A DNA stretch of 36,195 bases from Tildeniella nuda ZEHNDER 1965/U140 (GTDB taxonomy: Bacteria; Cyanobacteriota; Cyanobacteriia; Leptolyngbyales; Leptolyngbyaceae), in NCBI GenBank assembly GCA_019358895.1, contig JAHHIG010000033.1, forward strand, positions 1-36,195. The letters run 5' to 3'. The notes beneath the pieces were generated by a model. That model worked only from the letters and a program-made list of their open reading frames with translations, searched no databases and was not told where the DNA came from. Made by a program: the position numbers and the translations under genes. Position 1 is the first letter of the stretch, and each line of letters starts with the position of its first letter. This document shows positions 1 to 36,195 of the stretch, piece by piece.

Positions 1-123
1 AACGGGGCAAAGACCAGAACCCAGGGCATTAACTCTTTTGGTAGCAAGTGCATCAGGAGAAATCGAATAACACTTTCCTGATTTTGCTACCTTTCCTCCC
101 CTTCACAATGGACAAAGTCGAGC

Positions 124-277
124 TTAGGAGTTGTACAGAAATAACAGCATGGCCTGTAGCCGTCAGCGAAAAGCTGATAGCTGATAGCTGATAGCTGATA
201 GCTGATAGCTGATAGCTGATAGCTGATAGCTGATAGCTGATCCAAAAGTGTGCCGTTATTTTTTAGCAAGCTCTTAG
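124..277. repeat. Dispersed repeat A, copy 1, with expanded heptamer core
   Basis: The stretch holds ten perfect tandem copies of the 7-bp unit AGCTGAT (172-241). Its outer segments recur at 28690-28793: TTAGGAGTTGTACAGAA on the left and AGCAAGCTCTTAG on the right. The other copy has only one core unit, so the core has expanded or contracted. The two ends are imperfect inverted repeats (TAGGAG-TTG against TAAGAGCTTG, and AAATAACAGCA against AAATAACGGCA), which resembles a MITE. No coding function is assigned. The first 123 bases of the window show no gene or other recognisable feature. Confidence 0.8.
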
Positions 278-285
278 CCATTACT

Positions 286-1128
286 TCAGTTCTTGATACC
301 CGTCGTGGCAATGCCGCGAATGAACTGACGCTGACCAAGCAAGAAGAGCAGCACGACCGGGAGCGTGGCGATTACCACTGCCGCCATCAACAGCGACCAG
401 CTATTCGTAAACTGCTCCTGAAACTCTGCCAAAGCCAGTTGTACTGTCCTCAACTCCGGGCGTGTGGTGAACACTAACGGCTTAAACAGGTCATTCCACT
501 CGCCAATAAAGGTGAAGAGAAAGAGGGTGGTCAGAGCCGGACGCGCCAGCGGCAGCATGATGCGCCACAAGATCTGGAACCGATTTGCTCCATCGATCGC
601 CGCTGCTTCCTCTAGCTCTACCGGAATCGTCTGAAAGTACTGCCGCAATAGAAAAATGCCGAAACCATTGGCGATCGTCGGCAAAATCAACGCGCCGTAG
701 GTATTAATCAAGTGCCCCCACTTCAGCACCAGAAAAATGGGGATCACTAACATCTGAAACGGAATCACCAGCGTTGCCAGAATGATCAGCAACAGCGCCT
801 GCCGCCCGCGAAATTGCAGCCGTGCCAGGGCGTAGCCTGCTAAAGCAGCGGTCACGATCTGTCCACCCGTGACCGCCATTGCTATCAGTGTCGAATTTGC
901 AAACGCCAGCAGAAAGTTTCCCTGGAGCCACGCCTGACGGTAGTTTTGCCACGACCAACCGGAGCCGCGACCGACTGGTGTATTAGCTGGCGCAAACGAG
1001 GTGACGGCAACAACGCCGAGTGGTAGCAGCACCAGTCCAGCACCTGCTACGAGGAGAACAAGGCGGGCGATCGCCCACCAGTCAAGTGTATTTTCTGCTG
1101 TCAGCGGGTTACTGTTTGTTTGAGGCAT
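286..1128 (-). CDS. Carbohydrate-type ABC transporter permease (MalG-like)
   Basis: A 280-residue inner-membrane subunit of a sugar-type ABC importer (CUT1/MalG class). The protein has about six hydrophobic segments. The cytoplasmic EAA loop that contacts the ATPase is clear (EEAAAIDGANRFQILWRIML region, about residues 173-195). The C-terminus, ending near GQRQFIRGIATTGIKN, is typical of MalG-like permeases. Length is normal for the family. No partner permease, solute-binding protein or ATPase lies in the window, so the rest of the operon is elsewhere or absent; upstream of its start is the divergent ado gene. The substrate cannot be told from sequence. The family call is secure. Confidence 0.92.
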   Translation of the reverse strand: MPQTNSNPLTAENTLDWWAIARLVLLVAGAGLVLLPLGVVAVTSFAPANTPVGRGSGWSWQNYRQAWLQGNFLLAFANSTLIAMAVTGGQIVTAALAGYALARLQFRGRQALLLIILATLVIPFQMLVIPIFLVLKWGHLINTYGALILPTIANGFGIFLLRQYFQTIPVELEEAAAIDGANRFQILWRIMLPLARPALTTLFLFTFIGEWNDLFKPLVFTTRPELRTVQLALAEFQEQFTNSWSLLMAAVVIATLPVVLLFLLGQRQFIRGIATTGIKN

Positions 1129-1282
1129 TGTGCGTCAGCGGGAACTGAATCTTTAGTTAATTGGTCACTCCCTTACAGGAAAGAGCTAAAGTGATATAGG
1201 CACGAATCTAACCATTTCGTCGCATTGCACCAAATTTCTTACCATGATCGTCCTATGCCGAACTATTATCGGCTGCATTCTT

Positions 1283-1287
1283 AGGAG
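1283..1287 (+). promoter_or_regulatory. Ribosome binding site of ado
   Basis: AGGAG lies 11 bases before the ATG at 1299. It is one of the clearest Shine-Dalgarno sequences in the window and supports this start. The 170-bp gap 1129-1298 must hold the divergent promoters of the permease and ado. Confidence 0.65.
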
Positions 1288-1298
1288 ACAATAGACTT

Positions 1299-1994
1299 AT
1301 GCCGCAGCTTGAGGCAAGTGCAGCAATCGATTTTTACAGTGAGACCTACAAAGACGCTTACAGCCGCATCAATGCGATCGTGATCGAAGGCGAACAGGAA
1401 GCCAACGAAAACTACATCAGCTTGGCTGAACTGCTGCCCGATCAGACCGATCAGTTGCTGAGTCTGGCGAAAATGGAGAATCGCCACAAAAAAGGCTTCG
1501 AGGCGTGTGGACGGAACCTCAAAGTCACCCCCGATCTTGATTTTGCTCGTCAGTTCTTCTCCAAGCTGCACGAAAACTTTCAGACGGCTGCGGCTCAAAA
1601 CAACATCGTGACCTGTCTACTGATTCAGTCACTGATCATCGAATGCTTTGCGATCGCGGCTTACAACATCTATATTCCAGTCGCTGACGACTTCGCCCGC
1701 AAGATTACTGAAGGCGTTGTCAAAGAAGAGTACAGCCACCTCAACTTTGGCGAAGAATGGCTTAAAGCCAACTTTGAGACCGCCAAAGCCGAGCTAGAAG
1801 TTGCCAACCGTCAGAACTTGCCATTGGTTTGGCAAATGCTGAACCAGGTGGAGAAGGATGCTCATGTTCTAGGCATGGAGAAAGAGTCGCTTGTCGAAGA
1901 CTTCATGATTCAGTACGGTGAAGCGCTGGAAAACATTGGCTTCAGCACACGTGAGATCATGCGGATGTCGGCTCTCGGTCTTTCGGCAGCCTAG
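1299..1994 (+). CDS. ado: Aldehyde deformylating oxygenase (ADO)
   Basis: This ferritin-like di-iron enzyme converts fatty aldehydes to Cn-1 alkanes plus formate, using O2 and reduced ferredoxin. It is the second step of cyanobacterial alkane synthesis. The 231-residue length is standard. All six metal ligands are present at the positions used for the Synechococcus elongatus enzyme: Glu32, Glu60, His63 (ENRH), Glu115, Glu144 and His147 (EEYSH). The partner reductase aar follows 242 bases downstream on the same strand, the usual arrangement. A hairpin between them may partly separate their transcripts. Confidence 0.97.
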
Positions 1995-2050
1995 CTACAC
2001 CAGAGGTCTGCGCCCTTTCAGGCTCACGCTCCCAAACTCAAGTAAGCGAA

Positions 2051-2078
2051 GGAGTTGACGGCGATCGCTGCCAACTCC
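2051..2078 (+). other. Hairpin with a HIP1 core between ado and aar
   Basis: GGAGTTG (2051-2057) and CAACTCC (2072-2078) are perfect inverted arms. The interior CGGCGATCGCTG is itself nearly palindromic and contains GCGATCGC. An RNA stem is plausible, but no U-run follows, so this is not a standard intrinsic terminator. It could be a processing or attenuation site, or simply a HIP1-associated palindrome. Confidence 0.45.
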
Positions 2079-2236
2079 GATTACTGTAGGCAGTTACTAG
2101 CTGAACATTCTTACCGATCCATGCTCAATTCGAGGGTGAACTGGTATCTTTGGGCACTATCTCTCAGTGCCTCTTAACGTTTGCTCGTCATATCAATCCG
2201 TTTTCATCAAATTCTCTAAGTTTTGCAGAGTTGTTC

Positions 2237-3256
2237 ATGTTTGGTTTAATTGGTCATCTCACTAGCCTGGAACACGCTCAATCAGTCGCCAAGGAATTGG
2301 GGTACCCAGAGTACGCCGACCAGGGACTTGACTTTTGGTGCAGTGCTCCGCCGCAAATCGTCGATACAATCAAGGTTACGAGCATTACGGGGCAGACGAT
2401 CGAAGGTCGATACGTCGAATCTTGCTTCCTACCCGAAATGTTAGCGGCTCGCCGCATCAAAGCCGCCACTCGCAAAATCATCAACGCGATGGCACATGCT
2501 CAGAAGCACGGCATCAACATTACGGCGTTGGGTGGCTTCTCGTCCATCATTTTTGAAAACTTCAATTTGCAGCAAATTCGGCAAGTTCGTAATGTCATGC
2601 TGGAGTTCGAGCGCTTTACCACAGGCAACACGCATACCGCCTACATTATCTGTCGTCAGCTTGAGCAGGCATCGCAAGCGTTAGGCATTAACCTCTCAAC
2701 CGCAACTGTTGCCGTTTGTGGTGCGACTGGAGATATTGGTAGTGCTGTCTGTCGCTGGCTCAATGCCCGTAGCGATGTGGCTGAACTTTTGCTGATCGCC
2801 CGCAACCAGGAGCGGCTGCAAGCTCTACAAGATGAACTGGGTCGCGGCAAAATTTTAGACCTGCAAGCAGCACTGCCTCAGGCAGATATTATTGTGTGGG
2901 TTGCCAGTATGCCTAAAGGGGTGGAGATTGATCCAGCCACCCTAAAGCAGCCTTGCCTGTTAATCGACGGTGGCTACCCAAAAAACCTGGCAACTAAAGT
3001 GCAGCGATCGGGCATTCACGTGTTGAATGGCGGCATCGTCGAGCATTCCCTCGACATTGACTGGCGCATTATGAACATTGTCAACATGGACATTCCAGCC
3101 CGCCAGCTCTTTGCCTGTTTTGCGGAGTCAATGCTGCTCGAATTTGAAAAATGGCACACCAACTTTTCCTGGGGGCGTAACCACATTACCGTTGAAAAGA
3201 TGGAGCAGATTGGCGCGGTTTCTGTAAAGCATGGGTTCAGACCGTTACTCGTGTAG
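2237..3256 (+). CDS. aar: Long-chain acyl-ACP reductase (AAR)
   Basis: The enzyme reduces fatty acyl-ACP to the aldehyde with NADPH, the first step of alkane synthesis, and feeds ADO. I chose the ATG at 2237 ([15 protein letters not shown]). It gives 339 residues, in line with the family, whereas an upstream TTG at 2150 would add 29 residues with no family counterpart. The Rossmann nucleotide motif [11 protein letters not shown] lies near residue 160. The active-site cysteine falls at Cys294 (FACFAE), the number used for the S. elongatus protein. The C-terminal [18 protein letters not shown] is typical. The gene is intact, and thiL follows 57 bases later. Confidence 0.96.
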
Positions 3257-3313
3257 CAAGCGTTTCGGTATCTTGATCAAAAAAACTGCTGTTTTTTGCA
3301 TACGAGAGACAGC

Positions 3314-4426
3314 GTGAACGATTACCAGACACCCTTGACCGTTCAAGCGATCGGTGAACAAGGTCTACTAAAACGATTACAGTCCTTTTGTCCAGCCGAT
3401 CTGGTGGGCGATGACGCAGCCGTGCTGACGGTACAGCCTGGACGATCGCTCGTTGTCACAACGGATGTACTCGTTGATGGCGTACATTTTAGTGACCAAA
3501 CGACAGCAGCAGACGATGCTGGTTGGCGATCGGCGGCAGCGAATCTTTCTGATCTGGCAGCAATGGGAGCGACACCGTTAGGCATTACGGTGGGCTTGAG
3601 TTTGCCCGGAGACACAACCCTAGCCTGGGTTGAGGGACTCTATCAAGGATTGACCGCGTGTCTGAACCAATACAATACGCCGATCGTTGGGGGCGATGTC
3701 TGTCGATCGTCCGTTCTGAGTGTTGCTATCACCGCGTTTGGAGACGTTGAGCCACATCGTATGATTCGCCGCTCCACCGCTCAACCCGGTGATGCGATCG
3801 TGGTGACAGGTGTGCATGGCGCGTCAAAAGCGGGACTCGAATTACTGCTGCATCCTGAGTTAGGACGATCGCTCAATGCGGACGATCGTGCGGCTCTCAT
3901 CCAGGCACATCAACGCCCAACGCCTCGCTTAGATGTCGTTGAACGGCTTTGGGCAGGGGTTAGGAGTTGGGAGTCGGGAGTTGGGAGTCGGGAGCTAGAA
4001 TTCATCCCTCACCCCTCACCCCTCACCCCACCGCAAAGCGGAAGCAAGCTACACCCCTTACCTTTCCCCTCGATCGCGGGCATGGATAGCAGCGATGGCT
4101 TAGCGGATGCAGTTGTGCAACTTTGCCGTGCCAGTGGTGTAGGAGCCAGACTTGAACGCAGCCAGATCCCGATTCCTTCAGCTCTAGCACAATGGGTGCA
4201 GCCAGAGCAGGCGTTGGAATGGGCACTGTATGGCGGCGAAGATTTCGAGTTGGTACTCTGTTTGCCCTTGATGCAGGCGCAAGCATTGGTACAGCAGTTA
4301 GGTGAGGGGGCAGCGATCGTCGGCACGATTACTGATGAACGAGAGATCTGGCTAGTGGATAGAACCCAAACCATGCCAGATCAACAGCTCACACTGGAGA
4401 GGGGTTTTCAGCACTTTGGGGCTTAA
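3314..4426 (+). CDS. thiL: Thiamine-monophosphate kinase with a repeat-derived insert
   Basis: ThiL phosphorylates thiamine monophosphate to the diphosphate cofactor using ATP. Motifs seen are VGDDAAV (about 31-37), TTDVLVDGVHF (49-59), the WRSAAANLSDLAAMGA segment, a GGD, GMDSSDGLADAVVQ, and GGEDFELVLCL near the C-terminus. The GTG at 3314 (MNDYQTPL) is preferred over the TTG at 3296 because GAGAG precedes it. The product is about 370 residues, some 40 longer than usual. The excess is one block (about residues 215-254) encoded by heptamer arrays and placed just before the GMDSSDG motif. The frame is kept, so the enzyme may still work. Confidence 0.93.
   Translation: MNDYQTPLTVQAIGEQGLLKRLQSFCPADLVGDDAAVLTVQPGRSLVVTTDVLVDGVHFSDQTTAADDAGWRSAAANLSDLAAMGATPLGITVGLSLPGDTTLAWVEGLYQGLTACLNQYNTPIVGGDVCRSSVLSVAITAFGDVEPHRMIRRSTAQPGDAIVVTGVHGASKAGLELLLHPELGRSLNADDRAALIQAHQRPTPRLDVVERLWAGVRSWESGVGSRELEFIPHPSPLTPPQSGSKLHPLPFPSIAGMDSSDGLADAVVQLCRASGVGARLERSQIPIPSALAQWVQPEQALEWALYGGEDFELVLCLPLMQAQALVQQLGEGAAIVGTITDEREIWLVDRTQTMPDQQLTLERGFQHFGA
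3957..4076. repeat. Heptamer-repeat insert inside thiL
   Basis: This stretch contains a GGGAGTY array (3963-3994), a CACCCCT array (4009-4030) and the 17-mer GGAAGCAAGCTACACCC (4040-4056), whose reverse complement occurs at 36132-36148. The same heptamer families fill intergenic gaps elsewhere in the window. The edges are estimated from where ThiL-like sequence stops and resumes. The translated block is rich in Gly, Ser and Pro, with no recognisable domain. Confidence 0.75.
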
Positions 4427-4450
4427 CGTTATTAGTGAGCCTTTTAGCTA

Positions 4451-5418
4451 ACGTCAGTTCGGGATAAGGAGGGGTGAAACAGATACAGTTGAAAGTGCCT
4501 AATTCTCAACCCATCTGACCACCCCATGCTTAGTTTAGAAGCCTTGTTTTGCCATGTCGATGACTGCTGCCGATGGTTTGAACCCCAGTGGAAGCAGCAG
4601 TTGCTGGGGGAGGGGGTGCAACAGCGCCAACGGTCTCGCAGCCTCTGTTTGAGCGAAATCATGACAATTTTGATTGCCTTCCACCAGTCGGCATACCGGA
4701 ACTTCAAGTGGTTCTACACCCAACGAGTCTGCCGCGATTGGCGCGATGCCTTTCCAGGCTTAGTCAGCTACACCCGCTTTGTGGAGTGGATGCCGTCAAC
4801 CCTCATTCCCTTGTGTGCCTACTTACGTCATTGTTTTGGAAACTGCACAGGCATCAGTTTCATCGACTCGACCAGTCTTAAAGTCTGTCACAATCGCCGC
4901 ATTCACACCCATAAGGTCTTCAAACCTCTGGCGGCGCGTGGAAAGACCTCGGTGGACTGGTTCTTTGGCTTCAAGCTACATCTGGTCGTCAATGAGCAGG
5001 GGGCATTGCTGAACGTCATCCTCACCCCTGGCAACACCGATGACCGTAAACCTGTCCCTAACCTCCTCCAACACTTGTTCGGTAAGGTGTTTGGCGACCG
5101 GGGGTACGTGTCGCAGAAATTGGCTCAGCAGTGATGGCAGCAATCCAGGCTTCAACTGGTCACCAAGCTCAAGCGAAACATGAAGCATCGCTTGATGTCG
5201 CTGAGCGATAAGCTGCTCCTGCGTCGCCGCGCCATTATTGAGTCGATTATTGACCAATTGAAGAACATCTCTCCGATCGAACATTCCCGGCACCGCTCCC
5301 CCGTCAATGGTTTTGTCAATGTCATCTGTGGGCTGATTGCCTATTGTCATCAGCCCACAGATGACATCTCTGTTGATTGACGAGGCTTTGCCTGCTGCCG
5401 CTTAAACCGAACTCACGT
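4451..5418 (+). mobile_element. IS982-family insertion sequence, decayed
   Basis: The terminal inverted repeats are ACGTCAGTTCGGGATAAG (4451-4468) and CTTAAACCGAACTCACGT (5401-5418), matching at 15 of 18 positions. They enclose one transposase gene, giving an element of about 968 bp. It sits 24 bases after thiL. No convincing target duplication was found at either edge. The transposase has an internal stop, so the copy is probably not autonomous, although the ends look intact enough to be moved in trans. Confidence 0.82.
4526..5380 (+). pseudogene. IS982-family DDE transposase with internal stop
   Basis: The first part (4526-5134, 202 residues) has the IS982-type N-terminus and two of the catalytic acidic residues, Asp in ISFIDSTSL and Asp in [14 protein letters not shown] at 5132-5134 interrupts the frame. 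The same frame then continues without a shift to 5380 and carries the third catalytic residue, Glu in [13 protein letters not shown], plus the usual [11 protein letters not shown] region. The joined length of about 284 codons fits the family. The simplest reading is one nonsense mutation in an otherwise full-length gene. Readthrough cannot be excluded but there is no evidence for it. Confidence 0.88.
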
Positions 5419-5676
5419 TCTGTTAGGAATGGCGATGCTTTACGGTTATCGATTGCAGGTTGATACTGTTGAAGGCGGTATCGTTAAAATTGAAGCCTTA
5501 TGATCCCAATTAGAAGTAATCAGTGAGGCACGGTCTAACAATTCAAAGGTAGCGGACGATTGTAGCCTGCTGGCTCTGAGTTCGGGGTTATTTGCCGCTC
5601 TAATTTGAGCCGTTGGACTGCTGAGCTATCCATAGGACGTAGTGAACGGTTCACCAGTACGATCGCCCATCTTATA

Positions 5677-5715
5677 GGTTGAGTTTCCTTACCTCAACCC
5701 AACCGCATCTTTTTT
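5677..5715 (+). terminator. Weak terminator-like hairpin
   Basis: GGTTGAG (5677-5683) pairs with CTCAACC (5693-5699), and a run of six T follows at 5710-5715. The T-run is about ten bases from the stem, further than in a standard intrinsic terminator. There is no clear gene immediately upstream. Nothing else recognisable was seen in the gap 5419-5788. Confidence 0.3.
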
Positions 5716-5788
5716 ACTCTTCACTTCTACTATTGCAGCGATCGCATTGCTTGAGCCTTAGCCTCGCCTAGTCAACACGGTTTCTCCT

Positions 5789-5998
5789 GTGGTCACGTCT
5801 ATTCAAGCTGTGGTTACGTCCATTCAAGCGATCGTTACTTCTGCATAAGCGGTGGTTACGTCCGTTGAAGCTGTCGTTAGTCATGGTAAAGCAGTGGTTA
5901 CTTCTGCTGAAGCGGTGGTTACTTCCACTGAAGCGGTGGTTAGTAATGATGAAGCTGTGGTTAGTAACGGTAAAGCTGTGGTTAGTAACGGTGAAGTA
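5789..5998 (+). repeat. Ten-unit 21-bp tandem repeat encoding a degenerate heptapeptide
   Basis: Ten consecutive 21-base units have the consensus GTGGTTACTTCTGCTGAAGCG. In the plus frame they read VVTSxEA repeated (for example VVTSAEA, VVTSTEA, VVSNDEA, VVSNGKA), with one in-frame TAA in unit 3. The frame has no ATG upstream and closes at 6019. The minus strand is also open (5768-6136) and reads FTVTNHS-like heptapeptides. Units differ partly at third codon positions of the plus frame, which hints at former coding on that strand. It could be a gene remnant or a non-coding minisatellite. Confidence 0.8.
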
Positions 5999-6169
5999 CT
6001 GGTAAAGACGAACGCGTGATTTGCTCAGCAGTGTGACCTTGTTTTTTAGCATCACGACTTTTATGGGCGATCGTATAGCCAGGATCTGTACATGCATGAA
6101 GTTTGGTGTGGCTGGGATCAGTACGATCGCCTTCATTGGTTGCTTTGATGCAGGGGAACTCAGTATCTT

Positions 6170-6334
6170 ATGTTTAGCACCTTAACGACTTCCGCTATTT
6201 TAGGGTTTGAGCAACCTAACAATGTCTTTACAGTTAATGGTGAGGCAATTTTGTCTCGATCGCGCGGACTGTCTGAAACTGAAGCGGTAATCATGAGGAA
6301 AGAGGTGCGAAGAAGACCAATGCAAAGGCAATAA
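6170..6334 (+). CDS. Possible small ORF upstream of mntA
   Basis: An ATG-started frame of 54 residues ends four bases before the mntA start. The protein begins MFSTLTTSAILGFEQPNN and has a basic tail (MRKEVRRRPMQRQ). AGGGGAA lies about 11 bases upstream of the start. I do not recognise the product. The position suggests a leader peptide or first gene of the mntA-hepT operon, but a chance frame is at least as likely. Confidence 0.25.
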   Translation: MFSTLTTSAILGFEQPNNVFTVNGEAILSRSRGLSETEAVIMRKEVRRRPMQRQ

Positions 6335-6338
6335 CCAA

Positions 6339-6638
6339 ATGAGTGAAATTATAGGAAGCAACGATGTCCTCCAGAAGCTGCGCTATTTGAAACCTGAACT
6401 CGAAAAACGCTATGGCGTAACTCGCATTGGAGTTTTTGGTTCTGTGGCACGTCATGAAACTCACAACGAAAGCGACATTGATATCGTGGTAGATATGGCA
6501 CCTGATCTCTTGAAGCGTGTCAGCCTCAAAGCAGAGTTAGAATTAATTTTCAATAAAAGAGTTGATGTGGTTCGCTATTGGTATGGCATGAATCATTATT
6601 TGAAGATGAGAATAGATAAAGAAGCCGTTTATGTCTAA
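6339..6638 (+). CDS. mntA: MntA-type minimal nucleotidyltransferase (antitoxin)
   Basis: This is a 99-residue minimal nucleotidyltransferase of the Pol-beta fold. The catalytic signature GSX10DXD is complete: Gly34-Ser35 and Asp46-x-Asp48 in FGSVARHETHNESDIDIVVD. Family members next to HEPN proteins act as type VII antitoxins by adding AMP groups to a tyrosine of the partner toxin. Here the HEPN gene begins inside the last eight bases of this gene, a coupling typical of such pairs. Function in this strain is inferred from family and context. Confidence 0.9.
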   Translation: MSEIIGSNDVLQKLRYLKPELEKRYGVTRIGVFGSVARHETHNESDIDIVVDMAPDLLKRVSLKAELELIFNKRVDVVRYWYGMNHYLKMRIDKEAVYV

Positions 6639-6999
6639 TCGATCCCTTCTTTTAGAGCTATGTATTGAAATTGACGAAGCAATCAGAAGAATCGAGCGAA
6701 GATTTACAGGTATTCATTCACCTGAGGACTTTATTTGTGATGATAATGGACTTGATCGTCTAGATGGAATTAGCATGATGCTGATTGCGATTAGTGAAAA
6801 CATCAAAAGGCTTGAGAAGATTGCCGGGGCTGATTTTCTGAATCAATACCCTGACATCCCCTGGCTTGGCATCAAAGGAATCAGAAATATCTTGGCTCAC
6901 GATTATTTCAATCTAGACGCTGAAGAAATCTACAAAATATGCTCCAGTGACCTGGAACCTTTAAAGCAGGTATTGGTAAGAATGCGTGGTGCTGTGTAG
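6631..6999 (+). CDS. hepT: HepT-like HEPN-domain toxin (predicted RNase)
   Basis: A 122-residue all-helical HEPN protein of the DUF86/HepT family. The diagnostic RX4HXY motif is present as Arg85-NILA-His90-Asp-Tyr92. Arg and His form the predicted RNase centre at the dimer interface, and Tyr92 is the predicted AMPylation target of the upstream MntA. The gene overlaps mntA by eight bases (ATGTCTAA), which favours balanced translation. This part of the window has few GATCG motifs and a more AT-rich look than its neighbours, consistent with horizontal acquisition beside the IS982 copy. Confidence 0.9.
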   Translation: MSNRSLLLELCIEIDEAIRRIERRFTGIHSPEDFICDDNGLDRLDGISMMLIAISENIKRLEKIAGADFLNQYPDIPWLGIKGIRNILAHDYFNLDAEEIYKICSSDLEPLKQVLVRMRGAV

Positions 7000-7156
7000 G
7001 TAGACATGTGAAAGTTGGTCTGCATCACTGACGACTGATTGAAGTTTAAGTTCGGGCGTTTTTGAGTAGTAGTAAGAGTCTCTATAGGTATGCCGTGACC
7101 AAGCGCCGTTGCCTCGATCGCCCATTTCAACTACTTAGAAATCCGGTAATAGAAGG

Positions 7157-8410
7157 TCAGTGAGACGCGATCGCATACGCCTTGTCTAACTGCAAAAACG
7201 TGTGCAGCAGAACGTTTGCGCCTTGAGCGCATTCCTCTGGTGTGGTGTATTCGTCGATCGAGTGGCTAATGCCGTTCTGACTGGGCACAAAAATCATGCC
7301 CATATCGGTGAAGCGTCCGATTTCCTGAGCATCGTGTCCAGCACGACTGGGCAGATACATGTAAGGCAAGTCCAATTGCTCAGAGACCTGTTTGATTGTG
7401 TCTTTAATGTGAGGAGCCGCCAGCGTGGGTAGGATGTGGAGCGTTTCGCGGAGGGTAAATTCGGTGTGAGTGGCAGCAGCGATCGCGCTAAACTCATCCT
7501 TCATACGACTGACTAACCCTTCCAGATGCTCTTGAGACAAATCCCGCAAATCGATGCGAAAATCGACGTTACCGGGAACCGTATTCGTAGCGTTGGGTGA
7601 AACGCTGAGATAGCCGACCGTCGCTACCTGATCACCAGGGATTTCAACCCCGATTTTGTTCACTGCTAACACCATCTGCGCGGCTGCCACGAGTGCATCT
7701 TTCCGCATGGACATGGGTGTGGTGCCAGCGTGGTTCATGCGCCCGATGACGTTGACTGCAAAGCGATACTGTCCCACAATGCCATCCACCACGCCGATCG
7801 GCATTGCCTCATGTTCCAGGACACCCCCTTGCTCCACGTGGAGTTCAACGAAGGCAGCGATATCGGAGCGATCGCGTTTGGCAGTGGCAATCTTCGACCA
7901 ATCGCCGTCAATCGTTTCGAGACACGCTTGAATGGGTGTACCGTCGAGACGCGCGTAATACTCCGGGGGTTCCTTGACTTCACCCGCCATCGCTTTGCAG
8001 CCCAGCACAGAGCGTTCTTCATCCGTAAACACAATCACTTCAATAGGGTGATCGAGCCGCAGATTGTGTTCATGCAGCACACGCACGATTTCAATGCCAG
8101 CCAATACGCCCAAGCAGCCATCATAGCGACCCGCTACAGGCACCGTGTCGATGTGCGAACCAGTCGCTAGAGCAGCGGCTTCATCGTTCTTTCCAGCATA
8201 CCTGCCAATCATATTGCCAGCCGCATCCAGGCGAACGGTCATCCCCGCCTCTACCATCCAGGCTTTCACCTGCTCACGCGCCAGTAAATCGTCGGCAGTG
8301 AAAGCGACTCGACTCACGCCGCCATCGGGCAATCGACCAATGTCTGCCAGTTGAAACAAACTGCGATTAAGGCGATCGCCATTGACTGTGAGTTGGGCAA
8401 GAACAGGCAT
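7157..8410 (-). CDS. Zn-dependent M20-family N-carbamoyl amino acid / allantoate amidohydrolase
   Basis: The 417-residue protein belongs to the hydantoinase/carbamoylase branch of peptidase family M20, whose members hydrolyse N-carbamoyl-L-amino acids, ureidopropionate or allantoate. Metal ligands are seen as His86 (GSHIDTVP), Asp97 (GRYDG), Glu131/132 (TDEER), His191 (HVEQGG) and His383 (GISHSIDE). A dimerisation domain lies in between. The ATG at 8410 is preferred to the one two codons upstream, because GAGGG is then spaced by six bases. The gene is divergent from a small allophanate-hydrolase-C-like gene, which hints at ureide or carbamate nitrogen use. The exact substrate is not readable. 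Confidence 0.9.
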   Translation of the reverse strand: MPVLAQLTVNGDRLNRSLFQLADIGRLPDGGVSRVAFTADDLLAREQVKAWMVEAGMTVRLDAAGNMIGRYAGKNDEAAALATGSHIDTVPVAGRYDGCLGVLAGIEIVRVLHEHNLRLDHPIEVIVFTDEERSVLGCKAMAGEVKEPPEYYARLDGTPIQACLETIDGDWSKIATAKRDRSDIAAFVELHVEQGGVLEHEAMPIGVVDGIVGQYRFAVNVIGRMNHAGTTPMSMRKDALVAAAQMVLAVNKIGVEIPGDQVATVGYLSVSPNATNTVPGNVDFRIDLRDLSQEHLEGLVSRMKDEFSAIAAATHTEFTLRETLHILPTLAAPHIKDTIKQVSEQLDLPYMYLPSRAGHDAQEIGRFTDMGMIFVPSQNGISHSIDEYTTPEECAQGANVLLHTFLQLDKAYAIASH

Positions 8411-8528
8411 AAGCATCCCTCAATCTGAATTTGTGGTGGTTCTGACTTGTAACGGGCAACGGGCTAACCCTAAACTAGAACAACCTCAAGGGAATCGGTA
8501 GTTCAGGTTGTACAAAAATAGGGGCGAC

Positions 8529-8933
8529 ATGACGGAAACAACGGGTGTGAAGCGAGTGTTTATTTGCGGTTCGGCACTGCGGGGACAACCCGATCACGGA
8601 AATCTGCAATCGGCAACGTTTATTCGGGAAGCAAAGACGCGATCGCTCTATCGCCTACACGCCGCTGAGGATGGGTGGCATCCTGCCATTTACGAAGTCA
8701 GCGAGGGCGGTGTTTCGATTCCAGGCGAGGTGTATGAGCTGACGATCGCCCAGTATGAACACCTACTGGCAACGGAACCGCCCAACATGTATCCGGCTGA
8801 TGTCGTTTTAGATGATGGCGAAGTGCTGACGGCGATTCTCTATCCACGCGAATTGGTTGAAAAGTATGACTGGCTCGACATTTCTGACCTTGGCGGTTGG
8901 GCTGCGTACAAAGCCAGCACTGCCAAACAATGA
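8529..8933 (+). CDS. Small protein of the allophanate hydrolase C-terminal / GGCT-like fold
   Basis: This 134-residue protein starts at ATG 8529 after AGGGG. The opening VFICGSALRGQPDHGNL matches the gamma-glutamylcyclotransferase-like fold. The ending LDISDLGGWAAYKAS matches the C-terminal domain of allophanate hydrolase (AtzF), which acts there on N-carboxycarbamate. Here the domain stands alone without the amidase half. Its stop overlaps the ribD start by four bases (ATGA at 8930-8933), so the two are translationally coupled. The neighbouring M20 enzyme suggests carbamoyl chemistry. Catalytic function is unproven. Confidence 0.78.
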   Translation: MTETTGVKRVFICGSALRGQPDHGNLQSATFIREAKTRSLYRLHAAEDGWHPAIYEVSEGGVSIPGEVYELTIAQYEHLLATEPPNMYPADVVLDDGEVLTAILYPRELVEKYDWLDISDLGGWAAYKASTAKQ

Positions 8934-10024
8934 ACGAACGTGACACCGACGATCGCGCCTGGATGCAGCGCTGCCTGGATTTGGCACGGCAGGCATTGGG
9001 ACGCACTGCACCAAATCCACTGGTCGGTTCGGTCATTGTGCAGAACGGTGCGATCGTTGGTGAAGGATTTCATCCCGCAGCGGGACAGCCACACGCAGAG
9101 GTGTTTGCCCTACGACAGGCAGGCGAACAAGCACGAGGCGCAACGCTTTACGTCAACCTGGAGCCTTGCAACCACTATGGGCGCACACCACCCTGTTCAG
9201 AGGCGATCGTCGCAGCAGGCATACGGCGCGTCGTTGTCGGCATGGTCGATCCAGATCCTAGAGTGTCCGGTAGCGGCATTGCGCGGTTACAGCAGGCAGG
9301 CATTGAAGTCACAGTCGGTATCGAAAAAGCAAACTGTCGTACGCTCAACGAAGCCTTTATCCATCGCATTTTGCATCACCGTCCGTTTGGCATTCTCAAA
9401 TACGCGATGACTCTGGACGGGAAGATTGCTACCACCACTGGGCATAGCGCCTGGGTCACGAGTCCTGCTGCCCGCGCTGAAGTGCATCAACTGCGAGCCG
9501 CCTGCGATGCAGTCATTGTCGGTGGTAACACCGTTCGGCGCGACAATCCCCTTCTGACCAGTCGTCAAGATCACACACCATTACGAGTGGTGATGAGTCG
9601 ATCGCTCGACCTCCCCATAGATGCCCAACTTTGGCAGACGAATATTGCCCCAACGCTGGTCTTCACCGAAGCAGGCGCAAATCCAGCCGTTCAGAAAGCA
9701 CTCATGCAACAAAACGTTGAGGTGATTGAACTCTCCCCCTTAACCCCTTCAGCCGTGATGACGTATTTGTACGATCGCGGTTGTCTTAGCGTTCTGTGGG
9801 AATGTGGTGGCACTCTGGCAGCACAGGCGATCGCGGATGGTGCCGTTCAAAAAATTCTCGCCTTCATTGCCCCCAAAATCATTGGTGGCAGTAGTGCGCC
9901 CTCACCGATCGGCGATTTAGGCTTGACGACCATGACCGATGCGCTGATTTTAGAACGTGTGCAATGGCGATCGATCGGTTCAGACCTATTGATTGAAGGC
10001 TATTTGGGAACGGCAAGCGGCTAA
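8930..10024 (+). CDS. ribD: Bifunctional riboflavin biosynthesis deaminase/reductase
   Basis: RibD deaminates diaminohydroxy-phosphoribosylamino-pyrimidine and then reduces the ribosyl chain, two steps of riboflavin synthesis. The N-terminal deaminase carries the zinc motifs HAEV (55-58) and PCNHYGRTPPC (79-89). The C-terminal reductase starts near FGILKYAMTLDGKIATTTG and includes the IVGGNTVRRDNPLLT and ECGGTLAAQAI segments. I chose ATG 8930, giving 364 residues as is usual; this start overlaps the preceding stop by four bases. No other rib gene is nearby. Confidence 0.95.
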   Translation: MNERDTDDRAWMQRCLDLARQALGRTAPNPLVGSVIVQNGAIVGEGFHPAAGQPHAEVFALRQAGEQARGATLYVNLEPCNHYGRTPPCSEAIVAAGIRRVVVGMVDPDPRVSGSGIARLQQAGIEVTVGIEKANCRTLNEAFIHRILHHRPFGILKYAMTLDGKIATTTGHSAWVTSPAARAEVHQLRAACDAVIVGGNTVRRDNPLLTSRQDHTPLRVVMSRSLDLPIDAQLWQTNIAPTLVFTEAGANPAVQKALMQQNVEVIELSPLTPSAVMTYLYDRGCLSVLWECGGTLAAQAIADGAVQKILAFIAPKIIGGSSAPSPIGDLGLTTMTDALILERVQWRSIGSDLLIEGYLGTASG

Positions 10025-10069
10025 AGCGGGTGAAACCACGATCGCGGCTTTCTACAAACTGCCTGAAAA

Positions 10070-10627
10070 CTACAAACTGCTCGAAAACGGAAACTCTCTG
10101 TCGATCGTCCACCGTTGCCCATCGTGCCGCAACAAGGTTAGATGAGCTGCTGTAAACTCAAGCTGCAACGGCACCTGCTGAAACTCCGACCAGGCAAGCT
10201 TGAAGTTTTCCTCAGTCAAATCCCGAAAGCCAACCGTCATGTGAGGCGAAAACGATCGCATCTTTGAGACAGCATCCACAATGCCCATTTGCTCCATGTG
10301 AGCCATCAACGCCGTTTGCAGCGCCAGGAGTGCGGGTGTCTTCAGAACATTGATGTAGATTACATGCGGCGGAAACGCTCCAAAATCTGACAGCGTAATG
10401 GGTAGTGGCGCTGACCGAGCAGCAAACTCGCCAAGATTTTGATGGAGGGCAGGCATTGCTTCAAGTGCCCATGCAAAAGGTGGCTGCAAGGTGATATGAG
10501 GTGGTGATTTGAGCGCTGCATGGCTGTTGTAGCGATCGGCAAACACCTGCTTGATCGCATTGGCATCGCCCTGAATCGCCTGCGATGGTAACAAAGCAAT
10601 AAAAAATCGACCGTTTGCTGCGCCCAA
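10070..10627 (-). CDS. 2'-5' RNA ligase-like 2H phosphoesterase
   Basis: A 185-residue protein with the two HxT motifs of the 2H phosphoesterase superfamily: His44-Ile-Thr46 (PPHITL) and His129-Met-Thr131 (SPHMTV). Relatives hydrolyse cyclic phosphodiesters or join RNA ends; the substrate here is unknown. The start is a TTG (MGAANGRFFIALLP) preceded by AGGGT; no better ATG exists before the conserved FFIALLP strand. It converges with ribD across a 45-base gap. Confidence 0.85.
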   Translation of the reverse strand: MGAANGRFFIALLPSQAIQGDANAIKQVFADRYNSHAALKSPPHITLQPPFAWALEAMPALHQNLGEFAARSAPLPITLSDFGAFPPHVIYINVLKTPALLALQTALMAHMEQMGIVDAVSKMRSFSPHMTVGFRDLTEENFKLAWSEFQQVPLQLEFTAAHLTLLRHDGQRWTIDREFPFSSSL

Positions 10628-10808
10628 AAAGTTACCCTGTATACCTTACATCTGTTTAACCAAGGTCTGTTTAGATCGGGACTAAAGGCGAACGATCAAC
10701 TCTATGGCTGACAGTCGCTGCCACGATCGTCCAGCAGTCTGCTGCCCCAAGTCTAACGTTCAAAGATTTACCCGATCGCACCATTGTCTATTGAAAGGAA
10801 CGCCCTCT

Positions 10809-11075
10809 ATGCCCTGGTTCGTCAAAATTGAAGAAGGAATTGTCGATCGCCCCATCTTTGACCAATACGTCCCTGCCCACAAAGAATTTGTGCGGGGCTT
10901 AATCGCCAAGGGTCACCAAGCAAAAACTGGCTATTGGAGCTGTTACGGCGGCGGTATGCTCCTCTTTCAAGCGGCATCAATGGATGAAGCAAGGGCGATC
11001 GTGGCACAAGATCCGCTCGTCCAGAATGAATGTGTGCATTACAAGCTGTATGAATGGTGTGTAGCGGTGGAGTGA
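10809..11075 (+). CDS. YciI-like protein
   Basis: An 88-residue protein of the YciI (YCII-related, dimeric alpha-beta) family, widespread in cyanobacteria and of unclear function. The N-terminus MPWFVKIEEGIVDRPIFDQYVPAHKEF and the YGGGMLLFQAASMDEARAIV stretch are typical, as is the acidic and aromatic end. AAAGGAA precedes the ATG at 10809. A heptamer array begins immediately after the stop codon. Confidence 0.85.
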   Translation: MPWFVKIEEGIVDRPIFDQYVPAHKEFVRGLIAKGHQAKTGYWSCYGGGMLLFQAASMDEARAIVAQDPLVQNECVHYKLYEWCVAVE

Positions 11076-11076
11076 G

Positions 11077-11123
11077 GGGGAGTCGGGAGTCGGGAGTGGG
11101 GAGTGGGGAGTGGGGAGTGGGGG
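11077..11123. repeat. Heptamer (STRR-type) array GGGAGTS
   Basis: About six tandem 7-bp units read GGGAGTC then GGGAGTG, starting one base after the YciI stop. The same family is found inside thiL (3963-3994) and, in reverse complement, at 17809-17842. The rest of the gap up to 11254 shows no other feature. Confidence 0.8.
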
Positions 11124-11254
11124 AAGGACAGTTTGAGTTTGCGTCGCTGTTTCCCCCTCTACATCTCCACGTCTAGCTTCTAAAAAGCGTCTTCAGCGCC
11201 TCACCTGAAACCAGTAAAGAGTATGATCACAGGTAATTTTCACTGGTGTTTTCG

Positions 11255-12046
11255 ATGAATGACACGATCGCATCGCTTGAGGCTTGGAACCATCGGCTGA
11301 AGGCGGCTGTACTACTGGGTGGGCGAGTCGTCTATCATCTGCTGACGGGCAAGATCGATCGCCGTAACACAATTGAACAAATGAATATTGTGGGTCCGCA
11401 ATCGCTTTCCATTGTCTTAATCACCGCTGCCTTCATTGGCATGGTGTTTACCATTCAAGTGTCACGAGAATTCCTGCGGTTGGGAGCAGGTTCGGCAGTG
11501 GGAGGCATTTTGGCGATCGCGCTCTCCCGTGAGCTATCGCCCATTCTCACCGCTGTTGTTGTTGCAGGACGTGTTGGTTCGGCGTTTGCAGCGGAGTTAG
11601 GCACCATGCGAGTTTCTGAGCAAATCGATGCCCTTTATGTGCTGAAAACCGACCCGGTCGATTATTTGGTGGTTCCCCGTGTCGTTGCCTGCATTCTGAT
11701 GCTGCCAGGTTTAGCTATTCTCTCTTTTTTTACAGGGATGGCGGGCGGTTTACTCATTGCCACTCAGATGTACGATATGTCATACGGTGTTTTCATCTCG
11801 TCTGCCCACGACCTCATGTCTGTTTGGGACATCTGTGCTGGTCCTATTAAAGGGGTTGTTTTCGGTGCGCTCATCGCCGTGATTGGTTGTAGCTGGGGCT
11901 TAACGACTAGCGGTGGTGCAAAAGGCGTGGGTCAATCGACCACAACGTCTGTCGTGACGAGTATTCTTGCGATTATCATTTCCGACTTTTTTCTTTCCTG
12001 GATTATGTTTTCAGGCTCTGGCGATGCTGGCTTGAAAGGGTTTTGA
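11255..12046 (+). CDS. mlaE: MlaE/YrbE-family lipid ABC transporter permease
   Basis: This is the permease subunit of an MCE-type lipid transporter (MlaE; Slr1045-type in cyanobacteria), about 263 residues with five or six membrane spans. Family features seen are IVGPQSLSIVLITAAFIGMVF, the segment GILAIALSRELSPILTAVVVAGRVGSAFAAELGTMRVSEQIDAL, and a C-terminal SVVTSILAIIISDFF. ATG 11255 is chosen over a GTG three codons upstream; neither has a strong ribosome site. The ATPase and MCE partners are not in the window, common in cyanobacteria where they are scattered. The gene converges with aroE. Confidence 0.92.
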   Translation: MNDTIASLEAWNHRLKAAVLLGGRVVYHLLTGKIDRRNTIEQMNIVGPQSLSIVLITAAFIGMVFTIQVSREFLRLGAGSAVGGILAIALSRELSPILTAVVVAGRVGSAFAAELGTMRVSEQIDALYVLKTDPVDYLVVPRVVACILMLPGLAILSFFTGMAGGLLIATQMYDMSYGVFISSAHDLMSVWDICAGPIKGVVFGALIAVIGCSWGLTTSGGAKGVGQSTTTSVVTSILAIIISDFFLSWIMFSGSGDAGLKGF

Positions 12047-12061
12047 ACCGTCGCGCGCCTT

Positions 12062-12937
12062 CTAGTGCCGTTCCGCTTCGCTCAAGCCCAAATGTTGCTG
12101 GAGCGATCGCCGCATCACCTCAATTGGCACGGGTTGCTGTAGCCAAATCTCTAAAGCGGCTGCACCTTGCTGAACGAGCATTTCCAAGCCGTCGATCGCG
12201 ATCGCGCCCCGCTCTTTTGCCTGTTGCAAAAATACCGTCGGATTAGGGGTATAGATTAAATCGTAGGCAATGGCATTGGGCACGATGCTGTCAGCGTCTT
12301 CTGAGCTAAGCGGCGATCCTGTATCAGGTGACATGCCGATCGGGGTTGTGTTGACGATCAAGCCAGCTTGAGGCAAAAGATCTCGCAAATGCGCCCAGGT
12401 GTGAACTTGTAAATTGCTGATTAGGGAGGAACCAGCCCAACGATGCAGGAAGGCTTCTAGTTTTCCTGCATCACGTCCGACCACGTAGATTGCAGCACAG
12501 CCCAATTCTGCACATCCCGCAACAACCGCTCTCGCAGCGCCACCGTTGCCTAAAATGACTGCCACCGTCTGGCTCCAGTCGCGCTGCTGGTCTTTGAGCG
12601 GCTGTAGAAAACCTGCAACATCGGTATTCGTACCGCTCCAGCCCGATTCTGTTCGCCGCACCGTGTTGACCGCACCAATTGCCTGCGCGATCGGCGTGAC
12701 CTCTGTCAGCAACGGTACGATCGCTTGCTTGTGAGGAATAGTGACGTTGAAACCCTGCAAGCCAATCGCAGCAAAGCCATCGATCGCTTGCTGAAGTGCT
12801 GCTGGTTGAACGAGGAACGGGAAGTAGGCGTAGTCCAAGCCAAGATGAGCGATCGCCGCGTTATGCATGATGGGCGATAAGGAGTGGGCGATCGGAGCAC
12901 CGATGACACCCAATAGTTTGGTTTTACCAGTGATCAC
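12062..12937 (-). CDS. aroE: Shikimate dehydrogenase
   Basis: AroE reduces 3-dehydroshikimate to shikimate with NADPH in aromatic amino acid synthesis. The substrate site SLSPIMHNAA, catalytic lysine in NVTIPHK, the NTDVAGF motif, the nucleotide loop LGNGGAARAV and the later VVGRD segment are all present. The frame is open upstream, but minE ends at 12972 and the conserved part begins at ITGKTKLLGVIG. I therefore chose GTG 12937, giving 291 residues, the usual length. The upstream bases resemble the heptamer arrays and lack a clear ribosome site. It follows minE by 34 bases, probably in one transcript. Confidence 0.94.
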   Translation of the reverse strand: MITGKTKLLGVIGAPIAHSLSPIMHNAAIAHLGLDYAYFPFLVQPAALQQAIDGFAAIGLQGFNVTIPHKQAIVPLLTEVTPIAQAIGAVNTVRRTESGWSGTNTDVAGFLQPLKDQQRDWSQTVAVILGNGGAARAVVAGCAELGCAAIYVVGRDAGKLEAFLHRWAGSSLISNLQVHTWAHLRDLLPQAGLIVNTTPIGMSPDTGSPLSSEDADSIVPNAIAYDLIYTPNPTVFLQQAKERGAIAIDGLEMLVQQGAAALEIWLQQPVPIEVMRRSLQQHLGLSEAERH

Positions 12938-12971
12938 AGGAGTGAGGAGTGAAGAATGGGCGAGCAGAAGC

Positions 12972-13301
12972 CTACTCCAGAATGATGGATTCGGATTCAA
13001 CTTTTTCGACGATCGGCTCGACAGGCAGTCGATCAGAGGCAGGGCGTACACGCCGAATGGGCAGATTGGCGATCAGGGCAGTGGTGCGATCGCTGTTTTC
13101 AAGCGCAAATTCCATCCCTTCTGTATCCAGTTCCACGTAGCGAGAGACGACTTCCAGAATTTCCTTTCGCATCGCTTCCAGTGCTTGCGGCGGAATATCG
13201 GTGCGATCGTGCGCCAACACCAGCTTGAGGCGATTCTTCACTTGGCTGCGGCTGTTGTCACCGGGTCGAGCAAACAGGCGTTCGAGAAGTTCAATCAGCA
13301 T
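12972..13301 (-). CDS. minE: Cell division topological factor MinE
   Basis: MinE displaces MinD from the membrane and confines MinCD away from mid-cell. The 109 residues begin with the membrane-binding and MinD-contact part ([33 protein letters not shown]) and continue into the beta-rich dimer domain ([22 protein letters not shown]). The acidic tail ([15 protein letters not shown]) is longer than in E. coli, as is common in cyanobacteria. The 147-base gap to minD is filled with G/A-rich repeats. Confidence 0.95.
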
Positions 13302-13448
13302 GGAGCAAGGTGAGGTGAAGGGTGGGGAGGAGGGGCAGGGGGAGAGACAGAGGGAGATAGGGAAGCGAAGGGATGAAGGATGAACGTTTTGACGAACGAC
13401 TAACCACTAATAACCAACAGCTAACAACTGACTCCTGACTTCTCTCCA

Positions 13449-14255
13449 CTAAAAAATCTTCTTGTTAAGAACATCGCGGAGTTTGGCAAAGAAGCTACCG
13501 TTTTTCGCTGTCAGATCGAGAAATTCAACTTTTTCGCCTTCGAGCCTTCGAGCAATGTTGTCAAAAGCGCTACCTGCTAGCGACGGGGTTTCCGACAGCA
13601 CGAGCGGTTCACCTTTGTTCGTAGAGACAATCACACGCTCATCGTCAGGCACTACACCAATGAGGGGAATTGCCAAAATTTCCTGTACATCTTCAACAGA
13701 CATCATGTCGTTTGCCTGCACCATTGCCGGACGAATGCGATTGACGACAAGCTGAATTTTCTTAATATTGTTTGCCTCTAGCAAGCCGACGACACGATCG
13801 GCATCACGCACCGCAGCAATTTCAGGTGTGGTGACGATGATGGCTTCTTTGGCAGCGGCGATCGCGTTCTGAAAGCCCATCTCAATGCCAGCGGGACAAT
13901 CAACAAACACATATTCATAGGTTCGTGCCAGCGTCGTCACCAGTTGCTTCATCTGGTCAGGATTGACCGCATCTTTCGTCCGGTTTTGTGCCGCTGGTAG
14001 CAAGACTAAATTGGGCTGCCGCTTATCTTTCACAAGCGCCTGCTCCAAACGACACTGCCCTGATAGAACATCAACGGCTGTATAAACAACGCGATTTTCC
14101 AAGCCCAGCAATAAATCCAGGTTGCGAAGACCAAAATCGGCATCTACTACGGCAACCTGACGACCGCGCCGTGCTAGCGTCATGCTCAGATTGGCAGTGG
14201 TAGTAGTTTTACCCACGCCTCCCTTGCCAGATGTAACAACAATAATGCGACTCAT
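13449..14255 (-). CDS. minD: Septum site-determining ATPase MinD
   Basis: MinD is the membrane-cycling ATPase that recruits MinC and oscillates with MinE. The deviant Walker A motif TSGKGGVGKTTTTANLS has both lysines (Lys11 and Lys16). Other family motifs are VDADFGLRNLDLLLGLE and VDCPAGIEMGFQNAI. The C-terminal amphipathic membrane helix SFFAKLRDVLNKKIF is present. ATG 14255 (MSRIIVVTSGKGG) gives 268 residues, normal for the family; an upstream start would add ten unconserved residues. Confidence 0.97.
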   Translation of the reverse strand: MSRIIVVTSGKGGVGKTTTTANLSMTLARRGRQVAVVDADFGLRNLDLLLGLENRVVYTAVDVLSGQCRLEQALVKDKRQPNLVLLPAAQNRTKDAVNPDQMKQLVTTLARTYEYVFVDCPAGIEMGFQNAIAAAKEAIIVTTPEIAAVRDADRVVGLLEANNIKKIQLVVNRIRPAMVQANDMMSVEDVQEILAIPLIGVVPDDERVIVSTNKGEPLVLSETPSLAGSAFDNIARRLEGEKVEFLDLTAKNGSFFAKLRDVLNKKIF

Positions 14256-14595
14256 GAAAGCGGCTGTGAATAACGAAGGGGGCAACGAACTGAATGCGGA
14301 AGTTGCTTAGACAATAGACTCAAAACAGGTCTGATTCTGACACCTTAATTTAGCTGAAACGCTAACAGTCTGAAATTCAATCTCTGAAGTTTGGGCTGCT
14401 TGATTCTAAAGTGTTCTAACTATACCGAAACTAACTATGCTTATACTCCGTACATGACATTCTGATCACAGTATTAGAAAAAGCATTTGCAGAAGCGAGG
14501 AAGAAGGGTGTTGTTAGGTGTTGGTTGTTGCTCAGCCGTCAGTCAAAACGTTCATCTTCACCACCTCATCTCCCCACCCCCTCACTCCTCACTCC
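14256..14595. other. minC-minD gap with heptamer array
   Basis: This 340-base gap contains no gene I can support. Its minC-proximal end is a CTCACTC/CTCACCC heptamer array (about 14568-14606). The remainder is AT-rich and likely holds a minD promoter, though I could not assign -10 or -35 boxes with confidence. Confidence 0.6.
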
Positions 14596-15411
<816 letters not shown>

Positions 15412-15663
15412 TTAACGGCTTTAATAGTAAGCTGAAACGCCGCGATCGACACATTGACTCGATCGTTCGTCAAGAACATAGTGCCGTGTGAAGGGAGAGA
15501 TGCGTTCTCAAGCAGTATGCTTCTCAACCCAAATGCTCTGAAAGATCCGGAGCAGTCTTGGAACGCGTGTATACAGAAATCTAAGTTCTTTAAGCTCAAG
15601 TTCTCCAAACAGCCCTTCGAGATCCGGTCTGTCGTTGAAACGGGTGCCACTGATACCAATTCT

Positions 15664-15730
<67 letters not shown>

Positions 15731-15922
15731 CAGCCAAGGATTGAATCTGTAGCTACAGTTTAGGGAAATGGTATGAAAGCATTTCTAGAGACCGCTTTTA
15801 AGGCAAGGGGCTGCTCAGCGCTGTTTTTCTGTACGTGTTTTAGCTGCGTTTTCTGAGCGGCGATCGGTTGGATCGCTAAGCTCCCAAAGCCTGATTCGTC
15901 ACTCCCACCATTGATTCTCACT

Positions 15923-17716
15923 ATGTCAGACGTATTGACTCAGACTGTCAGCTATTCAGGACTCGATCGACTGCTGGATGGGCGCTATCAGGTCATCCAA
16001 ATACTGGCAACTGGCAACTGGGGACGAACCTACCTGGCGCAAGATACGCGTCGCCCAAGCCAACCAGAATGCGCGATTCAGCACGTTGTACCAGTTGCTC
16101 ATGCCCTTTCTGATCAGTCTGCGCTAAGGCAGCTCTTTGTGCGCGAGGCATCCACGCTAGAGCGGCTGGGAGAGCATGAGCAAATTCCCCAGCTTCTAGC
16201 TTGTTTTGAGGATGAACAGGGGTTTCATCTCGTGCAGGAGTTCGTTAGCGGTACGTCCTTGAGCCTGGAACTGATGCCGCAGCCCTGGGACGAAACGCGG
16301 GTTGTGCAATTGCTGGTGGACTGCTTGAAAATTCTGGCAGTAGTGCATGAAGAATGCTGTCGGCATGGTGATATCCAGCCAGATAATCTGATTCGACGAT
16401 CGCACGATGGCAAGCTCATGCTCACCAACTTTGGCACCGTGCGCGATATCCACCTGTCCCTGATGACACTACAAGGGCAGGCTGCTGCCTCAATGGTGCC
16501 CGATACACATGGCTATCAGCCTCCAGAACAGGTGCAGGGATTACCGTGCCTTGCCAGCGATATTTATGCGGTGGGTATGATCGGTATTCAAGCGCTGACG
16601 GGCGTTAAGCCCTTACAGTTGGGCTACGATACTCGCACCTGGGAGATCCTCTGGCAGCCGTTTGGTCAGACAGCAGGCTCAACGCTACGGCATGGGTTAG
16701 TTGCTGTGCTCAGCCGCATGGTTCGCACTGATCATACGCAACGCTATCCGTCTGCTAAAGAAGCACTACAAGCACTACAGCAGTTGACTCAGGCGGTACC
16801 GCATAAGTTGGTGGAGGAGACGATCGCGCCTGCCCTTACGCCTAACCTCTCCCCGCAGGAACCCTCTCAGGCACTAGCACTGCTCAACCTGCCGCACCAG
16901 GAAGCATCATCAGAACCGCGATTGAGTACAGCGGTGCAGATTGGTGTTGGCATTGGCGCTGTCGTGGCAGCAGCAGTCTGTGGCTATGCGCTACCCCATC
17001 TGCTCGATCGCACGCTCTTTGGCACAGGTGACCCCGATCAAAAAGCGTTGGCGGAAGCAACCCAGCAGTACCAGGCAGGACAACTTCAAAAAGCTGTATC
17101 TTTAGCAGAGACCATTCCCAAAGACAGCGCTGCCTATGCACCCGCACGGGAGGCGATCGCCCACTGGCAAACCGATTGGCAAACCGCCGAGCAAAAGTCT
17201 CAGGCAGCAAAAGCGGCATTCCAGCAAGGGAATGGTTTGGTCGTTTTACAACAGGCGCAGGGGCTGCCGCAAAATAGTTACTGGCAGGCGCAGGTGAAGC
17301 CTCTGGTGGAGCAGTCAATGAATCAGGCAGAAGCCGCTGCCGCTCAGCTATTGCGCGATGCCTATGGTCGAGCGATCGTCAAAGATTTTGCAGGCGCGAT
17401 CGTAGCGCTAAAACAGATTCCAGAAGGCACGTCTGTATATGCCAAAGCACAAGAAAAACTGCGCGAGTACAGTGAAAAACAGCAAGTTCAAGCGGTGAGC
17501 TATCTCCAGATTGCTTACGATCAAGCGGAAACGAAAGCGTTCGACAAAGCACTTGAGACACTCCAAAAAATTTCTGCCGATACGCCTACCCATGCCACCG
17601 CTCAGACAAAAACGCGTGAGTACACCGAAAAACAGCGCATTCGAGCCGAAGCTCTGGCACTCCAGGACTTGAACCCTGGCAGCTATCTGCAAGAAGCGAA
17701 TCTGGCGAGGCAGTAG
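15923..17716 (+). CDS. Membrane-anchored protein kinase-like protein, predicted pseudokinase
   Basis: A 597-residue protein with a cyanobacterial SpkB-like kinase fold (LLDGRYQVIQILATGNWGRTYLAQDTRRP at the start). Key residues are changed: the VAIK lysine is Gln53 (CAIQHV), the HRDxKxxN loop is His148-Gly-Asp150-Ile-Gln152-Pro-Asp-Asn155, and DFG is Asn169-Phe-Gly (LTNFGTV). Loss of the ATP lysine and the metal-binding Asp predicts little or no kinase activity. One membrane span follows at about 338-358, then a helical, TPR-like repeat region (AYxxAxxKLREYxEKQ) to the end. ATG 15923 is preferred to the TTG at 15911. A signalling or scaffold role is an inference. Confidence 0.85.
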   Translation: MSDVLTQTVSYSGLDRLLDGRYQVIQILATGNWGRTYLAQDTRRPSQPECAIQHVVPVAHALSDQSALRQLFVREASTLERLGEHEQIPQLLACFEDEQGFHLVQEFVSGTSLSLELMPQPWDETRVVQLLVDCLKILAVVHEECCRHGDIQPDNLIRRSHDGKLMLTNFGTVRDIHLSLMTLQGQAAASMVPDTHGYQPPEQVQGLPCLASDIYAVGMIGIQALTGVKPLQLGYDTRTWEILWQPFGQTAGSTLRHGLVAVLSRMVRTDHTQRYPSAKEALQALQQLTQAVPHKLVEETIAPALTPNLSPQEPSQALALLNLPHQEASSEPRLSTAVQIGVGIGAVVAAAVCGYALPHLLDRTLFGTGDPDQKALAEATQQYQAGQLQKAVSLAETIPKDSAAYAPAREAIAHWQTDWQTAEQKSQAAKAAFQQGNGLVVLQQAQGLPQNSYWQAQVKPLVEQSMNQAEAAAAQLLRDAYGRAIVKDFAGAIVALKQIPEGTSVYAKAQEKLREYSEKQQVQAVSYLQIAYDQAETKAFDKALETLQKISADTPTHATAQTKTREYTEKQRIRAEALALQDLNPGSYLQEANLARQ

Positions 17717-17842
17717 GAGAGGGGCAGAGGGGGCAGAGGAAGCAGGGGAGGCAGAGGAAGCAGGGGAGGCAGGGGAGGCAGAGGAAGCAATTCAATACTT
17801 AATACGACTCCCCACTCCCGACTCCCGACTCCCCACTCCCCA
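17717..17842. repeat. Purine-rich and heptamer repeats after the pseudokinase gene
   Basis: The stretch 17717-17790 repeats GAGGCAGAGGAAGCAGGG with variants. It is followed at 17809-17842 by ACTCCCG/ACTCCCC heptamers, the reverse complement of the thiL and 11077 arrays. Related pyrimidine-rich copies are seen at about 29878-29930. Confidence 0.75.
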
Positions 17843-17937
17843 TTTATGTACTCATATACGCCTCTGGACCTGTCTACTTGCTATGATGCGTCGTGATCGC
17901 GTTTGTCTCAACGAGTCGTCTACTATCGGAGCAGCTT

Positions 17938-19854
17938 ATGGGATTCCATGTTTCTCCTACCGAGCAGCAGGGGCACTACCGCTACGATCCCACCGCGCTT
18001 GGTGAGCGTGGTCCGGCTCGTCTTTTTCCCCATGCTGGCGAAGATGGGGTTTTGCGCTATGTGTTGAGCCAACGTCGTCACAATTTGCTGGCTCAGGGGC
18101 AGATATCGGAACCCTGGAGTTTGCTGCTCCGCGAATTGGAGCAGATGAGCCAAACACTTGATCAGGGTTGGGCACAGGTTGCAACACTGCTGGTCGATTT
18201 CAAAATCCTGCAATCTGGTTGGTTTAATGTCAATTTGCCGCCCAACGAGCAGTTTGATACTGAGTTTGTGCAAGAACGACGGGCAATGACAGCCGTGCTG
18301 CTGGCAGCGAAAACGACGGCTAAGTTACATACCAATACCGACGTTCGCCGATCGCGTTTCTATCAAGTACTGGAAGATTTGGGGCGCACTCACCCTGTAG
18401 TCAGCCCCATTCATGAGCGCCACAATGGGCTAAGCGATCGTGAGTTTGCGCGTCAGCGATTGGCAGGGCAGAATCCGATGGCGCTGCGACAATTTCAACA
18501 GGCAGATCAAGCGTTATTACAAACGTGGGCAGATCAGGTAAACGCAAATGGCGACTCAGTTGATCTGGTTCAGGCAGCCGCAGAAAACCGTCTTTTCGTA
18601 GCGGCTTACCCCCTTTTGGAGCAGCTTACCTCGGCTGATTTGCAAAGCGGTCGCTATGTAGGAAGCCCGATCGCGCTCTTTTACCGTGCAGCAACGGGAC
18701 TGGAGCCAGTGCTGATTCAGGTAGAACCAGGGCGACTGGCAACGCCAACGCAAATAGATACTGATCGCTGGATGCAGGCAAAGCTATTTGTGCAGACGGC
18801 AGATGTCACCTATCACGAACTGATTGTGCATCTATGCGACACACACCTGGCAATGGAGGCATTTGCGATCGCTACCCCCCGCCAACTCCCCAAGACGCAT
18901 CCGGTGTATCGCCTGCTACGCCCTCATTTTCGCTTCTTGCTGGCAATTAACACGCGCGGTAATACGATTCTGTTGGGTGAAGGGGCGGCGATCGATAAGC
19001 TGATGGCTCCCACTCGTGCTGCCTCGCTGGGGCTGATCAATCAAGCCTATCGAGAGCGATCGTTCCAGGACTACGCGCTACCCACTGTCATTACTCAGCG
19101 CGGCATTACATCCGATGTGCTGCCAGAGTTTCCCTACCGTGACGATGCGTTGTTGCTCTGGGAGGCGATCGCGCGCTATGTTACCCGCTATCTGCAACGC
19201 TACTACCCAGACGATCAAGCAGTCCAGCAAGACCCTTACTTGCAAGCCTGGGCTGCCGAATTGGGTGCTCCATTGGACTCTCGCCCGTCAACTGAGTTTC
19301 CGCAAGCCCCCACCTGGCTACCATCAGAATGGCTCCAGCAAACCAGGCTCAACCCTGATCCACTGCCAACCTACCCGCGTGTGCCCGATTTCCCACCCGC
19401 GATCGGGGCAGACTCTCAAGTGGGTTCAGTGACTGGCTTGCAGCAGCTCATCGACATTGCGACTCAAGTGATTTTTACCTGTGGACCACAGCACGCGGCA
19501 GTTAACTTTAGCCAGTTTGACTATGTTGGCTATGCACCCAATGCACCGCTGGCGCTCTACGATCGCCCCGATACCGCTACCTCTTTCCGGCAACTGCTAC
19601 CAGCCGCCGACCAGGACTTAGCCCAAATGGAGCTGGCATTCGCGCTGAGCGGCATTCGCTGGGGTGTGCTGGGCAGTTCGGAGTTGATGCAGTTTGTGGA
19701 TGCAGGCGATCGCCAAACACTGGCACAGTTCCAGGCTGATTTAGCTGCGATCGAACTTAAAATTAACGCTCGAAATCAACAGCGACTTGCCGATAGCGGA
19801 GTAGAGTACCCGTATTTGCTGCCGTCACGAATTCCGAACAGTATCAATATTTAG
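17938..19854 (+). CDS. Lipoxygenase
   Basis: This is a bacterial lipoxygenase that adds O2 to polyunsaturated fatty acids. It has 638 residues and only the catalytic helical domain; the N-terminal PLAT domain of plant enzymes is missing. All metal ligands are visible: His293 and His298 (YHELIVHLCDTH), His519 with Asn523 (QHAAVNF), and the C-terminal Ile638 (PNSINI). The conserved IATPRQLPKTHPVYRLLRPHFRF segment follows the first pair. ATG 17938 is chosen over a GTG 45 bases upstream because GGAG sits seven bases before it. Regiospecificity cannot be read from the sequence. Confidence 0.95.
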   Translation: MGFHVSPTEQQGHYRYDPTALGERGPARLFPHAGEDGVLRYVLSQRRHNLLAQGQISEPWSLLLRELEQMSQTLDQGWAQVATLLVDFKILQSGWFNVNLPPNEQFDTEFVQERRAMTAVLLAAKTTAKLHTNTDVRRSRFYQVLEDLGRTHPVVSPIHERHNGLSDREFARQRLAGQNPMALRQFQQADQALLQTWADQVNANGDSVDLVQAAAENRLFVAAYPLLEQLTSADLQSGRYVGSPIALFYRAATGLEPVLIQVEPGRLATPTQIDTDRWMQAKLFVQTADVTYHELIVHLCDTHLAMEAFAIATPRQLPKTHPVYRLLRPHFRFLLAINTRGNTILLGEGAAIDKLMAPTRAASLGLINQAYRERSFQDYALPTVITQRGITSDVLPEFPYRDDALLLWEAIARYVTRYLQRYYPDDQAVQQDPYLQAWAAELGAPLDSRPSTEFPQAPTWLPSEWLQQTRLNPDPLPTYPRVPDFPPAIGADSQVGSVTGLQQLIDIATQVIFTCGPQHAAVNFSQFDYVGYAPNAPLALYDRPDTATSFRQLLPAADQDLAQMELAFALSGIRWGVLGSSELMQFVDAGDRQTLAQFQADLAAIELKINARNQQRLADSGVEYPYLLPSRIPNSINI

Positions 19855-19960
19855 TTTTTGGTTGTTCGTGATTAGTTGTTAGAGAAGGCAGGAGGCAGAA
19901 GGTAGAAGGCAAACGTTAGAAGGGAGTTGTTAGCTATTGGTTGTTAGTGGTTAGTCGAAA

Positions 19961-20040
19961 CTCATCGCCCCATCCCCTCATCGCCCCATCCCCTCATCGC
20001 CCCATCCCCTCATCGCCCCATCCCCTCATCGCCCATTCCC
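19961..20040. repeat. Five 16-bp tandem repeats before the OPX gene
   Basis: Five head-to-tail units of CTCATCGCCCCATCCC end 14 bases before the ATG at 20055; the last unit has two differences. There are no spacers, so this is not a CRISPR array. The array takes the place where a promoter and leader would be expected and may influence expression of the export gene. Confidence 0.88.
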
Positions 20041-20054
20041 CATCTCTTAACTCA

Positions 20055-21143
20055 ATGCACGTTTACCGATCGACTATTTCCATTTTGACGGCAGTTGCGA
20101 TCGCGACTGTGACCGCTCCTGGCTATGCGCTGCCGCTGTCTCCGGGCGATCGGGTGCGAGTGCTTACACCGATGGATGACGAATTGCCGCCCGATAGCCG
20201 CTTTCGGTTGAGCGGACTGTATGAAGTGAACCTTGATGGAACATTGCAAATCCCGTTTCTGGAACCACAGCCTGCGGTTGGTTTAGAAGTGGCTGAGGTG
20301 CAGAAAAAGATAGCGGAAGCGTTAGTTAGCAAGGGCTTTTTTCGCCCAGAGTCACTGGAGTTGAGTGTCAATGTGGTGTCCTGGGCACCTGTGCAGGTGA
20401 CGGTTGCAGGAGAAACGTTTCGTCCAGGACGCGTGTTGATTAATGTGGTAACAGAGACTCGATCGGTGCCCAGTGGACAACCATCGCTCACAGCAGACGT
20501 AGTGACTGGCAGCTACCCGCCCGATCGCTACCTGAGTACTGCTATTCGTAGTGCTGGTGGCTTAAAGCCTGCTGCCGATCTACAACACATTCGTCTGCTT
20601 CGTGGCAAGCAAGAAAAAACATTCGACCTGTCTGGTGTACTCACGGGTAAAGCGGTGCCGGATGTCCCGCTGATTGCAGGCGATCAGGTTACGGTGCCAG
20701 CGTTGTCCTACAGCCAAAACGCACTGGTGCGTCCATCTCAGCTTACGCCGACGGATGTTACTGTGTTTTTGTCTAACCAGACGGCTCCAAATGCGCCCAA
20801 CATCAGCAAAGGTGGGCAGATTGTCACGTTCGCGTACGGTACTCGCTTCTCTCAGGCAGTGATTGCGGCAGGATGTGCGGGTGGTACTCAGCGCACGAAT
20901 GCTAGACGGCGTGCGGTGCTGGTGCAAACCGATCGCCTGACGGGCAAAACCACAGCGGTAGAACGCCCAGTCGAGCGCTTGCTCAAACAATCTGACAACG
21001 ATGCTGAAAATCCGTTCCTGATGCCGCAAGATGGGGTAGTTTGCTACGATTCAAAGGTGACGAATCTCGCCAGCATCTTCCGCCTGATCACCGATATTGC
21101 CAGTCCGTTCTTCTTAATCAACAGGTTGTTTCGGGATGAATGA
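20055..21143 (+). CDS. Polysaccharide export protein (OPX / Wza family)
   Basis: A 362-residue secreted protein with a Sec signal (MHVYRSTISILTAVAIATVTAPGYA) and no lipobox cysteine. The polysaccharide export domain begins at LPLSPGDRVRV and includes YEVNLDGTLQIPFL. Soluble ligand-binding beta-grasp (SLBB) segments follow (STAIRSAGGLKPAADLQHIRL, FSQAVIAAGCAGG). ATG 20055 is used because the signal peptide starts there; the upstream open frame is only translated repeat. It overlaps the next gene by eight bases. OPX proteins form the outer-membrane or periplasmic channel for exopolysaccharide. Confidence 0.9.
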   Translation: MHVYRSTISILTAVAIATVTAPGYALPLSPGDRVRVLTPMDDELPPDSRFRLSGLYEVNLDGTLQIPFLEPQPAVGLEVAEVQKKIAEALVSKGFFRPESLELSVNVVSWAPVQVTVAGETFRPGRVLINVVTETRSVPSGQPSLTADVVTGSYPPDRYLSTAIRSAGGLKPAADLQHIRLLRGKQEKTFDLSGVLTGKAVPDVPLIAGDQVTVPALSYSQNALVRPSQLTPTDVTVFLSNQTAPNAPNISKGGQIVTFAYGTRFSQAVIAAGCAGGTQRTNARRRAVLVQTDRLTGKTTAVERPVERLLKQSDNDAENPFLMPQDGVVCYDSKVTNLASIFRLITDIASPFFLINRLFRDE

Positions 21144-22551
21144 GTTTCCTCAACTTTCCCAGTCTGCATCGTTATCAACAGCAGACCGGGGACGCGGACT
21201 GCGGTATCTGGCTCTAGCGGCAGCGCTCAATGCTGCCGTATGGGGTTTAGCACTTTACTTGCTCAAAGATTCGCCACGCCTGTACACGAGCCTCTACTCG
21301 ATTATTCTGCCAGAACAGATTAGTCGCCCAAAGGGGACTCCACCCGAACCGACCATCAAAACCGAGCAGCCAGATGTACCGATCGATCCGTCTCGTGAAG
21401 GTGTGAAAGCCAGCTATAAGCTGATTGCAGCCACTGATGAGGTGCGTCGATCGGCAGCGGCTAAGCTCGGCATGACGACCTCGCAGTTTGGTGTGCCTTC
21501 AGTAGAAGGGTTGAAAGGCACCGCTTTGATGAATTTTGGCATTGCTGGATCAACGCCTGAAGAAGCGCAGAAAAAGGCACAGGCATTGTATGAAGCCTTC
21601 CAGGAGCGCTTGACCCAATTGCGGTTGCAGCAGTCAGCCGATGTGGATACAGGCTTTGAAACCTCGCTGGGTGTCGTGCGTAAGAAGCTGGAAACGGCTC
21701 AGCTTCGCCTTTCCGATTACAAAGTTCGCTCTGGTCTGGCTTCTAACGAGCAGATTGATCAGCTTGCCAACAATATTGAGGCGCTCCGGCGGCAACGGGT
21801 AGAAGCGATCGCTCAGCAGCGCGATGCCACCGTGCGAACACAGCAGCTATCGGGCAATCTGAAGCTCTCTTCCCAACTAGCAACGGAAGCGTTTGCGCTG
21901 CGTGCCGACCCTCTGTTTCAAGAATATTTGCGCGGTTACAGCGAGGCAACGGCTAAATTAGCGGATGTGTCGTCTAAGTTTGGTCCCAATCACCCGATCG
22001 TGTTGCAGGCAACGACCCGACAAGCAACGACCGAAAGTGCCCTCCAAAGCCGTGGGCAGCAGCTTCTAGGGCATCCAACTGATTTAGCCACGATCGCCCG
22101 TCTCAACACAGGCAGTAACACTCAAGCCAGCAACCCACGCGAAAGTCTCTTCAAGGATATCGTGACCAACGAAGTCGAGCAGCGAGGCTTGACGGCACGT
22201 GTGCAGGAACTCGATCGCCAGATGGCGCAACTGGAACTACGACTCAGCGTTTTATCGCAGCGTAGCTCTACGCTAGAAGCACTCAACCGAGACGTACAAA
22301 TCGCTCAAGCCGTTTTTTCGTCCACGTTGGCGGGGCTACAGGTAGATAAAGGCGACATCTTCGGTTCGTATCCACCGATCCAGCTTGTTGCTGAACCGAA
22401 TCTGCCGACGGCTGCTACCATTCCACGCCGTGAGCCGTTGTTTATTTTGGCGACGATCGTTTCACTGCTGATTATTGCGGGAGTGCTTGCTGCGTGGCTG
22501 CGTAAAACATCGTTTGCGAAATGGCGTTGGGCGATCGGGGGTAAACAGTAG
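21136..22551 (+). CDS. Wzz/GumC-type polysaccharide co-polymerase
   Basis: A 471-residue inner-membrane protein with a transmembrane helix near residues 25-45 and another near 435-455. The long periplasmic part between them is rich in coiled coil (for example VRKKLETAQLRLSDYKVRSG and the EVEQRGLTARVQELDRQMAQL region). FGPNHPIVLQA is a family-typical segment. It lacks the C-terminal tyrosine kinase domain of fused PCP-2a proteins, ending soon after the second helix. It is coupled to the OPX gene by overlap (ATGAATGA), so the two probably form the export envelope complex. No glycosyltransferase cluster is adjacent. Confidence 0.9.
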   Translation: MNEFPQLSQSASLSTADRGRGLRYLALAAALNAAVWGLALYLLKDSPRLYTSLYSIILPEQISRPKGTPPEPTIKTEQPDVPIDPSREGVKASYKLIAATDEVRRSAAAKLGMTTSQFGVPSVEGLKGTALMNFGIAGSTPEEAQKKAQALYEAFQERLTQLRLQQSADVDTGFETSLGVVRKKLETAQLRLSDYKVRSGLASNEQIDQLANNIEALRRQRVEAIAQQRDATVRTQQLSGNLKLSSQLATEAFALRADPLFQEYLRGYSEATAKLADVSSKFGPNHPIVLQATTRQATTESALQSRGQQLLGHPTDLATIARLNTGSNTQASNPRESLFKDIVTNEVEQRGLTARVQELDRQMAQLELRLSVLSQRSSTLEALNRDVQIAQAVFSSTLAGLQVDKGDIFGSYPPIQLVAEPNLPTAATIPRREPLFILATIVSLLIIAGVLAAWLRKTSFAKWRWAIGGKQ

Positions 22552-22747
22552 GTCAGGAGCTGATCGCTGAAAAGGCTTTGTTTTGAGTTAATTAAGCCGT
22601 TTAAAGCACTGCTGACTCTAGCCTGTCAAGCCGTACGGCTGGCTGCGATCTGCGCTAGAGTACACAACTGCCATAGGATTGTGATAGAGCGAGTGGCTAT
22701 CAACGCTCTACTCTTGACGCATTGCAAGCTTTTATTTTCCTTTTTTT

Positions 22748-23476
22748 ATGCTTTCCTCATCTCTTTCCCTTCGCTCCCAACTGCATCCTGCGCTTGGTCA
22801 ACTCGCTGACGGCATTGAAACGGTCTGGCGGCAACACCTGGATCTATCGCCCTATCCGCTGCCAGCAGAATTGGGCTACGTCGAAGGACGGCTGGAAGGC
22901 GAGAAGCTAACGATCGAAAACCGCTGCTATCAAACACCCCAGTTTCGTAAACTGCATCTAGAATTGGCGAAAGTGGGCGCGAACCTCGATATTTTGCACT
23001 GCGTCATGTTTCCGCGATCGGACTATGCGCTACCCATGTTTGGGACTGATTTAGTCGGCGGACGGGGACAGATTAGCGCTGCGATCGCTGACCTTTCGCC
23101 CACTAGCCCCGATCGCCGTTTGCCCAGTGCCTATCAACACGATTTGAACGTGCTACCCGCCAGCCATTTTTCGCAGCCGCGCGAACTGCCACCGTGGGGC
23201 GATATTTTTTCTGAGTTTTGCCTCTTCATTCGTCCTGGTAGCGCTCAAGAAGAAGCCCAGTTCATCGATCGCGTCACGGCGATGTTGAAAATTCATTGTT
23301 TGCAGGCGATCACAACACCATCAACCCCAGAGCAACAGGACGACATTCTGGCAGGGCAGCGTTACTACTGCACCAAACAGCAGCAAAACGACAAAACCCG
23401 CCGCGTACTCGAAAAAGCCTTTGGTAACGACTGGGCAAATCACTACATGACAACCGTTTTGTTTGATTGCGTTTAG
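22748..23476 (+). CDS. pcyA: Phycocyanobilin:ferredoxin oxidoreductase
   Basis: PcyA reduces biliverdin to phycocyanobilin with four electrons from ferredoxin, providing the chromophore for phycobilisomes and phytochromes. The 242-residue length is normal. The three catalytic residues are present as Glu72, His84 and Asp101 ([22 protein letters not shown]), each four positions earlier than in the Synechocystis enzyme (76, 88, 105). The start at 22748 has no good ribosome site; it follows a T-rich stretch. The 196-base gap upstream (22552-22747) shows no other gene. Confidence 0.97.
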
Positions 23477-23551
23477 AGATGAGCCTCAGGATCGTGGATT
23501 TAATAAAGTAGGTGTGTAAAGCCTGCGGCATGGCTTCGCTAAAGGCAACGC

Positions 23552-23588
23552 CGTCACGCACCAAACGCTGATCGATGGGTGCGTGACG
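23552..23588. repeat. Perfect inverted repeat after pcyA
   Basis: CGTCACGCACC (23552-23562) and GGTGCGTGACG (23578-23588) are perfect 11-bp arms around a 15-base loop. The pairing extends to GCAAC/GTTGC outside if a two-base bulge is allowed. No U-run follows, so it looks more like a dispersed palindrome than a terminator, though it could protect the pcyA transcript end. Confidence 0.7.
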
Positions 23589-23641
23589 TTGCACTTTTCT
23601 TGAATGCCGGAACGGCTATACGCACCCTACAGAATTACTAT

Positions 23642-23690
23642 AAAATCGCCCTACAGATTCATTTTTGCTGCTGACCGCTGACCGCTGACC
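23642..23690. repeat. Dispersed repeat B, copy 2
   Basis: AAAATCGCCCTACAGATTC is followed by ATTTTTGCT and three tandem GCTGACC units. It matches copy 1 at 15664-15728 except for the number of heptamers. Confidence 0.8.
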
Positions 23691-23787
23691 GCTAAACGCT
23701 TATGGCTCAACACCGTCAACTCTCACCAAAACTTAACCTGGAGCCAACCTTTTAATTAACTTCCCTTGAAATAGAGGTTCTAGGCTT

Positions 23788-24450
23788 ATGGTAATCTCCA
23801 TCACATATACAAGCTCTATGCTGCAGTCCTACGCCTCTAGAGACGTTACCCAGCCTGATCTACGTCAATTTCTGGAAGAACTCTATCAGGGGCGGGATCT
23901 CAGTTCGTTTCGGGCTGGACAAACCATTCCGATGAACCCGCAGGTGGTTTGGGTAGTCTGCCGTGGGGTTGTGCAACTGAGTACTCTCTACCAAAGCGGC
24001 GATGAAGCGCTGTTAGGTCTAGCTGGTCCTTCCATGCCTTTTGGGTTACCGCTAACGTTGATTTATCCCTATCAAGCAACTGCTCTATCAGATGTTGACT
24101 TAATGGGGCTGACGATCGCAGAAATTGACCAATCCCCTACTCTGGCGCAGGAGGTTGGTCGTCATACGGTGCGTCGGCTCCGTCAAACCGAAGCAATGCT
24201 GGCAATGGCAGGCTATCGCCGGGTTGAGGATCGGCTGCGTCAGTTGTTGCTCCTCCTACAAATGGAGGTGGGTCAACCAGTCGCTGAAGGCACTCGCATT
24301 AGCATTCGCCTCACGCATCAGCACTTAGCCAGCGCGATCGGCACTACGCGAGTCACGGTCACTCGGTTGCTGGGGCAACTCCGGGGCGAAGGACAGTTGA
24401 TCGTCGATGCTAATCGCCACATTATTCTGCCCGTTGGTGTGATGTTATAG
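23788..24450 (+). CDS. Crp/Fnr-family transcriptional regulator
   Basis: A 220-residue regulator. The N-terminal part fits a cyclic-nucleotide-binding-type beta barrel (FRAGQTIPMNPQVVWVVCRGVVQLSTLY). The dimer helix is near 120-155. The C-terminal winged helix-turn-helix at about 175-203 contains LTHQHLASAIGTTRVTVTRLLGQL. It has no Cys cluster for an Fe-S centre and lacks the canonical cAMP-site residues, so the ligand is unknown. The look is closer to NtcA-like cyanobacterial regulators than to Crp, but it is not NtcA itself. Its stop overlaps the convergent rlpA-like gene by six bases. Confidence 0.88.
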   Translation: MVISITYTSSMLQSYASRDVTQPDLRQFLEELYQGRDLSSFRAGQTIPMNPQVVWVVCRGVVQLSTLYQSGDEALLGLAGPSMPFGLPLTLIYPYQATALSDVDLMGLTIAEIDQSPTLAQEVGRHTVRRLRQTEAMLAMAGYRRVEDRLRQLLLLLQMEVGQPVAEGTRISIRLTHQHLASAIGTTRVTVTRLLGQLRGEGQLIVDANRHIILPVGVML

Positions 24451-25611
24451 CCGTCGAGCGATCGTCTGACGGGCTACGGCAGGCGACTCAGGCTGCATAA
24501 TCTCGGCTTCTACCGTTACAACTCCTGACGTTTCACTGCCCAGGCAACGCGCTGCTTCGCGTGACAAATCGAGCGTTCGGTTCTCAAAATAGGGACCCCG
24601 ATCGTTGACCCGTACGATCACCGCTTTGCCATTCTCCAGATTGGTCACTCTCAAGTAAGTGTCAAAGGGAAGCGAAGGATGTGCTGCCGTCAAGTCGTTT
24701 TGGTTGAACGTTTCCCCTGTTGCGGTTTGCCGTCCATGAAAATAGGGTCCGTACCAGGATGCTAAGCCCTCAATGTATTGCCCGGTGGCTTGCAACCTAT
24801 ACATTTTTGCTTGAGCATCGGCAAGCGATAGCGGGGCTTGTGCTACAGCGATTCGTAAATCATTGATCCACTGAACAGCTAGACGCTCAGGGGTACAGTT
24901 CCACTGAGCTGCCACCTGTGGGTCAACGGTAAACAAAACGCGATCGCCCAGCTTCCCGACTGGAACTCCATTCACAATACCCGGTTGAAGCTGATTGAGA
25001 TGACGAGGTTCGGCAGCGTTCAGGGCTTGCTCAAGGCGGTGAGCTAACTGCATCGCCTCCCGACGCTTGGGCGCTGCACCAACAATGTGGTTCTTAACTT
25101 TGACTTGAAAGAGGCTGGATGTGTGCCATACTTTGCCTGTCGAGCCACTAGCTGAAGACGGATGAGGCTGGGCGATCGGCAGGCACTGACCAAAGCCTAA
25201 TCCTGACGGGTTGGCAGAATTCAGGCTTGATGCAGTCACTTGCTTCGGGTCAACCTGAGCCACCACAACGCGAGGTGCACTGTTGCTTGCGGTTAGTTTC
25301 TGAAAACCTGAAAACAGATTTCTAAAAGCGCTTAAGAAACCTGGCGCTGGCAATGGCGCATCGGCAGGCAGCAGCGAAAGGGCTGAAGCTGATTGAATCG
25401 AACCGACTGATTGTGTTGGCGCTACAGAGAGCGATAGATTCAAGCGATCGTGACTATCAAAAAAGACATGATCTTGGGAGCCAGCAAGGCTGGAAACCAC
25501 CTGGATTGGTAAGCCGTTCGCTAAATAAGCAGGAGGGCGTAGAAGATCTTGACTGGATGAAAAAAAGCAGTTTACCCAAGAGGCAACCCACACAAGTCCA
25601 AAAATTGGCAT
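24445..25611 (-). CDS. rlpA: RlpA-like septal/peptidoglycan protein
   Basis: The 388-residue protein starts with a hydrophobic signal-like segment (PIFGLVWVASWVNCFF). A long variable middle follows. The C-terminal double-psi beta-barrel domain spans about residues 282-371: GLASWYGPYFHGRQTATGETF, then LRVTNLENGKAVIVRVNDRGPY and LDLSREAA. RlpA proteins bind or cleave peptidoglycan, some as lytic transglycosylases at the septum. There is no SPOR domain at the end. Its 3' end overlaps the convergent regulator gene by six bases. Confidence 0.9.
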   Translation of the reverse strand: MPIFGLVWVASWVNCFFSSSQDLLRPPAYLANGLPIQVVSSLAGSQDHVFFDSHDRLNLSLSVAPTQSVGSIQSASALSLLPADAPLPAPGFLSAFRNLFSGFQKLTASNSAPRVVVAQVDPKQVTASSLNSANPSGLGFGQCLPIAQPHPSSASGSTGKVWHTSSLFQVKVKNHIVGAAPKRREAMQLAHRLEQALNAAEPRHLNQLQPGIVNGVPVGKLGDRVLFTVDPQVAAQWNCTPERLAVQWINDLRIAVAQAPLSLADAQAKMYRLQATGQYIEGLASWYGPYFHGRQTATGETFNQNDLTAAHPSLPFDTYLRVTNLENGKAVIVRVNDRGPYFENRTLDLSREAARCLGSETSGVVTVEAEIMQPESPAVARQTIARRL

Positions 25612-25845
25612 GAATAATTTAGTGAAAGGTAGTATGCACTACAGAACGAAAAACAGTATTCTATAGTACCCTTCACCAAACCTTTAAATCTCTACCGTTG
25701 GGATAATGATTGTAAAGTGAAGCGGTTTGTGATGCCTCTCTTCTGGCTGATGATGCTTCAGCGCTATAGTTCGTTAGCCGCAGAAGTTCTGTGGTGGCGG
25801 TTGTCCAGAAGAGAAAGAGCGGTAAAAGCCTCAGAACCTCGATCG

Positions 25846-25977
25846 CTAGGGGCTGTCATCAATTACGACTACACATGACTTGCAACCAGGGTTCCAGCCC
25901 CTAGCCTGGTGTGTTGGGACGGGCGCGACAATGCTGATACCGTAAGGTTTCGGAGCTAAATTGATGACGCGCCCTAG
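25846..25977. mobile_element. Miniature inverted-repeat element 1
   Basis: CTAGGGGCTGTCATCAATT (25846-25864) and AATTGATGACGCGCCCTAG (25959-25977) are inverted repeats matching at 16 of 19 positions, 132 bp end to end. CTAG at both outer edges fits a TA target duplication of an IS5-like element. CTAGGGGCTG also recurs inverted inside at 25895-25904, allowing an alternative fold. There is no transposase. The gap upstream (25612-25845) holds no recognised gene; a 48-codon frame at 25732-25878 runs into the element and is probably chance. Confidence 0.68.
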
Positions 25978-26086
25978 GTTGTCTACAGCTACGTGCACCA
26001 CTATTGACGGTATCCTTTGGCAGAGACTGGATTAATTGGTGTCGGTGTAGCGTTTGTCTCGCTCAGCTCTGGTGCGTGTAAGGTAG

Positions 26087-26228
26087 CTGATTGACTGACA
26101 AAAGTTCTGATGTAGGTTGGTGTTGAGCGGAGCGTAACCCAACACCAGTAACGGTTTCGTTGGGTTACGCTAACGCTAACCCAACCTACGGCAGGATAAG
26201 GGTTTCAAGAGTTTTGTCAGTCAACCAG
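26087..26228. mobile_element. Miniature inverted-repeat element 2 with 9-bp target duplication
   Basis: The terminal inverted repeats are CTGATTGACTGACAAAA (26087-26103) and TTTTGTCAGTCAACCAG (26212-26228), 16 of 17 matching. The nine bases GTAAGGTAG occur directly on both sides (26078-26086 and 26229-26237). The interior is a large foldback: GTAGGTTGG...GCGTAACCCAACA pairs with TGGGTTACGC...CCAACCTAC (26112-26189). The 142-bp element has no coding capacity and must have been moved by a transposase elsewhere. Confidence 0.85.
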
Positions 26229-26425
26229 GTAAGGTAGTCTGGCTACTAATTGAGAGACCTTGATCTTAATAAAAATTTAGGCTAATCTCCTTAAGCTTTT
26301 AATGTTGGCGCTTTTGATTTTGGCGACTCATAGTGATGCTGCAAATCCAGCATCATTGCTAGCAGCCAATCAGATCTGAGCAGCAGTTAATTAACAAAAA
26401 CAATTTAAAACCTTTTGCACTTGAC

Positions 26426-27664
26426 ATGGAACCTTTACATGCTCTTTCGATCCTTTTAGCTGCGCTGCCAACCATACGTATTGAAACGGTGCCGTACCTG
26501 CTGGTGCCGTTGTTCTGCTTATGTTTGACCGCCGTTGGCTATTATGGCTACGCCCTTTATGCCGCTCATACCTTCTTTGCCCAAAAGCGGCTGGTTGACC
26601 CCAACTTTCATCCACCGATTAGCATTCTGAAGCCTGTGTGTGGGCTTGAACCGTATGCCTATGCTAACCTTGCGTCCTTTTGTCATCAGGCGTATCCAAC
26701 CTATCAAGTAATCTTTAGCGTGCAGGATTGGCACGATTCCAGTATCACCGTCATCAGGCAACTCATTCATGATTTCCCAGCCCTTGATCTGCAATTAGTG
26801 ATTGACGATCGCACCATTGGTGCAAACCGCAAAATTAGTAACCTCGCCAATGCCTTTGCTAAAGCGAAATATGACATCTTGCTGCTTGCCGATAGTGATG
26901 TGCATGTTGAACCAGACTATTTGCAGCACGTTGTTCAACCGTTGAGTGATGGCGCTGTGGGTGTGGTGACGTGTCTTTATCGCTCGTTGACAGACGGCTG
27001 GCTAACGAAGGTAGAAGCGCTCAGTTCGGCAACCGAGTTTCTTCCAGGCGTATTGGTGAGCGATCGCTTAGAAGGGACAAAATTTGCGATGGGGCAGACG
27101 ATCGTGATCCGGCGATCGGTGCTGGAGGCGATCGGTGGTTTTGAGGCGATCGCCAACTATCTCGCCGATGACTTTCAACTGGGTCACCTACCCGCTCAAG
27201 CTGGCTACAAAATTGCTCTTTCCCATCACGTTATTGAGCATGTGATGGCGACGAGCACCGTCATGGGTGCATTACAGCGTCAGCTCCGCTGGATGGTTTG
27301 CATCCGCGTGTCTCGACCCTGGGGCTATGTCGGATTGCTGTTTACCCATGGGACGGTGAACAGCCTCCTCTTTCTGCTGGCAACGGGAGGATCGCTGCTG
27401 GGCTGGGCAGTGTTTGGTGTGACCTGGGTGAGCCGTTTGACGATGGCATGGTTGATTGGCGTGAAACACCTGCAAGACCCGGTTGCCAAGCAACTGCTGT
27501 GGCTGGTGCCTTTACGAGACTGCATGAGTTTCGCGCTATGGTGTTATGGCTTCACAGGCAACACGATTGTGTGGCGCGGACGGCGGTTTCGGCTCACCCG
27601 CGATGGTGCACTGGTGCTCCACTCACCCAACGTGCCCACACGCGCTAAATCAGTGGTCAGTTGA
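26426..27664 (+). CDS. hpnI: Ceramide glucosyltransferase-like (GT21 / HpnI-type) glycosyltransferase
   Basis: A 412-residue membrane glycosyltransferase. The N-terminal helix (about 22-48) precedes the GT-A core with SILKPVCGLEP (66-76), the DSD metal motif (156-158, ADSDVHVEPDYL), ADDFQLG (247-253) and QRQLRWM (284-290, the QxxRW motif). Hydrophobic C-terminal segments follow. This combination defines the GT21 ceramide glucosyltransferase-like family, which includes HpnI, the enzyme that adds an aminosugar to bacteriohopanetetrol. No other hopanoid gene is in the window, so the lipid acceptor is an inference and the symbol is tentative. Confidence 0.82.
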   Translation: MEPLHALSILLAALPTIRIETVPYLLVPLFCLCLTAVGYYGYALYAAHTFFAQKRLVDPNFHPPISILKPVCGLEPYAYANLASFCHQAYPTYQVIFSVQDWHDSSITVIRQLIHDFPALDLQLVIDDRTIGANRKISNLANAFAKAKYDILLLADSDVHVEPDYLQHVVQPLSDGAVGVVTCLYRSLTDGWLTKVEALSSATEFLPGVLVSDRLEGTKFAMGQTIVIRRSVLEAIGGFEAIANYLADDFQLGHLPAQAGYKIALSHHVIEHVMATSTVMGALQRQLRWMVCIRVSRPWGYVGLLFTHGTVNSLLFLLATGGSLLGWAVFGVTWVSRLTMAWLIGVKHLQDPVAKQLLWLVPLRDCMSFALWCYGFTGNTIVWRGRRFRLTRDGALVLHSPNVPTRAKSVVS

Positions 27665-27856
27665 ACAGGTTAGTAGACTGTTTGACTGACGAACGTCGTG
27701 AAAGGCTGATGGCTTCGTTGCTCACTCATCCGTGATTAAATTTGCACAAGGCGATCGTGTGGTTTTGAAACCGTTTCTGAGACGAATCGACAATCGAGTG
27801 TGATGGCACTCAAAGACTCAAAGAAACCCGGTTTCTGGGGGCGATCGCTTCCTCGA

Positions 27857-28462
27857 TTAACCCAACAAATTTTGAAAAAAGCCTGGTGATTGCCAGAGCG
27901 CATAACCAATTCCCGCTACTGCCAGTGTGATGACGATCGTCAGACCGTAAGCAATACACATTAACAACCCGTCCACTTCCAGCGTCGCAACCGCCAGCAG
28001 CAAGATTCCAGCAGTGGGAATGGGGTTGGTAAAGGGAATGGGCAGCATCAGCAAAAACGCTAACCAGGCAATGCAAATGCCGTTGAGCTGCCAGATATGA
28101 TGACTCTCAGCCAGCCGCCGTAATCGAGGTCGGGCAAGCTTCTCTAGCAAGCCTGTCACACGCCGGAGCAGCTTCAGCAGGCTCAGCACGAGCCAGTTGG
28201 GAAATTGAAATTGAGCAATGCGCTTGGGTAGCCAGGGCGATCGCCGCCCGATCGCCATTTGTGCGCCTAAAATGAGGCAGCCTAGCCCCAAGGGACCCGC
28301 AAAGCCAGGTGGCATCGGCAGTAAAAAGGGCAATGCCAGCAACCCAATGACGAGACTAAAGCCCCGTTCCGAGGTTTCGGTCAAAATATCGCCCAGCGTC
28401 AGCGGTTTTTCTGCCAGAAGGGTTAGCAAGGCTTCAAGATCTTGGGAAAATCTCAGGTGCAT
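27857..28462 (-). CDS. exoD: ExoD-family membrane protein
   Basis: The ExoD (exopolysaccharide synthesis) family is involved in polysaccharide production and alkali tolerance in rhizobia by an unknown mechanism. The protein has the family signature TLGDILTETSERGFSLVIGLLALPFLLPMPPG and several membrane segments, including the C-terminal VDGLLMCIAYGLTIVITLAVAGIGYAL. I chose ATG 28462 (MHLRFSQDLEALL), giving 201 residues, the usual size; the frame is open to 28567 but the extra residues are Arg/Cys-rich and unlike the family. No polysaccharide genes adjoin it. Confidence 0.88.
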   Translation of the reverse strand: MHLRFSQDLEALLTLLAEKPLTLGDILTETSERGFSLVIGLLALPFLLPMPPGFAGPLGLGCLILGAQMAIGRRSPWLPKRIAQFQFPNWLVLSLLKLLRRVTGLLEKLARPRLRRLAESHHIWQLNGICIAWLAFLLMLPIPFTNPIPTAGILLLAVATLEVDGLLMCIAYGLTIVITLAVAGIGYALWQSPGFFQNLLG

Positions 28463-28689
28463 TTGAGGCAAGAGTCTAGCGCGACAGGGCAACCGTACTT
28501 GAGAGACACGTAAACCATCCCCAGAGAAGAAGCACTGTCGGTGAATAGTGACGATCGGCAACTGCATTCCAACTGTCAGACTAACGTATCAAGACTTTGA
28601 TTGACAGCCTCCAAACGCTGATACTCAATGGCAAGTTAAAACAGACTCAACTTGATCGTCGATTGCACGTTGGTGCGGCGATCACGCGA

Positions 28690-28793
28690 TTAGGAGTTGT
28701 ACAGAAGTAACAGCGTGGTCTGTAGCCGTCAGCCGTCAGCGAAAAGCTGATCGCTAATCCAAAAGTGTGCAGTTATTTTTAGCAAGCTCTTAG
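28690..28793. repeat. Dispersed repeat A, copy 2
   Basis: The shared ends TTAGGAGTTGTACAGAA and AGCAAGCTCTTAG flank a core with a single AGCTGAT unit, unlike the ten units in the copy at 124-277. It also has a duplicated AGCCGTC. The remainder of the gap 28463-28926 shows no gene. Confidence 0.82.
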
Positions 28794-28926
28794 GAGTCAA
28801 AGCCCAGCACCCGTAGCACTGACCGCTAACTCAAACGTTCGTATGCTTTAACAACCAAGCTGAGATAGCAGGTTAGAAGCGTGAGTTTTCGGTAAACCCT
28901 CCGTTCCCTTGGTACGATTGAGGGCG

Positions 28927-29790
28927 ATGGCATTGGCAGACAGCATGATTCAACGCTGGAAACGACTCAAAGGCAGTGCTTCTTTATTCCAGGTTTTCTT
29001 GCGAGTGATTAGTTGCGTGACGCTTTGCTGGCTCTTGTCCATGAGTACTGCTCATGCAGGGTTACTTGCCGATCGCCTTGCCGCCTTCCCAAAATGGGAT
29101 AACAAGCCCGCGACACAACCCGCTGACGGAGATCTAGAGTATCCCGACTGGCTGGCAGGCACCTGGACAATGACCAGTACGTTAGTAGAACTGGCTGCAC
29201 CGCTGGCACCCGATGTCATTACACCCGGCTTTGATAGCAACCAGCAGTATCTGAATCAGTCGATCGCGTGTAAGGTTCGCTTTGTCCCTTCTAGCGCGTT
29301 GCCGACGCATCACGAACTGCTGTCACTACTGCCATTTAAGGGGTTGATTAAAGATCCAGTCGTATCTGATCGCGCCTTCAATGGTTTTAATTTGGCAAAA
29401 GCGTATCTGGGTGACAGTGTGCTTGCTGTCAATGTTGATCCCCGATCGCCCAATCGCCAGATGACGCTGCTGCAAGGTGGGCGACAGTTGATCTCGGTGA
29501 TCACCGCGCGTGCAGTCGAAACGCCCGATCTCGATCGCTTTCTGACGACCGAATTATTCCAACAAGTGTTTCGTGGTGTGCCAAACCCTTATCTAAACCA
29601 GGTCGAAACGACCACAGCCTATCGACGACTCCCGGTCAAGTCGATCGCCACAAGACCGACGATCGAAGCGGATCAAGTAACAGCCATCTACCTATCGCCT
29701 CAAGACCCACAGTACTTTAAAGCAGGCGATCGTCCCGCTGCCCTCTATCGCTATCACTTAGAGTTTGTTCACGCAGAGGAAGAGAATTAG
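28927..29790 (+). CDS. Exported cyanobacterial protein of unknown function (DUF6816-like)
   Basis: The protein has 287 residues from ATG 28927; a TTG at 28909 or ATG 28945 are alternative starts. A hydrophobic export signal ends near LLSMSTAHA|GLLADRL. The mature part begins with a basic, Trp-containing segment and YPDWLAGTWTMTSTL, then NQSIACKVRFVP and DSVLAVNVDPRSPNRQ. I associate this with cyanobacterial and plastid thylakoid-lumen proteins of the DUF6816 type, but from memory only. No catalytic motif is seen. Neighbours give no functional clue. Confidence 0.72.
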   Translation: MALADSMIQRWKRLKGSASLFQVFLRVISCVTLCWLLSMSTAHAGLLADRLAAFPKWDNKPATQPADGDLEYPDWLAGTWTMTSTLVELAAPLAPDVITPGFDSNQQYLNQSIACKVRFVPSSALPTHHELLSLLPFKGLIKDPVVSDRAFNGFNLAKAYLGDSVLAVNVDPRSPNRQMTLLQGGRQLISVITARAVETPDLDRFLTTELFQQVFRGVPNPYLNQVETTTAYRRLPVKSIATRPTIEADQVTAIYLSPQDPQYFKAGDRPAALYRYHLEFVHAEEEN

Positions 29791-29942
29791 TTTTGAGTAG
29801 CGCTAGCTCTACAGGAGCCACTTTGTGTACGCGCCGACCAGCTTGAGAGTTTTGAGTTCTCATTACTCTTCTCATCCCTTGCTTCCTCCGCTTCCCTTGC
29901 CCCCTCTGCTTCCCTTGCCCCCTCCTGCTGACTGCTCACCCT

Positions 29943-30542
29943 TCACTGATGCTTCATCGCTTTCAGCAACGACATCAATGCCTGATCCTCAGAGACATTG
30001 ACTGTGCGATCGAGCATGGCAATACTCACCGCTTTGGGCAAAGCAACGGCAGCAACATCCGAATCCAGACCATCCAGTAAATCATCTAGTGACTGCGGCA
30101 CCTTTAGCGCCGATCGAATGCCAAGCATTGTTTCTTCGTGTAGCCCCAAGGACTGTAGCTGAGGCTGGAGTTGTTCCCAGTTGACGGGCTTGTCGGGGTT
30201 GCCAACCTGAATCAGGTATGCCAGGAGTCGCTGCATCTTGCCTTTCTGCTGCGGTGTAAACTCCGCAGGGTTAGTGACGACAGCATCCGCCTCCGTTTCA
30301 GCAACATTCAGGTTGCGGAGGATCTGCTGCCAGTCACGAGCATCGCACGCTTCGGGCTTGTCCACAGAAATTGAGATGTGGATTTTACCAGCACCCGCAT
30401 CCAGGTGAGTTACCTGAGCACGGACACCTAAAAAGCCGAGCCAATGCGCTACCGTAGAAACCATGGTGGGGCGTGTGGCACGACTATTTGCCAGCAGGCG
30501 GATCTGGGTTTGAACCATCGGACGCACAATTTGCGAAAGCAT
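29943..30542 (-). CDS. Conserved hypothetical protein
   Basis: A 199-residue soluble protein I do not recognise. Codon use and base composition match its neighbours, and it begins at a clean ATG (MLSQIVRPMVQTQIRLLANS). There are no membrane segments or cysteine motifs; Cys occurs once. The C-terminal half looks helical (FTPQQKGKMQRLLAYLIQVG, EDQALMSLLKAMKHQ). It precedes the same-strand gap before pyrimidine-rich repeats at about 29878-29930, and follows the LOG-family gene by 78 bases on the same strand. Confidence 0.75.
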   Translation of the reverse strand: MLSQIVRPMVQTQIRLLANSRATRPTMVSTVAHWLGFLGVRAQVTHLDAGAGKIHISISVDKPEACDARDWQQILRNLNVAETEADAVVTNPAEFTPQQKGKMQRLLAYLIQVGNPDKPVNWEQLQPQLQSLGLHEETMLGIRSALKVPQSLDDLLDGLDSDVAAVALPKAVSIAMLDRTVNVSEDQALMSLLKAMKHQ

Positions 30543-30620
30543 AGCAGAGCTTCATAATCTACTGTTCACTAGCCCCTAGAATAACCAACTTTTTTCATCG
30601 CTGTGGCAGTTTTAACCACA

Positions 30621-31685
30621 TTATTTCCGTTCTGGATGGATGTGCTCGTCTGTTGGTATACCGCATTGATTAATTGCAGCAATGAGTTGATATAAGCGTC
30701 CTAAGTCGCGCTGGTTAAAGTACAGGTTCAGGTGAGAGAGTCCGTCAGCATCTTGAGGATCGTGAGGTAAGGGTTGGCTCTTTTCGATCCGTCCTTTAAC
30801 CAGAATTTCGCTAAAGGTTTCGTTCAACTGCTCAACGTCCTCATCGGCTAACTCTGAGTTCAGGCGCATGACGAGCCGATTGCCCACGTAGCGACACGAA
30901 TGGAAAACACGATAGAAGCTGGCGATCGCCTCACACGCCACGTCCAGTTGATCAGTAATGGTATAAAGACTGGGGTCATCTTGACTGATTAAGCCGCGCT
31001 TGAGCAGTTGTTTGTGGATGTAGTCGTTCCAGTCGTGCCAGTAGTTGCCGCCCGGTTTGTCGATCAGCACGAGTGGCATCGGCGATGATTTTCCCGTTTG
31101 GCTGAGTGTGATGCACTCAAACGCTTCATCTTGAGTGCCAAAGCCGCCAGGGAACAGAGCCAGCGCATCGCTTTCGCGCAAGAAAAAGAGTTTGCGGGTG
31201 AAGAAGTATTTAAACGGCACGAGCTTGCGATCGCCTTCAATGAACGGATTTGCGCCCTGCTCGAACGGTAGCTGAATGTTCAGACCAAAGGACTTCTCGC
31301 GCCCTGCGCCCTCGTTGCCTGCCTGCATGATGCCACCACCTGCGCCTGTAATCACCATGAACCCTTGTTGGGTCACACGGCGAGCAAATTCTACTGCTAA
31401 AGCGTATTCTGGCGTATCAGACGCAATGCGGGCAGAGCCGAAGATGGCGACCTTTCGCACATGTCGGTAGGGGTAGAACGTCTTAAAGGCGCGCTCCATA
31501 TCCTGAAGTGACGCATTGCAAATCTTCCAATCTAGACGGTCGATATCGCTCTCTGACATCCTCACGATGGTTGCCAATGCAAGCTGGATGAGTTCTCCGT
31601 GTTTTATGTGCGGTAGGCGATCGAGCAAATGAAGCACGTCTTCATGAAGCGATTCAGATGCGTTTGACGAGGGAGATGAAGCCAT
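30621..31685 (-). CDS. LOG-family protein (Rossmann-fold nucleotide-binding)
   Basis: The 354-residue protein contains the LOG/TIGR00730 core: IFGSARI (81-87), GAGGGIMQAGNEGA (114-127) and the signature PGGFGTQDE (179-187). LOG enzymes release cytokinin-type bases from nucleoside monophosphates; related bacterial proteins are phosphoribohydrolases of broad use, often mislabelled lysine decarboxylases. Extra N-terminal (about 75 residues) and C-terminal (about 120 residues) regions make it longer than plant-type LOGs, a form common in cyanobacteria. The physiological substrate is unknown. Confidence 0.92.
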   Translation of the reverse strand: MASSPSSNASESLHEDVLHLLDRLPHIKHGELIQLALATIVRMSESDIDRLDWKICNASLQDMERAFKTFYPYRHVRKVAIFGSARIASDTPEYALAVEFARRVTQQGFMVITGAGGGIMQAGNEGAGREKSFGLNIQLPFEQGANPFIEGDRKLVPFKYFFTRKLFFLRESDALALFPGGFGTQDEAFECITLSQTGKSSPMPLVLIDKPGGNYWHDWNDYIHKQLLKRGLISQDDPSLYTITDQLDVACEAIASFYRVFHSCRYVGNRLVMRLNSELADEDVEQLNETFSEILVKGRIEKSQPLPHDPQDADGLSHLNLYFNQRDLGRLYQLIAAINQCGIPTDEHIHPERK

Positions 31686-31753
31686 GCATTCCTCCAGCAG
31701 CTAGCATTCTATTTTATCGAGATCAGAGTTGCCCTCGTTCAGCAAATAAACTG

Positions 31754-31786
31754 AAAAACGCCCCAGAAAACCATCTTCTGAGGCGT
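31754..31786 (-). terminator. Rho-independent terminator downstream of trxA
   Basis: Read on the minus strand, ACGCCTCAGAA pairs with TTCTGGGGCGT around a seven-base loop, and a run of five T follows (31754-31758 in plus coordinates are A). It lies between trxA and the LOG gene, both on the minus strand. It would separate their transcripts. Confidence 0.72.
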
Positions 31787-31984
31787 TTGCTGAGAATTTT
31801 CTAATATGTGCGATCGTCGAGACCATCAGTGCTCAGCACACAATCGTGGCGGCTCGATCGCAGCTAGAGACTCAAGTTGCAGCAAGCATTGCGTAACCCT
31901 TAAGCAACTAACAATGGTCAACCAGCCAAGACAACTTAGTGCTTGCGTGTGTAGCCTGAATGGGCAGCCCAAAGCAATCTAAAG

Positions 31985-32308
31985 CTAGAGATACTTTTCT
32001 AAGGTGCTTGATAAAGTCGTTTTTGGCACCGCACCGACTACCATATCAACTCGTTGCCCACCCTTGAAGATCATCAGCGTTGGGATGCTGCGGATGCCGT
32101 ATTGACTGGCAACACTGGGATTTTCATCGGTGTTTAGCTTGACCACCTTAATCTTGCCATCATACTGCGCGGCAATCTCGTCCACGATCGGTGCCACCAT
32201 TCGGCAAGGACCACACCAGGGAGCCCAAAAATCTACTAAAACTGGAACCTCGCTTTCAAGAACATCTTGTTTAAAGGTGGAATCCGTAACTTGTGCGGCT
32301 GCTGACAT
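31985..32308 (-). CDS. trxA: Thioredoxin
   Basis: A 107-residue m-type thioredoxin that reduces protein disulfides and is recharged by thioredoxin reductases. The active site WCGPC (in [21 protein letters not shown]) and the cis-proline loop [12 protein letters not shown] are intact. The length is standard. The gene is probably monocistronic: a terminator follows at 31754-31786 and a repeat-rich gap lies upstream. Confidence 0.97.
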
Positions 32309-32413
32309 GCTTAGAACCCTTGCCTATATCGTTTCACAGAATTCTACCATAGCGACAATCGACACCTTAAATACAAACGTTCCTGTATTTAGACATAATT
32401 TTTGATGTTTAGA

Positions 32414-32549
32414 TAGCGGTTCCCATTAAAGTCGGTACGAGAGCTGAGGTTTTAAGGCAGAAGAAAAGCCACCGTGCTCTTTAACTTCTGCCCTCTGCCC
32501 TCTGCCTTCTGCCTCTTGCGACTGTGCTTCACTGGATTAGGAACCGCTA
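32414..32549. repeat. 136-bp inverted-repeat element with pyrimidine-rich core
   Basis: TAGCGGTTCC (32414-32423) and GGAACCGCTA (32540-32549) are perfect 10-bp inverted ends. Between them lies a TCTGCCC/TTCTGCC heptamer-like run (about 32488-32516) of the same class as the purine-rich repeats at 17717-17790. No target duplication is clear. It sits upstream of trxA (minus strand) and might carry part of its promoter. Confidence 0.6.
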
Positions 32550-32690
32550 AAGACCTAATGTGGGCTAGGTTTGTGGGCTAGAGACGATCGTCAAACACTA
32601 GCCTCGGTTGCCCTCTTCACAAGAGTCGTCCGCACTTGCCGCACCGCGCCAACGTCCGCCCTGATAGCACCGCAACTTCAAAACTGCCCT

Positions 32691-32723
32691 AAAAAGGAAC
32701 CGCCCGAACAAACGTTCAGGCGG
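32691..32723 (-). terminator. Rho-independent terminator downstream of guaB3
   Basis: On the minus strand, CCGCCTGAAC pairs with GTTCGGGCGG (one mismatch) around the loop GTTT, followed by TTCCTTTTT. This is a textbook intrinsic terminator, about 175 bases past the guaB3 stop. Confidence 0.75.
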
Positions 32724-32807
32724 AATGTGGTGTGAGGAGTGAACGGAAACTTGCGTCTCCGCTCCCTTTATTGTAGACGACGCTTTATTTTTTTCCAGCC
32801 ATTCTAA

Positions 32808-32833
32808 GGAGCAAAGTCTTAAGAATTTGCTCC
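32808..32833. other. Near-perfect palindrome 3' of guaB3
   Basis: A 26-base palindrome with 24 matching positions has arms GGAGCAAA and TTTGCTCC around GTCTTAAGAA. It lies 66 bases past the guaB3 stop and has no adjacent U-run. It may be an mRNA 3'-end hairpin or a protein-binding dyad. Confidence 0.5.
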
Positions 32834-32898
32834 TCCAGTACGAGAGGAATGCTTTTTAACCTCAACGCACTCAAGCTGAACGCCAATGAAGCGGAAAT

Positions 32899-34062
32899 CT
32901 ACTTGCCCATCCCTAACTGTTGTGCTTTCTGATAGACCTTACCTTCAGTGAGCAAAGACGGTGCGATAACTACTTCAACTTGCTGCATCTCTTTGAGGTT
33001 CTTCGCGCCTAGAGTTCCCATGCTTGTTTGCAAGGCACCGAGAAGATTATGCGTACCGTCGTCTAGCTGTGCGGGTCCTCGGAGGATTTGCTCTAAGGTG
33101 CCAGTGGTATCAACACGAATCCGGGTACCACGTGGCAAGACTGGGCTGGGTGTCGCCATACCCCAGTGATAACCGCGCCCGGGCGCTTCTTTAGCCCTGG
33201 CAAACGGGGAGCCGATCATCACGCCATCGGCACCACAGGCTATGCATTTACAGATGTCACCACCTGTTATTAAGCCACCGTCCGCAATCACGGGGACATA
33301 ATTGCCTGTTTCCTGGTGGTAGTCATCGCGGGCAGCAGCGCAGTCTGCGATCGCAGTCGCCTGGGGGATACCCACTCCTAACACGCCTCGTGATGTGCAG
33401 GCAGCACCTGGACCAATACCAACGAGAATACCAGCCGCACCCGCTTTCATCAGATTGAGCGCGACTTCATAGGTAACGCAGTTGCCTAAAATCACAGGGA
33501 TTGGCATTTCCTGGCAAAAGTTAGCCAGATCCAGTGGTGCGATCGATGCAGGCGATAGATGTGCTGTAGAAACGACTGTTGCCTGAATAAAAAACAAATC
33601 GGCTCCAGCTTTAGCCACTGCTGTGCCGTACTTTGTAGCAGCGATCGGTGTGGCGCTTACAGCTGCAATGCCGCCCTGCTGCTTGATCTCTTGAATGCGT
33701 TGCTCAATCAATTCTGGTTTAACTGGCTCTGCATAAAGCTCTTGCATCAGCGTCACGAATTCGCTTTTGCCAACCGAGGCAATGCGATCGAGCACCGGGT
33801 TTGGATCGGCATAGCGCGTTTGAATACCTTCGAGATTAAGTACGCCGAGTGCTCCTAGCTCTGACAACCGCACAGCCATGCCAACGTCTACAACGCCATC
33901 CATCGCGCTGGCAATAATGGGAATCTCACGTTCAATGCCGCCAAGTTGCCAACGTGTATCCGCCAATTTTGGGTCGAGAGTCCGCTGTCCAGGAACAAGC
34001 GCAATCTCATCAATGCCGTATGCTCGACGGGCGGTTTTGCCCCTGCCAATTTGAATGTCCAC
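32899..34062 (-). CDS. guaB3: GuaB3-family IMP dehydrogenase-related protein
   Basis: A 387-residue TIM-barrel protein of the GuaB3 subfamily of IMPDH/GMP reductases. The GTG at 34062 gives the typical start MDIQIGRGKTARRAYGIDEIALVPGQRT; a TTG four codons earlier is the alternative. The catalytic-cysteine loop GPGAACTSRGVLG and the phosphate site ADGGLITGGDICK are intact. There are no CBS domains, unlike canonical GuaB. Cyanobacterial GuaB3 has been reported to act as a GMP reductase, so the name IMP dehydrogenase may mislead. A terminator follows at 32691-32723. Confidence 0.94.
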   Translation of the reverse strand: MDIQIGRGKTARRAYGIDEIALVPGQRTLDPKLADTRWQLGGIEREIPIIASAMDGVVDVGMAVRLSELGALGVLNLEGIQTRYADPNPVLDRIASVGKSEFVTLMQELYAEPVKPELIEQRIQEIKQQGGIAAVSATPIAATKYGTAVAKAGADLFFIQATVVSTAHLSPASIAPLDLANFCQEMPIPVILGNCVTYEVALNLMKAGAAGILVGIGPGAACTSRGVLGVGIPQATAIADCAAARDDYHQETGNYVPVIADGGLITGGDICKCIACGADGVMIGSPFARAKEAPGRGYHWGMATPSPVLPRGTRIRVDTTGTLEQILRGPAQLDDGTHNLLGALQTSMGTLGAKNLKEMQQVEVVIAPSLLTEGKVYQKAQQLGMGK

Positions 34063-34245
34063 CGTTGTTCCCAAGTCTATTTAAGTTAGGGTATCAAATT
34101 GCGAAAGCGATTGGAGCGGCAGAAGAGTTTTTGGTTTTTGGTTACTAGTTTTTGGTTACTAAAAGATAGGCTTTACGGAGCGTTAGACGACGGCAGTCAG
34201 AAGTCAGAATTAATTGACAACCTTTCACTCCTTACTCCTCACCCC

Positions 34246-34668
34246 TCACTGAATATTCGGACAAATCGTTTGCTCGATCAGGTGTGATGGTGGGTGCTCT
34301 TGCCAACCGGAGAGAATACCCGTTAACTCTGCCCGGAGGGTCTCTAATGCCTGAATCTGCTGGCTAACGATCGCCACTTTATCTTGAAGGTGCTGCTTTA
34401 CCTCACAGCAGGGCAATTCACCCTGATCATGCACAGTCAAGATATCTTTGACTTCGTTGAGCGCCAACCCAAGTGACTGCGCCCGTTTGATAAACGCCAG
34501 TCGATTCAAGACTTTTTCATGAAACAGTCGATAGCCCGTCTGCGATCGCTCAACGGTGGGAATCAGTAGCCCAATCTCTTCGTAGTAGCGAATAGTCTTC
34601 ACAGGCAGACCACTGCTGGCTGCCACTTCACCAATCTTGAGGAGTTGTTTTGCCTTAGAGATAATCAT
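34246..34668 (-). CDS. MerR-family metal-type transcriptional regulator
   Basis: A 140-residue MerR-family protein. The N-terminal winged helix-turn-helix reads KIGEVAASSGLPVKTIRYYEEIGLL. A dimer coiled coil follows, and the effector region has cysteines at Cys87-Cys88 (LPCCEVKQHL) and Cys136 near the end (ICPNIQ). The layout is like ZntR/CadR/PbrR-type sensors of divalent metals, which twist a promoter with an overlong spacer. No metal exporter is adjacent, so the target is not evident. The neighbour upstream is an IS110 copy, which may have separated it from its partner gene. Confidence 0.88.
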   Translation of the reverse strand: MIISKAKQLLKIGEVAASSGLPVKTIRYYEEIGLLIPTVERSQTGYRLFHEKVLNRLAFIKRAQSLGLALNEVKDILTVHDQGELPCCEVKQHLQDKVAIVSQQIQALETLRAELTGILSGWQEHPPSHLIEQTICPNIQ

Positions 34669-34879
34669 TTTCAGCGAACAAAAAACAAAGAAAGCTCAAA
34701 ATTGCGCTATGTCAATGAGTTAGATTGCTTATGACGCGCATCACTACTACTCTTACTTCTCATTTTAAGACGCACAAACACAGGGTTGGTTAAAGCGCTC
34801 AAGCATGATAGATCTGATACCAAATCAAATTGCAAAGGCTACAGATCTTTTGCTCTCATCCCCAGCCCTTGTATCTTAA

Positions 34880-35071
34880 GAACCAGAGAGGTAGACCGCC
34901 AGCCCTTGGAGGCAAGACATCGTGGAGAAGCTAGGGTCATCTCTCGATTCCAACGGTCAAACTCGAATCTAAGCCTACGGCAGGGCAAAGCCCAACGGTT
35001 GGGGCATCGATCCCGAATGACGCAAGGTTGAGTGAACGACCACCTCTAGCCTCAAATGAAGGAGTGAACCA
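34880..35071 (+). ncRNA. IS110 left-end leader, candidate bridge RNA region
   Basis: IS110-group elements carry a non-coding leader before the transposase that is transcribed as a bridge RNA guiding donor and target choice. This 190-base leader has no ORF of note and several foldable segments, including CCCAACGGTTGGG (about 35009-35021). The true left end of the element was not found. The assignment rests on position and family knowledge only. The gap 34669-34879 shows no other feature apart from the expected merR promoter. Confidence 0.3.
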
Positions 35072-36056
35072 ATGCCGGGTGTCGAGAATGGGATTGGGAT
35101 TGATGTGTGTAAGCGTTGGCTCAATGTCCACCTGCGCCCCCAGAACCAAAGCTTTCGGGTGCGCAACCGCGCCAGTGGCATCACTGAGTTGGTGCATCAA
35201 CTGAGTTTGCCCGAACAAGTTGGGCGCGTTGTTTGAGAAGCCACCGATGGGTACGAACGCCAAGCGGCATTAAGTTTGTTTCAGTGGGGGTATCGAGTGG
35301 TGGTGATCAACGCCAGCCAAGCTCGCAACTTTGCCAAGGCAGCCAATCAACTGGCAAAAACCGACCGCGTCGATGCTGCAATTTTGGCATGGTTTGGGGA
35401 AGCGATGAAACCGGAAGTGCGGGCTTTAGCGAGTGAGCAACAGGCAGAACTGCAAGATTTAGTCACCCGTCGCCGCCAGTTAGTCGAGATCCGCACGGCT
35501 TGAACAGAATCGTGACGCTGGGTTACGAGGAACCGCTCAAGCCGATGTCCAAGCTCATATCGATTGGCTCAGAGAGCGCATTAAGCAACTCGACGAGCCA
35601 CTCGAGTCGCAAATTAGCCAGTGCCAAACCTGGCAAACCAAACAGCGACAGCTCAAAACCGTGCCTGGAGTCGGCAAAATTGTCGCCGCCACAATGCTGG
35701 CACTGTTGCCAGAACTCGGAACGCTGTCCACACCAAAAATCAGTACGCTTGTGGGTGTGGCACCGCTCAATCGCGACAGTGGGCAGAAGCAAGGCAGACG
35801 CACCATCTTTGGGGGGCGCGCAGCGGTACGCCAGATGTTGTACAGGGCAACTTTAGTGGCAGTGCGCCATAACCAGGTCATCCAAGCCTTTTACAATCAG
35901 TTACAGAAACGAGGTAAACCCGTCAAGGTGGCGTTAGTCGCCTGTATGCATAAGCTGCTCACCATCCTCAATGCCATGCTCAAAAATGGCACAGACGGAC
36001 GAGAACCAAACCAATCTAGTTCACAGGTTTCTGCTCAACCTGCATCCTCGGCTTGA
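35072..36056 (+). pseudogene. IS110-family transposase, inactivated
   Basis: ATG 35072 follows GGAG. The DEDD catalytic residues are identifiable as Asp11 (GIDVCKRWLNV), Glu56 (EATDGYE), Asp98 and Asp101 (KTDRVDA). The C-terminal Tnp domain has PGVGKIVAATMLALLPELG and the serine motif GVAPLNRDSGQKQGRR. Two lesions are seen: a TGA at codon 55 (35234-35236), directly before Glu56, and an extra T near 35500 that puts a stop at 35501-35503 and shifts the rest to another frame up to 36056. The gene is dead unless recoded; total length fits the family. Confidence 0.9.
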
Positions 36057-36071
36057 CTTTCAAGATGATCG

Positions 36072-36117
36072 CTTCTCCCCAAGGAGAAGGGAGGTAGAAG
36101 TCTTGTCCTCTCTACCT
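36072..36117. repeat. Two adjacent hairpins after the IS110 copy
   Basis: CTTCTCC-CCAA-GGAGAAG (36072-36089) and AGGTAGA...TCTACCT (36092-36117) are perfect inverted repeats. Next comes GGGTGTAGCTTGCTTCC (36132-36148), whose reverse complement is inside the thiL insert. They may be part of the element's right end or a common dispersed palindrome. The window ends in this region without a gene. Confidence 0.6.
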
Positions 36118-36195
36118 TTGGGTGAGAGTGAGGGTGTAGCTTGCTTCCCGAAGGTGGGCGGCTTTCGCGGTTCATACCTTGATTCAGCAACGCCT

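Follow-up and report, generated by a model that had tools for sequence, protein, structure and literature searches.

The window (the whole stretch of Tildeniella nuda DNA that we analyzed, 36,195 nucleotides) encodes a kinase-like protein whose catalytic site has lost several of its key residues. We think it fairly likely that this protein is a functional membrane-anchored pseudokinase that descended from an active receptor-type kinase. Most simply, a single conversion from active kinase to pseudokinase came before the spread of one clade of Leptolyngbyaceae. Pseudokinases as such are already known; what the alignments suggest here is that a receptor-type kinase was converted across a whole clade, while relatives elsewhere still look active.

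According to a review of bacterial pseudokinases, most of the families have yet to be assigned a function (PMC12599244). Active-looking relatives with the same architecture are therefore welcome. Here, one design has an intact site in the Nostocales (some of which are cultured) and a lost site in the Leptolyngbyaceae clade, and this offers a direct test of a receptor kinase without catalysis.

An intact gene with a degraded catalytic site

As the preliminary description of this locus stated, the gene is intact at about 597 codons: the 597-residue translation of positions 15923-17716 (forward strand) has no internal stop (Table 1). By its curated Pfam match (PF00069, 74.8 bits for residues 22-283; the cut-off is 31.7) and its bilobal fold, the N-terminal part is a Hanks-type kinase domain. 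An AlphaFold2 model made from 25 sequences (mean pLDDT 76.6, pTM 0.49) contains the bilobal domain, a stretch with pLDDT below 50 at residues 293-368, a helix at 345-364, and the tail. The kinase part of the model aligns with the PknA chain 4x3f_B over 251 residues (Z 27.4, rmsd 2.4), and the nearest solved folds are PknA and PknB-type chains. Among solved sequences, StkP is the closest to this protein, followed by PknA.

Table 1. Positions in the window of the features described in the text.
Feature	Position	Strand	Evidence
minC, divergent neighbor	14596..15393	-	PF03775; synteny
Pseudokinase gene, 597 codons + TAG	15923..17716	+	ORF translation, intact
Hanks-type kinase domain, residues 22-283	15986..16771	+	PF00069 74.8 bits; PknA fold match
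Glycine-rich loop LATGNWGRTY, partly degraded (first Gly lost, Phe to Trp33)	16004..16033	+	
Gln53 in place of the beta3 (VAIK) Lys	16079..16081	+	No Lys in 18/18 orthologues
Alpha-C Glu75, kept	16145..16147	+	17/18 orthologues
Catalytic loop HGDIQPDN (148-155): HRD Arg to Gly, Asp150 kept, Lys152 to Gln	16364..16387	+	
NFG in place of DFG (Asn169)	16427..16435	+	
Predicted helix in the activation segment, residues 172-183	16436..16471	+	Model, low confidence (block pLDDT 55-60)
APE-motif Glu202, kept	16526..16528	+	18/18 orthologues
Linker, predicted disordered, residues about 293-339	16799..16939	+	pLDDT <50
Predicted transmembrane helix, residues about 340-362	16940..17008	+	Hydropathy; modeled helix 345-364
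Helical-repeat tail, residues 371-580, alternating long and short helices	17033..17662	+	Model; PF25058; Nostocales-group homology
Conserved C-terminal motif LNPGSYLQE	17669..17695	+	16/18 orthologues; sole match to LNPGxxL[QR]E in the genome
Lipoxygenase gene, next downstream	17893..19854	+	PF00305 189.8 bits; synteny

By sequence, a kinase domain is considered a pseudokinase if it has lost at least one of the VAIK lysine, the HRD aspartate, and the DFG aspartate. The window protein lacks the VAIK lysine and the DFG aspartate, and it retains the HRD aspartate. Gln53, Glu75, HGDIQPDN, and Asn169 are all where the preliminary description placed them (by the translation and our residue table), and one change was absent from it: the arginine of HRD is a glycine. 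The glycine-rich loop had been described as remaining, which is true for two of the three glycines of LATGNWG; the first glycine is lost, and the phenylalanine has become a tryptophan. Altogether, Asp150, Asn155, Glu75, Glu202, Asp213, and Arg274 are retained. We infer from these residues that normal phosphate transfer would not be possible, and the protein probably has a non-catalytic role in binding or signaling. (The helix that the model places, at low confidence, in the activation segment is missing from the model of an active-looking Nostoc orthologue.)

The membrane anchor and the TPR-like tail that had been proposed both hold up as predictions. Hydropathy peaks at 1.93 over residues 340-358, and the modeled helix in this region falls mostly within the stretch with pLDDT below 50. 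If searched alone, the tail matches the TPR-type repeat model PF25058 (ARM_TT21) with 31.1 bits, as compared to a cut-off of 27, and by this curated match it is a TPR-type repeat; in the whole-protein search, the same model scores 24.4 bits, which is under the cut-off. The best match of the tail to a solved sequence has an E value of 0.49. Fold searches with the model, which cover the kinase part, listed kinases only. Searching the window's genome for the C-terminal motif LNPGxxL[QR]E finds LNPGSYLQE itself and no other match (the control had 0). SpkB has C-terminal pentapeptide repeats, and the label "SpkB-like" finds no support: Pfam matched neither pentapeptide repeats nor another extra domain in the window protein.

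We propose that the kinase-like N-terminal domain would lie in the cytosol and the tail across the membrane, with the predicted transmembrane helix as the anchor. The tail would bind a partner or a signal, and the pseudokinase domain would serve a cytosolic partner, such as an active kinase or envelope machinery, as a docking or allosteric module. This architecture suggests that the two sides may be coupled across the membrane.

A scan for promoters and terminators gave 4 promoter-like matches (1.3 expected) and 1 terminator-like match (2.8 expected), and we draw no conclusion from these counts. Short repeats flank the gene, with gaccgct units upstream (about 15695-15731) and ggcagagg or gcagggga units downstream (17717-17790).

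The genome has 34 matches to PF00069. Among the aligned rows of 28 of its own loci, a degraded site is also present in at least three others: L055 (with VVLQT and GFD), L056 (HRNLSLDT and NFG), and L059 (LVLRS and GFL). Therefore, pseudokinase-like proteins are not rare in this genome. At another locus, L049, only the beta3 lysine is changed, to arginine. (L055, L056, L059, and L049 are on contigs C30, C15, C11, and C34.) A second, active full-length copy of the window protein was not found in this genome: after the window protein, the full-length profile scores best on an ordinary kinase, with 382 bits.

Orthologues in the Leptolyngbyaceae and active-looking relatives

An orthologue is present in 18 of the 42 genomes of Tildeniella nuda's family and absent from the other 24. 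The gap in scores is wide (at least 590 bits in the carriers and at most 359 bits in the rest). None of the 18 orthologues has an internal stop; the one from G004 has a shortened tail (548 amino acids). The carriers include Stenomitos rutilans HA7619-LM2 (L061) and Pantanalinema sp. GBBB05 (L099), both of which are Leptolyngbyaceae in the NCBI taxonomy.

The beta3 lysine is found in none of the 18 orthologues and in all 59 of the remaining rows of the residue table. Residue 53 is instead glutamine (10 rows), histidine (5), tyrosine (2), or threonine (1). Residue 150 is aspartate in the 7 members of the genus and asparagine in the other 11. At residue 169, we found asparagine (9), aspartate (6), glycine (2), or serine (1), and the two catalytic aspartates never occur together, so each orthologue has lost at least two of the VAIK lysine, the HRD aspartate, and the DFG aspartate. 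Residue 152 is lysine (7), arginine (6), threonine (3), or glutamine (2). The arginine of HRD is a glycine in every row of the clade. The APE glutamate, the alpha-F aspartate, and Arg274 are each kept in 18/18. Trp33 is present in 17 of the 18, where the Nostocales group has phenylalanine in all 59 of its distinct rows. The preliminary description asked if Gln53, Gln152, and Asn169 are fixed. Within the genus, Asn169 is (7/7), Gln53 mostly is (6/7, with tyrosine in L010), and Gln152 is not, as it is found only in the window protein and the six congeners have arginine. Because the losses are common to all 18 orthologues, chance or a single damaged copy can be ruled out as the explanation. We also considered a patch in the N-lobe (Arg44/Gln47) that seemed specific to the clade as compared to the Nostocales group, and dropped it: other active-looking kinases have RRP or RP in the same loop.

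The 18 orthologues without the beta3 lysine are monophyletic with 100/100 support in a tree from which the diagnostic columns were excluded, and this was another of the checks that had been suggested. On the tree of 77 rows, the state of the lysine changes once. The stem of the clade is long (0.52-0.58), and so are the terminal branches of two of its members (L029 and L017).

We then searched 388 genomes of the class, each at least 85% complete. Full-length matches occur in the Nostocales and a few other groups. Outside the family, 29 genomes have a full-length match of at least 489 bits: 24 of these are in f32, which we take to be the Nostocales because its proteins resemble named Nostocales ones, and there is one each in f38, f41, f43, f44, and f45. 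In 28 of the 29, Lys53 and Asp150 are both kept; Asn169, Gln152, and DYG each occur in one of these 28. The relative in f45 (genome G378) keeps the lysine but has HTHLQPQN and TDFS. The lysine is also kept in Anabaenopsis elenkinii and an uncultured Nodularia (L096 and L100), which have HCH for HCD and otherwise look active; in a relative from Symploca SIO2C1, with HGAIQPDN and TDFS; and in a relative from an Oscillatoriaceae MAG, with HGNITPET and no alpha-C glutamate. A few other branches appear to have lost single motifs.

The relatives from the Nostocales (such as L069 from Nostoc foliaceum FACHB-393), Kastovskya, and Spirulina have their parts in the same order as the window protein, with a homologous tail, an equally placed hydrophobic segment, and a related C-terminal motif. 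Unlike the window protein, they keep the beta3 lysine, HCD or HGD, and DFG or DYG. (At the position of the HRD arginine, the Nostocales group has cysteine and the window protein has glycine.) Over 238 columns, the clade's tail is homologous to that of the Nostocales group (probability 100, E = 2.3e-57). Four other active-looking kinases (group act2) have tails that are not homologous to the clade's (probability 2), and matches to two further groups span only about 100 columns. LNPGxxL[QR]E is present in 16 of the 18 clade rows, 6 of the 9 rows from smaller groups, and 0 of the 60 rows of the Nostocales group, 44 of which end in a shorter related motif such as LQEVN. The hydrophobic segment C-terminal of the kinase domain is weaker in the Nostocales group than in the clade: its peak is at least 1.6 in 15/18 clade rows but in 9/60 rows of the Nostocales group (and at least 1.4 in 31/60).

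Free trees of the kinase domain do not place the clade as the sister of its active-looking relatives. However, the AU test does not reject a single group of the clade and these relatives (p = 0.43; 33 rows versus 19).

A broader reading, which we hold only tentatively, is that phosphotransfer is secondary in this family of receptor kinases, and that the architecture, the tail, and the C-terminal motif carry a binding or signaling role that does not need catalysis. On this view, several branches would have shed catalytic residues: the Leptolyngbyaceae clade thoroughly, and Anabaenopsis/Nodularia, Symploca SIO2C1, G378, and the Oscillatoriaceae MAG partially.

Selection on the domain and other explanations for the lost site

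We picked six catalytic columns and seven fold columns from textbook knowledge and compared their entropy to that of random sets of columns. Across the clade, the catalytic columns have a mean entropy of 1.43 bits, and 7,258 of 10,000 random sets are equally or more conserved. In the Nostocales group (59 distinct rows; 1 of the 60 was removed as identical), the mean is 0.08 bits, and just 17 of 10,000 random sets are equally or more conserved. The fold columns have entropies of 0.04 in the clade and 0.00 in the Nostocales group, and no random set out of 10,000 reaches this in either.

For the kinase domain, dN/dS within the genus (NG86) is 0.039-0.114 in 20 of 21 pairs, with the other pair saturated, and 0.10-0.11 in the five pairs whose dS does not exceed about 1. 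With YN00, it is 0.08-0.21 in 19 of 21 pairs. For the domains of active-looking paralogues (two sets from the same seven genomes), NG86 gives 0.014-0.057 in 32 of 42 pairs, with 10 saturated. Selection on the domain is strong, yet roughly 2-4 times weaker than on the active-looking paralogues. Constraint on the tail is looser: dN/dS is 0.08-0.25 by NG86 (16 of 21 pairs, with 5 saturated) and 0.29-0.69 by YN00 (20 of 21 pairs), so that the values depend on the method. For all of these estimates, many pairs are near synonymous saturation, and the Biopython module is marked as experimental.

The purifying selection that the preliminary description predicted is thus seen, with a dN/dS of about 0.1 for the domain in the genus. 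The result that would have counted against it, namely close orthologues with the lysine and the aspartate together with relaxed selection, is at most half present: orthologues with both residues exist in other families, and selection is weaker yet far from neutral. Selection for a non-catalytic role, as it proposed, is supported at the sequence level.

Could the protein still catalyze a reaction, if a weak or unusual one? A basic residue elsewhere might replace the lysine, or there might be another kind of transfer, as in SelO. Asp150 and Asn155 are kept throughout the genus (7/7), and Glu75 is kept in 17/18 of the orthologues. WNK kinases have a substitute basic residue that stands in for the beta3 lysine, and we considered residue 35, directly after the glycine-rich loop, as such a substitute. 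It is arginine in 12 of the 18 clade rows; but it is glutamine in 4 and histidine in 2, and it varies even within the genus. Furthermore, no orthologue has both catalytic aspartates, and the catalytic columns drift like random ones. Another point in favor of an enzyme comes from SpkE (Slr1443) of Synechocystis, which like the window protein is a Hanks-type protein that lacks catalytic residues. Its activity is disputed: SpkE was inactive in the first report (PMC2176072) and active in a later one, according to a 2025 review (PMC11863333). Overall, we give an unusual enzyme a rather low probability. SpkE is also a caution for our preferred reading, a functional pseudokinase; our confidence in that reading is slightly reduced by the weakness of the relatives' hydrophobic segment and by the arginine at residue 35.

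Less probable again, in our view, is that a kinase gene is decaying and has been retained for now by chance. The weaker selection relative to the paralogues' domains would fit with decay, as would the long end branches of L029 and L017 and the 24 family genomes without the gene, three of which are inside the carriers' group on the rpoB tree (described below). However, none of the 18 orthologues is interrupted by a stop, a dN/dS of about 0.1 is low, 16 of the 18 retain the C-terminal motif, and the fold columns are invariant while the catalytic columns are free.

Known pseudokinases and the gene's neighbors

The review of bacterial pseudokinases covers ActPs1-3, GLW, CP1, DYD, and DLHK, and EssB, SidJ, and SelO are discussed in it as well (PMC12599244). 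The comparisons that follow are to its descriptions of each family. CP1 pseudokinases are primarily from cyanobacteria and proteobacteria and resemble the clade in their variable loss of motifs, but they have no transmembrane region and a link to COG3899 (PMC12599244). The window protein has a predicted transmembrane helix and only the kinase and TPR-type Pfam matches, and so does not fit CP1. DYD pseudokinases have arginine for the beta3 lysine, lack the alpha-C glutamate, and have a DYD motif (PMC12599244); Gln53, the presence of Glu75, and NFG do not fit this. ActPs2/ActPs3 (MviN) and GLW pseudokinases resemble the window protein in having a transmembrane region on the C-terminal side (predicted, in our case), but they are mainly from other phyla and have lost other motifs: ActPs3 has a deletion in the activation loop, and GLW proteins have GLW for HRD (PMC12599244), where the window protein has HGD and so is not a member. 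For ActPs1-3 and DLHK, the comparison with the window protein is by their descriptions only.

EssB/YukC, from type VII secretion, is a membrane-anchored pseudokinase scaffold with degraded motifs (PMC12599244). The window protein is likewise degraded and, by prediction, anchored, but it differs in lineage, tail, and neighbors. No EssB/YukC family is found among its Pfam and NCBIfam matches up to E = 1 (these are sequence models). The PASTA kinases StkP and PknB have a comparable layout, with a kinase domain, a transmembrane helix, and a sensor on the far side, but they are active. Pfam finds no PASTA domain in the window protein, and NF033483 scores 68 bits against a cut-off of 450. Among models of anti-phage systems, the best from PADLOC is PD-T4-6 (up to 251.7 bits, with no cut-off given), which covers the kinase domain only, and the MAD6 model scores 113 bits against a cut-off of 460.

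Kinase-like proteins without a full site have been noticed in cyanobacteria before. A 2007 survey of cyanobacterial kinases retained 286, excluded 17 sequences in which important catalytic parts were missing, and reported five without the catalytic aspartate (PMC2176072). In the open-licence literature in PMC, we found no description of this Leptolyngbyaceae pseudokinase family, and nothing specific on the neighboring lipoxygenase.

Within the genus, the order at the locus is a divergent minC-minD, the pseudokinase, the lipoxygenase, and then a polysaccharide-export gene. This order holds in the window and in five of the six other genomes; in the sixth, the contig is 4.6 kb long. The lipoxygenase gene is 176 bases downstream of the pseudokinase gene on the same strand, and this is kept across the genus. 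(After the polysaccharide-export gene, positions 21136-22551 of the forward strand encode a genus-conserved protein of 471 amino acids with no Pfam match.)

Outside the genus there are 11 carriers, and we examined 10 of their loci (G032 was left out). None of these 10 has any other tested gene of the window near the orthologue. In six of them, from genomes of four genera, an HlyD-family gene is upstream on the same strand (adjacent in four, with one gene between in two), and each of the six has a homologue of an ABC exporter nearby. Within two ORFs downstream, 7 of the 10 have a helix-turn-helix (HTH) gene of the PF13551 type. (Pfam was run on one example each: the HlyD of L172, the HTH protein of L173, and the exporter of L174, which has a C39 peptidase domain.) In the Nostocales, the common neighbors are instead a DUF697 GTPase, a TPR kinase on the opposite strand, and a rhomboid gene (by Pfam on L069). 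Because the neighbors differ between groups, we do not name a partner.

The HTH gene is found in 17 of 18 carriers and 0 of 24 non-carriers. However, on a tree of rpoB from 40 of the 42 family genomes (the stretch used is missing from G007 and G059), the carriers fall in one group of 21, along with three non-carriers, none of which has the HTH gene, and the tree offers just 2 independent pairs for the contrast between carriers and non-carriers. The co-occurrence largely follows this group, and a functional link between the pseudokinase and the HTH gene is not established. Across the class, 81 of 388 genomes have members of the HTH family, several of them in many copies; in f32 it is in 3 genomes, weakly.

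Close homologues of the HlyD protein are found in 9 of 18 carriers and 0 of 24 non-carriers (at E < 1e-60, a limit that was set after seeing the list), and since the rpoB tree places the carriers almost entirely together, this is not independent evidence. The least probable of the explanations is that the protein belongs to an export apparatus, as a scaffold or regulator of the ABC exporter and HlyD in the way that EssB serves type VII secretion: the HlyD and exporter genes near the orthologue in 6/10 loci and the co-occurrence would fit, but a close HlyD homologue is missing from the window's genome (best E = 1.2e-14), its six congeners have none better than 1e-27, and the neighborhood there is different.

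Finally, a small gene of one family is near the pseudokinase gene in L174, L175, L178, L179, and L180, and in four of these it is beside the ABC-exporter gene. The one that we examined, at L174, is type IV pilin-like (PF16734).
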